Positions 1 to 64,000 of a stretch of DNA of 64,000 bases are shown in pieces. This stretch comes from Roseicyclus marinus. Lineage in GTDB: Bacteria; Pseudomonadota; Alphaproteobacteria; Rhodobacterales; Rhodobacteraceae. The notes beneath the pieces were generated by a model. The model was not told the origin of the DNA, did no database searches, and worked only from the letters and a program-made list of their open reading frames with translations. The stretch is from the NCBI RefSeq assembly GCF_036322625.1, contig NZ_AP027266.1, forward strand, positions 65,001-129,000. The letters run 5' to 3'. The position numbers were made by a program, and so were the translations under genes. Position 1 is the stretch's first letter. The number at the start of each line of letters is the position of its first letter.

Positions 1-2402
<2,402 letters not shown>

Positions 2403-2480
2403 CAGTGAAAGCCAGGAATGGCCGATCGGATCCGAAAGCGCACATGAGTGTGCTGACTTGGATGCGTGTTTCTTCCTCGG

Positions 2481-2596
2481 TTTGGTGGTCATAGCGTGAG
2501 CAAAACACCCGGCTCCATTCCGAACCCGGCCGTTAAGTGCCACTGCGCCGATGGTACTGCGTCTTAAGGCGTGGGAGAGTAGGTCACCGCCAAACC
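2481..2596 (+). rRNA. 5S ribosomal RNA
   Basis: The sequence opens with TTTGGTGGTCATAGCGTGAG and closes with GGTCACCGCCAAACC. These ends pair (TTTGGTGG with CCGCCAAA), and the core CCCGGCTCCATTCCGAACCC is the conserved 5S loop region. It lies about 80 nt after the 23S end, the normal rrn order. The ends are set from the terminal helix and may be off by one or two bases. Confidence 0.95.
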
Positions 2597-2672
2597 TAGA
2601 AAGAAACACGCGTATCTCTCTACGATGATCTTCCGCTTCGGACTACCTTAATTGGCACGCCCGAGGCATTGG

Positions 2673-2749
<77 letters not shown>

Positions 2750-3223
2750 AAATCACAAACAATATCAAACGCTTAGTTTCCGAGTAAAACACTGGGGGAT
2801 TATCAGCGCGTTTCATGTCAACGCCATGTCAACGTTTGGCGAGTCGCACAGAGGTGGTTCGGCTTGTTTGAACAGGTGTCTGGCGTTTTCTAAGTGGATT
2901 TCCGCCTCGGTTATGCCGCCACCGCTTCGGGCATTGGCTGGTTGAAGTAGGCCTGATCGGGGGTTCTGCCGTCAAGCGATGAATGTGGGCGTCGGCTGTT
3001 GTAGAAGGTCAGATACCGGCCAATCCCGGCCCGGGCCTCGGACACGCTGGCATAGGCCCGCAGGTAGACTTCCTCGTATTTGATGCTCCGCCACAAACGC
3101 TCGACGAAGACGTTATCCCGCCAGGCGCCCTTGCCATCCATGCTGATTTTGATCTCGCGTGCGGCCAGCACCTTGATGAAGTCGGTGGACGTGAACTGGC
3201 TGCCCTGGACGCCCTTCTAAGAG

Positions 3224-4300
3224 TCAAGCGGCGATTTGGGACTGATTGATCTGCTTCTGACGCCGCATGATGATGCCGAAGACTTCTCGGGCGATATAGC
3301 GCTTGAGACTGCGAATGGCTTCCAGCTTCGAGTTTCCGGCAGCGATGCGTTTGGCTACGTAGGCCTGGGTGCGTGGGTCCAGACGCAACCGACCAATCGC
3401 GATAATGTGGATGGCGCTATTGGCCGCGCGATCACCGCCTCGGTTCAACCTGTGCCGGATCGTTTTGCCGGAAGATGCGGGTACCGGACTAACGCCGCAA
3501 AGGGCGGCAAAGCTCGCTTCAGATTTCAAGCGCTCGGGATTGTCGCCAGCCGTCAGCAATAGTTGCGCCGCGCTGTTAAGGCCGATCGCCGTCTGTTCGA
3601 GCAGTTCAGGGGCCAGTTCCTTGACGATGGCTTCGATCATGTCATCCAGATCGGCGATCTCATCATGCAACTCGAGATAACGCCGCGCCAGTGATTTGAG
3701 CGAGATGCGATAGGCTTCCTCGACCTCCCGATATGCAGTGAGATCAGGCCGCCAAGCTGCCAATGTGCGGATCAGCTGCATGCGGGTCATCTGCCGCAAG
3801 GGGTCGCGCAATCTGTCAGGGGCGCAGACGATCGTCGTTTGGATCATCTGCAATGCAATGCGGCGCGCCTGAACGGCTGTCTTGCGACAAACCCTTAGAA
3901 CACGGAGGCTTTCGACCATTCCATCCCGGCTCCTTGGTGTCACGGTGTGCCGTTTGGCAAAGGCGGCATGGGCAGCGCTTTCCGCATCGAAGTGGTCGTT
4001 CTTGCCGCGTCGGCGTCGATCATGCTTGTCAGGGGCAGTGACCTCCAGAACTTCGACACCAGATGCCTGCATGTAACGCAACAATCCTGCGCCATAGCTG
4101 CCCGAGCATTCGATGCCGACGCGCTGCAGATCGCCGAAAGACCGCATCCAGGCGAGCATCAGGCGATACCCATGTCGTGTCGTGGGAAAGCTCTCGACAC
4201 CAAGGACGCGATCCCGTTGATCGACAACGGCCGCCACGTGCAAATCCTTGTGGGTATCGACGCCCCCGACGACGCGAGATGCTTTGGTGTGATCGGCCAT
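3224..4300 (-). CDS. IS110-family DEDD transposase (recombinase)
   Basis: A 358-residue protein. The N-terminal RuvC-like DEDD domain shows the first Asp in GVDTHKD (about residue 15), Glu in GIECSGSYG (about 63) and Asp residues in KNDHFDAESAA (about 102-106). The central part is helical. The C-terminal Tnp_20 domain has LTAGDNPERLKSEASFAALC followed by SPVPASSGK, where the family's catalytic serine lies. Established work shows such recombinases use a structured bridge RNA, encoded in the same element, to choose donor and target DNA. The gene is intact, so the element may still be active. It shares orientation with the IS3 genes it interrupts. Confidence 0.93.
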   Translation of the reverse strand: MADHTKASRVVGGVDTHKDLHVAAVVDQRDRVLGVESFPTTRHGYRLMLAWMRSFGDLQRVGIECSGSYGAGLLRYMQASGVEVLEVTAPDKHDRRRRGKNDHFDAESAAHAAFAKRHTVTPRSRDGMVESLRVLRVCRKTAVQARRIALQMIQTTIVCAPDRLRDPLRQMTRMQLIRTLAAWRPDLTAYREVEEAYRISLKSLARRYLELHDEIADLDDMIEAIVKELAPELLEQTAIGLNSAAQLLLTAGDNPERLKSEASFAALCGVSPVPASSGKTIRHRLNRGGDRAANSAIHIIAIGRLRLDPRTQAYVAKRIAAGNSKLEAIRSLKRYIAREVFGIIMRRQKQINQSQIAA

Positions 4301-4584
4301 GCGATGATCCTTTCCTACGGCACGTGAACGAGCATCGCTCAGAAGAATGCTGGGACAGGACAGTCATGAGACCGGATGGTCAGGCCCTTCTTGGGTCACG
4401 GCGCACCTTTGAGACAAGCTCGCCGCAGGGCGTTCCCGGATGATCGACAGGTCCAGGGAAAGACACGTCGGGTCGATCGGAGTGAGAGTCAGATCACACC
4501 GGAAAGCCATGCGGCACCAACCCAGCGAATGGTCGATCGGTGTTTGAGTCAAACCACCCGAGAACTGGCACCAATCGTATGACT
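4301..4584 (-). ncRNA. candidate bridge RNA region of the IS110 element
   Basis: This 284-bp stretch between the recombinase start and the element end contains no convincing reading frame. It includes a near-perfect inverted repeat at 4539-4558 (GGTGTTTGA-G-TCAAA-CCACC). By analogy with IS621 and relatives it should carry the donor- and target-binding loops of a bridge RNA transcribed on the minus strand. The exact RNA ends and loops cannot be set by eye; the assignment rests on position and family knowledge. Confidence 0.55.
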
Positions 4585-5114
4585 ATCCGTGTTGAACATC
4601 TCGGGCGTGCCGTGCTTCGCCAGCGCCTCCTCCACGGCTTCTATGCAAAAATCCGCCTCCAGCGTGATTGACACCCGCCAGGCTAGGACACGCCGCGTGA
4701 ACCAGTCCAGCACTGCGGCCAGGTAGATGAACCCGCGCGCCATCGGGATATAGGTGATGTCCATCGCCCAGACCTGATTGGGCCGGATGATCGGCAGTTT
4801 TCGCAGAAGATAGGGGTAAATCTTGTGCCCTGGCGCCGGTTTAGAGGTGTTCGGCTTGCGATAGAGCGCCTCGATACCCATGCGCTTCATCAGAGTGGCA
4901 ACGTGCAGCCGCCCGACCTTGAAGCCTTCCTGCGCCAGCAGGCCCCGTAGCATACGGCTGCCCGCGAAGGGAAACTCCATGTGCAGCTTGTCGATCCGGT
5001 GCATCAGTTTCAGATCGGCGTCCGACACCGGGCGAGGCGTGTAGTAGACACTGCCCCGGCTGATCCCCAGTATTATCGCCTGACGGCTGACGCTCAGCTT
5101 GGCTGTGGGATCGA

Positions 5115-5426
5115 TCATTTTTTTGCGCTCGGCAACAGACCCGCCTTCCCGAGCGCGCCGGACAAAAAATCGTTCTCCAGCGTCAGCTCTCCGATCTTCG
5201 CATGCAGGGTCTTCACGTCGATCACCGGTTCTGGTTCAGCCTTCGCGGCGTCCCCAAAAACACTAGTCGCGCCCTCAAGCAGCTGATCGCGCCACTGCTT
5301 GATCTGGTTCGGATGAACGTCGAAATCTTGTGCCAGCTCGATCAGCGTCTTCTCGCCCTTGATCGCGGCCACGGCCACTTTTGCCTTGAATGCCGGGCTG
5401 TGATTCCGGCGCGGTCGTCTTGTCAT
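5115..5426 (-). CDS. IS3-family transposase orfA (HTH protein)
   Basis: A 103-residue DNA-binding subunit of the outer IS3 element. The N-terminal half has the helix-turn-helix pattern of IS3 orfA proteins (HSPAFKAKVAVAAIKGEKT, then FDVHPNQIKQWRDQLLE). The C-terminal half is a leucine-zipper-like segment (LHAKIGELTLENDFLSGAL). It ends in AAA AAA TGA, where the stop overlaps the orfB ATG and a run of seven A could allow -1 slippage to an OrfAB fusion. The gene looks intact, although its partner orfB is interrupted. Confidence 0.9.
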   Translation of the reverse strand: MTRRPRRNHSPAFKAKVAVAAIKGEKTLIELAQDFDVHPNQIKQWRDQLLEGATSVFGDAAKAEPEPVIDVKTLHAKIGELTLENDFLSGALGKAGLLPSAKK

Positions 5427-5657
5427 AGTCTTCTCCTCGCTTGCAGCATCATGCTGCTGTTGCGCGGAAAATCCACTTATCCCAGCTGTTCAAATTTGCG
5501 CAGCCACCTCTATTAGGGCGGCCCTGCGCGCTGACGCCCGCCCTAGTTGTTGGGCAGCCAATTTTTGTTTGACGTAAATTCGTTCGGCCGTAGCCGAGGT
5601 TCGGGGTCGGATATTCAAAGCACTTTAGAACCACTCCCCTGCTTACGATTTCAGTTG

Positions 5658-6740
5658 TCAGTTCGCACCAAGTAAGTCCCCATCGCTGTAGACAAGCATG
5701 TCAACCGGATCGACGGCGAGCCCGACGACATCACCCTCCCGAATGGACCTGTAGTGTCTAGTCTTGACGCGCAGGGGTTCCTCGGTTTCGGTCCGCAGCG
5801 TAATCACAGCTTCTACACCCAAGATCTCAGCCTCTACAACTGTAGCGCGCGGCGTGTCCGGTCGCGGATCGATCAGTTGGATTCTTTCGGCCCGAAGCCC
5901 GAGCCGTAGAGTGCCTGAACTCTGTCGCAAGATTCCCGGAACAGGACACTCTAGCGCCGGACAGACGAGGCCACCATCACGCACTGCGAGAGCGAGCATG
6001 TTCATCGGCGGGGAGCCAATAAAGTAACCAACGAACTCGTTTGCGGGCCGCTCGAATAGGATCGCGGGTTCTCCGAATTGTTGGACGCGGCCATCCCGCA
6101 TCACCACGATTTCGTCCGCGAAGGACATTGCCTCGGCTTGGTCGTGGGTCACGAGGATCATCGTGACGCCGGTCGCGCGGTTGATCTCGCGCAGCTTGCG
6201 CCGCAGCGCGAATTTCAACTGCGGGTCGATCACGGTCAGTGGCTCATCGAGCAGGATCGCGCTTACATCCGGGCGCACGAGGCCGCGGCCGAGGGAAATG
6301 AGCTGCTTTTGGTCGGCGCTCAGTTTCAAGGCCGGCATGCTGAGCATGTCCCGCAATTCGAGAAGGTCGGCGATCTCGGCCACCCGGCGATTTACCGCGG
6401 CCGTATCCCAATTTCGGCATTCCAGTGGAAAGGCGAGGTTCTGCCCCACGGTCTTGGTCGCGTAGATCACCGGGAACTGGAAGACCTGTGCGATGTTGCG
6501 CTCAGAGGTCGATTTTCCGGTGACATCTTGACCATCGAACCACAGACGCCCGTGCGATGGTTTCAGCAGCCCCGAGATGATGTTCAGCATTGTAGTCTTG
6601 CCACAACCAGAGGGGCCTAGCAGGGCATAGGTCTTTCCGTCGGCCCATGTCAGATCGACAGGCTTCAGCGCGAAATCTTCCTCCTTAGTAGGATTCGGAC
6701 GGTAGGAATGGCCCAGTTGCTGCAGGCGGATCTCGGACAT
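5658..6740 (-). CDS. ABC transporter ATP-binding protein (GlpT-like, polyol-type)
   Basis: A 360-residue ATPase of the CUT1/glycerol-type family and last gene of the uptake operon. Walker A is GPSGCGKTT (about residues 42-50) and Walker B is AILLDEPLTVID. The ABC signature is degenerate: LSADQKQ in place of LSGGQ. This resembles the second ATPase of rhizobial glycerol importers (GlpS/GlpT pairs). The C-terminal third is a TOBE/OB-fold regulatory region. Its ATG overlaps the stop of the preceding ATPase gene (TAATG), which suggests translational coupling. It probably forms a heterodimer with that ATPase, with one canonical and one degenerate ATP site. The substrate is not known from sequence. 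Confidence 0.85.
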   Translation of the reverse strand: MSEIRLQQLGHSYRPNPTKEEDFALKPVDLTWADGKTYALLGPSGCGKTTMLNIISGLLKPSHGRLWFDGQDVTGKSTSERNIAQVFQFPVIYATKTVGQNLAFPLECRNWDTAAVNRRVAEIADLLELRDMLSMPALKLSADQKQLISLGRGLVRPDVSAILLDEPLTVIDPQLKFALRRKLREINRATGVTMILVTHDQAEAMSFADEIVVMRDGRVQQFGEPAILFERPANEFVGYFIGSPPMNMLALAVRDGGLVCPALECPVPGILRQSSGTLRLGLRAERIQLIDPRPDTPRATVVEAEILGVEAVITLRTETEEPLRVKTRHYRSIREGDVVGLAVDPVDMLVYSDGDLLGAN

Positions 6741-7792
6741 TAGTAGGCCCTTTCGGTCACATTGCGCCCATCGGCGTCGAAGAGAAGAACATGGGTGGGG
6801 TCAAGCTGGACCGTCAACTCAGAGCCGACTTCGAGGTGCTCGATCCCGTCGACCAGCATGACCGCCTGTCCGAATGGAACGTGCAGATGCAAGATTGTCT
6901 CCGATCCGGAAAACTCGGTAAGGGAGATTGTCGCCGTAATGGCTCCGCCACGGGTCAGCGCATCTGGGCGAATTCCGATCCTCACGGGTCCTTCGACCGG
7001 TAAGCGCAGTCCCACTGACGGGATCTCGGTTCCGTCCGTCAGAAGCAACCGACCATCTACGACCTTGCCCTCAAAGATCGAGATTGGGGGCTCGCTGATG
7101 ACCCGGGCTACCTCGATCGTGGGCGGGTTTTCAAACAGGTCAACTGGGTTGCCTTGCGCAACGATATGGCCACCTGCCATCACAAGAAGCTCGTCGCCAA
7201 GCTGCATCGCCTCTGCTGGCTCGGTTGTGGTGTATAGGATGATGCCGGATGCGTTGTCGTGCAGCAGCCGGGGAAACTCCTCACGAAGCTGCTCGCGCAA
7301 CTTGTAGTCGAGGTTGGCGAGTGGCTCGTCCAGCATGAGAATGCGCGCATTCTTGACGATGGCCCGCGCCAGCGCAACCCGCTGCTGCTGGCCGCCGGAC
7401 AACTCATAGGGCATCCTGTCTGAGAACTCACTGAGCCCGACAAGCTCCAGCGCCTCACTTGCGTGTCTTTCCGCCTCGGTGGCCGCCATGCCCTGTCGGC
7501 GCAGGGGGAAAGCAACATTCCGAAGTACGTTTAGATGCGGATAGTTGATGAATTGCTGGTAGACCATGGCCATTTGCCGCAACCTCACCGGGCGGGACAC
7601 AAGGTTGGCTCCGTCAAGCTCGATCCGGCCGGAATCGACCTTATCGAGCCCCATAAGAGTGCGCAGTAGCTCGGTCTTACCGGCGCCGGTGCGCCCGAGT
7701 ATCGTGTAGATCCGGCCTGGCATGAACTTGGCATTTAAGCCGTCGAGGGCGATGCGCCCTTCGGTTGCGGAAAGGTCTGTGATTTCTAGCAT
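6740..7792 (-). CDS. ABC transporter ATP-binding protein (GlpS-like, polyol-type)
   Basis: A 350-residue ATPase with canonical motifs: Walker A GRTGAGKTE (about 33-41), signature LSGGQQQRVALARA and Walker B LMLDEPLANLD. After the ATPase core it has a TOBE domain, as in MalK/UgpC-type proteins. It pairs with the next gene, whose signature is degenerate. It starts 6 bp after the stop of the second permease and its own stop overlaps the next start. The two-ATPase layout resembles the GlpSTPQV glycerol transporter of rhizobia; the transported compound is inferred only loosely, from the neighbouring alcohol dehydrogenase. Confidence 0.87.
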   Translation of the reverse strand: MLEITDLSATEGRIALDGLNAKFMPGRIYTILGRTGAGKTELLRTLMGLDKVDSGRIELDGANLVSRPVRLRQMAMVYQQFINYPHLNVLRNVAFPLRRQGMAATEAERHASEALELVGLSEFSDRMPYELSGGQQQRVALARAIVKNARILMLDEPLANLDYKLREQLREEFPRLLHDNASGIILYTTTEPAEAMQLGDELLVMAGGHIVAQGNPVDLFENPPTIEVARVISEPPISIFEGKVVDGRLLLTDGTEIPSVGLRLPVEGPVRIGIRPDALTRGGAITATISLTEFSGSETILHLHVPFGQAVMLVDGIEHLEVGSELTVQLDPTHVLLFDADGRNVTERAY

Positions 7793-7798
7793 GGTAAC

Positions 7799-8647
7799 CT
7801 ACCTAATTGCACCGGCCAGCGAGCCGCGGGACATGAAGCGTTCGACCACAATGGCTACTAGGGCGAGCGGTGTGACAGAGATCAGCGCGAAGGCTGACAG
7901 CGACCACCACGGTGTCACGGAAGAGTTAAGCGACACGATGGCCACGGGGAGTAGCTGGGTTTCGGTGAAAGTGAGCGTGAAGGCGAAGAAGAAATCATTC
8001 CAGCCGAAGATCAGGCAGAACATGCCAGCCACCACGAGACCGGGAATAGAGTTCGGCAGGATCACCCGGAAGAACGCCTCGATCGGTGAACAGCCGTCGA
8101 TCATGGCCATCTCATCTAGCTCGCGGGGGATGCCGGCAAAGAAATCCGTCATCACCCAGACCGCAATCGGTAGCAGAAGCGCTACGTAGATCAACGTCAG
8201 ACCCCAGATAGAGTCGAGCCCGCCGACAACCTGCAGCATCAAGAAGAAAGGGATCGCCAGTACGATCGGCGGCATGATGCGCTGCGAGATGAAGAAGAAT
8301 GTGATATCGGAGTTCTTGATGAACCCAGCGTCGTAGCGGAACCGCGATAGGCCATAGGCGGCGAGTGTGCCAAGAACGAGGCTCAGGATGCTGGAGAGCA
8401 GCGTCACCAGCGCACTGTTGAAGAAGGGCTGGACGATGTTGATGCCTTGGCTGCCTGACGCGAAAAGCGCGCTCCAACCTTGCGTCGACGGTTCGAACTC
8501 CACCCAGGGCAGGTAGCGAGCGCCGCCGGTGACGGCGTTGGCGTCTTTAAACGACGTGCTCAGCGCCCAGAGGAACGGGAACACTACGAAGATGGTCCAG
8601 CCCATCAGGCAGACGTATCGTATGATGTGATAGATGCGGTGGGGCAT
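7799..8647 (-). CDS. ABC transporter permease, MalG/GlpQ-like
   Basis: A 282-residue inner-membrane permease with about six hydrophobic segments; the first is at residues 12-28 (LMGWTIFVVFPFLWALS). The cytoplasmic EAA loop that docks on the ATPase reads EAFFRVILPNSIPGLVVAG. The gene starts 1 bp after the stop of the upstream permease. It follows the usual order of carbohydrate-uptake class 1 systems, binding protein then permease F then permease G, and would form the membrane channel with the neighbouring permease. Confidence 0.9.
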   Translation of the reverse strand: MPHRIYHIIRYVCLMGWTIFVVFPFLWALSTSFKDANAVTGGARYLPWVEFEPSTQGWSALFASGSQGINIVQPFFNSALVTLLSSILSLVLGTLAAYGLSRFRYDAGFIKNSDITFFFISQRIMPPIVLAIPFFLMLQVVGGLDSIWGLTLIYVALLLPIAVWVMTDFFAGIPRELDEMAMIDGCSPIEAFFRVILPNSIPGLVVAGMFCLIFGWNDFFFAFTLTFTETQLLPVAIVSLNSSVTPWWSLSAFALISVTPLALVAIVVERFMSRGSLAGAIR

Positions 8648-8648
8648 T

Positions 8649-9515
8649 TCAGCTGTCCTTTCCGACGAGGAACCGCGTCAGGAGCTTTGCGACGAAGGTC
8701 AGGGTGACGATCATGATGACGAGGTAGGTCAGCGACAGCGCGGCCGAGTAACCTACCTGAAAGTCGCGAAGCCCCCTTATGTAGATGTAGTAGGACGGGG
8801 TTTCGGTCGCGGTGCCCGGCCCACCTGAGGTCATCACGTAGACGGTGTCCATGATTTTGGAGGCTTCGATGATCCGGATGATGATGGCCCCGATAGAGAT
8901 CGGCGCCATCAGCGGAAAGGTCACTTGCCAGAATGTACGTACTGGGCTGGCCCCGTCGATCGCGGCGGCGAGGTAGGGCTCCTTCGGAAGCGAGACAAGA
9001 CCGGCGAGCAGCAGCAGGAACATGAAGGGTGTCCACTGCCACACCTCGACGATGACAACCGCGACAAAGGCGAAGGTAGCGTCTGACAACCAGGGCACCG
9101 CTGACAGGCCGAGGGCCGTCAGGATGTCGTTCGCGGGGCCTAGGCTTTCGTGAAAGATCGTGCGCCAGATCACCGACATGACAACCGGCGTGGTCATCAT
9201 CGGCACTAGAAACAGAACCCGGAAGAAGCGGCGGCCGCGGATGTTGTTCCAGACCATGAGAGCCAAGGCGAAGCCAAGAACGTATTGTAGAGTCACTGTC
9301 AAGAGTGACAGAAGTGTCAGGCGCCCGAGGCTTTCCCAGAACCGTACATCTTCCAATACCCGGCCAAAATTGCGTCCGCCGATCCAGTCGAGCCCTGCCT
9401 GATAGACGTCCCAGCTCGAGAAGCTGACCCGGATCGTGAACAAAAGCGGGAACAGGATGATCGCGATGAGCGAAAGCAGTGCGGGTAAGAGAAAGAAATG
9501 CTTGGCCTTTAACAT
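8649..9515 (-). CDS. ABC transporter permease, MalF/GlpP-like
   Basis: A 288-residue membrane protein with about six transmembrane segments, the first at residues 5-25 (HFFLLPALLSLIAIILFPLL). The EAA loop is PVRTFWQVTFPLMAPISIGA. It is the first permease gene after the solute-binding protein. A strong hairpin in the 69-bp gap before it may reduce its expression relative to the binding protein. It should pair with the permease at 7799-8647. Confidence 0.9.
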   Translation of the reverse strand: MLKAKHFFLLPALLSLIAIILFPLLFTIRVSFSSWDVYQAGLDWIGGRNFGRVLEDVRFWESLGRLTLLSLLTVTLQYVLGFALALMVWNNIRGRRFFRVLFLVPMMTTPVVMSVIWRTIFHESLGPANDILTALGLSAVPWLSDATFAFVAVVIVEVWQWTPFMFLLLLAGLVSLPKEPYLAAAIDGASPVRTFWQVTFPLMAPISIGAIIIRIIEASKIMDTVYVMTSGGPGTATETPSYYIYIRGLRDFQVGYSAALSLTYLVIMIVTLTFVAKLLTRFLVGKDS

Positions 9516-9543
9516 TTTTCCGGATCCTTAAGTGGTTTTGGGG

Positions 9544-9576
9544 GCGCGCACGGCGAAAACTTGCCGCCGTGCGCGC
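9544..9576 (-). promoter_or_regulatory. intercistronic hairpin between binding-protein and permease genes
   Basis: A perfect 12-bp stem, GCGCGCACGGCG paired with CGCCGTGCGCGC, closes a 9-nt loop and lies just after the solute-binding-protein stop. It lacks a T-run on the transcribed strand, so it is more likely an mRNA stabiliser or partial attenuator than a full terminator. Such hairpins are common after binding-protein genes and raise their level relative to the membrane components. Confidence 0.6.
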
Positions 9577-9584
9577 TCTACCGA

Positions 9585-11129
9585 TCAATCCGTGAAGTCT
9601 TCGAGACGGACCACGTTGGCGTAGGCCTCGCGCAGACGGTCCTCGCCGATGCGGTCGACGATATCGGCCCATTCGGCGGCCACCTGATCGAGTGCGGCCT
9701 GCGGCTCCATCTGGCCGGCCAGCGCGGCGGCGACTCCGTTGGCGAGTGAAGACATGAACTGACCGACGCCCGGCACCCGCAAATCGTAGACGCGGTTGCC
9801 ACTCTGCTCCATGCCCGACAGCGTCTCCACATAGGTTTGGGCAACGTCATGATCCCAGCCGAGGCCCTGCCAGAAGTCGACATCGAAATGAGCGTTCCGG
9901 TATGGGTTTACGCCGAAGCGACCGATTTGCAGGTCATGCGCTGCGTTCGCCTCGTTAGAGAAGAAGCAGAGGAAGTTAAACGCCATCTCCTGCTCGTTAG
10001 AAGCCGCCGAGACGGCCGAGGACCAGCCCCAAGTCATATAGGGCGCACGGTTCGGCTCCTCGAAGGTATCCCATTGGCCGGTGTCGCGGTTCCAGACTTC
10101 GTAAGCACCGGGAAGTGGCGCAGCGGCTACTTGGTTGCGTATGCGGCTGTTTTCCTGCTGGGCCTGAATGAAGGCGTCGTCCCAAGAGTAACTCATCAGG
10201 GTCTGACCTCCGCCGAACGAGAAGATCTCGTCCCCGAGGCCGAAATTGGTGCCGCCAGGTGGAAAGCTGTTCTGGGCTTCGACGAACAGTTCCAGCCCGC
10301 GTACGAAGCCCGGCGTATTGATTAGCGGTTCCATCGTCTCGAGGTCGAAAAAGAAGCCGCCGCCGACATCAGGATGTCTAGCGTATGGTGCGGCACGGCT
10401 AATGAAAGCCGAAAACATCAGGTCGTCGCGACGCGCAACCTCAGCCGATCCGTAGTTTAGTTCGCCGTCACCGTCCCAGTCGAAGCCGCTAAAATAGGCT
10501 GCGATCTGGTTGTATTCCTCCCAGGTCTCGGGAACTCGCAGTTCGTTGCCGGTATCGGCGAGATATCGCGCCTGCATCTCTGGGCTCTGGAACACGTCGA
10601 GTCGGTACTTCAGGTAGTGACGGTCACCATCCATCGGATACTGGATCATCTGCCCGTTCCAAGTCGCGACGCCGGCGAAGCTGTCTGTCACGTCCTGCAT
10701 GCCGCTGGTCTGTTGAAAACTCTCCGGCACCGGGGCGAGGAAACGGTTGAAATCGCCAATCCAAAGCGAGGCATAGAACATCACGTCATAGGCGTTCTGG
10801 TTGCTCTGAAAGGGGATCATGATGCGCTGGAACAGATCGCCAAAGGGCACGTGAACCACGTTAACCGTGGCTCCGGTTAGTTCAGAGAATTGTTCGGCAT
10901 GAAGCGCGGTGGGTTCACCGATCACCGGTATCGCGTGGGTGATTACGTTCAGGGTCCGTCCCGAATAATCGAGAGCGTCGATCGAGGCGTAGCTGCAGGC
11001 GCCGGGAACGTCTTCGACGATGCCAAAGCGGGTATAGTCCTGCGCAGAAGCCGGCGCGGTACCAAGCTGGATGGTTGCGACGGCGGCAACAGCCAGAGCT
11101 GAGACTGAGTGATTCAGATAGCGGTTCAT
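9585..11129 (-). CDS. extracellular solute-binding protein of the polyol/sugar ABC transporter
   Basis: A 514-residue protein with a Sec signal peptide (hydrophobic VSALAVAAVATIQLG, likely cleaved after APASA, about residue 29). The body matches family 1 extracellular solute-binding proteins: ITHAIPVIGEPTALHAEQF early, and the ligand-region pattern MTWGWSSAVSAASNEQEMAF late. It is longer than typical sugar-binding proteins and nearer the size of GlpV-like glycerol-binding proteins. A good ribosome site (GGAGGAACTAAC) precedes the ATG. It lies 102 bp downstream of the alcohol dehydrogenase gene on the same strand, so the two may share an operon. Confidence 0.87.
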   Translation of the reverse strand: MNRYLNHSVSALAVAAVATIQLGTAPASAQDYTRFGIVEDVPGACSYASIDALDYSGRTLNVITHAIPVIGEPTALHAEQFSELTGATVNVVHVPFGDLFQRIMIPFQSNQNAYDVMFYASLWIGDFNRFLAPVPESFQQTSGMQDVTDSFAGVATWNGQMIQYPMDGDRHYLKYRLDVFQSPEMQARYLADTGNELRVPETWEEYNQIAAYFSGFDWDGDGELNYGSAEVARRDDLMFSAFISRAAPYARHPDVGGGFFFDLETMEPLINTPGFVRGLELFVEAQNSFPPGGTNFGLGDEIFSFGGGQTLMSYSWDDAFIQAQQENSRIRNQVAAAPLPGAYEVWNRDTGQWDTFEEPNRAPYMTWGWSSAVSAASNEQEMAFNFLCFFSNEANAAHDLQIGRFGVNPYRNAHFDVDFWQGLGWDHDVAQTYVETLSGMEQSGNRVYDLRVPGVGQFMSSLANGVAAALAGQMEPQAALDQVAAEWADIVDRIGEDRLREAYANVVRLEDFTD

Positions 11130-11161
11130 GTTAGTTCCTCCAAAGTAGGGTTTTTTTGTGG

Positions 11162-11182
11162 CGCCCTGTATTTACGGGCGCG
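11162..11182 (-). promoter_or_regulatory. stem-loop between alcohol dehydrogenase and binding-protein genes
   Basis: A small hairpin (GCGCCC against GGGCGC around the loop TGTATTTAC) in the 102-bp gap between the dehydrogenase stop and the binding-protein start. On the minus strand it is followed by A, not T, so it is not a normal intrinsic terminator. Transcription may continue from the dehydrogenase gene into the transporter genes. Confidence 0.35.
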
Positions 11183-11231
11183 CTCCGGTTGGATTGGAGG
11201 CGGCCACGCCGCCACCGATCCGGTTCGAATG

Positions 11232-12284
11232 TCAGGGAATCAGGACAGCACGGCCCTTGATCTTGCCCTCGTGCAGGGCACGCAGCGCGCTGTTAGCCTC
11301 TGAGAGCTTGAATTCGCGCGTTTCAAGTTGAACCAGTCCGCGATGGGCAAGCTCCATCAACTCGGTCAGTTCGGCCCAAGTGCCCACGAGATTTCCAATG
11401 ATGTTCTTCTCAGTGATCACTAGATCCACAGTCGGCACGTTCACATTCTCGCCGTAGCCGATCACATAATAGCTTCCCGCGTTGCGCGTCATTGCAAGGC
11501 CCTTGCCCGTCGTGCCATGTTCGCCAACGAAATCAAGAACGGCTTCGGCACCCTTACCCGCAGTCAGTTCCATAACTTTCTGGAGCTCGTCCCCATCCGC
11601 CTTGACGAGATGGTGGGCGCCGCATTGCTCAGCGAGCTTCAGCGACACGTCTGAGCGGTCGACTACGATGATCTCGGCGGCGCACATCGCTGCCAGCACT
11701 TGGATCGCAATATGGCCAAGGCCGCCTGCCCCAATCACGACGCAATACTGGCCCGGTAGCAGGTGCCGCGTCGCCTTCTTAGCGGCGCGGTAGGCCGTCA
11801 GTCCCGCATCAGAATAGGGCGCCACGTCCTTGGGGTTCAGCGATTTCGGCAGGGCGACGATGTTACGCGCGGACGTCACCAAAGCCTCAGCGTAACCGCC
11901 ATCGCTGTCGAGCCCCGGGAAAGTGCCGTCGCCGTGCATATCCTCGCCGCGCCGGCAAGCGAGGCAGGTGCCATTTGAGATCTTGGGGTGGACGATTACG
12001 GGATCGCCCTTTTTGAGGTTTTCGACCTCCGGGCCGACATCCTCAATCCAGCCGGCATTCTCGTGCCCGAGTATCAACGGCAACAGCTCGGTTCCCGTTG
12101 GGTCCATATGCGGCCGCCAGACGCCTTCGATGACGTGAAGGTCAGTTCGGCAGACACCCGCACCGCCGATGCGAACGATCACGTCCGATCCTTTAGTGAT
12201 CTTCGGATCTGGTACATCGGCGTGTTCCACCCAAGTGGGGGCGGTCAGGGCGTCATCGTATCGATAGAGCACTTGCGCCTTCAT
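11232..12284 (-). CDS. zinc-dependent NAD(P)-linked alcohol dehydrogenase
   Basis: A 350-residue medium-chain dehydrogenase. The catalytic zinc site shows Cys in GVCRTDLH and the His-Glu pair in LGHENAG. The coenzyme fold shows VVIGAGGLGHIAIQV (GxGGxG) with a following VVDRSD. Only two cysteines (CLACRRGEDMH) are visible where many relatives carry four for structural zinc. The start is the ATG at 12284, preceded by GCAGGAGGACC. The gene is divergent from an AcoR-like regulator and upstream of a polyol-type ABC transporter. This suggests that it oxidises the imported alcohol or polyol, or a product of it. The true substrate is not evident. Confidence 0.88.
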   Translation of the reverse strand: MKAQVLYRYDDALTAPTWVEHADVPDPKITKGSDVIVRIGGAGVCRTDLHVIEGVWRPHMDPTGTELLPLILGHENAGWIEDVGPEVENLKKGDPVIVHPKISNGTCLACRRGEDMHGDGTFPGLDSDGGYAEALVTSARNIVALPKSLNPKDVAPYSDAGLTAYRAAKKATRHLLPGQYCVVIGAGGLGHIAIQVLAAMCAAEIIVVDRSDVSLKLAEQCGAHHLVKADGDELQKVMELTAGKGAEAVLDFVGEHGTTGKGLAMTRNAGSYYVIGYGENVNVPTVDLVITEKNIIGNLVGTWAELTELMELAHRGLVQLETREFKLSEANSALRALHEGKIKGRAVLIP

Positions 12285-12374
12285 GAGGTCCTCCTGCGGA
12301 AAGGCTTGTTTCGTTGGCATCGCTTTTAGGAAGAAACACTCGGGTCTGTGGCAGCGGCAGGTGTTCAGTTTCAA

Positions 12375-12410
12375 GAATCCGCTCCGGATTCTGTGTTCAG
12401 AGACTGAACA
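12375..12410. promoter_or_regulatory. tandem perfect inverted repeats in a divergent promoter region (candidate operators)
   Basis: Two adjacent perfect 7-3-7 palindromes lie between the dehydrogenase and regulator genes: GAATCCG-CTC-CGGATTC (12375-12391) and TGTTCAG-AGA-CTGAACA (12394-12410). A third, weaker CTGTTCTGAGCTGACAG follows at 12424-12440. The 228-bp intergenic region serves both directions, so these are probable binding sites for the adjacent AcoR-like protein. I found no clear -24/-12 sigma-54 promoter (TGGCAC-N5-TTGC). Confidence 0.6.
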
Positions 12411-12512
12411 GTTGGCAACATTACTGTTCTGAGCTGACAGCGGTCATGCTACGAACGGCCATGCGTCAGGTATTGGAGGAATCCTGCACGCTCGCCGGGG
12501 AGGGAAATAATC

Positions 12513-14342
12513 ATGGATGCATCATTGGCCGCAGCCCGGGAGGCGCTGGAGAATGGATCCCGTCCGCAGACCGGTCAGGTCGAACGCGACATCAGTGACA
12601 GCTGGGAGCGCTCAGTGGCCCACGGCCTCGACCCGCGCGGTGAGCCGCGCAACGCGGTGATCGCCTACCAAGACTTGAGACGCGAGCGAAAGGAGCGAGC
12701 CCACCTGATGCGCCACGTCCGCCCCGAATTGGAGCTTCTCAGCAGCCAGATCGCAGGCACCAACTTCATGGCGGCTTTTGCCAACGCCGAGGGCGTCATC
12801 CTCGACGCAATCATGGACAACGAGTTCGCCGAGTCCCCCTGCGCTAAGGCCGTCAGGGTTGGGTCGATCTGGACCGAAGATTTGCGCGGAACTAATGCCC
12901 TCGGGCTCGCCCTCCATACCGGTCGTGCCGCGACGGTAACAGGGGCAGAGCACTTCTTCCACAGCCATGCCGAAGTGTCCTGCGTGAGCGCGCCAATCTT
13001 CGGATCACGCGGCGAGATTCTCGGCCTTCTCGATGCGTCCTCCGAAATCGCGGCCAGGCAGATACACACCAAGGCGCTGGTGCTTCTTGCCGCCAACAAT
13101 ATCGAGAACCGCGTGTTCGTCGAAGCGCATCGCGAAGACTACATCCTTCAATTTCACCCCCGTTCAGAGTACCTCACAACGCAGAGCGTGGCGATGCTGT
13201 CGGTGGACCAAGACGGCCAGATAACTGGCGCAAACCGCAGGGCAGCTGAGTTTCTCACGGGGCTCGATCTCGTCGGCGTGACCTCTTTCGAGAGACTGTT
13301 CCAGAACCGCTTCTCGCCCACGCTGACTGCGCTTCTACGGGGCGAGTATCTGCGAGTACGCGACTGGCTGAACGCAACATACTTCATGCGCGTCAGGCTT
13401 ACACGGCCGCGCCGCAGCAATCACAGCGTTGTTATGAACCTCGCCGCAGCCACGGGTGGAGTGGTGCGGGTGCCGACAAGCGCCGAAGAGCCGATCTATG
13501 TGGACGAACAGGTGCGCAAAGCCCTGCTGGTCGGGCAGCGTGCAATGCGCCACGGCATGCCCGTGCAAATCGTAGGTCCGGCGGGTAGCGGAAAGACAAC
13601 GCTGGCCCGCCATCTGCACGCAACTTGTTCGCCGCAAGGCTCGTTCATAGTTTTAAGTGGCGCCCTCGCCGAAAGCGGCGACCTCGAGGTCGAGCTCGCA
13701 TCTCAGCCCGATCAAGCGTCGGATTGGATCGCAAAAGGCGGGACGGTCCTCGTCGAGGACACTCTGAGCCGCAATGCTCTGGAGATTGCGAGCTTGCGAG
13801 ATCTCCTGCACCGGCTCACATCTCTCAATGAGCGCGGGTTGTGGAACGTCATTCTAACTGAAACGACTACTGACGAGGATGACTATTTGAACACGCATCA
13901 CGAAATGTTAGAAATCGCCACAATCCCGATCTCTCTGCCGGAACTATCTGCAAGAACCGATTTCGATCATTTAGCAACGGCGATGATGAAAGCGATTTCG
14001 GAGGAACACACGCTGTCGAAGTCCGCCTGCGAGGCGATGATCCGGCATCATCGTGTCAAGAACCTTTCGGATCTCGATGCCGAACTGCGCCGACTCGCAG
14101 TGCATTGTCCGGCCGGCGTGATCCGCCGGGAGCATGTCTATAAGCACCTGAATTTTGGGTCCGCCGATCTCGAACCCTGCGGAACATGCCGCGGCAACCC
14201 ACTGAAGGAAGTCAAGTGTCGGGAAATTCGCAAAGTTTACCGACAGAACAACTCCAACATCGCGCTAACCGCACGTAGGCTCGGTGTCTCAAGAAACACT
14301 GTTTATAAGCATCTTGCTGCGACAGGTTTGCCGTGGCCTTGA
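12513..14342 (+). CDS. AcoR-like transcriptional regulator with degenerate AAA+ domain
   Basis: A 609-residue regulator resembling acetoin-type activators. It has an N-terminal GAF sensor (about 75-205, with WTEDLRGTNALG and HFFHSHAEVSCVSAPIF) and a PAS-like stretch (about 222-310). A shortened AAA+ region keeps Walker A (VGPAGSGKTT, 354-363) and a weak Walker B (GGTVLVEDTL). The C-terminal Fis-type HTH is at about 575-605 (IALTARRLGVSRNTVYKHL). The GAFTGA loop that contacts sigma-54 is missing, so activation through sigma-54 is doubtful. It is divergent from the dehydrogenase/transporter genes, which it probably controls. A ribosome site (GGGGAGGGAAATAATC) supports the start. Confidence 0.85.
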   Translation: MDASLAAAREALENGSRPQTGQVERDISDSWERSVAHGLDPRGEPRNAVIAYQDLRRERKERAHLMRHVRPELELLSSQIAGTNFMAAFANAEGVILDAIMDNEFAESPCAKAVRVGSIWTEDLRGTNALGLALHTGRAATVTGAEHFFHSHAEVSCVSAPIFGSRGEILGLLDASSEIAARQIHTKALVLLAANNIENRVFVEAHREDYILQFHPRSEYLTTQSVAMLSVDQDGQITGANRRAAEFLTGLDLVGVTSFERLFQNRFSPTLTALLRGEYLRVRDWLNATYFMRVRLTRPRRSNHSVVMNLAAATGGVVRVPTSAEEPIYVDEQVRKALLVGQRAMRHGMPVQIVGPAGSGKTTLARHLHATCSPQGSFIVLSGALAESGDLEVELASQPDQASDWIAKGGTVLVEDTLSRNALEIASLRDLLHRLTSLNERGLWNVILTETTTDEDDYLNTHHEMLEIATIPISLPELSARTDFDHLATAMMKAISEEHTLSKSACEAMIRHHRVKNLSDLDAELRRLAVHCPAGVIRREHVYKHLNFGSADLEPCGTCRGNPLKEVKCREIRKVYRQNNSNIALTARRLGVSRNTVYKHLAATGLPWP

Positions 14343-14467
14343 CCGCTGGATCCAGTACAAAGGAGTGTCCCAGGAGTCAGGCCCTTGGTCCAAGGCTAAC
14401 GTAGCCCGGCCCTCGGTGCACGGGCCATGGTTCCCGCAACTCGGTACTTAATCCCACCGCCGATTTA

Positions 14468-14488
14468 TGTGATAATATAACACTCACA
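14468..14488 (+). promoter_or_regulatory. AT-rich inverted repeat upstream of the HGGxSTG gene
   Basis: TGTGA...TCACA with the inner GTG-ATAATATAA-CAC forms an AT-rich dyad 13 bp before the ATG at 14501. It stands out in a GC-rich context and could be an operator or part of a promoter. The claim rests on symmetry alone. Confidence 0.35.
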
Positions 14489-14500
14489 TCGGGGACCCGG

Positions 14501-14866
14501 ATGCGGTTTTTGAAAGGCAACAAGATCGGCGCGGAAACGCGCTTCGGACCGGACTGGCCGGGCGAGCGCTGTGGTGCCCGAACTAAGGCCGGTACGTCCT
14601 GCAAACGCCCAGCGGTGAAACGCACGGGGCGGTGCACGCGTCACGGCGGCAAGAGCACCGGACCTCGGACCGAGGAGGGTAGGGCTCGCATCGCGGCAGC
14701 CAAGACCGTGCACGGGCGGATGACGAAAGACGCTCGCGCCGCGGCCAAGCGCCGGGCGCAGGTTGGACGTGAGATCCGAGCGGAGCTTCGCGAGATCGAG
14801 CGAGGGGCGATTGCAGAGGGGCGGCTCAGCAAAGATTGGAGGCGGGCGTTCAGGCAGAGTGAGTGA
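14501..14866 (+). CDS. HGGxSTG-type small basic protein
   Basis: A 121-residue, very basic protein. It has two CxxC-like cysteine groups (GERCGARTKAGTSCKR and GRCTRHGG) followed by the family signature HGGKSTGPRTEEGRARIAAA and a charged helical tail. Proteins with this motif are common in alphaproteobacterial phage remnants, transposon neighbourhoods and plasmids, and no function is established. The signature resembles a short zinc- or nucleic-acid-binding module, but that is inference. It lies between the AcoR-like gene and an IS3 element, consistent with a mobile or accessory origin. Confidence 0.7.
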   Translation: MRFLKGNKIGAETRFGPDWPGERCGARTKAGTSCKRPAVKRTGRCTRHGGKSTGPRTEEGRARIAAAKTVHGRMTKDARAAAKRRAQVGREIRAELREIERGAIAEGRLSKDWRRAFRQSE

Positions 14867-15127
14867 GGTGATGGTTTTTTCCCAAAAACTTCTAGAGGTT
14901 TGGAACGAGAGGCCTTCTTGATCCCTCAAAGTTTAGCGAAATTTCGTCACCTTACTCACTCTCGTCAGAAGATCTGCACGGAACAGCATCTCGCCATTGC
15001 TTCGACGCACAATGCTCCACTCCCCGCTGCAATCTACAGCATCTCGAAGTCGCTGCAAAAAGCGCCGCTTTGAAGGTGTGTGGGTCACGCCGGTGATCAG
15101 CCCCACCTGAGTGGTCCAGTTTGAGTG

Positions 15128-15981
15128 TTAGTGCATGACTGGCCTTCGGTCCATCGGGACGATGGTTTCCGGGGCCGGCGGGCGGTAGCCCAGGGCACTG
15201 TGGGGTCGCTTGGTGTTGTAGTGCCTCCTCCATTGTTCGATCAGGATTTGTGCCTCGCGGAGGCTGTAGAAGACTTCGCCGTTGAGCAGTTCGTCGCGGA
15301 ACCTGGCGTTGAAGCTCTCGCAGTAGCCGTTCTCCCATGGTGACCCTGGTTCGATGTAGGCTGTCCGGGCGCCGACCGCGCTGATCCAATCGCGGACGGC
15401 TTGGGCCACAAACTCCGGGCCGTTGTCTGACCGGATGTACGCTGGCACGCCCCGCATGATGAACAGGTCGCTCAGCGCATCGATCACGTCACCTGAGTTC
15501 AGCTTGCGCTTTGTCTTGATCGCCAGACACTCGCGGCTGTGTTCATCCAGGATGTTGAGCGTCCTGAAGACCTTCCCATCCTCCGTGCGGCAATGCACGA
15601 AATCATAGCTCCAGACGTGGTCCCGATACTCCGGTCGCAGCCGGACGCAAGACCCGTCGTTCAGCCAGAGCCGCCCCTTCTTCGGTTGCTGCATTGGCAC
15701 CTTAAGCCCCTCTCGCCGCCACAGGCGTTCGACGCGTTTGTCGTTCACCTCCCATCCCGCATCTCTCAGCAGGGACGCGATCCGACGATAGCCGTAGCGA
15801 CCAAACTGACGCGCCAGCTCGATCATGTCCGCGACCAGTTGCACCTCATCGGCGCGACCCTGCGGCAGCTTCCGCTGCGTGGAGCGGTGTTGGCCCAGGA
15901 CGCGACAAGCCCGGCGCTCAGAGATCGCGAACGTGCTGCGAGCATGCTCAATGCAAGCACGGCGACGAGCGGGGCTCAGAA
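15128..15981 (-). CDS. IS3-family transposase orfB (DDE), expressed by -1 frameshift
   Basis: The reading frame, in -1 relative to orfA, opens at LLSPARRRACIEHARSTFAI just after the orfA end; a later ATG would start at 15844. The DDE triad is visible as Asp in WSYDFVHCRTEDGK, Asp in IRSDNGPEF and Glu in GYCESFNARFRDE. The C-terminus is RPHSALGYRPPAPETI, typical of the IS407 group. Without its own good start at the junction, it is probably made as an OrfAB fusion through the slippery heptamer GGGAAAC at the end of orfA. It looks intact. Confidence 0.88.
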
Positions 15982-16254
15982 GTTTCCCCGTGCCGCCTCC
16001 GCCAAGATCAACTTGTCCAGCGTCAGATCTGACACGGCTTTCCGTAACCGTTCATTCTCTTTCTGGAGGCGCTTGAGTTCCTTCAGTTGGTCTGTTCCCA
16101 TACCGCCGTATTGCTTGCGCCAGCGGTAGTAGGTCTGCTCGGTAATGCGAACCTCGCGGATCGCGTCCACCCGTGCCATGCCTTGCCCGACAAGCACCTC
16201 AACCTGCCGCAGCTTTGTGACAATCTCTTCCGGCTTGTGCCGCTTCGTAGCCAT
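15976..16254 (-). CDS. IS3-family transposase orfA (HTH protein)
   Basis: A 92-residue protein with an N-terminal helix-turn-helix (KPEEIVTKLRQVEVLVGQG, then ITEQTYYRWRKQYGG) and a C-terminal leucine zipper (LKELKRLQKENERLRKAV). It ends KLILAEAARGNF. Its last codons contain G GGA AAC in frame (minus strand, 15982-15988), a canonical X XXY YYZ frameshift heptamer leading into orfB. Confidence 0.9.
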   Translation of the reverse strand: MATKRHKPEEIVTKLRQVEVLVGQGMARVDAIREVRITEQTYYRWRKQYGGMGTDQLKELKRLQKENERLRKAVSDLTLDKLILAEAARGNF

Positions 16255-16363
16255 TCTGATCCTCCGTTTTCCTAAACATAACGGCGGACCACTTCATTGG
16301 GGGAGGATCACCCTTGTAAATCAGGCCTTTCAGGATGTCATCGGATGATTTCGGAGAGAAGAA

Positions 16364-16439
16364 TGGTGCCGGTGAAGGGACTCGAACCCCCGACCCCATC
16401 ATTACGAATGACGTGCTCTACCAGCTGAGCTACACCGGC
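16364..16439 (-). tRNA. tRNA-Thr (CGT)
   Basis: A 76-nt cloverleaf read on the minus strand: acceptor GCCGGTG/CACCGGC, anticodon stem CGTCA/TGATG, loop TTCGTAA with anticodon CGT (reads ACG), T-loop TTCGAGT and an encoded CCA end at 16364-16366. It marks the right edge of the accessory block, only about 50 bp from the IS3 element. Confidence 0.95.
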
Positions 16440-16536
16440 ATTCTTCTCTTTGCGTTGGTGCCGAAACCGGCCTCAATGCAGCACGCAAACAGCGTGTTGC
16501 GCGCTATTAGCAAGCCCGCCCGGCGTTTCCTAGCCC

Positions 16537-18003
16537 CTATTTTCGCCCCGTCGCGGCATCCGACGATGCCTCCAGAACCTCGGCATCTTCCGCATCCTTG
16601 CCGGAGCTTTCACGCTTGTCTTCCAGGGCACCGACGATCAACGGCAACATCTGTGCCGGACCCATGAGGGCCGCCTCGCTCTGGGCCACTTCCTGCCAGC
16701 TCAGCCGGTCGAAACTGCCGCAATGCGAACAGACCGGGCGCCATTCCGCATGCACATGGCCGCAGGAATCACAAACCCATTGCATGCCACGCGGTGCCAT
16801 GACGGCCTTGGCCAGCCAGGCACGAACCACCCTGTCTTCGGCCCCTGCGCCGCGTTCGATGGCGGCCATGATGGTCAGGGAGCGCGCCGTGGGGCTGGTC
16901 TCGGCCAGATCGCCAAGGGCACGGCGGGCTGCCGGGAAATCTTCGGCCGCGATCTGCAGTTCGGCTTCGAGCAAGCGCGCCTCGGCACTGCCTGCATGCT
17001 TGGCGATGAGCGGCTTGAACCGCTTCAATCGCTCGGACGGGGTTTCGTCCGGCACGATCTCGGCAAAGGCGGCTGCGATGTCGGGATGGGGGTTCATGTC
17101 CCAGGCGGATTTCAGGATCTTGGTCGCATGCTTGGGCTTGCCATCGGCGATGGCCAACCGGCCTGCCATGACGGCGGCGGGCACCAGACCGGGTGCCATC
17201 GCCTGCGCCGCTTCGGCATCGCGCACGGCCTCGGCGATCTTGCCTTCGGCCATGGCGTCGCGCGCATGGGCGAGCGCCAGAACCGCATCGCGCCGCTTGT
17301 GCACGTCGCGCGGCAGGTTGCCGGATTTCAGCGCGGCGGCCAGCGTCGCCCGTGCCCCAGCCCAATCCTCGTGCCGTGCCTGCAGCTGGAGGAGCGTTGT
17401 CTGCACCTCTTCGTTCTTGGGGCGGATCGCGAGCGCCTTTTCCGCGAGTTTCATCGCGGTTTCGGTCTCGCCCGCCGCCAGTTTCTGCTTCATCAGGCCC
17501 CGCACGCCCACAAAGCGTGTCCGGTCATCCGTCACGAGCGCCTTGAAGGTTTCGGTGGCAAGGGCCGTGTCGCCCACCATCTCGGCCCCTTGGGCCACGA
17601 CAAGCTTGGTCAGTTCCGGCCGCCCGAGGTATTTCTCGGCCCGCTCCGCCTTGCGGATCGCAAGCCGCCCCTCGCCTGCGGCCAGTGCCATCATGCCTTC
17701 GGCCAGCGCCTCGTAGCCCTTGCGCTCGGCACGGCGGTTGAAATAGCGGCTGATCGCGGTCTCGTCGCCGTTCAGGAACCGCAGGGTCGCGACCAAGAGG
17801 CCGACGGTCTTGAACAAAAGCCATACCGCCAGAAGCAGCACCAAGGCCCCCAGCACAGCCAAGAGCGGCGTCAGCACGAATTCGCGCCCCATCACGGTCA
17901 GGGTGGCCAGTTCCCCCATTTCCGTCAGCTGTCCGACCCCAAAGGTCAGGCCGGCAACCAGCGCGATGAAGATCAGGACTTTGAGCAAGGACCAAAGCAT
18001 CAT
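16537..18003 (-). CDS. HemY-like TPR membrane protein with C-terminal zinc ribbon
   Basis: A 488-residue protein. Two N-terminal membrane segments (about 5-25 and 42-66) are followed by the HemY_N pattern (NGDETAISRYFNRRAERKGYEAL) and a long array of TPR-like helices. The C-terminal two-CxxC zinc ribbon (CDSCGHVHAEWRPVCSHCG) is reminiscent of metal knuckles in TPR proteins such as LapB. It is not the HemY protoporphyrinogen oxidase. It lies downstream of mic60 and hemD on the same strand, an arrangement conserved in Rhodobacterales, where a TPR protein encoded here has been linked to Mic60 function. Its exact role is unsettled. Confidence 0.8.
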   Translation of the reverse strand: MMLWSLLKVLIFIALVAGLTFGVGQLTEMGELATLTVMGREFVLTPLLAVLGALVLLLAVWLLFKTVGLLVATLRFLNGDETAISRYFNRRAERKGYEALAEGMMALAAGEGRLAIRKAERAEKYLGRPELTKLVVAQGAEMVGDTALATETFKALVTDDRTRFVGVRGLMKQKLAAGETETAMKLAEKALAIRPKNEEVQTTLLQLQARHEDWAGARATLAAALKSGNLPRDVHKRRDAVLALAHARDAMAEGKIAEAVRDAEAAQAMAPGLVPAAVMAGRLAIADGKPKHATKILKSAWDMNPHPDIAAAFAEIVPDETPSERLKRFKPLIAKHAGSAEARLLEAELQIAAEDFPAARRALGDLAETSPTARSLTIMAAIERGAGAEDRVVRAWLAKAVMAPRGMQWVCDSCGHVHAEWRPVCSHCGSFDRLSWQEVAQSEAALMGPAQMLPLIVGALEDKRESSGKDAEDAEVLEASSDAATGRK

Positions 18004-18012
18004 GGTGTCCCT

Positions 18013-19470
18013 TCAGTTACCGCTGGACGCAAGCGCGCCGGACAGGATGGCGAGCCCCGCAAGCGCATCGGCGCGGGCCTGAACGCCTGTGGCCCATGGC
18101 GCCAGTTCGGCCTGTGCGCCGTCGGGCAGCGCGGACAGTTCTGCCAGCGCGCCGTTCAGATCGCCCGCTTCGATCGCGGCCCCGATCCGGCTGAGCACGG
18201 CATCGGGATCGTCACCTTCGCGCGGTTCGACGGACCGTCCTCCGATCTGACCCATGACAAAGGCACCCAGACGGTCACCCATGCTGTCGCCCGCAGCCTC
18301 CTGCAAGGCGCGGGGCAGGGCGGCACGGGCAAGGGCGGGAAACTCCGCCTGCAATGCACCCAGCGTCGGCACGCCCGAGGCTGCAAGATCGGCAAGCCCT
18401 GCGGGAACCTCGGTCACCTGACCAAGGGCGGCCACGGCATCGCCAAAGGGCGCGCCGGTTTCCAATGCCACCTGCATTTGCACCAGTGCTGCTTCCGCTT
18501 CGACCCGTGCGAGGGCGGCGGCGGCTTGTGCCTCGGCTTCGGCCACGGCGGCGGCGGCTTGGGCTTCGGCCTCGGCAGCGGCCTGCGCGGCGGCTTCGGC
18601 AGCAGCCTGCAGGGTCGCGGCCTGTTCCGCGGCGGCAGCACGTTGCGCCTCGAGCTCGGCTTCGAGCGCGGTCGCGGCTTCGAGCGCTGCGGCATTGTCG
18701 GCGGTGATGTCGCCGCTGAAGACCGGACGCTCTTCCAGAACGGCGACCCTGTCGGACAGGCTTCCAAGCGCTTCGGTCGCGCTGGCGATCTCTTCGGCCA
18801 AGGCACCGATCTGATCGGTGATGGGGGTCAGGTCGATGTTGCCTGCCGCGCCGACTGTCGCGGGTACCGATTGCAGCGCGGCAACCTGCGCCTGAAGCGC
18901 GGCGAGTGTTTCGGACTGGGTGGCCAGCGCCTCTGCGATGGCCCCGGTCTGTGCGCTGTTTGGTGCGGGCCCGCGCGACGGCAAGACGCCCATATAGGCC
19001 GCGCCAAAGCCGATACCGGCTGCGACAACGCCGCCGATCACCATGGGCACAAGGCTGTTGCGTTGGGGCGGCGGCGGCGCAGGTGGCGGCGTGGGCCGGG
19101 TTGGCTCCGGCTCGGGCGTGGCAAGCGTTTCGCTTCCGTCGCCGGGTTCAAGCACCACCTCGGCCTCTTCCACCTCGTCCTTGGCACCGGTCACGCTGTC
19201 ATCCCCGGCAAGGCCATCGGGCTGGGGCGACGCTGTTTCGTCCGCATCGGTCGCTGGGGGGCTGTCCTGTTCGACGACATCCGCCGCTGCGGCAGGGGCT
19301 TCGTCGGTGGTGGTCCGCGCTTCGGACGAATCGGCCTGTTCGGTCGGTGCTTCGATCGCATCAGGGCTTTGCGTGTCTTCGACAGGAGCGGTCGTTTCCG
19401 CGTTATCGCGCCGATTTCTTGTGCTGCCTGAGCTTTTCGAGCTTCCCCGTGCCACCTGACTGTCCTTCAT
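18013..19470 (-). CDS. Mic60/mitofilin-family membrane protein (COG4223)
   Basis: A 485-residue protein. An acidic, Pro/Ala/Thr-rich N-terminal cytoplasmic stretch (1-140) is followed by a single membrane anchor (SLVPMVIGGVVAAGIGFGAAY, about 143-163). An alanine/glutamate-rich coiled coil follows (about 235-360, many AEAEAQAAA repeats). The C-terminal mitofilin-like region contains FPALARAALP and the RIGAAIEAGDLNGAL block. This is the alphaproteobacterial relative of mitochondrial Mic60, reported to shape intracytoplasmic membranes. It lies between hemD and the HemY-like gene (9-bp gap to the latter), the conserved order. Confidence 0.85.
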   Translation of the reverse strand: MKDSQVARGSSKSSGSTRNRRDNAETTAPVEDTQSPDAIEAPTEQADSSEARTTTDEAPAAAADVVEQDSPPATDADETASPQPDGLAGDDSVTGAKDEVEEAEVVLEPGDGSETLATPEPEPTRPTPPPAPPPPQRNSLVPMVIGGVVAAGIGFGAAYMGVLPSRGPAPNSAQTGAIAEALATQSETLAALQAQVAALQSVPATVGAAGNIDLTPITDQIGALAEEIASATEALGSLSDRVAVLEERPVFSGDITADNAAALEAATALEAELEAQRAAAAEQAATLQAAAEAAAQAAAEAEAQAAAAVAEAEAQAAAALARVEAEAALVQMQVALETGAPFGDAVAALGQVTEVPAGLADLAASGVPTLGALQAEFPALARAALPRALQEAAGDSMGDRLGAFVMGQIGGRSVEPREGDDPDAVLSRIGAAIEAGDLNGALAELSALPDGAQAELAPWATGVQARADALAGLAILSGALASSGN

Positions 19471-19554
19471 CTGTAAGTTTCAAAACTGTCCAGAGCGCAT
19501 GACACTGACATCCCGGAAAGCCTAGACCAGCGTGTCACGCCCCTCAAGCTGCAC

Positions 19555-20265
19555 CTAGCAAGAAATGAGCGCCGAGACTGCGCGGATCATCGCAGGCGCA
19601 TCGGGCGCAGCCGCAACAGTCGCGCGTTCGGCAAGATCATCGGGCAGGGCTGCGCGGGTGGCCTCGCTGATCACGACCGGATGAATTCGGCTGACTGCAT
19701 CGCCCGCCGCCCGGACGAACAGGCGCGCACTGCGGGGCGAAAACAGCGGCACGAAAACGGGACCGGGATGGGCCAGCGCCGTGGCAAGTGCTGCGCCCTG
19801 GGGGATGCTGACCTGGTCGTAGATCGCCCGCCCCTCGGCCCTCAGACCTTCGCGGCTCAGCGCTTCGGCGATATCCGCGCTCAGATGTGCACCATGCAGG
19901 TGCAACAGCCGCCCTTCCGGCCGCGCATCGAGCATCAGGCCCACAAGGGCCGCGGCATCCCCCCCGGCAGAGATCGCCTTGAGCCCGATGTCGCGGGCAG
20001 CCTCGGCGGTGCGGTCGCCCACGCACCACGCGGGCAGGCTGCGATCCGTGCTCAGGCTGGCAAAGGTCTCGACCCCGGCGGCGGAGGTGAAGATCAAAGC
20101 CGACACACCCTCAAGCGTCAGGCCCTGCCCAAGGGGCGCGATCTCCATCAAGGGCAGGATCGCCACCGCGATCGGCCCGCATTCGGCACGCAGCGCCTCG
20201 GCAAAGCGGTCCGAGGCCGCGCGCGGGCGGGTCAGGATCACAAGGGGCGCGCCATTGTCAGACAT
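19555..20265 (-). CDS. hemD: uroporphyrinogen-III synthase
   Basis: A 236-residue enzyme that cyclises and inverts ring D of hydroxymethylbilane to uroporphyrinogen III, the branch point of haem, sirohaem and chlorophyll synthesis. Features of the weakly conserved family are the start [34 protein letters not shown] in the middle, [20 protein letters not shown], and a C-terminal [16 protein letters not shown]. The start ATG at 20265 faces tsaD across 48 bp. Downstream come mic60 and the HemY-like gene on the same strand. Confidence 0.9.
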
Positions 20266-20313
20266 GAGCCCGAGTGTTACCTGCCAAGGCGCCAGCCTGC
20301 AACGAGGCGCCCG

Positions 20314-21396
20314 ATGCCCCGCTCCCTCACGATCCTCGGTCTTGAATCGAGCTGCGACGACACCGGCGCGGCCGTCCTGCGCCGTGAGGGGGACAAGGCC
20401 GTGATCCTGTCCAATGTCGTGGCCAGCCAGACCGACCTGCACGCGGCCTTTGGCGGTGTGGTGCCCGAGATCGCGGCGCGCGCCCATGCCGAAAAGCTTG
20501 ATATCATGGTGGAACAGGCGCTCGCCGAGGCGGGCGTGGCGCTTTGCGAAATCGATGCCGTGGCGGTGACGGCGGGGCCCGGCCTGATCGGTGGCGTTCT
20601 GTCCGGTGTCATGGCGGCCAAGGGGCTGGCGATGGGTCTGGGAAAGCCGCTTGTCGGGGTGAACCACCTGGCCGGTCACGCGCTGACGCCGGTTCTGACG
20701 GACGGGATGCGGTTTCCCTACCTGATGCTGCTGGTCTCGGGCGGGCATTGCCAGTTCTTGCGCGTCGATGGCCCGCAGGACTTTCGGCGGCTCGGCGGCA
20801 CGATCGACGACGCGCCCGGCGAAGCCTTTGACAAGGTTGCGCGCCTTCTGGGGCTGCCGCAACCGGGTGGGCCCGCCGTCGAAGGTGCGGCCAGGGCCGG
20901 TGATCCCGCGCGGTTCGACCTGCCGCGCCCGCTGATGGACCGCCCCGGTTGCGACATGAGCTTTTCGGGCCTGAAAACCGCTGTTCTGCGGGTCCGCGAC
21001 GATCTGGTCGCGGCGCAGGGCGGGTTGAGCGAACAGGATCGCGCCGATCTGTGCGCCGGGTTCCAGGCCGCTGTCGCCGATGTGCTGGCCGGGAAATCCG
21101 CCCGCGCGCTGGAGGGGCAAGGGGCGCTGACGGGCTTTGCCGTGGCGGGCGGGGTCGCTGCCAATGCCAGTTTGCGCGCGCGGCTCGATGCGGTCGCCGC
21201 GGCGGCGGGTCTGCCTTTCGTCGCGCCGCCGCTGGCGCTTTGCACCGACAATGCGGCGATGATCGCCTTTGCGGGATTGCTGCTGCACGAGGCGGGGGCG
21301 CGGGATGATCTGACCCTGTCGGCACGCCCGCGTTGGCCGCTTGATGCCGCCGCGGCACCCCTCCTCGGTTCGGGGAAAAAGGGGGCCAAGGCATGA
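20314..21396 (+). CDS. tsaD: tRNA N6-adenosine threonylcarbamoyltransferase
   Basis: A 360-residue ASKHA-fold protein that transfers threonylcarbamoyl to A37 of ANN-decoding tRNAs. The metal-binding His pair is in [11 protein letters not shown] (H118, H122). The ATP-fold motifs include [31 protein letters not shown] and [12 protein letters not shown]. The length is normal. It overlaps the following gpsA by four bases (ATGA). Its partner tsaE is also in this window (31634-32182). Confidence 0.96.
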
Positions 21397-22337
21397 GCGC
21401 CCGTCTCGACATTCTGGGGGCGGGGGCTTTCGGCACGGCATTGGCCATTGCCTATGCGCAGGCGGGCCACGACGTGACGCTCTGGGCGCGCGACGGCGCG
21501 CAGGAGATGCGCCGCACCCGCGAAAACGCCCGCCGCTTGCCCGGCCATCGCCTGCCCGAGGCGCTGCGCGTGACGGGCGATCTGTCTGATCTGACGGGGA
21601 ATTGTGCGCTTCTGGCGCTGCCCACGCAGACCTTGGGCGGGTTTTTGGCGGAAACGGATTTGCGCGCGGATATCCTTGTCTCCTGCGCCAAGGGGATCGA
21701 CCGCGCCACGGGGCTTGGTCCCACCGCCCTGATCGCGCGCCATTCCAAGGCGACGGTCGCGCAACTGACCGGCCCCAGTTTCGCGGTCGATATCGCGGCG
21801 GGATTGCCGACCGCGTTGACGCTGGCCTGTGTCGATGATGCGGTTGGCCGCGCCTTGCAGCAAAGCCTGTCCCTGCCTGCGCTGCGGCTTTACCGCACCA
21901 CCGATGTGATCGGCGCGGAACTGGGCGGGGCGCTCAAGAATGTCGTGGCGATTGCGGCCGGGGCGGTCATCGGTGCGGGGCTTGGCGACAGCGCGCGGGC
22001 GGCGCTGATGGCGCGCGGGCTGGCCGAGATGACGCGCATCGCGGTCGCCGCTGGTGGGCAGGAGGCGACATTGTCCGGCCTGTCGGGTCTGGGCGATCTG
22101 ATCCTGACCTGCGGGTCCGAGAAATCGCGCAATTTCCGCTACGGCATGGCGCTTGCGCGGGGGGAAAGCCTGCCGCCCGATGTGACGGTCGAGGGGCTGC
22201 ATACCGCCCGCCAGATCGCAGCGCGCGCCGGGGCGGAAAACCCCATCGCGCAGGCCGTTGCAGCCCTTGCCGATGGGCGGGCGAGTGTTGGCGAAATTGC
22301 TGACCGTCTCTTGAACAGGCCCCTGAAACCGGAGTGA
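21393..22337 (+). CDS. gpsA: glycerol-3-phosphate dehydrogenase (NAD(P)+)
   Basis: A 314-residue enzyme that reduces dihydroxyacetone phosphate to sn-glycerol 3-phosphate for phospholipid synthesis. The N-terminal dinucleotide site is [16 protein letters not shown]. The family patterns [32 protein letters not shown] and [12 protein letters not shown], the last including the catalytic lysine, are present. [12 protein letters not shown] is in the C-terminal domain. Its start overlaps the tsaD stop. Confidence 0.95.
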
Positions 22338-22342
22338 AAGCA

Positions 22343-22780
22343 ATGCGTTACTGGCTGTTCAAATCCGAACCCGATGCCTGGTCCTGGGATCAGCAGGTGG
22401 CCAAGGGCGATGTGGGCGAGGAATGGTCGGGCGTGCGCAACTACCAGGCGCGCAATTTCATGCGCGAGATGGCCTTGGGCGATCTCGGGTTTTTCTACCA
22501 CAGCCAGACAGACAAGGCGGTGGTCGGCATCGTGGAGGTGATCGCCACGTCCCATCCCGACAGCACCAGCGACGATCCGCGCTGGGATTGCGTGGATGTG
22601 AAGGCGGTGGAGGTCCTGCCACGCCCCGTGACGCTGGACGCGATCAAGGCGCGGGAGGATCTGGCAAAGATGGTTCTTGTCCGGAATTCCCGCTTGTCGG
22701 TTCAGCCCGTCACGGCCGAGGAATGGGCGATCATCTGCGCGATGGGTGGGGTCGAGAGTGGCTCCGACGGCGTGTCTTGA
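22343..22780 (+). CDS. EVE domain-containing protein
   Basis: A 145-residue single-domain protein. The opening MRYWLFKSEPDAWSWDQQ and the SGVRNYQARNFMREMALGDL block are characteristic of bacterial EVE (PUA-like) domains, and VGIVEVI plus DVKAVEVLPRPVTL follow. EVE domains are related to YTH and PUA folds and are thought to bind modified bases in nucleic acid; a specific role here is unknown. A GTG nine bases upstream is possible, but the ATG at 22343 fits the family start. It closes the tsaD-gpsA cluster. Confidence 0.88.
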   Translation: MRYWLFKSEPDAWSWDQQVAKGDVGEEWSGVRNYQARNFMREMALGDLGFFYHSQTDKAVVGIVEVIATSHPDSTSDDPRWDCVDVKAVEVLPRPVTLDAIKAREDLAKMVLVRNSRLSVQPVTAEEWAIICAMGGVESGSDGVS

Positions 22781-22804
22781 GGCGACGACCCGATGGGTGC
22801 GAAT

Positions 22805-22824
22805 GGTGCGCCTGAAGGCGCACC
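22805..22824. repeat. REP-like palindromic repeat, copy 1
   Basis: A near-complete palindrome, GGTGCGCCT-GA-AGGCGCACC, followed by CTAC. Further copies with the same core occur at 44936-44955, 44977-44996 and, degenerate, 45927-45946. Their form and intergenic position resemble REP elements. Confidence 0.75.
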
Positions 22825-22935
22825 CTACAGGGCCGGATATCCGCCGAAGTCTTTCGGAAGGGTGAATTTTTCGAGGCAAATCCTGACGAGGCGTGAACGC
22901 GACGCCCTGTTGGCAAGCATTCGTCAAGACTTGTG

Positions 22936-22969
22936 AAAAACGGAGGGTCCCGACCCCTCGGGACCCTCC
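22936..22969 (-). terminator. intrinsic terminator on the minus strand
   Basis: A perfect 12-bp stem (22942-22953 with 22958-22969) closes a CCCC/GGGG loop. On the minus strand it is followed by GTTTTT. It would end transcripts from the DUF2853 gene about 190 nt upstream. Confidence 0.75.
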
Positions 22970-23160
22970 ACCACCCACACGCTCACTCGCTCCGCGTGTT
23001 GATATGTCGGGCCCGTCCGTCCTGGTCAGGCGTGGGATCGGGATAGCCCAGCCTTCGCGCCGCCGCAAAGAAATTGCCCGCCGCATTCGAGACGAGTTCG
23101 CCGAAAATGCGAACGACCCGCCGGGGCGGGTCGCGGCAGTCACGCGGATCGCGTCCGGCT

Positions 23161-23502
23161 TCAGCCGTAGACGCTTTCCTTTCCGAAATGCTTGGTCAGC
23201 ATGTAGTAGATCACGGCGCGATACTTGTTGCGCTCGGATTTGCCGTAGGTCTCGATCACCGAGGCGATGGCGGCATCCAGCTCGGGCCCATCTTTCAGCC
23301 CCAGTTTCTTGATCAGGAAATTCTTTTTCACCGTCTCCAGTTCGCCCGGCTGGCTGCCTGCGACGGTGGAGGCGTCGGCGTCATAGATCGCGGGGCCGCA
23401 GCCGATGGTGACCTTGGTCAAAAGGCCCATGTCCGGCGTCATTCCGCATTTGTTTTTGAGATCGTCGGCATATTTCGCGATCAGATCGTCCCGCTTGCCC
23501 AT
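23161..23502 (-). CDS. DUF2853 family protein
   Basis: A 113-residue small soluble protein matching the DUF2853 family: LIAKYADDLKNKCGMTPDM at the start, FLIKKLGL in the middle, and the conserved C-terminal KSERNKYRAVIYYMLTKHFGK. No biochemical role is known. The ATG at 23502 is preferred because AAGG lies six bases upstream; a GTG at 23514 would add four residues. It stands alone between converging and divergent neighbours. Confidence 0.82.
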   Translation of the reverse strand: MGKRDDLIAKYADDLKNKCGMTPDMGLLTKVTIGCGPAIYDADASTVAGSQPGELETVKKNFLIKKLGLKDGPELDAAIASVIETYGKSERNKYRAVIYYMLTKHFGKESVYG

Positions 23503-23666
23503 TTGTACCTTCACTCCCGTAAACTCGTGTCACGACCTGCCCCGAAAAGGCGCGGGTCCGGGCAAGGTTAACCCGAGCCTGCGTCCTGTCCAAAGACAAA
23601 ACTGCGCGCCCGCACATGCAAAAGGGCCGCCCGAACGGACGGCCCCTGCTGCGCTCTCGCGCGCGT

Positions 23667-25052
23667 TCAGTAGCGGTAATGCTCGGGCTTGAACGGGCCT
23701 TCGGGGGCCACGCCGATGTAATCGGCCTGATCCTTGGACAGCGGCGTGAGCTTCACGCCGATCTTGGCCAGATGCAGGCGCGCGACCTTTTCATCCAGCA
23801 CCTTGGGCAGGACATAGACCTTGTTTTCATAGGCCTCGCCGCGGGTCCAAAGCTCGATCTGTGCAAGCACCTGGTTGGTGAAGGAGGCCGACATCACGAA
23901 GGAGGGGTGGCCGGTCGCATTGCCGAGGTTCAGCAGGCGCCCCTCGGATAGAAGGATGATGCGGTTGCCCGAGGGCATCTCGATCATGTCCACCTGTTCC
24001 TTGATGTTCGTCCACTTGTGGTTGCGGAGTGCGGCGACCTGGATCTCGTTGTCGAAATGGCCGATGTTGCCGACGATGGCCATGTCCTTCATCGTGCGCA
24101 TGTGCTCGATGCGGATCACGTCCTTGTTGCCGGTGGTGGTGATGAAGATATCGGCGCTGTCGACGACATCCTCGAGCAGCACAACCTCGTAGCCGTCCAT
24201 CGCCGCCTGAAGCGCGCAGATCGGATCGGCCTCGGTCACCTTCACGCGCGCACCCGCGCCGCGCAGCGAGGCGGCAGAGCCCTTGCCCACGTCGCCATAG
24301 CCGCAGACGACGGCGACCTTGCCCGCCATCATCGTGTCGGTGGCGCGGCGGATGCCGTCCACGAGCGATTCCTTGCAGCCATACTTGTTGTCGAATTTCG
24401 ACTTGGTGACGCTGTCATTCACGTTGATCGCGGGGAAGGGCAGGCCACCGGTCTTCTGCAATTCATAGAGACGGTGCACACCCGTGGTGGTTTCCTCGGA
24501 GACGCCCTTGATCTGGGCCTTCATCTTGGTGAACCAGCCGGGGCTTGCTTCCATGCGCTTCTTGATCTGCGCCTTGATGACCTCTTCTTCCTCGGATTGG
24601 GGAACGGGGATGATCTCTTCGCCCGCTTCGGCGCGCGCGCCCAGGAGGATGTAGAGCGTCGCATCGCCGCCATCGTCGAGGATCATGTTCGGCCCTTCGG
24701 GGAACATGAAGGATTTGTCGAGGTAATCCCAATGCTCTTCCAGCGTCTGGCCCTTGATCGCAAAGACCGGGATGCCCGCCTTGGCGATGGCGGCCGCGGC
24801 ATGGTCCTGCGTCGAGAAGATGTTGCACGAGGCCCAGCGGACATCGGCACCCAGATATGCCAGCGTTTCGATCAGCACCGCGGTCTGGATCGTCATGTGG
24901 AGCGAACCCACGATGCGCGCGCCCTTGAGCGGCTTTTTCTCGCCGTATTCCTCGCGCAGCGCCATCAGGCCCGGCATTTCGGTTTCGGCGATGTCCAGTT
25001 CCTTGCGGCCGTATTCGGCCAATGCGATATCCTTGACGATGTAATCGGTCAC
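23667..25052 (-). CDS. ahcY: adenosylhomocysteinase
   Basis: A 461-residue enzyme that hydrolyses S-adenosylhomocysteine to adenosine and homocysteine, relieving product inhibition of methyltransferases. The substrate domain has [16 protein letters not shown] and the HDHAAAAI-like [10 protein letters not shown]. The NAD site is [17 protein letters not shown], the signature [16 protein letters not shown] is present, and the chain ends in HYRY as in the family. It carries the roughly 40-residue insertion seen in bacterial and plant forms ([20 protein letters not shown] region). The start is a GTG at 25052 with AAGGACAG upstream. No SAH riboswitch was recognised in the leader. Confidence 0.96.
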
Positions 25053-25190
25053 GTCGACTGTCCTTAGATGATCGGAATTCCGTTGCGGCGCACTTAGCAC
25101 CAAGGGGGGGCTGCGGCAATGGCAGGTGGTCCGGCCGCGTCGATGCATGCCGATCAGCCCACAGCGACCAAGTCCATCGCCGGTTTTTCC

Positions 25191-25250
25191 CGTCTTTGCT
25201 TTCCAAATACTCCGGGGGTTTGGGGGCTGGCCCCCAATCCGGCAGATGCT
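25191..25250 (+). repeat. hairpin-plus-CCAAATA repeat, copy A
   Basis: CTTTGCTTTCCAAATACTCC, then GGGGG, then a hairpin of TTGGGGGC/GGCCCCCAA form. The same arrangement recurs at about 48207-48268 and, as a shorter reverse copy, at 58398-58425. It lies just upstream of the HD-hydrolase gene. Confidence 0.55.
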
Positions 25251-25276
25251 ATCAAACGCCAAAACCGGAGGTCGCC

Positions 25277-25873
25277 ATGCCCAAAGCCCCGCCCCGCGCC
25301 TGGCAAAGGATGTTGTCGGGCCGTCGTCTGGATCTGCTCGATCCGACGCCCGTCGACATCGAGATCGAGGACATCGCGCATGGTCTTGCCTTTGTCGCGC
25401 GCTGGAACGGGCAGACGCGGGGCGATTACGCCTATTCGGTGGCCGAGCATTCGCTGCTGGTGGAACAGATCTGCGCGCGGCTTGCGCCCGGATGGGGGGC
25501 GAGATGGCAATTGGCGGCGCTTTTGCATGATGCGCCGGAATACGTGATCGGCGACATGATCAGCCCGGTGAAGGCGGCGGTGGGCCCCGGTTACGGGGCG
25601 CTCGACGACAGGCTGACAGCCGCGATCCACCTGCGCTTTGGCCTGCCTGCCATCCTGCCCAAGCCGGTCAAGACGCTGATCAAGCAGGCCGACCGGGTGT
25701 CCGCATGGCTGGAGGCGGTGCAGCTTGCCGGGTTTGCGGAAGCCGAGGCCGACCGGTTCTTTGGCCGTCCGGATGCGGCGCTGACGGCGGGGTTGCGGCT
25801 GGTCCTGCGCCCGCCCGTCGAGGTGCGCGACGCCTTTACCGCGCGGCATGCAGAATTGATGGCGGCGCTATGA
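25277..25873 (+). CDS. HD-domain phosphohydrolase (YfbR-like)
   Basis: A 198-residue protein with the HD metal-binding pattern: His in [12 protein letters not shown], the HD pair in [19 protein letters not shown], and a later Asp in KQADRVSAW. The pattern and length fit the YfbR/HDDC2-like deoxynucleoside 5'-monophosphatase group, so a nucleotide-pool role is plausible but unproven. CCGGAGG precedes the ATG. Its stop overlaps the start of the downstream acetyltransferase (ATGA). Confidence 0.82.
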
Positions 25874-26364
25874 GGATCACGGTCCGCCCCGCCCATGATC
25901 TGGATGCCCGCGACATGGCCGCGATCCTGTCCGAGGTGATCGCCATCGGCGGCACCACGGCGATCACGGGCCGGATCGGGCCCGAGGATATCCGCGACTG
26001 GATGGGACAGGCGCCCGAGGCGTCGGCCTGGCATGTGGCCGAGACCGAGACGGGCGAGATCGTGGGGTTTCAATGGATCGCGCCGGGGGCGGATCACCTG
26101 CCGCCCGAGGCGGCGGAAATCGCCACATTCGCCAAGCCGGGGCGGCAGGGTCTGGGGATCGGGTCCAAGCTGTTCGAGGCGACCAAGCGCGCCGCGCTGG
26201 CGCTGGGCTATGCCTGGATCAACGCCAATATCCGCGCCGACAATGGCGGCGGGCTGATCTATTACCAATCCCGCGGCTTCGAGGATTACGGGCGGATCAC
26301 CGGCTACAGGATGAAAGATGGGCAGGTCGTGGACAAGATCCTGAAACGCTACGACCTGCGCTGA
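25870..26364 (+). CDS. GNAT-family N-acetyltransferase
   Basis: A 164-residue acyltransferase. The acetyl-CoA loop is KPGRQGLGIGSKLFEATKRAAL (RxxGxG/A type) and the C-terminal strand pattern is INANIRADNGGGLIYYQSRGFEDYG, where an Asn and Tyr bind CoA and act as general acid in the family. The substrate is unknown. It is translationally coupled to the HD hydrolase. Confidence 0.87.
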   Translation: MRITVRPAHDLDARDMAAILSEVIAIGGTTAITGRIGPEDIRDWMGQAPEASAWHVAETETGEIVGFQWIAPGADHLPPEAAEIATFAKPGRQGLGIGSKLFEATKRAALALGYAWINANIRADNGGGLIYYQSRGFEDYGRITGYRMKDGQVVDKILKRYDLR

Positions 26365-26367
26365 CGT

Positions 26368-26868
26368 TCATCGGAAAAAGCAGGTCGTCCCGGCCCAGAG
26401 CAGGCGGATGGCGGCATCGCCTTCGGTCAGGATGCCGTTGATGTCGCTGCGGGAGAATTCGGTGCCGAGCGTCGTGATCTGAAACGAGGTCTGGGGCATC
26501 TCGAGCCGGGACATGCCGGGGCGGAAGCCGCCCGCCACGCCAAGATCGGGATCGCTGCTGACCCAGCCGACGAAATCGCCGTTCTGGAAGTTCAGCGTCA
26601 AGCCGTCCTCCCATGTGGCACTGGTCACCGGGCCCGCGCCGCATTCGGCATTGGTCGTCACCGCCTCGGGTCCGTCGCCCAGAAGACGGCTGACGGTGTC
26701 GATCACGCCGGGCTGGGCGCGGCCGAAATCGATGCGGAGCTGGCTGACCGTGGGTTGGATGCCCTGGGCGTCGAGCGTCAGGACCGGGGGCTGGGGTTCG
26801 CGCGCGGTCGTGACACAGGCGGCAAGCGCCAGCGTTGCGGCAAGGATCGTCAGGGCACGAACGTGCAT
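26368..26868 (-). CDS. predicted lipoprotein, function unknown
   Basis: A 166-residue protein with a lipobox signal peptide (ALTILAATLALAACVTT, lipidated Cys at about residue 18). The mature part contains a few acidic stretches and closes with a WAGTTCFFR tail that provides a second cysteine pair with ECGAG. I do not recognise a family. It lies tail to tail with the acetyltransferase (3-bp gap) and upstream of regA in the same orientation. Confidence 0.65.
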   Translation of the reverse strand: MHVRALTILAATLALAACVTTAREPQPPVLTLDAQGIQPTVSQLRIDFGRAQPGVIDTVSRLLGDGPEAVTTNAECGAGPVTSATWEDGLTLNFQNGDFVGWVSSDPDLGVAGGFRPGMSRLEMPQTSFQITTLGTEFSRSDINGILTEGDAAIRLLWAGTTCFFR

Positions 26869-26928
26869 CGGTCATTACTCCGGGCAAACGGGGGCGACTC
26901 GGGTCCCCCCGGCGGTTTCGCCGATCTC

Positions 26929-27486
26929 TTAGCGCGGGCTGCGCTTGGCGAGAATACGTTGCAGCGTGCGGCGGTGCATGTTGAGCCGCCGCGCGGTTTC
27001 GCTGACGTTGCGGTCGCACAACTCGTAAACGCGCTGGATATGTTCCCAGCGCACCCGGTCCGCCGACATCGGGTTTTCGGGCGGCGGCGGCATTTCCTCG
27101 TCATCGGCCAGAAGCGCCGAGGTGATGTCATTGGCATCCGCCGGTTTCGACAGGTAGTCGGTCGCGCCGATCTTGACCGCCGCCACGGCGGTGGCGATGG
27201 CGCCATAGCCCGTCAGGACGACGATCCGGCAATCGGGGCGTTTGGCGCGGAGCGTTTCGACCACGTCGAGGCCGTTGCCATCCTCGAGCCGCAGGTCCAC
27301 CACGGCAAAGGCCGGGGGGCGGGCGGTGGCGATGGCCTTGCCGGCGGCGACGGAGAGCGCCGCCTCGACCTCGAAGCCGCGCTTTTCCATGGCGCGTTCC
27401 AGACGGCGCAGGAAGGGTTCGTCATCGTCCACGAGCAGCAGGGATTTGTCGGGTCCGATATCCCTTTGGGTGCGCTCCTGCGACAT
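26929..27486 (-). CDS. regA: photosynthesis/redox response regulator RegA (PrrA/ActR)
   Basis: A 185-residue response regulator. The receiver domain has the acidic pocket VDDDE, phosphoacceptor Asp64 in VVDLRLEDG, Thr in VLTGYG and Lys in SKPAD. The linker is proline-rich (EEMPPPPENP). The Fis-type helix-turn-helix ends the protein (VSETARRLNMHRRTLQRILAKRSPR), as in RegA/PrrA. It controls photosynthesis, respiration, and carbon and nitrogen fixation in response to redox state in Rhodobacterales. The start at 27486 gives the normal length. sco and regB are adjacent. Confidence 0.95.
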   Translation of the reverse strand: MSQERTQRDIGPDKSLLLVDDDEPFLRRLERAMEKRGFEVEAALSVAAGKAIATARPPAFAVVDLRLEDGNGLDVVETLRAKRPDCRIVVLTGYGAIATAVAAVKIGATDYLSKPADANDITSALLADDEEMPPPPENPMSADRVRWEHIQRVYELCDRNVSETARRLNMHRRTLQRILAKRSPR

Positions 27487-27580
27487 GGGCCTCTCCTTCC
27501 GATCGTTTAGGCGGTTGAACCTTCTTACAGGCAATCGTCTCGACCGGTCAATTTATCGCGCGCAACCATGGCGCGAAGCG

Positions 27581-28222
27581 TCAACTGCCTGCATCCACGA
27601 AACATTCCGTGCGCTGCGCCATCTCTTGCGGGGTGGTTTCGCGGTTGAAGAATTCGACGAAGCCGTGACCGGGCAGGACGAGATAGGTGAAGGCGGAATG
27701 ATCCACGAGGTAATAGGGGTCATCGCCTTCGCGGTTGATGCGGTAGAAGACGCGATAGGCGCGGGCGGCGGCATCCGTCTGTTCGGGCGTGCCGGTCAGG
27801 CCGAGCATGCGGGGATGCACGTTTTCGGTGAAGGCGGCCATGACCTCGGGCGTGTCGCGCATGGGATCGACCGAGATCATCGCGGGCAGCACGTCATAGC
27901 CGTCGGCCTCGAGGATATCGACGGCTTCGGCGTTGCGCACCGCGTCGAGCGGGCAGACATCGGGGCAGAAGGTATAGCCGAAATAAAGAAGCGTCGGCTG
28001 CGTGATGACATCGGCATCGGTCACGGTCTGGCCGGTTTCGGTGACGAGCGTGAAGGGCCCGCCGATCTGGCCCGCGCCGCCCGCCACGACGCTGGCGCGG
28101 CATTGGCCGAAGGGATCGGCGGAGGCTCTTTGGCGCACCTGGCCGAGATAGACGGCGACGGCGGCCCCGATCACGAGCACCCCGATCAGCGCGGCCGAGG
28201 CAAGGGCATAGGTGCGGGTCAT
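27581..28222 (-). CDS. SCO1/SenC (PrrC) copper-binding thioredoxin-fold protein
   Basis: A 213-residue membrane-anchored protein with an N-terminal helix (YALASAALIGVLVIGAAVAVYLG). The thioredoxin-like domain has the copper ligands FCPDVCP and a conserved His in VDHSAFTYLV. It helps deliver copper to cytochrome oxidase CuA and, in Rhodobacter, is linked to the RegB/PrrB signal (called SenC or PrrC). The ATG at 28222 matches the family start; a TTG at 28273 would add an unlikely leader. It is divergent from regB and upstream of regA on the same strand. Confidence 0.92.
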   Translation of the reverse strand: MTRTYALASAALIGVLVIGAAVAVYLGQVRQRASADPFGQCRASVVAGGAGQIGGPFTLVTETGQTVTDADVITQPTLLYFGYTFCPDVCPLDAVRNAEAVDILEADGYDVLPAMISVDPMRDTPEVMAAFTENVHPRMLGLTGTPEQTDAAARAYRVFYRINREGDDPYYLVDHSAFTYLVLPGHGFVEFFNRETTPQEMAQRTECFVDAGS

Positions 28223-28343
28223 GGCATGGTCTCGCGGGTTGGGGACGCGGGATGCGTCCGTCGTGTCGGTCAATGTTGATTACCTATGCCGCGCGTCCTA
28301 TCAATTCACGATCCCGCGCCTGTGACAGAAAGCCCCTCCAAAG

Positions 28344-29750
28344 ATGGTGACCGCCACAAACGATCCGGCGCTGGAGCTGGTCAGCCAGGACGCCCGCAGC
28401 GATTGGGTCAGGCTGCGCACGCTTCTGGTGCTGCGCTGGCTGGCGATCCTTGGGCAGACGGTGACGGTGGTCATCGCCTCGCTGCACCTGGGGCTGAGGA
28501 TCGAGCTGGGCCTGTGTTTTTTGGCCATCGGGGCCTCGGTCATCTCGAACCTGATCGCGATGACGATCTTTCCCGAGAACCAGCGCCTGTCGGATCGCGA
28601 TGCGATGCTGACGCTCTTGTTCGACCTGTCGCAGCTGAGTTTCCTGTTGTTCCTGACGGGGGGATTGAACAATCCCTTTGCGCTCTTGATCCTTGCGCCG
28701 GTCACGATTTCGGCCACGGCGCTGACGGTGCGGTCGACCACGATCCTGGGGCTTTTGGCGATCGTGATGATCTCGCTTCTGGGATTGTTCCATGTGCCCT
28801 TGGCGACCGAGACGGGCGAGATATTGCGCCTGCCGGACCTGTTCATCCTGGGGTTCTGGATTTCCATCGTGATCGGCATCGTCTTTTTGTCGGCCTATGC
28901 GCGGCGGATCACGTCGGAGACGCATTCGATGAGCCAGGCCTTGCTGGCGACGCAGATGGCGCTGGCGCGGGAACAGAAGCTGACCGATCTGGGCGGCGTG
29001 GTGGCGGCGGCCGCCCATGAGCTGGGCACGCCGCTGGCCACGATCAAGCTGGTGTCGACGGAGCTGGCCGAGGAGCTGGAGGGCCAGCCCGACCTGGCCG
29101 AGGATGCAAGGTTGATCCGCGATCAGGCCGACCGCTGCCGCGACATCCTGCGGTCGATGGGGCGGGCCGGGAAGGACGATCTGCACATGCGCTCCGCGCC
29201 GCTGGGGGCGGTGGTGCGCGAAGCGGCCGAGCCCCATTCCGGGCGGGGCATCGCGATCTTGTACGATTTCCTGGCCGATCCGGGCGCGCCCGAGGGCCAG
29301 CCGATCATCCGCCGCAAGCCCGAGGTGATCCACGGGCTGCGCAACCTCGTGCAGAATGCCGTCGATTTTGCCGCGACGCAGATCTGGGTCGATGCGAGCT
29401 GGGGGGATGGCGAGATCCGGCTGAGGATCACCGATGACGGGCCGGGCTATCCGCAGGATCTGCTGGGGCGGTTGGGCGATCCGTTCCTGAGCCGCCGCGC
29501 GCGCGCCCAAAGCCCCGCGCGCCCCGGATACGAGGGGATGGGTCTGGGTCTGTTCATCGCCAAGACGCTGTTGGAACGGTCGGGGGCAAGGGTGGTGTTC
29601 CTGAATGCCTCGGACCCGTTCCTGTCGGCCGAGGACAAGGCCGAACGCAGCGGCGCCATCGTCGAGGTGGTCTGGCCGCAGGCGGCCATCGGCGTGCCCC
29701 TGACCGAGGCGACCGGGCCATTGGGCGAAAACCGCCCCTTCGACGCCTGA
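28344..29750 (+). CDS. regB: redox sensor histidine kinase RegB (PrrB/ActS)
   Basis: A 468-residue kinase with six membrane helices in residues 25-185, including the ubiquinone-sensing motif GGLNNPF (106-112). The H-box AHELGTPLATI carries the phosphorylated His225. The redox-active cysteine is Cys265 in ADRCRDIL. The ATPase domain has NLVQNAVDFA, DDGPGY and EGMGLGLFIAKTLLER. Positions of H225 and C265 agree with characterised RegB proteins. It phosphorylates RegA, encoded across the divergent sco gene. Confidence 0.96.
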   Translation: MVTATNDPALELVSQDARSDWVRLRTLLVLRWLAILGQTVTVVIASLHLGLRIELGLCFLAIGASVISNLIAMTIFPENQRLSDRDAMLTLLFDLSQLSFLLFLTGGLNNPFALLILAPVTISATALTVRSTTILGLLAIVMISLLGLFHVPLATETGEILRLPDLFILGFWISIVIGIVFLSAYARRITSETHSMSQALLATQMALAREQKLTDLGGVVAAAAHELGTPLATIKLVSTELAEELEGQPDLAEDARLIRDQADRCRDILRSMGRAGKDDLHMRSAPLGAVVREAAEPHSGRGIAILYDFLADPGAPEGQPIIRRKPEVIHGLRNLVQNAVDFAATQIWVDASWGDGEIRLRITDDGPGYPQDLLGRLGDPFLSRRARAQSPARPGYEGMGLGLFIAKTLLERSGARVVFLNASDPFLSAEDKAERSGAIVEVVWPQAAIGVPLTEATGPLGENRPFDA

Positions 29751-29777
29751 GGGCGGCCGCGGGGCGGGGGCCGCCCG
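29751..29777 (+). terminator. probable terminator hairpin after regB
   Basis: GGGCGGCC (29751-29758) pairs with GGCCGCCC (29769-29776) immediately after the regB stop, followed by GTTT. The T-run is weak, so termination may be partial. Confidence 0.5.
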
Positions 29778-29878
29778 TTTCGCGGGCCGATTTGAAGCCC
29801 TTCTGATTTCCCGTTTAACGCCCTGTTAACCGTTTCGGATGCAACCTCTGCTTGTCTTTGTTCCGGCGGGGTATCCGC

Positions 29879-31585
29879 ATGCAGGCCGATCTGTTCGACT
29901 TGGTTCTTTTCGGAGGGATCAGCCTGTTGAGCGCGCTTGCCGCGCTTTGGCTTCCGGGACTGATATCGCGCCGGGTCAGGCCGGGGGGGAACGACGGTCG
30001 CCCGCCGGTTCTGATCGACGCCATGCGCCGCTACGAATTCCACGAAGGCTACCTGGTTTCGCCGATCGATCCCAATGACGCCTTTCTGTCGCCCGACACG
30101 GATCGGGGGGCCGCATTCGGCGATTTGACGCGGGCGCTGGCCATGCTGCATGCCGATCTGCCCGGACGGCTTGGCGCGCTGGCGCGACGGGGGGAAGCCT
30201 TTGTGCTGACGGGTCGGTTCGGGGTCGATGCGCTGTCGGTCGCGGGCTGCTCGGCCAAGGGGCGGATGGTCGTGATGGTAGGGCCCGCCGAGGTCGGCAC
30301 CGGGCGCGAGATCGTGGATGTGCCCGTGCTGCGGGCGATACAGGCCGAGAGCGAGGATTTGCGCCATGCGCTGGATCTGGGCGGGGCCGCGATCTGGACC
30401 GTGGATGCGGAGGGGCGCGTGATCTGGGCCAATGCGGCCTATCTTGCGCTGGTCGACCGGGTCGCGGGGCGCGCGGGGGCGGAGGCTGTCTGGCCGCTGC
30501 CCGCGCTGTTCGGCGCGCAGGTGCATCCCCGTCCCGAACCGGACAACCCGCGCCGGTGCAGCCTGAGCGTGGCGCAGACCGAGCCGGGGCCGGAGGGCGG
30601 AACGCTCTGGTTCGAGGTCACGGCCATCGAGCGGGGGGACGGCCTGATGTTCTGTGCCGCCCCCATCGACCGGCTGGTCGCCGCCGAGACGGCGCTGCGC
30701 AATTTCGTGCAGACCCTGTCCAAGACTTTTGCCCATCTGCCCATCGGGCTGGCCATTTTCGACAAGCGCCGCGAATTGGTCCTGTTCAACCCGGCGCTGG
30801 TCACGCTGTCGACCTTGCCGCCGCAGGCGCTGGCCGGGCGGCCGCGGCTGGTGGATTTCCTCGATGCGCTGCGGGACCGAAAACGGATGCCGGAGCCCAA
30901 GGATTACAAGGGCTGGCGGGATTCCATCGCGCATCTGGAGGCGCGGGCCGAGCAGGGCACCTACGAGGATGTCTGGGCCTTGCCGGGGGGGCAGAGCCTG
31001 CGGGTGATGGGGCGTCCGCATCCCGATGGCGCGGTGGCTTTCATGTTCGAGGACATCACCGCCGAGGTGACGCTGACGCAGCAATTCCGCGGCGAGCTGG
31101 AGCTGCACCGGGCGGTGATCGACGCGCAGCCGGGGGCCATGGCGGTGTTTGCGGGGGATGGGCGCAGGGTGTTGGCGAACCGGGCCTATCGGCAGCTGTG
31201 GCGCCTGCCCGAGGAGGCGGAGGCGCGTCCGGTGTTTCTGCCCGAGGCGATGGCGCGGTGGCAGGCCGCCTGTCTGCCGTCGTCGGCGGCGTCGGGGTGT
31301 TGGGGCGATATCCGCCGTATCGCGGAGCGCAAGGCCGCCGAGCCGGAGGTGCGCGCCCGGCTGGTTCTGCGGGACAGGCGGTGTCTGGATCTTTCGGTCG
31401 CAGCGATTGCGGGCGGGGCGATCATGGTCCGGTTCGAGCCCGAGGGCGCGCCGGCCTGCGACAGGGCGCAGCCGGTCAGGTCCGTCGATGCAGAGATGGC
31501 ACCGGCTCCCGGGCGGGGCGCGCAACAGGCGCAGGAGGCCGTCACCCGTGGTCCGGCCCCCCGAGCGCCCGCGCCGCAGCGATGA
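29879..31585 (+). CDS. membrane-anchored PAS-domain protein without kinase domain
   Basis: About 568 residues. One N-terminal membrane segment (LVLFGGISLLSALAALWLPGL) is followed by PAS-like units at about 160-270 (LDLGGAAIWTVDAEGRVIWANAAYLAL), 285-395 (LPIGLAIFDKRRELVLFNPALV ... FEDITAEVTL) and 400-520 (QPGAMAVFAGDGRRVLANRAYRQLW). A low-complexity tail ends the chain. No histidine-kinase, GGDEF or EAL domain follows, so the output is unclear; it may sense signals and act through a partner. The ATG at 29879 is preferred over one 27 bases upstream because the family starts close to the membrane helix. Confidence 0.75.
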   Translation: MQADLFDLVLFGGISLLSALAALWLPGLISRRVRPGGNDGRPPVLIDAMRRYEFHEGYLVSPIDPNDAFLSPDTDRGAAFGDLTRALAMLHADLPGRLGALARRGEAFVLTGRFGVDALSVAGCSAKGRMVVMVGPAEVGTGREIVDVPVLRAIQAESEDLRHALDLGGAAIWTVDAEGRVIWANAAYLALVDRVAGRAGAEAVWPLPALFGAQVHPRPEPDNPRRCSLSVAQTEPGPEGGTLWFEVTAIERGDGLMFCAAPIDRLVAAETALRNFVQTLSKTFAHLPIGLAIFDKRRELVLFNPALVTLSTLPPQALAGRPRLVDFLDALRDRKRMPEPKDYKGWRDSIAHLEARAEQGTYEDVWALPGGQSLRVMGRPHPDGAVAFMFEDITAEVTLTQQFRGELELHRAVIDAQPGAMAVFAGDGRRVLANRAYRQLWRLPEEAEARPVFLPEAMARWQAACLPSSAASGCWGDIRRIAERKAAEPEVRARLVLRDRRCLDLSVAAIAGGAIMVRFEPEGAPACDRAQPVRSVDAEMAPAPGRGAQQAQEAVTRGPAPRAPAPQR

Positions 31586-31633
31586 GGGGTGTCGCGCGTT
31601 GCAGCGGCGGGGCAGATCGCTACACTCGGGCGC

Positions 31634-32182
31634 ATGAGCCAGCCCCTTGTCCTGCCCCATGATCCCGATCTTGCCGCGCCGCCCGAGGGCTGGACCGCCA
31701 CCGCCCTGCCTGCGCTGGAGGATGCCGGGGCGACGGAGGCCTTGGCCCATGCGCTGGCCCCGGTCCTGAGGGCGGGGGACACGATCCTGTTGCAGGGGCA
31801 ATTGGGGGCCGGGAAAAGCCATTTCGCCCGCACGCTGATCCGGGCGCTGATGGGACCCGAGGGGGAGCGTGCGGAGATCCCTTCGCCGACCTTCACGCTG
31901 GTGCAGGCCTATGACAGCGCGGCGGGCGAGATTTGGCATGCCGATCTGTACCGGATGGGCGATCCGCAGGAGCTGGTGGAACTGGGCCTCGATGCCGCGA
32001 TGGAGGAGGCGATCTGCCTGATCGAATGGCCCGACCGGATCGCGCCGGATTGGCCGCAGGAGGCGATCTGCCTGCGGCTTGAGCGGGTGCCGGGTGCGGC
32101 GGAGGCGCGTGGCGCCACGCTGCTGGCCCCGGCGGGAAGCGATCTGGCGCGGCGGTGTCTTGCCGCCATGGCGGTGGCATGA
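31634..32182 (+). CDS. tsaE: tRNA threonylcarbamoyladenosine biosynthesis ATPase TsaE
   Basis: A 182-residue P-loop protein of the t6A pathway that works with TsaB and TsaD. Walker A is LQGQLGAGKSHFAR and the switch-like motif is IPSPTFTLVQAYD. The HADLYRMGDPQELVELGLDA and CLIEWPDRI motifs are characteristic. Its stop overlaps the start of amgK (ATGA), opening a long overlapping operon. Confidence 0.94.
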   Translation: MSQPLVLPHDPDLAAPPEGWTATALPALEDAGATEALAHALAPVLRAGDTILLQGQLGAGKSHFARTLIRALMGPEGERAEIPSPTFTLVQAYDSAAGEIWHADLYRMGDPQELVELGLDAAMEEAICLIEWPDRIAPDWPQEAICLRLERVPGAAEARGATLLAPAGSDLARRCLAAMAVA

Positions 32183-33156
32183 CGGTGGTGCAAGAAGGCG
32201 GGGACGAGGCATTCCTGCGGGCGGCGGGATGGGGAGGTGCGGTGCTGTCCGCTCTGGCGGGCGACGCCTCGGCCCGGCGTTATGGGCGGTTGGTCCGGGC
32301 GGATGGCGCGACCGCGATCCTGATGCAGGCCCCGGTGAGCGATGCGGCGGAGCAGGGCAGCCTTGCCGCCTTTCTGCGGGTGGGCGGGCATCTGCGGGCG
32401 CTGGGCCTGTCGGCACCCGAGATCCGGGCGGTCGATCCGGCGGCGGGACTGGTTCTGATCGAGGATCTGGGGGATGCGACGCTGGCCCGGCTTTTGCGCG
32501 GCGATCCCGACATGGCGCGGGAGGCCTATGGCGTGATGGCGGGCGAGGTGCTGCCGCATCTGGCGCGGGCGGAGGTGCCCGATTGGGCGGCGCGGCCTGA
32601 CGCCGGGGCGCAGGCGGGGATGATCGATCTGACGCTGGGGATGTTGCCCGATCCGGGTGGCGTGGCGGATCTGCGCCCTGTGCTGGAGGCGGCACTGGTC
32701 CGGCTTTGCCCCGGCCCGCCGGTTCTGGCGCTGCGCGATTGTCACGGAGACAACCTGATCTGGTTGCCGGCGCGTGTGGGGTCGGCGCGTGTGGGGTTGC
32801 TGGATCACCAGGATGCCGTCGCGCTGCCGCTGGGCTACGATCTGGCCTCGATGGTCGATGATCCGCGCCGGGATCTGCCCGAGGGCTGGCGCGAGGCGTT
32901 GATCGCGGAATTCGCCGGGACCATGGGCCTGCCGGTGGCGGAGGTTGCGGCACGGGTCGCGGTGCTGTCGCTTTTGCGCAACCTGCGCATCCTCGGCATC
33001 TTTCACCGTCTGGCCAGCGCGCTGGGCAAGCCCGCCTATCGTGCCTTTCTGCCGCGCACGGGGGCGTTGATCGACCGGGCGGTGGCGCATCCGGCGCTGT
33101 CGGAGTTGCGCGCGCCGGTGGCCCATCTGCGCCGCCAGACGGAGGGATGGGCATGA
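32179..33156 (+). CDS. amgK: anomeric MurNAc/GlcNAc kinase AmgK (aminoglycoside phosphotransferase family)
   Basis: A 325-residue kinase with the APH fold. The N-terminal region has SALAGDASARRYGRLVR, the catalytic loop is LRDCHGDNLIWLP and the metal-binding DFG-like loop is LLDHQDAVALPLGYDLASMV. AmgK phosphorylates N-acetylmuramic acid at C1 in the recycling route that bypasses de novo UDP-MurNAc synthesis and underlies intrinsic fosfomycin tolerance. The next gene is murU, the following enzyme, which supports the call. Both ends overlap neighbours by four bases. Confidence 0.9.
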   Translation: MTVVQEGGDEAFLRAAGWGGAVLSALAGDASARRYGRLVRADGATAILMQAPVSDAAEQGSLAAFLRVGGHLRALGLSAPEIRAVDPAAGLVLIEDLGDATLARLLRGDPDMAREAYGVMAGEVLPHLARAEVPDWAARPDAGAQAGMIDLTLGMLPDPGGVADLRPVLEAALVRLCPGPPVLALRDCHGDNLIWLPARVGSARVGLLDHQDAVALPLGYDLASMVDDPRRDLPEGWREALIAEFAGTMGLPVAEVAARVAVLSLLRNLRILGIFHRLASALGKPAYRAFLPRTGALIDRAVAHPALSELRAPVAHLRRQTEGWA

Positions 33157-33845
33157 CGATCCGGCCCGACGTGATGATCCTTGCCGCCGGGTTCGGCACG
33201 CGGATGGGGGCCCTGACCGCCGACAGGCCCAAGCCCCTGATCGAGGTGGCGGGCCGCGCCCTGTTGGACCATGCCATCGCGGCGGCGCGCGAGGGCGGCG
33301 GGCGGATCGCGGTGAATGCGCATTACCGGGCCGAACAGATCGCGGCGCATCTGGCAGGGATGCCCGATATCCACCTGTCGGTGGAGGCGCCCGAAATCCT
33401 TGACTCCGGGGGTGGGGTGAAGCGGGCGCTGCCGCATCTGGCGGGCAACCCCATCGCCACGCTGAATGCCGATGCCGTCTGGACCGGTCCGGGGCCGATC
33501 CGGACGCTGGCGGAGGCTTGGGACGGGGCGCGGATGGGGGCCTTGATGCTGTTGGTGCCGCGCGCGCGCGCCGTGGGGCGGACGGGGGGCGGCGATGTGG
33601 CGATGGATGCCCAAGGTCGTCTGACATGGGACCGGAGCGAGACGGGGCTGGTGCATACCGGCGCGCAGTTGATCGACCCCGCCTTGATCGCGGCCCGGCC
33701 CGAGGCGGCGTTTTCGCTGCTCGACATCTGGCAGGAGCAGATGGAGGAGGGGCGGCTTTTCGGCGTGATCCATCCCGGGCGCTGGGCCGATGTGGGCCAT
33801 CCGGAGGGGATCGCGCTGGCCGAGGGGATGCTGGCCGATGCGTGA
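33153..33845 (+). CDS. murU: N-acetylmuramate-1-phosphate uridylyltransferase MurU
   Basis: A 230-residue nucleotidyltransferase. The signature LAAGFGTRMGALTADRPKPL gives the nucleotide loop and the metal site is in LNADAV. It converts MurNAc-1-phosphate to UDP-MurNAc after AmgK. The start ATG overlaps the amgK stop; an ATG six bases upstream is possible. The end overlaps addB by eight bases. Confidence 0.9.
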   Translation: MTIRPDVMILAAGFGTRMGALTADRPKPLIEVAGRALLDHAIAAAREGGGRIAVNAHYRAEQIAAHLAGMPDIHLSVEAPEILDSGGGVKRALPHLAGNPIATLNADAVWTGPGPIRTLAEAWDGARMGALMLLVPRARAVGRTGGGDVAMDAQGRLTWDRSETGLVHTGAQLIDPALIAARPEAAFSLLDIWQEQMEEGRLFGVIHPGRWADVGHPEGIALAEGMLADA

Positions 33846-36825
33846 TCTGTTCGCCAGTCAGGACGGCCCCCGGGTCTATGCCACGCCGCTGGGCGTCGAT
33901 TTCTGCGCCGCGTTGGTGGAAGGGCTCGACCGGATGCTCGCGGGGCAACCGCCCGAGGCCATCGCGCATGTCGATCTGTATGTCGCCAATGCGCGGATGG
34001 AGCGGCGGTTGCGCACGCTCTACATGGCGCGGGGGGCGGGGTTCTTGCCGCGCATCCGGCCGGTTCAGGCGCTGGGCGATCAGGCCGATCTTGCGGGGCT
34101 GCCCGCCGCCATCCCGCCCCTGCGGTTGCGGCTGGAGCTGGTGCAGCTGATCGGCAAGCTGTTGGACAATCAGCCCGAACTGGCCCCGCGTTCGGCGCTT
34201 TACGATCTGGCCGACAGCCTGGCCGACCTGATGGCCGAGATGTTCGAGGAAGACGTGAGGCCCGAGACCATCGCGGGTCTGGACGTGGCAGAACATGCCA
34301 CCCATTGGCAGCGCGCGCAGGCCTTTCTGGAGCTGGTCACCCATTACCTGAAAGACGATGCCGCCCTGACCCGCGAGGCGCGGCAGACCCGGATCGTGGC
34401 GCTGTTGGCGCGGCAATGGCAGGGCCAGCCGCCCCGACATCCGGTGATCGTCGCAGGCTCGACCGGGTCGCGAGGGGCGACTGCGCAGCTGATGGAGGCG
34501 GTGGCGCGTCTGCCGCAGGGGGCGGTGGTCTTGCCGGGCATCGACCGCGACCTGCCGCAAGACATCTGGGCGCGGCTGCTGGAGGGGCGGCGCGAAGGGC
34601 TGGATGGCGAGGATCATCCGCAATTCCGGCTTGCGAAATTCGCGGAAAAGCTGGGGCTTGACCCATGGGCCATTCCCGATTGGCCGGGATCGGAGCGGCC
34701 GCGCGGGGGGCGGGGGGCCGTGATCTCGCTTGCGCTGCGGCCTGCGCCGGTCACGGATCAATGGCTGAAGGAAGGGCCGAAGCTGACGGGGCTGGAGGAG
34801 GCTTTCGCGGGCGTCACGTGGCTGGAGGCGCCGAACCCGCAGGCGGAGGCCGCGGCCATCGCGCTGCGCCTGCGCGAGGCGGTGGACAAGGGCCAGCGCG
34901 CGGCGGTGATCGCGTCCGACCGGACGCTGACGCGGCAGGTGACGGCAGCCCTGGCGCGGTGGAACATCCTGCCCGATGACAGCGCGGGCCAACCCCTGTC
35001 ACTGTCCGCGCCGGGTCGGTTCCTGCGCCATGTCGCGGAGTTGGAGGCCACGCCGCTCGACCCCGAGGCGCTGGCGGTGATCCTGAAACATCCGCTGTGT
35101 CATAGCGGGGGGGATCGCAACGACCATCTGCGGCGGGCGCGTGATCTGGAGGTGCAGGTGCTGCGCGCGCGCCCCGGCCTGCCGTCGCGGGCGCGGCTGG
35201 TCGACTGGGCCGAGGGGCGCAAGGAGGATCCGGGCGCGATGGGCTGGGTGACATGGCTGGCCGATACGCTGTTGGTCGCGCCCCGGCCCGAGCCGATGGC
35301 GATGGAGCTGCGGGTCGCGCATCACAAGGCGCGGGCCGAGCGGCTGGCGGCGGGATCATTGGCCGAAGGGTCGGGGGAGCTCTACGACAAGGAACCCGGC
35401 GAGGCGGCGCACAAGCTGATGACGGATCTGGGGGCCGAGGCGGGCGTGGGTGGCCCGATCGGCGCCACGGATTACCGCGATCTTTTCACCGCTCTGACCC
35501 GCGACCGGGAGGTGCGTCAGCCGCTCTTTCCGCATGCCGACATCCTGATCTGGGGCACGCAGGAGGCGCGGGTTCAGGGGGCCGACCTGATCATCCTTGC
35601 GGGGTTGAACGAGGGCGGATGGCCAGCCGCCCCGCCCGCCGATCCGTGGCTGAACCGCAAGCTGCGGGCCGAGGCGGGGTTGCGGCTGCCGGATCGGGTG
35701 ATCGGTTTGGCGGCGCATGATTTCCAGCAGGGGATCGCCGCCCCCGAGGTCTGGTTGACGCGGGCGAAACGGGATGCCGAGACCGATACCGTGCCGTCAC
35801 GCTGGTTGAACCGGCTGCACAACCTGCTGGCCGGATCGGGGGAGGCGGCCAAGGCCGCGCTGGCGGGGATGGAGGCGCGGGGGGCGGCCTATCTGGCGCT
35901 GGCCGAGCGGTTGCTGACGCCCGAGGCCGATGTCGCCTTTGCGCCGCGCCCGGCCCCCCAGCCGCCGGCCCATGCGCGGCCCAAGACCCTGAGCGTGACC
36001 GATGTGGAGGTTTTGATCCGCGACCCCTATGCGATCTATGCGCGCCGGGTGCTGGGGTTGCGCAAGCTTGACCCGTTGCGCGGCGATGCCGATGCGCGGG
36101 CGCGGGGCACGGTTCTGCACAAGGTCATGGAGAAATTTGTCAGGGACACGCAGGCGGGATTGCCCGACCGCGCCACGGCCCTTGCGCAGTTGATGGCGCT
36201 GACCGATGCGGTTCTGGCCGAGGAAGCGCCCTGGCCCGCCGCGCGCCGCCTGTGGCGGGCCCGCATGGCGCGGGTGGCGGAGTTCTTTCTGTCGACCGAG
36301 GCCGAGCGGCGCAGCCTTGGCACCCCCGAGATCCTCGAGACGCTGGGCGAATGGGCGGTGCCGGGCACCGGTGTCACCCTGCGCGGCAAGGGCGACCGGA
36401 TCGACCGGTTGGAGGATGGGCGGCTTGCCATCTACGATTACAAGACGGGCACGCCCCCCGACGCCAAGGAGGAAAAGCAGTTCGCCAAGCAACTGTGGCT
36501 GATGGCGCTGATGGCCGAGGGCGGCAGTTTCGGCCTGCCGCCGGGTCAGATCGTGGGCCATGCGGCCTATATCGGGCTGGGGGCCAGCCCCGTTGTCCTT
36601 GGCCATGACGTGGACCGGGCGGAACTGGCCGAGGTGGCGGCGGCGTTTCGGCGGCGGTTGCTGCACATGGCCGCCCCCGAAAGCGGGTTTCCGTCGCGCC
36701 GGGCGGTCAAGACCACGCGCTTTGCGGGCGATTTCGACCAGCTTGCCCGCTACGGCGAATGGGACGAGACACAGGCACCCGAGTTGATCCCGGTGGGCCG
36801 GACAGGGGATGATGGCGATGGATGA
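33838..36825 (+). CDS. addB: double-strand break repair protein AddB
   Basis: A 995-residue subunit of the AddAB helicase-nuclease, alphaproteobacterial type. The C-terminal PD-(D/E)xK nuclease is visible: RGTVLHKVMEKF, then GDRIDRLEDGRLAIYDYKTG with the Asp and Lys catalytic residues and QLWLMALM after. The middle shows an inactive helicase-like region (LIILAGLNEGGWP, NRKLR). The complex processes broken ends for RecA loading. The ATG at 33838 overlaps the murU stop. Confidence 0.93.
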   Translation: MRDLFASQDGPRVYATPLGVDFCAALVEGLDRMLAGQPPEAIAHVDLYVANARMERRLRTLYMARGAGFLPRIRPVQALGDQADLAGLPAAIPPLRLRLELVQLIGKLLDNQPELAPRSALYDLADSLADLMAEMFEEDVRPETIAGLDVAEHATHWQRAQAFLELVTHYLKDDAALTREARQTRIVALLARQWQGQPPRHPVIVAGSTGSRGATAQLMEAVARLPQGAVVLPGIDRDLPQDIWARLLEGRREGLDGEDHPQFRLAKFAEKLGLDPWAIPDWPGSERPRGGRGAVISLALRPAPVTDQWLKEGPKLTGLEEAFAGVTWLEAPNPQAEAAAIALRLREAVDKGQRAAVIASDRTLTRQVTAALARWNILPDDSAGQPLSLSAPGRFLRHVAELEATPLDPEALAVILKHPLCHSGGDRNDHLRRARDLEVQVLRARPGLPSRARLVDWAEGRKEDPGAMGWVTWLADTLLVAPRPEPMAMELRVAHHKARAERLAAGSLAEGSGELYDKEPGEAAHKLMTDLGAEAGVGGPIGATDYRDLFTALTRDREVRQPLFPHADILIWGTQEARVQGADLIILAGLNEGGWPAAPPADPWLNRKLRAEAGLRLPDRVIGLAAHDFQQGIAAPEVWLTRAKRDAETDTVPSRWLNRLHNLLAGSGEAAKAALAGMEARGAAYLALAERLLTPEADVAFAPRPAPQPPAHARPKTLSVTDVEVLIRDPYAIYARRVLGLRKLDPLRGDADARARGTVLHKVMEKFVRDTQAGLPDRATALAQLMALTDAVLAEEAPWPAARRLWRARMARVAEFFLSTEAERRSLGTPEILETLGEWAVPGTGVTLRGKGDRIDRLEDGRLAIYDYKTGTPPDAKEEKQFAKQLWLMALMAEGGSFGLPPGQIVGHAAYIGLGASPVVLGHDVDRAELAEVAAAFRRRLLHMAAPESGFPSRRAVKTTRFAGDFDQLARYGEWDETQAPELIPVGRTGDDGDG

Positions 36826-39800
36826 GGCGACGCTGGCGCAGGTCAGGGCGGCCGATCCCGCGACCTCGACCTGGCTTTCGGCCAATGCAGGCTCGGGCAA
36901 GACGCGGGTTTTGACGGACCGGGTGGCGCGTTTGCTGCTCGACGGGGTCAAGCCCGAGCATATCCTGTGCCTGACCTATACCAAGGCGGCTGCGATGGAG
37001 ATGCAGAACCGCCTGTTCAAGCGTCTGGGCGAATGGGCGATGAAGGATGACGCGGCCCTGACCCATGCCCTGACCGAGATCGGGGTGGAGGGGCTGTCGG
37101 CGGAGTTGCTGGGCCGGGCGCGGACGCTGTTTGCGCGCGCCATCGAAACGCCGGGCGGCTTGAAGATCCAGACGATCCATTCCTTTTGTGCCTCGGTGTT
37201 GCGGCGGTTCCCGTTGGAGGCGGGTGTCAGCCCCGGCTTCACCGAGATCGACGAACGGGTGCAGGCGCGATTGATCGTCGAATTGCTGGACCGGATGGCG
37301 GAGGATGCCCGGACGCGCGATGTGGTCGATCTGGCGGCGGCGGCCCTGAGCGAGGATGACGGGTTGGAGCGTCTGGCCCGCGCCGTCGCAGGGCAGGCCG
37401 AGGCGCTGGAAGAGCCGTGGGATTGGCCCGCGATCTGTGACTGGGCGGGGATCGCGCCGGGTTTGAGCGAGGCGGGTCTGCTGGGGATGGCGCTGGACGG
37501 ATCGGAGGCCGATCTGGCCAAGTCCCTGATCGCGCATCTGGATACGACGGTTCAGCCGCAGGCAAAGCTCGCCGACCGCCTGGGGAGCATGCCATGGGAC
37601 AGGATGACGCTTGCGGATCTGGCGGAGCTGGAAGCGGCGTGTCTTACGCAATCGGGCGCGAAGGAAGGCCAGCCCAAGGCCATCGCCAATGCCACTGTGC
37701 GAAAGGCGATGGGGCCCGATCTGGTGGCGGCCTATGACGATCTGGCCGAACGTCTGGCGCAGGTGCGGCCCCTGCGGCTGGGGTATCTGACCGCGCGGCG
37801 GACCGATGCGCTGCACCGTTTCGCGGAGGCGTTCCTGCCGCTTTACGCGCAGGCCAAGGCGCAGCGCGGATGGCTTGATTTCGACGATCTCATCCGGGCG
37901 ACCCGCAAGCTGTTGACCAGCCGCGACATGGCGCAATGGGTGTTGTTCCGGCTCGATGGCGGGATCGACCATATCCTCGTCGACGAAAGCCAGGACACGA
38001 GCCCCGCGCAATGGCAGATCGTGGCGCGGCTGGCCGAGGAATTCGCCAGCGGGCAGGGCGCGCGGCCCGATGCGCGGCGCACGATCTTTGTCGTGGGCGA
38101 CAAGAAACAGTCGATCTATTCCTTTCAGGGGGCCGATCCCGGTGGGTTCGACCGGATGCGCGATCATTTCGCCGCGCGCCATGCCGAGGCCGATCTGCCG
38201 TTCCAGCCTGCCGAACTGGTCCATTCCTTTCGATCCGCGCCGGTGATCCTGTCGCTTGTCGACCGTGTGGCGGCGGGGGCGGGTGAACCCGGCGTGGGGC
38301 CGGGCGTGCAGCATCGTGCTTTTTTCGGGGAAAAGCCCGGGCGCGTCGATCTGTGGCCCGTGGTGCCCGCGACACCGTCCAATGCCGACGAGGTGGCCTG
38401 GGACGATCCGCAGGACATCGTGTCGGACGACCATCACAACAGCATCCTCGCGCGCAAGATCGCGGAGCGGATCGGGGATATGCTGGCGGCGGGCCATCCG
38501 ATCTGGACCAGGAACGGCCCCCGCCCGGTTGTGGCCGAGGATATCCTCATCCTCGTGCAGCGCCGGTCGCCCTTGTTTCGCAAGATCATCGCGGCGCTCA
38601 AGACCGCGGGCCTGCCGGTGGCGGGGGTGGACCGGGCGCAGATCGCCGAACCCCTGGCGGTGCGCGACCTGATCGCCCTGATGCGGTTCCTGGCGTTGCC
38701 CGAGGACGACCTGTCGCTGGCTTGCGTGCTGCGCTCGCCCATCGTGGGGCTGTCGGAGGATGCGCTGTTCCGGCTGGCCCATGGGCGGGGCGAAAAGACT
38801 TTCCTTTGGCGGGCATTGCGGGACCGGGCCGGGGAATGGCCCGAGGCGGTCGCGCTGCTGGACGATCTGCGGCGGCAGGCCGATTACCTGCGGCCCTATG
38901 ACCTGCTGGAGCGGGTGTTGATCCAGCACGGCGCGCGGCTGCGGCTGATCGCGCGGCTGGGGCCGGAGGCGGAGGACGGCATCGACGCGATGCTGTCGCA
39001 GGCGCTGGCCTATGAGGCGATCGAGGTGCCGAGCCTGACGGGCTTCGTCGGATGGCTCGATAGCGGGCAGGTGACGGTCAAGCGCGACCTGGCCAAGCCC
39101 AACGGACAGATCCGGGTGATGACGGTGCATGGCGCCAAGGGGCTGGAGGCCCCGGTGGTGATCTTGCCCGATACCGCGATCCAGAAGGGTGGCGGCGGGG
39201 GGCCGAAGATCCAGCTGGTGACGCCGGAGGGCGGGCCACTGGTCTGGGCCAGGTCGGCGGATGCGCCCGAGGATGTGCGCGCGGCATTGGCCACCCGCGC
39301 GCAGGCCGAGGCGGAGGAACGCAACCGCCTGCTCTATGTCGCCATGACGCGGGCGGAAAGCTGGCTGATCGTGGCGGCGGCGGGGCAGACGGACACCAAG
39401 GACATTGACCCCGCGAAAAGCTGGTACGCCACGATCCGCGCCGCGATGGAGGAGGAGGGGGCTGCCCCCCTGATCCTGCACGGCGAGGAGGAGCAGGGAT
39501 TGCGGCTGCAGGCGGGGGATTGGACCTGCCTTGCCGCTGCGGGTGGGGCGCGGCCCGGTTTGCCCGATCTGCCCGATTGGGCGAAGGCACCCGCGCCGCC
39601 ATCCGTCCGGGCGGTTCCGGCGAAGAGCCCGTCGGATCTGGGCGGTGCCAAGATCGTGGGGGGCGCGCGCGAGGGGTTGGAGGAAGCCGCCGCGCTTCGG
39701 CGGGGCAGCTTGATCCACCTGCTTCTGGAGCATCTGCCGCGGATCCCGCAGGCGGGATGGCACGAGGCCGCACCGGGCATCGTGGCGCTGGAACCGGGCG

Positions 39801-40204
39801 AGGTGACGGAGGCCGAGCTGTCCGGGCTGATGGCCGAGGCCGTGGGGGTTCTGACCCCGCAGAATCTGGCGCATCTCTTCGCGCCCGATGCCTTGGCCGA
39901 GGTGACGCTGACCGGCGACAGCCCGGCCTTGGGCGGTGCGATGCTGGGTGTGATCGACCGGCTGATCGTGACCGAGGATCGGGTTCTGGCGGTGGATTTC
40001 AAGACCAATGCCGTGGTGCCCGACAGCGTCGAGGCCGTGCCGGAGGGGCTTTTGCGGCAGATGGGGGCCTATGCCGCGATGCTCGCGCCGCTCTACCCAG
40101 GGCGCGAGATCGCGACGGCGATCTTGTGGACGCGGACCGCGCGCCTGATGGAGCTGCCACACGATATCGTGTCCGCCGCATTGGCGCGCGCAAGCACTGC
40201 TTGA
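36818..40204 (+). CDS. addA: double-strand break repair helicase AddA
   Basis: About 1128-1131 residues. A UvrD-type superfamily 1 helicase with Walker A WLSANAGSGKTRVLTDRV, motif Ia CLTYTKAAAMEMQNRL and Walker B ILVDESQDTSPAQW. GDKKQSIYSFQGADP and the later VMTVHGAKGLEAPVV and LLYVAMTRAE motifs are present. The C-terminal nuclease is MLGVIDRLIVTEDRVLAVDF followed by KTN. The ATG at 36818 has AGGGG nine bases upstream; ATGs at 36809 and 36812 are alternatives. It overlaps addB. Confidence 0.94.
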   Translation: MDEATLAQVRAADPATSTWLSANAGSGKTRVLTDRVARLLLDGVKPEHILCLTYTKAAAMEMQNRLFKRLGEWAMKDDAALTHALTEIGVEGLSAELLGRARTLFARAIETPGGLKIQTIHSFCASVLRRFPLEAGVSPGFTEIDERVQARLIVELLDRMAEDARTRDVVDLAAAALSEDDGLERLARAVAGQAEALEEPWDWPAICDWAGIAPGLSEAGLLGMALDGSEADLAKSLIAHLDTTVQPQAKLADRLGSMPWDRMTLADLAELEAACLTQSGAKEGQPKAIANATVRKAMGPDLVAAYDDLAERLAQVRPLRLGYLTARRTDALHRFAEAFLPLYAQAKAQRGWLDFDDLIRATRKLLTSRDMAQWVLFRLDGGIDHILVDESQDTSPAQWQIVARLAEEFASGQGARPDARRTIFVVGDKKQSIYSFQGADPGGFDRMRDHFAARHAEADLPFQPAELVHSFRSAPVILSLVDRVAAGAGEPGVGPGVQHRAFFGEKPGRVDLWPVVPATPSNADEVAWDDPQDIVSDDHHNSILARKIAERIGDMLAAGHPIWTRNGPRPVVAEDILILVQRRSPLFRKIIAALKTAGLPVAGVDRAQIAEPLAVRDLIALMRFLALPEDDLSLACVLRSPIVGLSEDALFRLAHGRGEKTFLWRALRDRAGEWPEAVALLDDLRRQADYLRPYDLLERVLIQHGARLRLIARLGPEAEDGIDAMLSQALAYEAIEVPSLTGFVGWLDSGQVTVKRDLAKPNGQIRVMTVHGAKGLEAPVVILPDTAIQKGGGGGPKIQLVTPEGGPLVWARSADAPEDVRAALATRAQAEAEERNRLLYVAMTRAESWLIVAAAGQTDTKDIDPAKSWYATIRAAMEEEGAAPLILHGEEEQGLRLQAGDWTCLAAAGGARPGLPDLPDWAKAPAPPSVRAVPAKSPSDLGGAKIVGGAREGLEEAAALRRGSLIHLLLEHLPRIPQAGWHEAAPGIVALEPGEVTEAELSGLMAEAVGVLTPQNLAHLFAPDALAEVTLTGDSPALGGAMLGVIDRLIVTEDRVLAVDFKTNAVVPDSVEAVPEGLLRQMGAYAAMLAPLYPGREIATAILWTRTARLMELPHDIVSAALARASTA

Positions 40205-40268
40205 CCCTGTGGCGGGCCATCCTTAGGTTCCTCCCCCGACACACACACCGCCAGGAGGGCCAGACGCC

Positions 40269-40589
40269 ATGGCAACCGTTTCCGTTTCCGACGCCACCTT
40301 CGACGCCGAAGTGCGCCAGTCCGACATCCCCGTCGTGGTGGATTTCTGGGCAGAATGGTGCGGCCCCTGCAAGCAGATCGGCCCCGCGCTGGAAGAGCTG
40401 TCCGAGGAATATGCCGGCCGCGTGAAGATCGTGAAGGTCAACGTGGACGAGAACCCGCAATCGCCGATGCAGATGGGCGTGCGCGGCATCCCGGCGCTGT
40501 TCATGTTCAAGGGCGGCGAGGTGATCTCGAACAAGATCGGGGCCGCGCCCAAGGCCGCGCTTCAGAAATGGATCGACGAGGCGGTGTGA
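40269..40589 (+). CDS. trxA: thioredoxin
   Basis: A 106-residue classic thioredoxin with active site WCGPC (Cys31, Cys34), the buried Asp in VVVDFWA and the cis-proline loop [11 protein letters not shown]. It reduces ribonucleotide reductase, peroxiredoxins and other disulfides. It follows addA by 64 bp and has its own ribosome site (CAGGAGGGCC). A bidirectional terminator follows. Confidence 0.97.
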
Positions 40590-40610
40590 CACCCCCCGCT
40601 TTTCGAAGGA

Positions 40611-40637
40611 CAAGGGCGCCCCGCGGGGCGCCTTTTT
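40611..40637. terminator. bidirectional intrinsic terminator
   Basis: A GC-rich palindrome (GGGCGCCCC/GGGGCGCC) followed by TTTTT on the plus strand, with an A-containing stretch on the other side. It lies between the converging trxA and penicillin-binding protein genes and could serve both. Confidence 0.8.
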
Positions 40638-40644
40638 CATGCGG

Positions 40645-42885
40645 TCAGTTCCGCCCCAGAAGCCCGTTGAGCACGCGCATCAGGATCTGGTCGGCGTCAT
40701 CTTGCGGGGCGGGGCCAAGCAGGGTGCCGCGCGGCGGGGGTGTGCCGATCAGGCCGCCGGGGCCGTATTCCACCACTTGCGGATCGCGCCGCCCCTCGGC
40801 TGCGGGGTCGATCATGGGCAGGGGCCGGGGCGAGATATCGCGGTGTATGCCCTCCATCGTCTGGCGCCACAATTCGGCGGGCAGGCCGCCGCCCGTCACG
40901 CCCGAGAGCGGCGTGTTGTCGTCATAGCCCATCCAGACGCCCGCGACGTAATCGGCGGTGAAGCCGATGAACCAGGCGTCGCGCTGGCTGTTGGTGGTGC
41001 CGGTCTTGCCCGCGACGGGGCGGTCGGGCAATTGCGCGCGCTGGCCCGTGCCCTGCGCCACGGCGACCGACATCATGTAAGTCAGCTGGCGCGCGGCGCT
41101 TTCGGAGATGACCCGTTCCTGGATGCCGGTGGTCTGTTCGAAGAGCGGGCGGTCATCGCCGATCAGGCGCAATTCCTGCACGCCGTAGGGCAGCACGGCG
41201 GAACCGCCGTTGAGGATGCCCGCATAGGCCCCGGTCATCTCGATCAGGGTGGATTCGGAGGCCCCGAGCGCCAGGGCCGGGCCATCGGCCAGATCGCTTT
41301 CGATGCCGAATTGCGCGGCGACGGTGCGGACCGCATCGCGCCCCACCTCTTCGGACAGGCGGACGGCGGCGGTGTTGAGCGATTGGCGCAGCGCCTCGGT
41401 CAGGGTCACCTCGCCGTAGAATTCGCCGGTGTAATTCTCGGGCGACCAAGGCCCCGAGCCGGGGATGTTGAGCGTGAGCGGCGCGTCGAGGATCAGGTCA
41501 TCGAAGCGCCAGCCGAGTTCGAGGGCCGCGGCATAGACGAAGGGTTTGAAGCTTGACCCTGTCTGGCGCATCGCCTGTGTCGCGCGGTTGAACAGGCCCG
41601 TGCCCGCCGTATCGCGCCCGCCCACCATCGCGCGGACCGCGCCATCGGCGGACATGACCACGATGGCGGCCTGCGCCTCGGAGCCTTCGCGGACCTGGTT
41701 GGCGAAGACGTTTTCGAGCGCGGCTTCGGCGGCGGCCTGCATCGCGGGGTCGAAGGTGGTGCGGATCGTCACGTCCTCGGTGGTCTCCCCGGTCAGGAAA
41801 TCGGGGCCGGTCGACATGATCCAGTCGGCAAAGGCGCCGCCCGTGTCCTGCCGCGCGCGGTCGGACAGGGTGGCGGGATTGGCCTGGGCGGCGGCGGCCT
41901 GTTCGGCGGTCAGGTAGCCCTGATCCTCCATCAGGCGCAGCACGGTCGAGGCGCGGCGCTGCGCGCGGTCCAGGTCGCGGGTCGGCGCATAATAGGAGGG
42001 GGCGACCAGAAGCCCCGCCAGCATCGCGGCCTGTTGCGGGTTCAGATCGGCGGAGGAGGTGGCGAAATAGCGCTGCGCTGCCGCCTCGAACCCGCGCGTG
42101 CCCGCGCCCAGAAAGGCGCGGTTCATGTAGACCGACAGGATTTCATCCTTGGTGTAGCGGAATTCCATCGCCAGCGCGAAGGGCACTTCCTGGATCTTGC
42201 GCCAGATCGTGGTGCGGCGGCAGTCCTGTTCGTAATCGGCCTCTGACTCCCAGGTATCGGGGTCGTAGGGCACGCCAAGGCACATGAGCTTGGCCACCTG
42301 CTGCGTGATGGTGGAGCCGCCATGGCCCGACAGGGGGCCGCGCCCCTCGGACAGGTTGATGCGGATGGCGCTCGCGATGCCGCGCGGGCTGACGCCCAGG
42401 TGGCGGTAAAAGCGCCGATCCTCGGTCGCGACGATGGCGTTGACCAGATGCGGGCTGACGGTTTCGGGGTCGATCGCGCCCCCGAATTGTTCGCCGCGCC
42501 AGGCAAAGACATTGCCGTTGCGGTCGAGCATGGTGACCGAGCCGCGATAGCGCGCATCCACGGCGGCGGCCAGATCGGGAAGCTGGGCGTAGTAATAGGC
42601 GGTGGCCGCCCCAAGGAGGAGCATCACCGCCACGGTGCCGCGCCAGATCAGGCCCCAGATGATGCGCCAGACGAAACGCACCAGCGCCCCGAGCCAGCCC
42701 AGCGGGCCACGGGGCCGGGGGCGCGGCGCGCGGGATCGGCGGCGGCGGCGGGTAGACCCCGTTCCCCCCGATGCCGGTTTGCGCGCAGAGGCTTGGGGTT
42801 TCTGAGCGGCTGCAGGCCTCCGGTCGGCCACGATGCTGCGTCGCCCGCCGGGCGTGGAACGACGGCCTGATCCGGATGAACTCAT
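40645..42885 (-). CDS. class A penicillin-binding protein (PBP1A-like, bifunctional)
   Basis: A 746-residue peptidoglycan synthase. A very basic, low-complexity cytoplasmic N-terminus (RRRRRSRAPRPRPRGP) is followed by a membrane anchor (GLIWRGTVAVMLLLGAATAYYY). The GT51 glycosyltransferase shows the catalytic Glu in ATEDRRFYRHLGV, then GGSTITQQVAKL. The transpeptidase has SxxK as TGSSFKPF, SxN as QSLNTAAV and KTGT as GKTGTTNS. No C-terminal BiPBP_C domain is present, so PBP1C is unlikely. The start ATG at 42885 is preferred over one 27 bases upstream. It converges on trxA and is divergent from glnK. Confidence 0.92.
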   Translation of the reverse strand: MSSSGSGRRSTPGGRRSIVADRRPAAAQKPQASARKPASGGTGSTRRRRRSRAPRPRPRGPLGWLGALVRFVWRIIWGLIWRGTVAVMLLLGAATAYYYAQLPDLAAAVDARYRGSVTMLDRNGNVFAWRGEQFGGAIDPETVSPHLVNAIVATEDRRFYRHLGVSPRGIASAIRINLSEGRGPLSGHGGSTITQQVAKLMCLGVPYDPDTWESEADYEQDCRRTTIWRKIQEVPFALAMEFRYTKDEILSVYMNRAFLGAGTRGFEAAAQRYFATSSADLNPQQAAMLAGLLVAPSYYAPTRDLDRAQRRASTVLRLMEDQGYLTAEQAAAAQANPATLSDRARQDTGGAFADWIMSTGPDFLTGETTEDVTIRTTFDPAMQAAAEAALENVFANQVREGSEAQAAIVVMSADGAVRAMVGGRDTAGTGLFNRATQAMRQTGSSFKPFVYAAALELGWRFDDLILDAPLTLNIPGSGPWSPENYTGEFYGEVTLTEALRQSLNTAAVRLSEEVGRDAVRTVAAQFGIESDLADGPALALGASESTLIEMTGAYAGILNGGSAVLPYGVQELRLIGDDRPLFEQTTGIQERVISESAARQLTYMMSVAVAQGTGQRAQLPDRPVAGKTGTTNSQRDAWFIGFTADYVAGVWMGYDDNTPLSGVTGGGLPAELWRQTMEGIHRDISPRPLPMIDPAAEGRRDPQVVEYGPGGLIGTPPPRGTLLGPAPQDDADQILMRVLNGLLGRN

Positions 42886-42998
42886 GACGACTGCCTGCCT
42901 CTTTTTTACCAAGATAGGGAAAAACGAGTCGGTTGTAGACCCCCTTCGCCGCGCCGCCGCATTTTTTGAATGCCCAAAATATATGCTTTAATTTTTTT

Positions 42999-43014
42999 CT
43001 GCACAAATTTGCAG
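42999..43014. promoter_or_regulatory. inverted repeat upstream of glnK-amtB (candidate NtrC-type site)
   Basis: CTGCA-CAAATT-TGCAG is a perfect dyad with the TGCA half-sites seen in NtrC operators, in an AT-rich island about 140 bp before glnK. No clear -24/-12 promoter is visible; Rhodobacter NtrC can activate sigma-70 promoters, so that absence does not exclude it. Confidence 0.4.
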
Positions 43015-43152
43015 CAGTTTCCGCCGTGGGTTGTGTCCGAAGGGGTCTGATCCGTTGCCCTGCAGGGGCTCTGGCCGTGATTTGGGCCCGTGACGTTCAC
43101 GAGACCGTGGGTCTTGCGGGCGAACCGGAACAGCAACCGGAAGGGGTAAAAC

Positions 43153-43491
43153 GTGAAACTCATCATCGCAGCGATCAAGCCGTTCAAGCTCGAGGAGGTC
43201 CGGGAAGCCCTGACCGCAATCGGCGTGCGCGGCATGATGGTGACCGAGATCAAGGGCTTCGGCTCGCAGTCCGGCCACACCGAAATCTACCGCGGCGCGG
43301 AATACGCCGTGAACTTCGTCCCGAAGGTGAAGCTCGAGATCGTGGTCTCGGACGGCATGGCCGACCAGGTGGTCGAGACCATCCAGAAGACGGCCAAGAC
43401 CGACAAGATCGGCGACGGCAAGATCTTTGTCCTCGACGTTCAGAGCGCCGTGCGCGTCCGCACCGGCGAGACCAACGACGACGCGGTCTGA
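43153..43491 (+). CDS. glnK: nitrogen regulatory P-II protein (GlnK type)
   Basis: A 112-residue trimeric signal protein. The T-loop GHTEIYRGAEYAVNF contains the uridylylated Tyr51, and the signatures KLEIVVSDGMADQVVETI and GDGKIFVLDVQSAVRVRTGE are complete. Its position before amtB identifies it as GlnK, which blocks the ammonium channel when unmodified. It starts with GTG, preceded by AAGGGG. Confidence 0.95.
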   Translation: MKLIIAAIKPFKLEEVREALTAIGVRGMMVTEIKGFGSQSGHTEIYRGAEYAVNFVPKVKLEIVVSDGMADQVVETIQKTAKTDKIGDGKIFVLDVQSAVRVRTGETNDDAV

Positions 43492-43527
43492 TCCGCGCGC
43501 CCTTTCGACGATAAGGAAACCGACGAG

Positions 43528-44865
43528 ATGAAAACCAAGTATCTCCTTCCCCTGGCAGCCGTGGCGACCGCCACGCTCCTGCCGGGTCTCGGTCTGGCGC
43601 AGGAGGCGGAAGCCTCGACCTCGCCCGCGCTCGAGACCTCGTATATCCTCACCACGCTGCTGTTCCTGATCGGCGGCTTCCTCGTGTTCTGGATGGCCGC
43701 GGGCTTTGCCATGCTCGAGGCGGGCCTCGTGCGGTCCAAGAACGTCACGATGCAGCTGACCAAGAACATCTCGCTCTTCTCGATCGCGGCGGTCATGTAC
43801 TGGCTGGTCGGCTTCAACCTGATGTATCCCGGCGATGGCTGGATGATCGCAGGCTGGCTGGGTCCGTTCTTTGCCGTCACCTCGCTCGAGCCCGTGGGTC
43901 TTGCGGCGGCGGAAGCCACGCTCGACTACGCGTCGGTCGGGTCCGATTTCTTCTTCCAGCTGATGTTCTGCGCGACGACCGCGTCGATCGTGTCGGGCAC
44001 GCTGGCCGAGCGGATCAAGCTGTGGCCCTTCCTCGTCTTCGTGGTCGTGCTGACCGGCTTCATCTACCCGATCGAGGCATCCTGGCAGTGGGGCGGCGGC
44101 TGGCTGTCCGAAGCGGGCTTCTCCGACTTCGCCGGCTCTACGCTGGTGCACGCGGCAGGTGGTTTCGCAGCGCTGGCCGGTGCCCTCATCCTCGGGCCGC
44201 GGATCGGCAAGTACGGCAAGGACGGCAAGGTCAACCCGATGCCGGGTTCCAACCTCGCCCTCGCCACGCTCGGCACGTTCATCCTGTGGCTGGGTTGGTT
44301 CGGCTTCAACGGCGGCTCGCAGCTGGCCATGGGCACCGTGGGTGACGTGACCGACGTGTCCCGCATCTTTGCCAACACCAACATGGCGGCGGCTGCCGGT
44401 GCCATCGCGGCGCTGATCCTGACGCAGGTGATGTATGGTAAGGTCGACCTGACCATGGTGCTGAACGGCGCGCTGGCCGGCCTCGTGTCGATCACCGCAG
44501 GCCCGCTTGATCCGTCGCTCTTCGGGGCGCTGTGGATCGGTGCCATCGGCGGCGTCATCGTGGTCTTCGCGGTCCCGATGCTGGACAAGATGAAGATCGA
44601 CGACGTTGTCGGCGCCATCCCGGTCCACCTGATCGCGGGCTTCTGGGGCACGCTGGCCGTTCCCTTCTACACCGAAGGCACGAGCTTTGGCACGCAGATC
44701 ATGGGCTTTGCCGCCATCGGTGCCTTCGTCTTCGTCACCTCGCTGATCGTGTGGGTCATCCTCAAGGCGGTCATGGGCCTGCGCCCGAGCGAAGAGGACG
44801 AGGTCAATGGTCTCGATGTCGCGGAACTGGGCATGGAAGCCTATCCCGACTTCACCAAGGGCTGA
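43528..44865 (+). CDS. amtB: ammonium transporter AmtB
   Basis: A 445-residue inner-membrane channel with a signal peptide (LLPLAAVATATLLPGLGLAQE) and about eleven transmembrane helices. The pore twin histidines are in LVHAAGGFAALAG and IPVHLIAGFWGTLA. The periplasmic recruitment site with aromatic residues is in SWQWGGGWLSEAGFSDFAGS. It is co-transcribed with glnK (36-bp gap) and regulated by GlnK binding at the cytoplasmic face. Confidence 0.96.
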   Translation: MKTKYLLPLAAVATATLLPGLGLAQEAEASTSPALETSYILTTLLFLIGGFLVFWMAAGFAMLEAGLVRSKNVTMQLTKNISLFSIAAVMYWLVGFNLMYPGDGWMIAGWLGPFFAVTSLEPVGLAAAEATLDYASVGSDFFFQLMFCATTASIVSGTLAERIKLWPFLVFVVVLTGFIYPIEASWQWGGGWLSEAGFSDFAGSTLVHAAGGFAALAGALILGPRIGKYGKDGKVNPMPGSNLALATLGTFILWLGWFGFNGGSQLAMGTVGDVTDVSRIFANTNMAAAAGAIAALILTQVMYGKVDLTMVLNGALAGLVSITAGPLDPSLFGALWIGAIGGVIVVFAVPMLDKMKIDDVVGAIPVHLIAGFWGTLAVPFYTEGTSFGTQIMGFAAIGAFVFVTSLIVWVILKAVMGLRPSEEDEVNGLDVAELGMEAYPDFTKG

Positions 44866-44893
44866 TCCGAACCTCCCTTCGGACAGACAGCGG

Positions 44894-44922
44894 AAGGGGC
44901 GCCCACGGGCGCCCCTTTTTCC
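44894..44922 (+). terminator. intrinsic terminator of glnK-amtB
   Basis: GGGGCGCCC-ACG-GGCGCCCC hairpin followed by TTTTT, about 30 bp after the amtB stop. Confidence 0.85.
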
Positions 44923-44935
44923 GTTCGGGTCCGCG

Positions 44936-44996
44936 GGTGCGTCTTGAGGCGCACCGCAGGGGCATGGCGAGGTGACGGTGCGCCTCAAGGCGCACC
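44936..44996. repeat. REP-like palindromic repeats, copies 2 and 3
   Basis: Two 20-bp palindromes, GGTGCGTCT-TG-AGGCGCACC (44936-44955) and GGTGCGCCT-CA-AGGCGCACC (44977-44996), are separated by 21 bp and precede the 3' end of trhO. They share their core with copy 1 at 22805-22824. Confidence 0.8.
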
Positions 44997-45902
44997 CTAC
45001 CCAAGCCCGAGATGTTCCTGGCCGCGGGCCTCGGCCAGCTTGATCTGGCGCTGGCGTTCGCGGAACCGCGCGCGGTCTTCTTCGGAATATTCCCCGACGC
45101 AGAGGTGGCATTGCACCCCTTCCTCGAATTCCGGGCGGCTGCGATCCTCTGGCAGGATGGGTCGCCGACAGGCGCGGCAGAGCTGATGGGGCAGGGGCTG
45201 CAACCCATGGCCGACCGCCACACGTTCGTCGAAAACGAAACAGCCGCCATCCCACAGGCTCTCATCCTCGGGCACCTCCTCGAGGTATTTGAGGATGCCG
45301 CCCTTGAGGTGATAGACCTCTTCCACGCCCTGCGCCTTGAGGAAGGCGGTGGATTTCTCGCAGCGGATGCCGCCGGTGCAGAACATCGCCACCCGCTTGT
45401 TGTGGAACCGGTCACGGTTGGCGGCCCACCAGGCCGGGAAATCGCGGAAACTGGCGGTTTCGGGATCGACCGCGCCGCGGAAACTGCCGATGGCGACCTC
45501 GTAATCGTTGCGCGTGTCGATCACCGCCACATCGGGCGCGGAAATCAGCGCGTTCCAATCGGCGGGGTCCACATAGGTGCCGACAAGGCTGCGCGGATCG
45601 GTGCCCGGTACGCCCATGGTCACGATCTCGCGCTTGAGCCGCACCTTCATGCGGCCAAAGGGCATGATCTGGGCCGTGCTTTCCTTCCACTCCAGATCGG
45701 CGCAGCCGGGCAGGCTGCGGATATGGGCCAGCACCGCGTCGAGCCCCGCGCGCGATCCCGCGATGGTGCCGTTGATCCCCTCGCCCGCCAGCAACAGCGT
45801 GCCGCGCACGCCCTGCGCCGCACAGAGGTCCAGAAGCGGCCCGCGCAGCTGGGCGGGGTCGGGAAAGGGCGTGAACTTGTAGAGGGTTGCGACGATGACC
45901 AT
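44997..45902 (-). CDS. trhO: tRNA uridine(34) 5-hydroxylase TrhO (rhodanese-like, YceA)
   Basis: A 301-residue protein. The N-terminal acylphosphatase-like domain has [14 protein letters not shown]. The central rhodanese domain has [21 protein letters not shown] and the active-site Cys in [16 protein letters not shown]. The C-terminal cysteine cluster (CRACRRPI ... CHLC) probably binds zinc. TrhO makes ho5U34 in tRNA with oxygen. The ATG at 45902 matches the family start. It is divergent from pncA and flanked by palindromic repeats at both ends. Confidence 0.93.
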
Positions 45903-45926
45903 GCCCGGCCAGATACGCCGTTGCAC

Positions 45927-45946
45927 CCTGCGCCTCAAGGCGTAGG
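45927..45946. repeat. REP-like palindromic repeat, degenerate copy 4
   Basis: CCT-GCGCCT-CA-AGGCG-TAGG shares the core of copies 1-3 with changed outer bases. It lies in the 76-bp divergent region between trhO and pncA, so it might affect either promoter. Confidence 0.5.
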
Positions 45947-45978
45947 CTGGTCGCACCTGACCGCGACCGGAGGCCCCG

Positions 45979-46584
45979 ATGCAAGACGCCACCCATGCCC
46001 TTCTCGTCATCGACGTGCAGAACGATTTCTGCCCCGGAGGTGCCCTGGCCGTGCCCGAGGGCGATGCGATCGTGCCCGGCATCAACGCGCTGATGGATGA
46101 TTTCGCCACCGTGATCCTGACGCAGGATTGGCACCCGGCCGATCACCTGTCCTTTGCCAGCCAGCACCGGGGCCGTGCACCAATGGAGCTGACCCAGATG
46201 CCCTATGGGCCGCAGGTCCTGTGGCCCGATCACTGCGTGCAGGGCACGCATGGCGCGGAATTCCACCCCGGTCTGCGGGTGAGCCGGGCCGAGCTGATCC
46301 TGCGCAAGGGGTTTCGCCGCAAGATCGACAGCTATTCGGCCTTTTTCGAGAATGACAAGACAACGCCCACAGGCCTCGAAGGGTACCTGCGGACGCGCGG
46401 CATCACTGCGCTGACGCTGGTGGGGCTGGCCACGGATTTCTGCGTGAATTTCTCGGCGGTGGATGCGGCGCGGCTCGGCTTCGATGTCACCGTGCGGCAG
46501 GACCTGTGCCGTGCCATCGATTTCGACGGGTCGCTGGCGGCCGCGCAGGACGGGATGGTTCAGGCGGGCGTGACGCTCGCCTGA
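45979..46584 (+). CDS. pncA: nicotinamidase (pyrazinamidase)
   Basis: A 201-residue isochorismatase-fold enzyme that converts nicotinamide to nicotinate in NAD salvage. The catalytic triad is Asp12 (LVIDVQNDF), Lys110 (LRKGF) and Cys155 ([10 protein letters not shown]). Metal ligands are likely Asp50, His52 and His91. ACCGGAGG precedes the ATG. Confidence 0.94.
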
Positions 46585-46590
46585 GATCCG

Positions 46591-47631
46591 TCATTCCGCC
46601 GGAACGATGCCCCGCCCCAGCCCGCGCCGGTTCAGCACCGCATCGGCGCCAAGGATGCCCGCCACGACAGCGGCAAAGGCGATCAGCGCCGCAATGCCCA
46701 GCGTCGGCAGACCGGCAAGGCCCGCGCCCACGGTGCAGCCGCCCGCCAGAACGCCGCCCACGCCCATCAGCGTCGCGCCCCCAAGGCTCCGACCCATCTG
46801 GCCCGCGCTGTCAAAGCTTTCCCAGGCAAAGCGCCGGGACAGGATGGCAGCGGCGAAGGCCCCGGCCAGAACGCCCCCGATCAATCCCGCGCCAAAGCCG
46901 GCCGTCGTGACACTGGCGGCAACGCCCCAGAACAGCGCCTCGGCCCAGGGGCCGGTAAAGGCCAGCCCCTCGATCGGGATGGCGTCGAATTCATCGTAAA
47001 GCACGTAGCCCGTGCCGACCCAGGCCACCGGCACCAGTGCGCCGATCAGCGCCCCGCCCAAAAGCATCGGGACGGATATGCGCGACCGCAGCACCACCAA
47101 CAATGCAAGGCCTGCGATGACAGCGGCCCAGATCCAGCCCGCGCCCGGCAACACGCTGCCCAAGGATACGGTGACCGACCCCAGCGCCATCCGCAGTGGC
47201 GCAAGCGCGCCCTGCAACGTCGCATGGGCCGCGACCGCCGCCACCAGGATCGCCACGAGCGCCCGCAGGTTGCCGCTGGCCGACAGGATCGTCAGCCGCG
47301 ACAGGCAGCCGCGTGCCAGCACCGTGCCCAGCCCGAACAGGAGACCCCCGACGACAAGGCCCACAACCGGAACAGGCTCGGCATGGAACCGGTGCGCCTC
47401 GAAACTCACGAGGCCCGCCGCGACAAACCCTTGGGTTCCCAGAACGGCCACGGCCAGCGCCAGCGCCCAGACGCCGCGCGCCTCGCTCCGGTCCTCGACC
47501 GGGCCGACCAGCGCCCGCCGCAGGCAGAACCGCGTCAACATCGCCAGCGCACCGAAGGCCAGGCCCAGGATCAGGCCGAACCAGACCGAAGCCGTTTGCG
47601 GGGACATCTCAAGGCCAAGCGTCTCGAACAT
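46591..47631 (-). CDS. YeeE/YedE family (thiosulfate/sulfur transport-like) membrane protein
   Basis: About 346 residues with some nine or ten hydrophobic segments. The two conserved cysteine loops of the family are LARGCLSRLTILSASGNL and LAGGCTVGAGLAGLPTLG, with a further Cys in LTRFCLRRA. Related proteins carry thiosulfate (TsuA) or supply reduced sulfur; no partner TusA-like gene is adjacent. The ATG at 47631 is preferred over one 27 bases upstream. It converges with pncA. Confidence 0.88.
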   Translation of the reverse strand: MFETLGLEMSPQTASVWFGLILGLAFGALAMLTRFCLRRALVGPVEDRSEARGVWALALAVAVLGTQGFVAAGLVSFEAHRFHAEPVPVVGLVVGGLLFGLGTVLARGCLSRLTILSASGNLRALVAILVAAVAAHATLQGALAPLRMALGSVTVSLGSVLPGAGWIWAAVIAGLALLVVLRSRISVPMLLGGALIGALVPVAWVGTGYVLYDEFDAIPIEGLAFTGPWAEALFWGVAASVTTAGFGAGLIGGVLAGAFAAAILSRRFAWESFDSAGQMGRSLGGATLMGVGGVLAGGCTVGAGLAGLPTLGIAALIAFAAVVAGILGADAVLNRRGLGRGIVPAE

Positions 47632-47832
47632 CGCATCTCTCCAGATCGGGCCAGCCAATGGCCCATCGCGCGCAGCTATACCGCTGTGCCGACCTCTTCA
47701 AGGGTGCGCGCCGGGACAAGATGACTGAGATTATGCCCAATCAAGAACACATGTTCCTCCCTTGCGCATTGAGAGAACGCGCATCAGGGTGGGTGTTCCG
47801 ATCCGGGGTCGACCTTCCCTATTTTGCAGGGC

Positions 47833-48978
47833 TCACGCGACGCGCCCGCGCCAGAGCCAGACCTTGGTGCCGGAATGATCGACCGGCCCCACGGCCTCGA
47901 GCGCAAGGCCGGTCGCCTGCGCCAGCCCCTTGTCGCTGGTGATGATGCCGACCTGCCAGCCGGAAAACCGCGCCTTGAGCGTCGCGCCAAGCGCGCCATA
48001 GACCGCGAACAGGAGCTTCCGCTCCCCGATCCGCGCCCCATAGGGGGGATTGGTCAGGACGATCCCCGGCGCCATGCCCTCGGGCGGTGCCAGATCGCTC
48101 ACGGCCTGCCGCGCAAAGCTGCAGATCCCGGACAGCCCCGCCCGCTCGGCATTGCCGCGTGCGCCCCGGATCGCGCCGTCATCCCGGTCGAAACCGAAAA
48201 ACCGTGCGTCCCCTTCATCTTTCTCCAAATATGCCGGGGAGCGCGAGGGGCAGGGCCCCTCGCTCCCGCCGCCTGCCAGATGGGCAAAGGCGAAATCGCG
48301 CGATCGGCCCGGCACAAGGCCCATGGCGATCTCGGCAGCCTCCATCGGGATCGTTCCCGAGCCGCACATCGGATCGACGACCGCCTGGCTGCCGTCGAAC
48401 CCCATCTGCCACAGGAATCCCGCCGCCATGGTTTCGCGCAGGGGCGCCTTGCCGACGAAACTCTTGTGGCCGCGCCGGTGCAGCGGCTCGCCCGTGGTGT
48501 CGATCGAGATCGTGCACAGATCGTCCTCGATCCGGGCCTTGAGCGGGATCGCCGCATCGCCCGAACCGGGGCCCGAAACGGGGATGCCTGCCGCCGTGAT
48601 GGCCCCCGCAAGGCGCTGGGCGGCGGCCTTGTGGTGGTAGATCCGCGAGCCGCGACACACGGCCTCGACCCGGACAGGGTGATCGGGGCCGAGCCATTCG
48701 GTCCATGGCAGCTTGCGCGCGCGCTTGTCGAGCTGGGCCAGATGCAGCGCGCGAAAGGCCGCGACGCGCCACAGCACGCGCACGGCACAGCGCAGCGTCC
48801 GGTTGGCGCGGATCGCCTCGGGCAGGCCGCCTGTCACCTCGACCCCACCGGGCAGGACCGTCACGCCGGCAAAGCCCGCAGCCTTTGCCTCGGCGGCAAG
48901 CGGCGCTTCCAGCCCCGGCACGGCGACCAGAAACAAAAGGCCCGGCACCGTCACCGGGCCGGGCGCATCATCGGCCAT
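47833..48978 (-). CDS. THUMP-domain class I SAM-dependent RNA methyltransferase (RlmL-like)
   Basis: A 381-residue protein. The N-terminal THUMP region (LFLVAVPGLEAPLAAEAKAA start, RIYHHKAAAQRLAGAI) is followed by a Rossmann methyltransferase with VVDPMCGSGTIPMEAA and the catalytic NPPYGARIGE, indicating base N-methylation. It resembles the RlmL m2G methyltransferase domain, but is shorter than E. coli RlmL and lacks the second (RlmK) domain, so its RNA target is uncertain. A stretch near SPAYLEKDEGDARF is encoded by what looks like an intergenic-type repeat (see repeat at 48207-48268). It is followed upstream by efp on the same strand. Confidence 0.88.
   Translation of the reverse strand: MADDAPGPVTVPGLLFLVAVPGLEAPLAAEAKAAGFAGVTVLPGGVEVTGGLPEAIRANRTLRCAVRVLWRVAAFRALHLAQLDKRARKLPWTEWLGPDHPVRVEAVCRGSRIYHHKAAAQRLAGAITAAGIPVSGPGSGDAAIPLKARIEDDLCTISIDTTGEPLHRRGHKSFVGKAPLRETMAAGFLWQMGFDGSQAVVDPMCGSGTIPMEAAEIAMGLVPGRSRDFAFAHLAGGGSEGPCPSRSPAYLEKDEGDARFFGFDRDDGAIRGARGNAERAGLSGICSFARQAVSDLAPPEGMAPGIVLTNPPYGARIGERKLLFAVYGALGATLKARFSGWQVGIITSDKGLAQATGLALEAVGPVDHSGTKVWLWRGRVA
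48207..48268 (+). repeat. hairpin-plus-CCAAATA repeat, copy B, inside a coding region
   Basis: CTTCATCTTTCTCCAAATAT, then GCCGGGG and a hairpin (AGGGGC...GCCCCT). It matches the arrangement at 25191-25250 but lies in frame inside the THUMP methyltransferase gene, adding a Pro/Ser/Glu/Asp-rich loop. Confidence 0.5.
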
Positions 48979-48990
48979 GGCAGGCAGCCC

Positions 48991-49557
48991 TCAATCCTTG
49001 GCGCGTTCGACGTAGGTGGCATCCTCGGTGTTCACCACCACGCGGGTCCCGACGCCGATATGGGGCGGCACCATCACGCGCACGCCATTGTCCGCCGTCG
49101 CGGGTTTGTAGGAGGAGGAGGCCGTCTGCCCCTTCACCACCGGTTCGGTCTCCATGATCTCGACCGTCACCTTTTGGGGCAGTTCGATCGCGATGGCGAC
49201 GCCATTGTGGACCGAGAGATAGACCGACATGCCATCCTGCAGCCAGACCTTGCCGTCGCCCACGACATCCTCGGTCACGGTGATCTGCTCGTAGCTGGTG
49301 GGCTCCATGAAATGGTAGCCTTCGCCATCGGCATAGAGGAAGGTGTAGCTGCTTTCCTCGACATGGGCGCGCATCACGCCCTCGGTGGTTTTCCAGCGTT
49401 CGCTGACCTTGGTGCCGTTGTCGATGCGCCGCATGTCCACCTGGGTCACGGGCGTGCCCTTGCCGGGGTGGAAATTCTCGGCCTTGAGGATGACGTAGAG
49501 AACGCCGTCGATATCGACGACATTGCCCTTGCGCAGCTGGGACGCGATGACCTTCAT
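48991..49557 (-). CDS. efp: elongation factor P
   Basis: A 188-residue three-domain OB/KOW protein that rescues ribosomes stalled at proline runs. The tip loop reads HPGKGTP, with Lys33 as the site for beta-lysylation by EpmA. The C-terminal signature is [28 protein letters not shown]. epmA lies divergently 90 bp away. Confidence 0.96.
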
Positions 49558-49647
49558 GACAAGCCTCCAGAACTTGATGTCGCTTGAGGGCCTGCCGCCC
49601 CCGCGTTAGAGGCAGCCGTTACCGCATCCGCCGCGAAAGGGCCAGCC

Positions 49648-50667
49648 ATGACATGGTGGCATCGTGACACCCACGCCGACCGCCGCCCCGCGCTGATGGC
49701 GCGCGGCCGCATCCTCGCCGCGATCCGGCGTTGGTTCGAGGATCAGGGCTTTGTCGAGGTCGACCCCGCCTATCTGGTGGTCTCGCCCGGCAATGAAACG
49801 CATCTGCACGCGTTCGAGACCGTGGCGATGGACGACAGCCTGACGCCGCGCCGCCGCTACCTGCACACCTCGCCCGAATTCGCGATGAAGAAACTGCTCG
49901 CGGCGGGGGAGGAAAAGATTTTCACCCTGTCGCGCGTCTGGCGCAACCGGGAGGGCGGGCCGCGCCATGCGGTCGAGTTCACGATGCTCGAGTGGTATCG
50001 CGCGGGCGAAGGCTACGAGGTGCTGATGGAGGATTGCGCGGCGCTGATGCGGGTGGCGGCGGAGGCCTCGGGCGTGACAGAGCTGCGCCACCGGGATGTC
50101 GTCTGCGATCCCTTTGCCGGTCCGCGCCGCACCACGCTGCAGGCCGAGGCGATGCGCCATGGTGTCGATCTTCTGGCCACGCTGGACGGGCCCGTGCCCG
50201 ATGCCGCGGCCCTTGCCGCCCAACTGGCCGCCATCGGCATCGCACCGGGCGCGGGCGACAGCTGGTCGGACCTGTTCTCGCGGCTTTTGACGGCGCGGAT
50301 CGAGCCGGAGCTGGGTTCCGGCCCCGTGATCCTTGACGCCTATCCCGCGCCCGAGGCGGCGCTGGCGCGGCGGTCGGCGCAGGACCCGCGCACGGCGGAG
50401 CGGTTCGAGCTGTTCGCCTGCGGGGTGGAGCTGGCCAATGCCTTCGGGGAGCTGACGGACCCGGCGGAGCAGCGGGCGCGGTTCGAGGCGGACATGGACC
50501 TGAAGGAGGCGATCTACGGCACCCGCTACCCGCTGGACGAGGAGCTGTTGGCGGCGCTGGCCCGGATGCCGCCTGCGGCGGGCTGTGCGCTGGGGTTCGA
50601 CCGGTTGGTGATGCTCGCCACCCATGCGCCGCGGCTGTCGGACGTCCAGTGGACCCCGCCCGCCTGA
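49648..50667 (+). CDS. epmA: EF-P--lysine lysyltransferase EpmA (GenX/PoxA)
   Basis: A 339-residue paralogue of the class II lysyl-tRNA synthetase catalytic core without the tRNA anticodon domain. Motif 2 is FTLSRVWRNREGGPRHAVEFTMLEWYRA and motif 3 is GCALGFDRLVMLA; VELANAFGELTDPAEQRARF is also typical. It attaches (R)-beta-lysine to EF-P Lys33 when EpmB supplies it. No epmB-like radical SAM gene is seen in this window. Confidence 0.94.
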   Translation: MTWWHRDTHADRRPALMARGRILAAIRRWFEDQGFVEVDPAYLVVSPGNETHLHAFETVAMDDSLTPRRRYLHTSPEFAMKKLLAAGEEKIFTLSRVWRNREGGPRHAVEFTMLEWYRAGEGYEVLMEDCAALMRVAAEASGVTELRHRDVVCDPFAGPRRTTLQAEAMRHGVDLLATLDGPVPDAAALAAQLAAIGIAPGAGDSWSDLFSRLLTARIEPELGSGPVILDAYPAPEAALARRSAQDPRTAERFELFACGVELANAFGELTDPAEQRARFEADMDLKEAIYGTRYPLDEELLAALARMPPAAGCALGFDRLVMLATHAPRLSDVQWTPPA

Positions 50668-50985
50668 CCGGGCGCGGGTCGGGACGCGGCCCGTGTGCAA
50701 GCTTGCACGGAGGGGTCAAGGGGTTGGAATCGTTGGAGAAAGGGGATTTTGTTAGGGTTTTGGTAAGGGGGTGATGGGGGCTTGGAGCGGGTTCGTTGTG
50801 GGGGATCGGGGAGTTGGGTGTGGGTTGAGTGTTGGGGACCGGCCCTTGGCGAACTGTCAACCTCGGCAGAACACTTCGGATGCTGCGCACGCAAGGCAGA
50901 CCTTCAAACTTGACCCAGGTAGATCTAACGGTGATCATTGCGCCGGAAGAGCGTAACGATTTGTGCAACATTTTAGGAAATATTC
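50668..50985. other. 318-bp region upstream of the reverse transcriptase, no gene; palindrome and G/T-rich tract
   Basis: No credible reading frame. It contains a perfect 14-bp palindrome, GTGCAAGCTTGCAC (50695-50708), then about 140 bp (50709-50850) in which the plus strand is G- and T-rich with very few C and many GGG runs. After this the sequence turns AT-richer before the reverse-transcriptase start. It may hold the promoter and possibly a non-coding RNA partner. Confidence 0.6.
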
Positions 50986-52623
50986 ATGCCTGTTCGACTG
51001 GGTGAGGGATTTGGACTTGAGCCCGAAAAGGTTAATGGTTCAGATTGGGCCCTCTCCGTTGCTAGGATTTCTGCGGATAGTAATTCGGATTTTATTTTTG
51101 CCCCACATCTTCGGCTAATTTATCGATATGCTGCAGACGAATTGATCGAATCTTTAAAGTCGAAGTTAAGGGCCGGAAATTACGTTCTTGGCACGCCGAT
51201 GACGATTGAAGTCCCGAAGGCTTCAAGGATAAGCGTCAGGTCAAATCCGCCTAGACCTGGGCCAAATTACACTCGGCCAGGAAGCATACTTTTTCCTGAA
51301 GATAGGCTGTTCTATCAATTTTGTGCAGATTATGCGCTTACAGTGGTGGAAGGCAAAACCGACAGGGCTAGGTCATTTAGCCACCAAATAGACTATGAAA
51401 ACCCGGAAAGCCTATTCAAATCCACACGTGCATGCTGGGCCGATTTTCAGCGGGCCATTAAGGAATATTCTGATCCGGATGAAATTAAGTATGTTATGAA
51501 AATTGATATTGCTAACTTTTTTGGTAGTATAAATCAGCATGTGCTAGTCAACAACCTGCTAGATCATGGGCTCTCAAGGGATGTGGTGGAGCGCTTAGAG
51601 GTCACACTCACCAGCTTCACAAACTCGAGATCGTCTCGAGGAATTATTCAGGGAATTTTTCCGAGCGATTTAATTGGAAATTTCTACCTCGAGCCTTTTG
51701 ATCGCTTTATGAGCGACATCGGAATTCAGTCTGCAAGATATGTAGACGACATTTATATTTTCTTTGAAAGCGTAAATCAGGCAGAGGAAACTCTTAAGAA
51801 GATTATTCCAAAGTTACGTGAGCTTGACCTGTCGCTTAATGAGGCGAAGTCAAAAATACTTCCCAAGAATGTACTCACCGCAGAAGAGCCTGACCTTCAA
51901 GAGCTATTTGATTTAGCTATTGCAGAAATAAGAGAGCAGCTTGACGAAAACGATTTTTCAACTGCCTATGGGTTTCAGGAGGAGTGGGATTGGGAGGATG
52001 AAGGAGATGATGATGATGCAAAAATTCACCTTGAAGCAACGAAATCTTTGTTTGATTCTGTAAATCTTTACAGCGGATACGAAGAGGAGGTCGAGAGATT
52101 TTGCATACCCTTATTCATTAAAGCTAAATCTGATTACGCCATTGAGCATGTGATTTCATCTTTTGACAAAAGGCCATCCATGGCTCAGATTTACTGCTCA
52201 TATCTAGGAAAATTCACTGACAGGGACGAGGTGCTGGCATTTCTTAGATCTAAAGTTGAAGATGCACGCCTCCATGATTGGCAGCTGATGTGGGTAATCG
52301 GAGCTTTCCTTCAAGGGCGACATCATGTAGATGCTGATATTGTTCCAGTACTGCGAGTATTTAATGACAGAGACCGACATGATGCCGTGCGCGCCATCGC
52401 AGCGATTTTTGTTGGACTGCATGGTGACGCGATCCGCAGAAGATCCCTCTTTGACAATTGTGCAGACTGCACAATTTACGTGCAAGCCGCAATTTTTTAC
52501 ATCTCCCTAAGAAAATCCGATGCTACTTCAAATAACCATCGAACGCAGTGGGTCAACAGAAGTACTTTCAATACTTTGATTAGCAAAGCTTGGAGCAATA
52601 TGAAGGCTAAGAGGCCCGCCTAG
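50986..52623 (+). CDS. UG/Abi-type (defence-associated) reverse transcriptase, subtype unassigned
   Basis: A 545-residue stand-alone reverse transcriptase. Palm motif A is MKIDIANFFGSI (Asp174), motif B GIIQGIFPSDLIGNFYL (219-235) and motif C RYVDDIYIFF (Asp254, Asp255). The N-terminal fingers include RPGSILFPEDRLFYQFCADY (97-116). An acidic loop (about 331-345, EEWDWEDEGDDDDA) precedes a helical, repeat-like C-terminal domain (about 360-545), as in Abi/UG enzymes. No group II maturase, CRISPR (Cas1) or retron VTG motif is seen. Codon use and composition are clearly AT-richer than the neighbours, indicating transfer. AGGAA lies before the ATG. A defence role is inferred from family knowledge. 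Confidence 0.82.
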   Translation: MPVRLGEGFGLEPEKVNGSDWALSVARISADSNSDFIFAPHLRLIYRYAADELIESLKSKLRAGNYVLGTPMTIEVPKASRISVRSNPPRPGPNYTRPGSILFPEDRLFYQFCADYALTVVEGKTDRARSFSHQIDYENPESLFKSTRACWADFQRAIKEYSDPDEIKYVMKIDIANFFGSINQHVLVNNLLDHGLSRDVVERLEVTLTSFTNSRSSRGIIQGIFPSDLIGNFYLEPFDRFMSDIGIQSARYVDDIYIFFESVNQAEETLKKIIPKLRELDLSLNEAKSKILPKNVLTAEEPDLQELFDLAIAEIREQLDENDFSTAYGFQEEWDWEDEGDDDDAKIHLEATKSLFDSVNLYSGYEEEVERFCIPLFIKAKSDYAIEHVISSFDKRPSMAQIYCSYLGKFTDRDEVLAFLRSKVEDARLHDWQLMWVIGAFLQGRHHVDADIVPVLRVFNDRDRHDAVRAIAAIFVGLHGDAIRRRSLFDNCADCTIYVQAAIFYISLRKSDATSNNHRTQWVNRSTFNTLISKAWSNMKAKRPA

Positions 52624-52786
52624 TTGTGCGAATTGCCCATCATGGGAAATTCAAAAAACTGTAGGTCGAGCCTCGGCCACATGGCCTGATTGTTGCAAGG
52701 CAGGCGAGCGGCAGTTCTACCTCGTGTGACACACCGCCGGCAAAAGGCTTTCATCTCTCGGGATAGATCCGGCTGCAATTTCGCGA
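52624..52786. other. 163-bp region between reverse transcriptase and ParB-like gene
   Basis: No gene. A short hairpin around GGCCACATGGCC (52672-52684) and a GC shift back to host composition at about 52690 are visible. The right boundary of the transferred segment probably lies here. Confidence 0.4.
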
Positions 52787-53686
52787 CTATCCACCGGGAC
52801 GTCTGCTTCCGCAACGGTTCTTTAAATGCCATACCGCGCTGCCGTCAGGCAGTTCGCCCCCCTCACCTCCCCCCAACCAAGCCTCCACGTAATCCATCAC
52901 ATCCTCCATCAGGGGGCCGCTGGCGTCCCGTCCGGTGAAGCGCAGGAGCCAGCCGTCCTTGTGCCGCTCGCGCCTTATGGTGAGGGACATCGCGGTGCGG
53001 AGGTAGTGCCTCGGGCGGTCCTTGCGGTAGGGGGGCGGGGGGTGGCGGGCCTCCTCCTCCATCTCGTCGAGGATGGCGGAGAGCAGGCTCCATTGCGTCG
53101 CGGGGGAGCGGTCGGAGGATTCGGCCAGCGCCACGTCCATCACCGGGCCCAGACCGGCGCGCAGCCCCGCGGCAAGGCGGGTGAGTTTTTGCTGCGAGAG
53201 CGACAGCGGCTCGGTCAGGGTGGGGCCGAAATGCTGGACAACCTCGACCACGGCGCGCAGGCGGGCGCGGCGGAAGCGGTCGTAGGTGGGGTAGAGCGCC
53301 GGGAGCGCGTCGTCGAGCGTGGCGAAATGGCCGTGCTCGAGGGCGGTGAGCAGGATGCTGGCCCGTTCCCAGGGCGTGATCTCGGCGCGGATCTCGTTTT
53401 CCTCGATCATGGCGGCCAGCGCCGCGGGGATGTCGGCGGGCTGGCGGATGAAGGCGGGAATGGTGGGCTGGTTCAGCTCGCGGTGCGCGATCAGCCGCCG
53501 GTAGCCGGAGATGAGGCCATAGGGGAGGGGGCCGGTGGCGGGGAAGACCTCGATCGGCATGCGCAGCCCGTGGGCGGCGATGGAGAGGGTGAGGTCGGAG
53601 AGCGCGATGGGGTCGAGGTCGAGCCGGTCGCGGGGGAGGGCGGCGGCGTCGATCTGGTCGAGGGGGATGTGTTGGATGGGGTCCAT
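52787..53686 (-). CDS. ParB/Srx-fold domain protein
   Basis: A 299-residue protein. The N-terminal ParB-like nuclease/CTPase fold shows IPLDQIDAAALPRDRL, LTLSIAAHGLRMPIEV, the ISGYRRLIAHREL box and the following AAMIEENEIRAEITPWERA. A helical DNA-binding-like middle follows. It is not accompanied by parA and no parS was recognised, so a role in chromosome segregation is doubtful; a regulatory role is possible. It converges with the reverse transcriptase gene. Confidence 0.75.
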   Translation of the reverse strand: MDPIQHIPLDQIDAAALPRDRLDLDPIALSDLTLSIAAHGLRMPIEVFPATGPLPYGLISGYRRLIAHRELNQPTIPAFIRQPADIPAALAAMIEENEIRAEITPWERASILLTALEHGHFATLDDALPALYPTYDRFRRARLRAVVEVVQHFGPTLTEPLSLSQQKLTRLAAGLRAGLGPVMDVALAESSDRSPATQWSLLSAILDEMEEEARHPPPPYRKDRPRHYLRTAMSLTIRRERHKDGWLLRFTGRDASGPLMEDVMDYVEAWLGGGEGGELPDGSAVWHLKNRCGSRRPGG

Positions 53687-53769
53687 GGGCCTGTCCTGCG
53701 GTTGGGGACCGCAGGATAGGCCGGGGGCGGTTGTGTTGCGGGGATCGCGGAGGCGGCGCGCGGTCCCGG

Positions 53770-54951
53770 TCAGAGCGCGTTCAGCAGTTGCGTGGTCGGC
53801 CAGGCATCGGCGGGCAGGCCAAGCCGTTGCTGTTCGGCGCGCACGGCGGCACGGGTGCCAGCCCCGAGGATGCCGTCGATGGCGCCGACGTCATGCCCGC
53901 GCGCCTGCAGCCGTTGTTGCAGGGCGCGCATCTGGTCGCCCGACAGGCCCGGATCGGGGTTGCGCGGGTCGAACACCGGCGCGCCCTCGAGCCGTGTCGC
54001 GAAATAGGCGGCGGTCAGGACATAGGTGAAGCTCTGGTTCCATTCGAAGAGAACCGTGAAATTGGGATAGGCCAGGAAGGCCGGTCCGTTGCGCCCCTGC
54101 GGCAGCACGACCGAGGCCTGCGATCCCGGCATGGGCAGCGCGCCGCCGGCCCGGGCGCGCACGCCCGCCGCTTCCCAATCCGATACGCGGCGGCTGGTGT
54201 GGACGCCGGTCTGGAACCAGTCGAGGTCACCCGGCACGGTGATCTCGACAAGCCACGGCTCGTTCGGCCGCCAGCCCAGCGACGAGAGCACATTCGCCCC
54301 CGACATCAGCGCATCGGGGGCCGAGGTCTGCAGGTAGACATGCCCGTCGCCATCGCCGTCGATGCCGTTTTCCACGATATCCTCGGGCAGCATCTGGACC
54401 ATGCCGATCTCGCCCGCCCAGGCGCCTTGCGTGTTCACCGGATCGAAATCGCCGTTCTCGAACAATTCCAGCGCGGCGAAGATCTGGGGCCGGAAGATAT
54501 GCGGGCGGCGGCAATCATGGGCCAGCGTCACGAGGCTGTTGAGCGTGTTGTAATCGCCCTGGAACGCGCCGTAATCGGTTTCGAAGGCCCAGAAGGCCAG
54601 CAGGATGCCGCGCGAGACGCCAAAGCGGCGCTCGGCCTCGTCGAAGACGGCATCGAAGCGTTCGGCGTTGCGCCGGCCCGCATCCATCCGGTTCTGCGAG
54701 ATCAGGCGGCGGGCGAATTCGGTGAAGGGCTGTTGAAAGAAGCCCTGCCGCCGGTCGGCATCGAGCGTGCGCTGGTCAAAGCGCGCGCTGCGGAAAAACG
54801 CGTCGACCGTGGATTGCGCATGGCCGCGCGACACGGCCTCGGATTTGAGGCCTTGCAGGAATTGCCCGAAATCCCCGCCGCATTGCTGGGCATTTGCCGC
54901 CCCGGTCAAAAGCCCGAGGGCAAGGCCCCCGGCACACAAGAAACGCTTCAT
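53770..54951 (-). CDS. lytic murein transglycosylase (MltB family) with peptidoglycan-binding domain
   Basis: A 393-residue secreted enzyme with a signal peptide (FLCAGGLALGLLTGAANAQ). The SLT_2 domain carries the catalytic Glu in LLAFWAFETDYGAFQGDYNT and the AGEIGMVQMLPEDIVENGID pattern. The C-terminal PG_binding_1 domain is LSGDQMRALQQRLQARGHDV, followed by GAIDGILGAGTRAAVR. It cleaves glycan strands to anhydro-muropeptides, feeding wall recycling such as the AmgK/MurU route. Confidence 0.93.
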   Translation of the reverse strand: MKRFLCAGGLALGLLTGAANAQQCGGDFGQFLQGLKSEAVSRGHAQSTVDAFFRSARFDQRTLDADRRQGFFQQPFTEFARRLISQNRMDAGRRNAERFDAVFDEAERRFGVSRGILLAFWAFETDYGAFQGDYNTLNSLVTLAHDCRRPHIFRPQIFAALELFENGDFDPVNTQGAWAGEIGMVQMLPEDIVENGIDGDGDGHVYLQTSAPDALMSGANVLSSLGWRPNEPWLVEITVPGDLDWFQTGVHTSRRVSDWEAAGVRARAGGALPMPGSQASVVLPQGRNGPAFLAYPNFTVLFEWNQSFTYVLTAAYFATRLEGAPVFDPRNPDPGLSGDQMRALQQRLQARGHDVGAIDGILGAGTRAAVRAEQQRLGLPADAWPTTQLLNAL

Positions 54952-55026
54952 GTCAAAACAGCCCTGTCGGTTCGAGGTCCGGGCTCAGACTAACAAGGCT
55001 GCATAATCCCGCAAGCATTGCATCCG

Positions 55027-56016
55027 TCAGGCGGCTTTCAGCCGGGCGCGGTCGTGGGGCGCGTGCCAGTCGATCACCGGGTTGATGGGCACGATCCGGT
55101 GCGGGTTTATGCTGTCGTGGCTGTAATGGTAGTGGCGCACGATGTGGTCGAAGTTGATCGTGCCCGCCACACCCGGCCATTGATAAAGCTCGCGGGCATA
55201 GGCCCAGAGGTTGGGGTAATCCACGATCCGGCTGCGGTTGCATTTGAAATGCAGGTGATAGACCGCATCGAAGCGCACGAGCGTGGTGAAGAGCCGCCAA
55301 TCGGCCTCGGTCACGCGGTCGCCCGCGAGGTAGCGGTTTTCGCTGAGCAGGTCTTCGAGCCAGTCGAGCGCGTCGAACAGCGCATGGACCGCCCCGTCAT
55401 AGGCCGATTGCGTCGTGGCGAAGCCCGCCTTGTAGACGCCGTTGTTCACCGCGTCATAGACGCGCGCATTGATCGCATCGATCCGGTCGCGCAGGGCTGC
55501 CGGGTAGTAATCGTCGCGGTTGCCGGTCAGCCCGTCGAAGGCCGAATTGAACATGCGGATGATCTCGGCGCTTTCGTTGGAGACGATGGTGCCGGTTTTC
55601 CTGTCCCACAGGACGGGCACGGTCACGCGGGTCGTGGCCTGCGGGTCGGCGCGTTGGTAGATCTCGCGCAGGTAGCGGCTGCCGAACAAGAGATCGCCGG
55701 TCGCGCCATGGTCGTCGGTGTGAAATGTCCAGCCGTCCGACAGCATGTCGGGATGGACGACCGACACGTCGATGTGACCCTCAAGCCCCTTGAGGCTGCG
55801 AAAGATCATGGCCCGGTTTGCCCATGGGCAGGCATCGCTGACATAGAGATGGTAGCGCCCGCTTTCGGCCTTGTAGCCGCCCGTGCCGCTGGGCCCCGGC
55901 GCGCCATCGGCGGTCACCCAGTTGCGAAAGCGGCTTTCCTGACGCTGGAAGGCGCCGCCGCTGGACTTGGTGTCATACCATTGGTCATGCCAGTCGCCGT
56001 CGATCAACAGGCCCAT
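55027..56016 (-). CDS. glutathionyl-hydroquinone reductase (YqjG/ECM4-type GST)
   Basis: A 329-residue xi-class glutathione transferase. The catalytic cysteine is in VSDACPWANRAM (Cys63). Family blocks WDRKTGTIVSNESAEIIRMFN and GVYKAGFATTQSAYD are present, and the C-terminal helices have LFTTLVRFDAVYHLHFKCN. It reduces glutathionyl-hydroquinones to hydroquinones. AAGGAGG precedes the ATG at 56016. Confidence 0.93.
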   Translation of the reverse strand: MGLLIDGDWHDQWYDTKSSGGAFQRQESRFRNWVTADGAPGPSGTGGYKAESGRYHLYVSDACPWANRAMIFRSLKGLEGHIDVSVVHPDMLSDGWTFHTDDHGATGDLLFGSRYLREIYQRADPQATTRVTVPVLWDRKTGTIVSNESAEIIRMFNSAFDGLTGNRDDYYPAALRDRIDAINARVYDAVNNGVYKAGFATTQSAYDGAVHALFDALDWLEDLLSENRYLAGDRVTEADWRLFTTLVRFDAVYHLHFKCNRSRIVDYPNLWAYARELYQWPGVAGTINFDHIVRHYHYSHDSINPHRIVPINPVIDWHAPHDRARLKAA

Positions 56017-56127
56017 GTCGCGCCCTCCTTTTCCATCCCCCTGCAAGGTATGGGAGGGGGCGGGCGCATGTAACCGGACCCTGCGCAGACCCGCCCCCGC
56101 AGGGGCGCACATGTCGAGCACAAGGGA

Positions 56128-56700
56128 TCAGGGAGCCGCGCGGTGCCGGGCGCGGAAGCTTTCCACCTTGGCCCGGTTGCCGCAGCGCGCCATGGAACAC
56201 CAGCGCCGCCCGGGCCCGCGCCCATGGTCGAGAAACAGATGGGTGCAGCGACCGCATTCCGGCAAGCGGTCCAGATCCGTGCGTTGCATGAGGTCGAAGA
56301 GCGCCAGCGCAAGGTGATCGTAGAGCCCGCCCAAGGGGCCGGGCATGAGGTGAACCCCCTTGGCCCCAAGGGCGAAGGAGGCGTCCTGCACCGCCGATTT
56401 GATCGCCGCCTCGAGCGTCAGGGCCTCTTCGCGGCCGGGGCGGCGCCCGGCGGCCATGGCCGACAGGACGGCATGGCCCGCCTCGCGCAGGCCCTTGATC
56501 GCGGTCATCTGACCGGGGCCGGGCGGGGGCAGGCCGCGCGGCACGAAACCCGCATCCTCGAGGATCGCGATGAATTCCGCCCCGTCGGCAAAGCTGTCGT
56601 GCTTGCGCGTCTTGCCGTCATCCGTGACGGTGTTGAGGAAAGCGAGGGCCGGATGGCCGGGGGTCATGCCGGAAACCTTGATCGTCTGCATCCTGTCCAC
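56128..56700 (-). CDS. CGNR zinc-finger (ABATE-domain) regulator-like protein
   Basis: A 190-residue protein. The N-terminal ABATE-like domain (HPALAFLNTVTDD) is followed by a C-terminal CGNR zinc finger: two cysteines in ECGRC and two in WCSMARCGNRAKVESFRARHR. Such proteins are predicted stress-related transcription regulators. No target is evident. It lies 111 bp upstream of the hydroquinone reductase gene in the same orientation. Confidence 0.88.
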   Translation of the reverse strand: MDRMQTIKVSGMTPGHPALAFLNTVTDDGKTRKHDSFADGAEFIAILEDAGFVPRGLPPPGPGQMTAIKGLREAGHAVLSAMAAGRRPGREEALTLEAAIKSAVQDASFALGAKGVHLMPGPLGGLYDHLALALFDLMQRTDLDRLPECGRCTHLFLDHGRGPGRRWCSMARCGNRAKVESFRARHRAAP

Positions 56701-56857
56701 GGGCCCGCCATCATGATGTCACGATGCGGGTTTACGGGCCTGTCGTCCAGAGGCGGCTGTGGCCGCACTGTGACGGATGCAGGTGCAGCATATTCAAATC
56801 ATTGACCTAATCGGGATTTGCGCCACTTTCACAGCAAGTTGATCGGAAGGACGGGCC

Positions 56858-57208
56858 ATGTCTGAATTTCTCCCCAAGGCCGTGCGCGACGAACTGGCCA
56901 CAGCGCAAAGGCAGGCACGCCGCCGCCGTGCGACGCGCGTGGTCCATGTGGGCGACGAGGCCTATCCGATCCTCGAGATGACCGAACGGGGCTTCTGCGT
57001 CGATGCCGAGGATGCGCCGCATCTGCGCGGGTTGATCGACATCTATGACGGTCCCCGGCATCTCTACCAGGCGCTGATCGTCGCCTCGGAACAGGATGGC
57101 GACCTGATGCGCTACGAGTTCAAGCGCAACACCGCCGCCCAGACGCGCGCCCCCGTCGATTTCGAAACGCCGGGCGATGTCGTGGCGGGTTTCCTGCCCT
57201 CGGCCTGA
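56858..57208 (+). CDS. conserved hypothetical protein
   Basis: A 116-residue soluble protein with a basic N-terminal segment (AQRQARRRRATRVVHVG), a beta-rich middle (YPILEMTERGFCVDAEDAPHLRGLIDIYDG) and DLMRYEFKRNT. The strand pattern and basic start faintly recall PilZ-like folds, but I cannot confirm this. The gene has normal host composition and a GGAAGGACGGGCC ribosome site. Confidence 0.65.
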   Translation: MSEFLPKAVRDELATAQRQARRRRATRVVHVGDEAYPILEMTERGFCVDAEDAPHLRGLIDIYDGPRHLYQALIVASEQDGDLMRYEFKRNTAAQTRAPVDFETPGDVVAGFLPSA

Positions 57209-57361
57209 GCGCCGAGAGGATTTCCTGCAGCCGGGCTGACTTGCGCAAGAAACCTGCGCAGATACCGGGGAAGCTTGCGAAGATTGCGACCGATCTGCGC
57301 GGGAAGGGGCCTATCCTTCCCGCCAGTCGCCCTTTTCGCATTCCGGCCCGGAGATCCTGTC

Positions 57362-58363
57362 ATGATCCAGACCCCCTATCTGTTGTTCCTGGGCGACGCG
57401 CCCGACCAATTGGCCGCCAAGGTCGCCCAAGGCATCCGCGATTGGCGGCCCGACAACGCGGTGGGCCAGTTCCGGATGGAGGGCTGCCGCGCCGATGTGC
57501 GCCTGCCCGACATGGATCTGGCGGCGGCCAAGGCGGCGGGGGCCAAGACGCTGGTGATCGGCGTGGCCAACCGGGGCGGCGTGATCTCGGCCGCGTGGAA
57601 AAAGGTGCTGGTTCAGGCGCTGGAGGAGGGGTTCGACCTTGCCTCGGGCCTGCACAACCTCTTGCGCGACGAGGCGGATCTGGTGGCCGTGGCACAGGCC
57701 ACGGGCCGCAGCCTGCATGATGTGCGGGTCCCGAGCGTGCCCTATCCCATCGCCAATGGCGTCAAGCGGTCGGGCAAGCGCTGCCTGACCATCGGGACGG
57801 ATTGTTCGGTCGGCAAGATGTACACCTCGCTCGCCGTCGATGCCGAGATGAAGGCGCGGAGGCTGAAATCGAGCTTCCGCGCGACGGGGCAGACCGGGAT
57901 CCTCGTCACCGGGAACGGCGTGCCGCTGGATGCGGTGATCGCGGATTTCATGGCCGGGTCCATCGAATGGCTGACGCCCGACAACGAGGCCGATCACTGG
58001 GATCATATCGAGGGGCAGGGCAGCCTGTTCCATGTCTCCTATTCCGGGGTGACCATGGCGCTCATCCATGGTGGCCAGCCCGATGCGCTGATCCTGTGCC
58101 ACGAACCCACGCGGGCGCATATGCGTGGCCTGCCGGGCTATGATCTGCCGTCGCTCGAGGCCTTGCGCGACATGGCATTGCCCATCGCGCGGATCGCCAA
58201 CCCGGCCTGCCAGGTGGTGGGCGTGTCGATCAACACCTCCGCCATGGGCGAGGACGAGGCCTTGAGCTATCTGGAGGCCACGGAAAAGCGGCTGGGCCTG
58301 CCCGCCTGCGACCCGTTCCGGCAGGGTGCGGCCAAGCTGGCGGATGCGCTGGACGCGATCTGA
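57362..58363 (+). CDS. dgcN: D-glutamate N-acetyltransferase DgcN (DUF1611 family)
   Basis: A 333-residue DUF1611 protein. The N-terminal domain starts YLLFLGDAPDQLAAKVAQGI. The P-loop-like segment TIGTDCSVGKMYTSLAVDAE opens the C-terminal domain, followed by FRATGQTGILVTGNGVPLDA and LCHEPTRAHMRGLPGYDLPS. Recent work assigns DgcN to acetyl transfer to D-glutamate in a D-Glu catabolic route with DgcA; the adjacent dgcA supports that call. The ATG at 57362 fits the family start. Confidence 0.85.
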   Translation: MIQTPYLLFLGDAPDQLAAKVAQGIRDWRPDNAVGQFRMEGCRADVRLPDMDLAAAKAAGAKTLVIGVANRGGVISAAWKKVLVQALEEGFDLASGLHNLLRDEADLVAVAQATGRSLHDVRVPSVPYPIANGVKRSGKRCLTIGTDCSVGKMYTSLAVDAEMKARRLKSSFRATGQTGILVTGNGVPLDAVIADFMAGSIEWLTPDNEADHWDHIEGQGSLFHVSYSGVTMALIHGGQPDALILCHEPTRAHMRGLPGYDLPSLEALRDMALPIARIANPACQVVGVSINTSAMGEDEALSYLEATEKRLGLPACDPFRQGAAKLADALDAI

Positions 58364-58397
58364 GGCGTCGTGCCGGTGGCGGTTTCGGGAGCCTCCG

Positions 58398-58425
58398 GCG
58401 GGAGTTTTTCGGCCAAGATGAAGGG
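58398..58425 (-). repeat. CTTCATCTT/GCCGGAGG repeat, short copy C
   Basis: Read on the minus strand: CTTCATCTTGGCCGAAAAAC, then TCCCGCCGGAGGC. It shares the CTTCATCTT block and the following CTCC..CCGG element with copies at 25191-25250 and 48207-48268. It lies between dgcN and dgcA. Confidence 0.5.
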
Positions 58426-58434
58426 GAAGGCAGC

Positions 58435-59397
58435 ATGTTGCAGGTGACGTGGGACAGGTTCCGGCTGGCGCAGGTGTTCACCATCAGCCGTGGCTCGCGG
58501 ACCGAGGCGCAGGTGCTGACCGTGACCGTGACGCGTGAAGGCGTGACGGGGCGCGGCGAATGCGTGCCCTATGCGCGCTACGGCGAGACGCTCGAGAGTG
58601 TCGCGGCCCAGATCGCGGCTTTGCCCGAGGATATCGGTCGCGCCGATCTGCAAGCGGCCCTGCCGGCCGGGGCGGCGCGCAACGCGGTCGATTGCGCGCT
58701 GTGGGATTGGGAGGCGAAGCGCGCCGGGCGCCGGGTTTGGGAGCTGGCCGGATTGGCGGCGCCGGGGCCCCTGGTCACGGCCTATACGCTGTCGCTCGAT
58801 ACGCCCGAAGCCATGCGCGCGGCCGCCGCAGCACAGGCCCATCGCCCGCTTCTGAAGATCAAGCTCGGCACGCCTGATGACATGCCCCGGCTCGAGGCAG
58901 TGCGGGCGGGCGCGCCCGACGCGCGGATCATCGTCGATGCGAACGAGGGCTGGAGCGCGGAGGTTTATGCCGATCTTGCCCCGCATCTCTTGCGGCTGGG
59001 GGTGGAGATGGTGGAACAGCCCCTGCCCGCCGGGTCCGATGACATGCTGGCCGAGATCGCGCGGCCGCTGCCCGTCTGCGCCGATGAAAGCTGCCATGAC
59101 CGTGACAGCCTGCCGGAGCTCAAGGGCAAATACGACATGGTCAACATCAAGCTCGACAAGACCGGTGGCCTGACCGAAGCCTTGGCGCTGCGGGTCGAGG
59201 CCGAGGCGGCGGGCCATGGCGTCATGGTCGGCTGCATGGTGGGATCCTCGCTGGCCATGGCACCGGCCGTGCTGGTGGCCCAGGGCGTGGCGATCGTGGA
59301 CCTTGACGGGCCGCTTTTGCTGGCAGAAGACCGGGCGGTGCCTTTGGATTATGACGCCGCGGGCGTGCACCCGCCGCGGCCCGAACTTTGGGGATGA
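58435..59397 (+). CDS. dgcA: N-acetyl-D-glutamate racemase DgcA (enolase superfamily)
   Basis: A 320-residue enolase-superfamily enzyme of the dipeptide-epimerase subgroup. Catalytic and metal residues are visible in order: KxK in LLKIKLG, Asp in IIVDANEGW, Glu in VEQPLPAG, Asp in VCADESCHD and the second Lys in NIKLDKTGG. It was first described as an L-Ala-D/L-Glu epimerase-like family; with dgcN adjacent, the D-Glu route (N-acetyl-D-Glu to N-acetyl-L-Glu) is more likely. The two activities are hard to separate by sequence alone. Confidence 0.85.
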   Translation: MLQVTWDRFRLAQVFTISRGSRTEAQVLTVTVTREGVTGRGECVPYARYGETLESVAAQIAALPEDIGRADLQAALPAGAARNAVDCALWDWEAKRAGRRVWELAGLAAPGPLVTAYTLSLDTPEAMRAAAAAQAHRPLLKIKLGTPDDMPRLEAVRAGAPDARIIVDANEGWSAEVYADLAPHLLRLGVEMVEQPLPAGSDDMLAEIARPLPVCADESCHDRDSLPELKGKYDMVNIKLDKTGGLTEALALRVEAEAAGHGVMVGCMVGSSLAMAPAVLVAQGVAIVDLDGPLLLAEDRAVPLDYDAAGVHPPRPELWG

Positions 59398-59404
59398 GCC
59401 TGTG

Positions 59405-60259
59405 ATGACCCGCACCGTCTATGTGAACGGAGAATACCTGCCCGAGGATCAGGCGAAGGTGTCGGTCTTTGACCGCGGTTTCCTGTTCGCCGATGGCGTC
59501 TACGAGGTGACGAGCGTTCTGGGCGGCAAGCTGATCGATTTCGCGGGCCATGCCAAACGGTTGCAGCGGTCGCTTGACGAATTGCAGATGGCCAATCCCG
59601 TGACAGAGGACGAACTGCTGGAGATCCACCGCGAATTGGTGCGGGCGAACGGGATCGAGGATGGTCTGGTCTATCTCCAGATCACGCGGGGGGCGGCGGA
59701 TCGCGATTTCGCCTATCCCAAGGAGGCCACGCCCACGATCGTCCTGTTCACCCAGGCCAAGCCCGGATTGGCCGACAGCCCGCTGGCCAAGACGGGGATG
59801 AAGGTGATTTCCATCGAGGATCAGCGCTGGGGCCGCCGCGACATCAAGACCGTGCAGCTTTTGTACCCGTCGATGGGCAAGATGATGGCCAAGGCGGCAG
59901 GTGCCGATGACGCCTGGATGGTCGAGGATGGCCATGTGACCGAGGGCACGTCGAACAACGCCTATATCGTCAAGGGCAACACCATCGTCACGCGCCATCT
60001 GGGCACCGAGATCCTGCACGGGATCACGCGGGCGGCCGTGCTGCGGTTCGCGCGCGAGGCGCAGATGGTGGTCGAGGAGCGCCCCTTTACCATCGAGGAG
60101 GCCAAGGCGGCGGACGAGGCCTTCATCACCTCGGCCTCGGCTTTCGTCATGCCGGTGGTGGAGATGGATGGGCAGCCCATCGGATCGGGCACGCCCGGCC
60201 GCGTGACGGCACGGCTGCGCGAGATCTATCTCGACGAGATGCGCAAGGCGGCGGTGTAA
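59405..60259 (+). CDS. D-amino-acid aminotransferase (class IV PLP enzyme)
   Basis: A 284-residue fold-type IV transaminase. The start MTRTVYVNGEYLPEDQAKVS and DRGFLFADGVYEVTSV are typical of D-alanine aminotransferases. The PLP-lysine region RDIKTVQLLYPSMGK and phosphate-binding EDGHVTEGTSNNAYIVKG follow. It can pass amino groups from D-amino acids such as D-Ala to 2-oxoglutarate, giving D-Glu for DgcN. It starts 7 bp after the dgcA stop. Confidence 0.9.
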   Translation: MTRTVYVNGEYLPEDQAKVSVFDRGFLFADGVYEVTSVLGGKLIDFAGHAKRLQRSLDELQMANPVTEDELLEIHRELVRANGIEDGLVYLQITRGAADRDFAYPKEATPTIVLFTQAKPGLADSPLAKTGMKVISIEDQRWGRRDIKTVQLLYPSMGKMMAKAAGADDAWMVEDGHVTEGTSNNAYIVKGNTIVTRHLGTEILHGITRAAVLRFAREAQMVVEERPFTIEEAKAADEAFITSASAFVMPVVEMDGQPIGSGTPGRVTARLREIYLDEMRKAAV

Positions 60260-60290
60260 CCCGCCGCCCCTGCGGCGCGTTCGGCCAGCG

Positions 60291-61778
60291 TCAGACGAGC
60301 CGGATCGCGGCCAGAAGCTCGGGCGTGAGGGTTGCGCCGTTCAGAACGACATAGACCTGGTCGCCCAAGAGCACCTCGACCCCGGCGGGATCGGTGCTGG
60401 CGCGGACGGTCAGGGTCGGGGGCTGTTGCGGCAGGCCCTGGCCATCGACCGTGATGTCGAGCGCCAAACGGTCGGTCGCGGGATCGAAATCGGTGATCTG
60501 TGCGGGCGTGTCGGGCGTGCCGAACAGGGTGTTGATCGTGATGTCATCGGCCCCTTCGCCCCCGGTGATCGTGGCGTTCATGTCGCCGATGATCGTGTCG
60601 TCGCCGACGCCCCCGTCGATGACGGAGCCCGTCGCGGTGGTGGCATCGGGTGCGACGGCGGTGATGCTGTCATTGCCGGCAAAGCCGAAGATCGTGTCGC
60701 CGACCCCATCCGAGGTCATGGTGTCATTGCCCGCGCCGCCGACAAGGCTGTCATTGCCGAACAGGTCGGTGATGATGTCATTGCCATCGTCGCCCAGGAC
60801 GGTGTCATCGCCGAACCCGCCGACCAGCGTGTCGTCCCCCTCTTCGCCGCTCAGGCGGTCGTTGCCGGCGCCGCCTTGCAGGCGGTCGTTTTCCGCGCCG
60901 CCGAGCAGGGTGTCGACGCCGTCACCGCCGTCGAGGAAGTCATTCCCCGCGCCGCCGTTCAGGAGGTCGTCACCGTCATCGCCGAAGATGAGGTCGGAGC
61001 CGGTGCGCCCGAAGATCACGTCATCCCCGGTGCCGCCGCGCAGGCTGTCGTCGCCTTCCTCGCCGTCGAGCTCGTCGTTGCCGGCCCCGCCGAGCAGGCG
61101 GTCATTGCCGCCCCCACCCGTCAGGCGGTCGCCGCCGAGCCCGCCGAACACTTCGTCATCGCCAAGCCCGCCTGACAGCGTGTCATTGCCGTCGCCGCCG
61201 ATCAGGGTGTCGAGCCCGCCGCCACCCAAGAGGCTGTCGGCGCCGAAGCCGCCTTCGAGGCTGTCGTGGCCGCCGCCGCCGTTGAGCGTGTCGTCGCCGG
61301 TGCCGCCGAGCAGGCGGTCATCGCCAAGCCCGCCTTGCAGATTGTCGTTGCCGCCAGCGCCGAAGGCCACGACCGTGGTGTTCTGGGCGGTCGGGTCGAC
61401 CTCGAGTTCGTCGTCGCCTTCGCCCAGAAAGGCCAGAAGCGAGCCGCTTTCGAGCAGAACGGTATCATTGCCCGCGCCGCCGTTGACGGTGACATTGCCG
61501 TTGAGGATCGCCGCGCCGTCATCGCCGTCGCCGAGGTTGATGGTCAGATCGCGGGCGTTGAAGGAGCCGATCGTGTCATCGCCTTCGAGGGCATTGACCT
61601 GGGTGACATTCGGATCGCGCAGGATCAGCCGGTCGTCGTTGGGCGTCAGGTTGCGGATCGCGCCGGTATCTCTCGCCTCGGTGGTGTCGTCGTTGTCGTC
61701 GTCATCGCCGAGGATGAAGCTCAACCCGACGGCGGCAAGGACCAGCGGCAAGATTCCGAACAGCATCGCGACACCCAT
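60291..61778 (-). CDS. membrane-anchored RTX (haemolysin-type) calcium-binding repeat protein
   Basis: A 495-residue, strongly acidic protein. An N-terminal hydrophobic segment (MLFGILPLVLAAVGLSFIL) is followed by an Asp run (DDDDNDD), then about twenty nonapeptide repeats of GGxGxDxLx type (roughly residues 90-400), which bind calcium and form beta-rolls. The C-terminal region (FDPATDRLALDI) resembles tails of type I secreted proteins. The N-terminal anchor is unusual for a type I substrate, so the protein may stay in the membrane. No type I export genes are adjacent. Confidence 0.85.
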   Translation of the reverse strand: MGVAMLFGILPLVLAAVGLSFILGDDDDNDDTTEARDTGAIRNLTPNDDRLILRDPNVTQVNALEGDDTIGSFNARDLTINLGDGDDGAAILNGNVTVNGGAGNDTVLLESGSLLAFLGEGDDELEVDPTAQNTTVVAFGAGGNDNLQGGLGDDRLLGGTGDDTLNGGGGHDSLEGGFGADSLLGGGGLDTLIGGDGNDTLSGGLGDDEVFGGLGGDRLTGGGGNDRLLGGAGNDELDGEEGDDSLRGGTGDDVIFGRTGSDLIFGDDGDDLLNGGAGNDFLDGGDGVDTLLGGAENDRLQGGAGNDRLSGEEGDDTLVGGFGDDTVLGDDGNDIITDLFGNDSLVGGAGNDTMTSDGVGDTIFGFAGNDSITAVAPDATTATGSVIDGGVGDDTIIGDMNATITGGEGADDITINTLFGTPDTPAQITDFDPATDRLALDITVDGQGLPQQPPTLTVRASTDPAGVEVLLGDQVYVVLNGATLTPELLAAIRLV

Positions 61779-62024
61779 TCCATCGTTACACGAGCGATGC
61801 CGCGCGCTGCGACGGGCAGGGCCGACATCTGTTAACCAATGGGAAAGTGGGTGTCCAAGGCGGGGGTGAATGTCAAACTAAAGATAAAATTTCGGCATTT
61901 TTTGGTTAAGAAGACCTTTGTTTTTTCCGGCCTTTTTGAAAAATCTCCTAACGAATGGCGGGATTGTCCACGAATTGTAAACCGGGCTGATCTGGCGCCG
62001 GTTGGGGGTCGATCCGGGGTCGAA
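61779..62024. other. AT-rich intergenic region between the RTX gene and imuB
   Basis: This 246-bp gap separates two minus-strand genes. It contains an AT-rich stretch (about 61870-61960, with many TTTT and AAAA runs), the likely promoter of the RTX gene. No small gene or clear terminator was recognised. Confidence 0.5.
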
Positions 62025-63716
62025 TCAGGCGAAATCGCCCTGCGCGAACCAGCCGCCCGAGAGGGTCGCGCCATGGGCGAAGAAGAGCCAGAGCCGCGCC
62101 CCTTGGGTGGTCGTCACGCGCCAGTAGTCGCGCACGCCCGAGCGCCAGTTCGGATCGTCGAGCCACCATTCCGGCGCGATGCGTTCGGGGCCCTGGGCGA
62201 GCCGGATCTCGAAGTCGCGGCCGCGCCAGCGGAACCGCGCGGGCGGGTCGGGCGTGGCCGGCGCGGTGACGGGTTCGGGGCGGAAGAGCGTCAGGGGCCG
62301 GGGCCGCATGGGCGCGGGCCAGTCGGGCGCGGGCGCGCTGTAGGCGGCGGCCTGGGTCGATTGGGTCTTTTCGGGGATATGGCTGTCGGCGGGATGTTCG
62401 CGGGTGATCCGCTCGAGCCCCACGCGCGCGCCGATCCGGGCGATCAGGTCGTCGAGCGCCTGCCCGTCGGTGCGGTCCGTCCGCGCCTCGGCTGCGACGG
62501 CCCAGCCGCCCTTGTGGGTGGTGGCGTGCAGCGGTTCGGTGACCGGGGCCACGAGGCGCAGCACGTCGAAGCCGAAGCCCGCGTCCAGATCGCCCAGTTT
62601 CAGCTCGAAGAGCGGGCGCAGGCTGTCGGGGCGGTCGGTGGGACGGGCGAGGCCGATCTCGATCCGTTCGGTGCCGCCTTCGGCGCGCAGCAGGTCGAGC
62701 CGGAGCCTCCGCGCGCCGCGCCCACGGGCGCGGAGCTTGTCGCAGAGCGGCGGCAGCAGCCGGTCGAGACCGGCGAGGATATCGGCCTGAAGCCCGATCG
62801 GTTCGGGCAGGGACAGGCGGGTGGCGAAATGCAGCGGCGCACCGGCGGGCGAGATCGGTTCGGGCTCCACCCCCAGCGCCTGGTCGAGGCGACGCACGAG
62901 ATCCTGCCCGAAGCGGCGGGCGAGCCCTGCGCGCGGCATGCCCATCAGATCGCCGATCCGCCGGATCCCCAGCCGGGCGAGGCCCGCTGCCGTGTCGGGG
63001 GCGATGCGCAGCGCCGCGACGGGCAGGGGGGCGAGCGATTGGCGCAGGGCACCGGGGGGCGAGATGCGGGTTCCGTCCGCCGCGCCGGGGCCGGGCGAAG
63101 GCGCGGGTGCGGGCCCGCCCCGGACCCAGTGCCGTTTCTGGGCGCGCGAGCGGGTCGCCCGCGCCTCCTGGTCGATGGCGTCGCCGGTGCGGGCGGGCGT
63201 CATCCCACCGCCCTCGGCATGGCGGGCCAGCGCCCAGGCGGCCCCTGCGGTATCGGCGATGCCCGCGCGCACCGTCAGGCCCAGGTCGGCGCAATCGTCG
63301 TGGACCTGTTGGAACAGCGCCGTCTCTCCGCCGAAGAGATGGGCGCAGCCGGTCAGGTCGACCATCAGCGCCTCGGTTCCTTCTTCGGCGACCCAGGGGC
63401 TGAAGCGACCGGCCCAGCGGCGGAGGGCTGCCAGCGTCTGCGCCTCGCGCGGGGGATCGGCGGGGCGCGTGACGAGATCGGGGCAGAGCGTCAGCGCCTC
63501 GGCCAGGGGCTGGCCGCGCAGAAGGCCGCGCGCGCTGGCGGCAGGGGTCAGCGCGGTGAGGCGGCGCTGGTTGGCGGCCTCCCCCACCACGGCGAGCGGC
63601 ACTTCGGCCAGCGCGGGTTCATGGCGCAGCAGGCGTTCGGCGGCGAGCCGGGGAAACCACAGCGACAGGATGCGGCGGTTGACCGGCCGGGCGGGGCGGG
63701 GGGCATCGGGGTTCAT
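62025..63716 (-). CDS. imuB: ImuB, Y-family DNA polymerase-like mutasome protein
   Basis: A 563-residue protein. The N-terminal Y-polymerase-like domain (RILSLWFPRLAAERLLRHEP) lacks the catalytic acidic residues of active Y polymerases, as in ImuB. GLARLGIRRIGDLMGMPRAGLARRFG is the helix-hairpin-helix region, and the conserved C-terminus is WWLDDPNWRSGVRDYWRVTT. ImuB bridges DnaE2 and the beta clamp during SOS mutagenesis. A perfect LexA box lies 20 bp upstream of the ATG. imuA and dnaE2, usual neighbours, are not seen beside it. Confidence 0.92.
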   Translation of the reverse strand: MNPDAPRPARPVNRRILSLWFPRLAAERLLRHEPALAEVPLAVVGEAANQRRLTALTPAASARGLLRGQPLAEALTLCPDLVTRPADPPREAQTLAALRRWAGRFSPWVAEEGTEALMVDLTGCAHLFGGETALFQQVHDDCADLGLTVRAGIADTAGAAWALARHAEGGGMTPARTGDAIDQEARATRSRAQKRHWVRGGPAPAPSPGPGAADGTRISPPGALRQSLAPLPVAALRIAPDTAAGLARLGIRRIGDLMGMPRAGLARRFGQDLVRRLDQALGVEPEPISPAGAPLHFATRLSLPEPIGLQADILAGLDRLLPPLCDKLRARGRGARRLRLDLLRAEGGTERIEIGLARPTDRPDSLRPLFELKLGDLDAGFGFDVLRLVAPVTEPLHATTHKGGWAVAAEARTDRTDGQALDDLIARIGARVGLERITREHPADSHIPEKTQSTQAAAYSAPAPDWPAPMRPRPLTLFRPEPVTAPATPDPPARFRWRGRDFEIRLAQGPERIAPEWWLDDPNWRSGVRDYWRVTTTQGARLWLFFAHGATLSGGWFAQGDFA

Positions 63717-63735
63717 GATCCGGGGCGGGCAGCTT

Positions 63736-63750
63736 GTTCATGTTTTGTTC
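63736..63750. promoter_or_regulatory. LexA (SOS) box upstream of imuB
   Basis: GTTC-ATGTTTT-GTTC matches the alphaproteobacterial LexA operator GTTC-N7-GTTC exactly. It lies 20-34 bp before the imuB start, so it would overlap the imuB promoter. Confidence 0.88.
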
Positions 63751-63794
63751 CAAGGCTAGCCCGTGGCTGCGGCGGAGTCGAGTCCCGCAGGGGA

Positions 63795-64000
63795 TCAGAG
63801 GAAGAGGGAGACGTTGTTGCGCAGGATGATTTCGACCGCGTAGAGGCCGAGGATCACGATCAAGGGCGCGAGATCGAGGCCGCCCATCATCGGCAGGCGG
63901 CGGCGGAGCGGGCCATAGACCGGTTCGAGCATCCGGTTCAGCCCGTCCCAGAGCTGTGCCACGAGCGGTTGGCGGAGGTTGAGGACGCCGAAATTGATCA
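63795..64000 (-). CDS. YggT family protein, C-terminal part
   Basis: A partial gene cut by the right edge of the window; about 68 codons remain. The readable end, LVAQLWDGLNRMLEPVYGPL, then LAPLIVILGLYAVEIIL and RNNVSLFL, matches the second YggT membrane segment. The family consists of small membrane proteins of unclear function. Confidence 0.85.
   Translation of the reverse strand, partial: INFGVLNLRQPLVAQLWDGLNRMLEPVYGPLRRRLPMMGGLDLAPLIVILGLYAVEIILRNNVSLFL

Follow-up and report, generated by a model that had tools for sequence, protein, structure and literature searches.

Introduction

The defence reverse transcriptases (RTs) characterised so far make genes, homopolymers, random strands or protein-templated repeats, according to one report, in which DRT4/UG15 and DRT6 are called single-gene systems (PMC13213688). 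In AbiK and Abi-P2 a helical domain replaces the thumb and stands in for the template strand, and AbiK primes from Tyr44 (PMC9508834). DRT5 is termed class 3 and is reported to make protein-linked DNA without a template (PMC13275509).

Here we describe an RT gene in a 64,000-nt stretch of DNA from Roseicyclus marinus (the window, i.e. the whole stretch that was analysed), which resembles these systems to different degrees. DRT4/UG15 and DRT6 share the plan of the predicted model of the window protein, an RT lobe plus an alpha-solenoid, and are its best fold matches, but they are only 11–14% identical to it and are not its nearest groups by profile. The same fold plan is seen in AbiK, AbiA and Abi-P2. 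Unlike AbiK with its Tyr44, the group to which we assign the protein, UG20, has no invariant tyrosine within the first 250 residues. DRT5 is homologous to UG20 over the palm and the C-terminal helical domain (hhalign probability 98.3, query columns 141–533) with 22% identity over the aligned columns, and its length is similar (495 and 491 aa in two examples, 545 aa in the window protein). Drt5 is also the best match of the window protein in NCBIfam, at 90.5 bits, under the cut-off of 550.

A horizontally acquired UG20 reverse transcriptase

The features of the locus, in window coordinates, are as follows.

49648–50667, + strand: flanking epmA (EF-P lysine ligase-like); Pfam tRNA-synt_2, adjoins efp
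50781–52857, no strand: foreign cargo stretch; delimited by blastn against locus L090, which has other cargo there
50975–50979, + strand: Shine-Dalgarno-like AGGAA ahead of the ATG of the RT gene; from reading the sequence
50986–52623, + strand: UG20 reverse transcriptase ORF, 545 aa; ATG start, PADLOC RT_UG20, Pfam RVT_1
51505–51507, + strand: codon of the catalytic Asp174 (motif A); invariant in alignments A1 and A2
51739–51750, + strand: codons of YVDD 252–255 (motif C); invariant in A1 and A2
51967–51987, + strand: YGF(Q/E)xxW motif (Y328, G329, F330, W334), start of a mobile acidic loop
52081–52611, + strand: C-terminal alpha-solenoid (HEAT-like), residues 366–542; AlphaFold2 model, Foldseek matches to DRT6, DRT4 and AbiK over the span of the protein
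52787–53686, − strand: flanking ParB_N-domain gene of host-like composition; Pfam ParB_N, 33.6 bits

The RT gene is real, intact and horizontally acquired. An earlier, sequence-only reading had listed the gene under 50668–52786; that span is the intergenic interval, and the gene itself occupies 50986–52623. Its description of a 545-residue protein with intact polymerase motifs, on the other hand, holds for this ORF. In our alignments (A1, 6 rows; A2, 21 rows) neither D174 nor Y252-V253-D254-D255 varies. The helical C-terminal domain that had been proposed is likewise predicted by the AlphaFold2 model, at residues of about 366–542. The foreign, AT-richer composition relative to both flanks is also borne out: the RT ORF has a GC content of 43.7%, whereas epmA reaches 71.0%, the ParB-like gene 69.9% and the window as a whole 64.7%, and GC3 is 41.4% against 83.5–89.3% in four neighbouring genes. 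Among 312 sliding windows of the same length, the stretch of the RT ORF has the lowest GC content. The cargo stretch as a whole (50781–52857) has 46.1% GC.

A Pfam scan of the protein yielded RVT_1 (59.7 bits) and no other domain above cut-off; neither maturase and Cas1 domains nor the fused nitrilase or phosphohydrolase domain that is a feature of class 3 were found by it. The NCBIfam models for group II maturases (73.0 bits, cut-off 300) and for retron St85 (46.6 bits, cut-off 235) scored below their cut-offs. In PADLOC the best and full-length match is RT_UG20 with 657.7 bits (E 3.7e-198; residues 9–535 on profile positions 2–510/511). The nearest other groups are UG21 (198.3 bits), UG22 (154.8), UG19 (140.2), Drt8 (131.3), UG23 (127.6), UG32 (127.1) and Drt5 (95.0), and not Drt4, Drt6 or AbiK. 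Drt5 and Drt8 presumably correspond to UG16 and UG7, respectively. Since the RT_UG20 profile is matched over its full length with 657.7 bits, compared with 198.3 for the next group, the protein is, by its sequence, a member of UG20, an already catalogued group with a profile of its own (PDLC03758). The general assignment to UG/Abi-type RTs in the sequence-only reading was therefore correct, but not its view that the protein could not be placed in a type.

The window protein is like the 19 intact relatives in length, motifs and C-terminal domain. It is nevertheless diverged: its identity to the intact proteins of A2 does not exceed 51%, and that to a truncated one (L029) is 53%. UG20 is catalogued but little studied, and the window protein adds a diverged member to it. 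A search of one literature library found no paper on UG20 RTs; among the papers listed, the one in which the name occurs deals with tuberculosis drug testing. The name UG20 is present in a profile library of 2023.

In a first tree of 38 RT-core rows, for which the program warned of long branches, two Drt3b rows (branch 4.69) fell inside UG20, and the UG20 label needed 2 changes. In a pruned tree without the two Drt3b rows, L014 and L008, UG20 is recovered as a single clade of 21 rows (support 83/80, not starred; 89% of 200 bootstrap trees). Within UG20 the window protein branches off alone at the base of one of the two sub-clades (96/97), and it lies outside the clade that holds RT-Cas1 (98/98). 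Together with the NCBIfam scores below cut-off, this agrees with the earlier statement that the protein is not a maturase, a retron RT or a Cas1 fusion. As far as the rows of the tree go, among which none is labelled as retron, the protein does not fall among group II introns or retrons.

Exchange of cargo between conserved flanks

The gene upstream of the RT was named epmA because this class II tRNA-synthetase-like gene adjoins efp. It is matched in 11 of 13 genomes from the genus, the own genome counted. In the closest relative found (G422, locus L090) epmA is 95% identical, and a blastn comparison showed that the flanks align up to position 50780 (91.5%) and again from position 52858 (92.3%). 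Between the same flanks L090 carries an AT-rich stretch (47.6% GC) with different genes, coding for an Mrr_cat endonuclease (Pfam, 33.9 bits) and a ParB-domain protein (PADLOC PDC-M38A, 155.2 bits; Pfam ParB_N 16.4, below cut-off). Since different cargo lies between the same neighbours, the UG20 RT and the Mrr-type/ParB-domain pair are alternatives at one site. The ParB_N-domain gene of the window, considered as a partner of the RT, was ruled out, as it stays beside the different cargo in L090; we read it as a flank.

The RT gene does sit alone between epmA and the ParB-like gene, as had been noted from the sequence. The accompanying term 'core locus' is only half right because the site, although bordered by conserved genes on both sides, carries variable cargo between them.

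In six genus mates (L091–L096) epmA is followed by another gene, which we call pncB-like from the look of its sequence; in L095 it comes after a gap of 1.9 kb. Downstream of it there are again AT-rich genes (43–49% GC). They include DitA (228 bits, L096), a ClpP-like SDH protease (L094) and a PNP-superfamily protein with effector-type matches of 37–38 bits (L091); HEPN-type matches in L093 and L095 are weak, and the cargo in L092 gave no match. Two further genus mates (L097, L098) end too early for the site to be judged. In the own genome the pncB-like gene is located elsewhere, beside a 349-residue ORF of 47.1% GC, and in the UG20 loci L041 and L042 it is the RT gene itself that adjoins the pncB-like gene. 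A search for mobile-element ends at 50600–53000 (minimum 14 nt) gave two short direct repeats and no inverted repeat. Insertion by recombination between similar flanks is possible.

We read the UG20 RT as a candidate phage-defence gene that is carried as swappable cargo. Judged from the family to which it belongs and from the cargo site, a role in phage defence is probable. The epmA swap and the pncB site, the latter seen in more than one genus, may be of use as chromosomal sites for finding defence genes.

Predicted structure

The AlphaFold2 model of the window protein (mean pLDDT 82.2, pTM 0.85) and the AlphaFold model of L035, a member of the other UG20 sub-clade (pLDDT 82.4, pTM 0.79), were compared with the PDB by means of Foldseek. 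The window model is predicted to have the alpha-helical HEAT-like (alphaRep) C-terminal domain that is a feature of class 1, with helices at 366–542. Its first matches in order of E-value are DRT6, UG15, DRT4 and AbiK, with DRT9 in sixth place. The TM scores are 0.61/0.66 for DRT6 (9wy8), 0.58/0.59 for UG15 (9l9s), 0.61/0.66 and 0.57/0.63 for DRT4 (9vdv and 9vdo) and 0.45/0.42 for AbiK (7r06), compared with 0.37/0.40 for DRT9 (9vma) and 0.34/0.42 for DRT2. The contrast is weak for some class 1 structures, as AbiA (0.40–0.49 by query length; 8oz7_A 0.41/0.38) and Abi-P2 (0.39–0.42; 7r08_A 0.39/0.43) score little above DRT9. For the L035 model the first twelve rows are AbiK, DRT6, DRT4, AbiA and UG15, and DRT9 appears from rank 32 on. 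Among the best 50 rows of either search there is no structure of DRT5 or DRT8. When the predicted models are superposed on DRT6, DRT4/UG15 and AbiK, the identity is 11–17%, the TM score 0.40–0.66 and the rmsd 6.6–11.8 Å. Because these rmsd values are large, the fit concerns architecture and not detail.

A possible mode of action

The reading that we prefer, with a probability of roughly 55%, is that the UG20 RT is a single-gene defence module, horizontally transferred and lodged at a swap site, which operates in the manner of AbiK, DRT4 and DRT6. Two lobes would be formed, one by the palm/fingers domain and the other by the C-terminal alpha-solenoid, with the solenoid replacing both thumb and template and holding the growing single strand. 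The protein would prime itself from a hydroxyl residue and, probably as an oligomer, add dNTPs without a template. The resulting DNA or DNA–protein adduct would then block phage replication or kill the infected cell. Given a role in defence, template-free DNA synthesis is fairly likely, with the fold matches and the homologue DRT5 speaking for it.

For the priming residue, eight positions with Y, S or T are invariant over the 20 intact rows: S100, S132, S227, Y252, Y257, Y328, Y403 and Y406. Y252 is part of the catalytic YVDD and Y257 comes shortly after it, and Y403 and Y406, located in the solenoid, may line the channel. Y328 opens the YGF(Q/E)xxW motif at the head of a stretch that contains 8–24 acidic residues in 45. 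Segments with pLDDT below 50 comprise residues 325–333 in the window model and 301–307 in the L035 model, in which YGF is 303–305. In DRT1 the priming serine lies in a segment that is unresolved in the structure (PMC13275509). We propose Tyr328, located on a mobile, acidic loop between the palm and the solenoid, as a speculative and rather doubtful candidate because it is invariant, heads the acidic stretch and falls into a low-confidence segment in both models, reminiscent of the DRT1 serine. Priming from Y328 would differ from priming from Tyr44 in AbiK and from the C-terminal residue in DRT10. The Drt5 row has no tyrosine aligned to Y328. A tyrosine-plus-acidic stretch in two Drt5 proteins was considered as a shared primer and rejected, as it is not aligned with YGF in the profile alignment.

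One may go further and regard UG20 as a separate, RNA-free one-gene DNA maker, with Y328 as primer, the acidic loop as a built-in DNA mimic that would keep the product channel shut until infection, and the epmA and pncB hotspots of Rhodobacterales as the route by which the gene, a cargo of its own, would travel. As a whole this extended scenario appears improbable. A one-gene member with a candidate primer makes UG20 an easy test case.

Flanking DNA and the question of an RNA template

Alternatively, the UG20 RT could be templated by a noncoding RNA in the manner of class 2 systems such as DRT2, DRT9 and DRT10, the template being a short RNA that is encoded in the roughly 100–145 nt ahead of the gene or that overlaps its coding sequence. 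Class 2 DRT systems use cis-encoded ncRNAs, as stated in a study that also reports the DRT3 ncRNA downstream of DRT3b (PMC13174585). In the UG20 loci there is indeed some conservation upstream of the gene: L024/L029 are 90% identical over 145 nt, L024/L026 82% over 121 nt and L035/L036 74% over 142 nt, and all three matches take in the gene's first 30 nt. On the whole, however, when 800 nt upstream and 600 nt downstream were compared by blastn, upstream similarity was found mainly in near relatives, or was confined to 32–44 nt including 30 coding nt (L031/L046, L018/L023). Nearly all downstream matches were to the last 60 nt of the gene itself; the exceptions were the near-identical loci L041/L042, L024/L026 with some 35 nt past the stop codon, and L039 against L041/L042 with 31 nt. 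A multiple alignment of the upstream regions showed nothing clear outside the area of the start codon, and Rfam gave no match at gathering threshold near the RT gene.

All pairs of 22 intact UG20 genes were compared by one method, with a z score of 4 or more counted as signal. Among the 13 pairs with 68–83% identity of the coding sequence (CDS), a signal within the 100 nt upstream was seen in a single pair (L018/L023, 81.4%, z 5.7), and the three other flanking windows, downstream included, had none in any of the 13. The first 100 nt upstream are kept in all three pairs above 83% (z 10.8–24.6). Of the two pairs close to 80%, L034/L037 does not rise above background (z 0.8), whereas L018/L023 does. 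As a control we used five Drt3b loci, in which the first 100 nt downstream are kept in 10/10 pairs, including all four pairs at 80–81% identity (z 4.9–7.9); it should be noted that the control pairs, at 80–92% CDS identity, resemble each other more closely than do most of the UG20 pairs. According to blastn, the conserved block of Drt3b lies about 40–140 nt past the stop codon. An earlier comparison of 12 hand-picked pairs, with three shuffles each, contained six pairs at 69–81%. Five of them had 33.6–41.7% identity in the first 100 nt, within a pooled control range of 14.3–45.3%, and three of these five lay above their own three controls.

Since the upstream DNA is kept in 1/13 UG20 pairs, compared with 10/10 pairs for the downstream DNA of Drt3b, the flank comparison speaks against an ncRNA of the DRT3 kind shared by the whole family, which looks unlikely, although a short leader RNA may still be present. 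The suggestion in the sequence-only reading that a nearby RNA might be needed thus receives little support. In addition, the structures of DRT2 and DRT9 fit the window model less well than those of DRT4 and DRT6, and DRT9 ranks well below DRT4 and DRT6 with the L035 model. Taken together, and with the four pairs at z 5.7–24.6 on its side, an RNA-templated enzyme is unlikely, albeit the least so of the alternatives to a template-free defence RT.

Distribution of UG20 genes

When the A1 alignment was used as query against the genomes of 84,980 species, 35 loci were obtained, 25 of which (L022–L046) were counted as UG20 by their match to the window protein. Nineteen of these are intact, L029 ends early, L031, L045 and L046 have disrupted frames, and L043 and L044 are cut by contig ends. 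The remaining ten loci (L047–L056) have shorter protein coverage and 23–32% identity, and the five of them that were scanned turned out to be Drt3a, Drt3b or UG17. With the window protein alone as query, no relative was retrieved from genome contigs or viral contigs, whereas A1 found them in the genome contigs. Three more loci come from plasmid records: L018 (Sinorhizobium medicae), L019 (Candidatus Manganitrophus) and L020, the last being a Rhizobium acidisoli copy with a broken frame and 34.9% identity. In viral contigs A1 matched the RT core at 22 loci, with 22–38% identity in the best segment, and phage records gave four matches covering 22–25% of the protein; no full-length UG20 protein was seen in either. 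In a sampling with the UG20 profile, 3 of 390 genomes of the order, 2 of 385 of the class and 2 of 398 of the phylum were positive, where each sample includes the own genome and the samples overlap in part; in the control genomes the count was 0/14 each time. UG20 is rare and patchy.

This rarity, the broken copies (L031, L045, L046 and the shortened L029) and the fact that the literature search found no defence experiment on UG20 would suit an inert or selfish passenger, or a gene with a role other than defence, whose position at a hotspot is incidental. Yet the catalytic residues do not vary between the window protein and its 19 intact relatives at 34–51% identity, which argues for selection on activity, and relatives carry defence-like genes at the epmA site and at the pncB site. 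Moreover, defence genes are typically patchy in their occurrence and prone to loss, so that the distribution fits these as well. We therefore consider a passenger or non-defence gene slightly less probable still than an RNA-templated enzyme.

Neighbouring genes

None of the neighbour families found up to five genes away from the RT turns up in at least three of the 27 loci, in line with the earlier description of a stand-alone gene. Neighbours were called with a simple ORF picker, which chose wrong frames in GC-rich DNA (it missed efp in the window) and by which a partner could be missed. Fifteen neighbour groups are found in two loci, 11 of them from three pairs of near relatives. That the RT is half a system, whose DNA would hold or activate an effector encoded elsewhere as in retrons, is the least probable alternative, because the protein has no effector domain (only RVT_1 is above cut-off) and no neighbour family is shared by three loci or more, even though DRT1, likewise capable of working as a single gene, produces DNA by which its own effector domain is regulated (PMC13275509).

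Within three genes of the RT there are 124 neighbouring ORFs of at least 90 residues, the window excluded, of which 75 were scanned. Among the 25 of 135 matched families that were listed, each matched one member; there is no fixed partner to be seen, but other defence-like genes occur in the vicinity of some UG20 genes, and the families listed include LmuA, type II and III methyltransferases, mads proteins, PD-T4-6 and IetA.

Variable cargo at the epmA and pncB-like sites

In the closest relative found, the counterpart of the UG20-bearing stretch at window 50781-52857 lies at 2543-4566 (-) of its epmA locus (L090). The cargo there comprises two genes, one for an Mrr-type endonuclease and one for a ParB-domain protein that scores 155.2 bits against PADLOC PDC-M38A; together they represent a candidate two-gene defence pair. 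The tract after epmA in the window (50700-50850) is strongly G-rich and GT-rich, and its portion to 50780 is common to L090. At the opposite flank, the last ~25 residues of the ParB-like protein (window 52787-52857) are unlike the L090 counterpart (299 aa in the window versus 274 aa in L090), because the 3′ end of the gene enters the cargo junction.

A second variable site is located downstream of a pncB-like gene, so named from the look of its sequence, in six other genus mates (L091-L096) and in the window's own genome (L100). The AT-rich genes at this site vary between the genus mates read.

Cargo types beside the pncB-like gene in genus mates
DitA
PNP-superfamily
ClpP-like protease
weak HEPN-type matches
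unknown

In two near-identical loci (L041 and L042), UG20 itself is a neighbour of the pncB-like gene.

UG20-like gene on a Rhizobium plasmid

Plasmid pRapFH23c of Rhizobium acidisoli (L020, 2068-9501) carries a UG20-like gene whose reading frame is disrupted. The annotations of its neighbours name SIR2 and ATP-binding proteins, together with one macro-domain and one DarT-family protein, a gene set that looks like a defence island.
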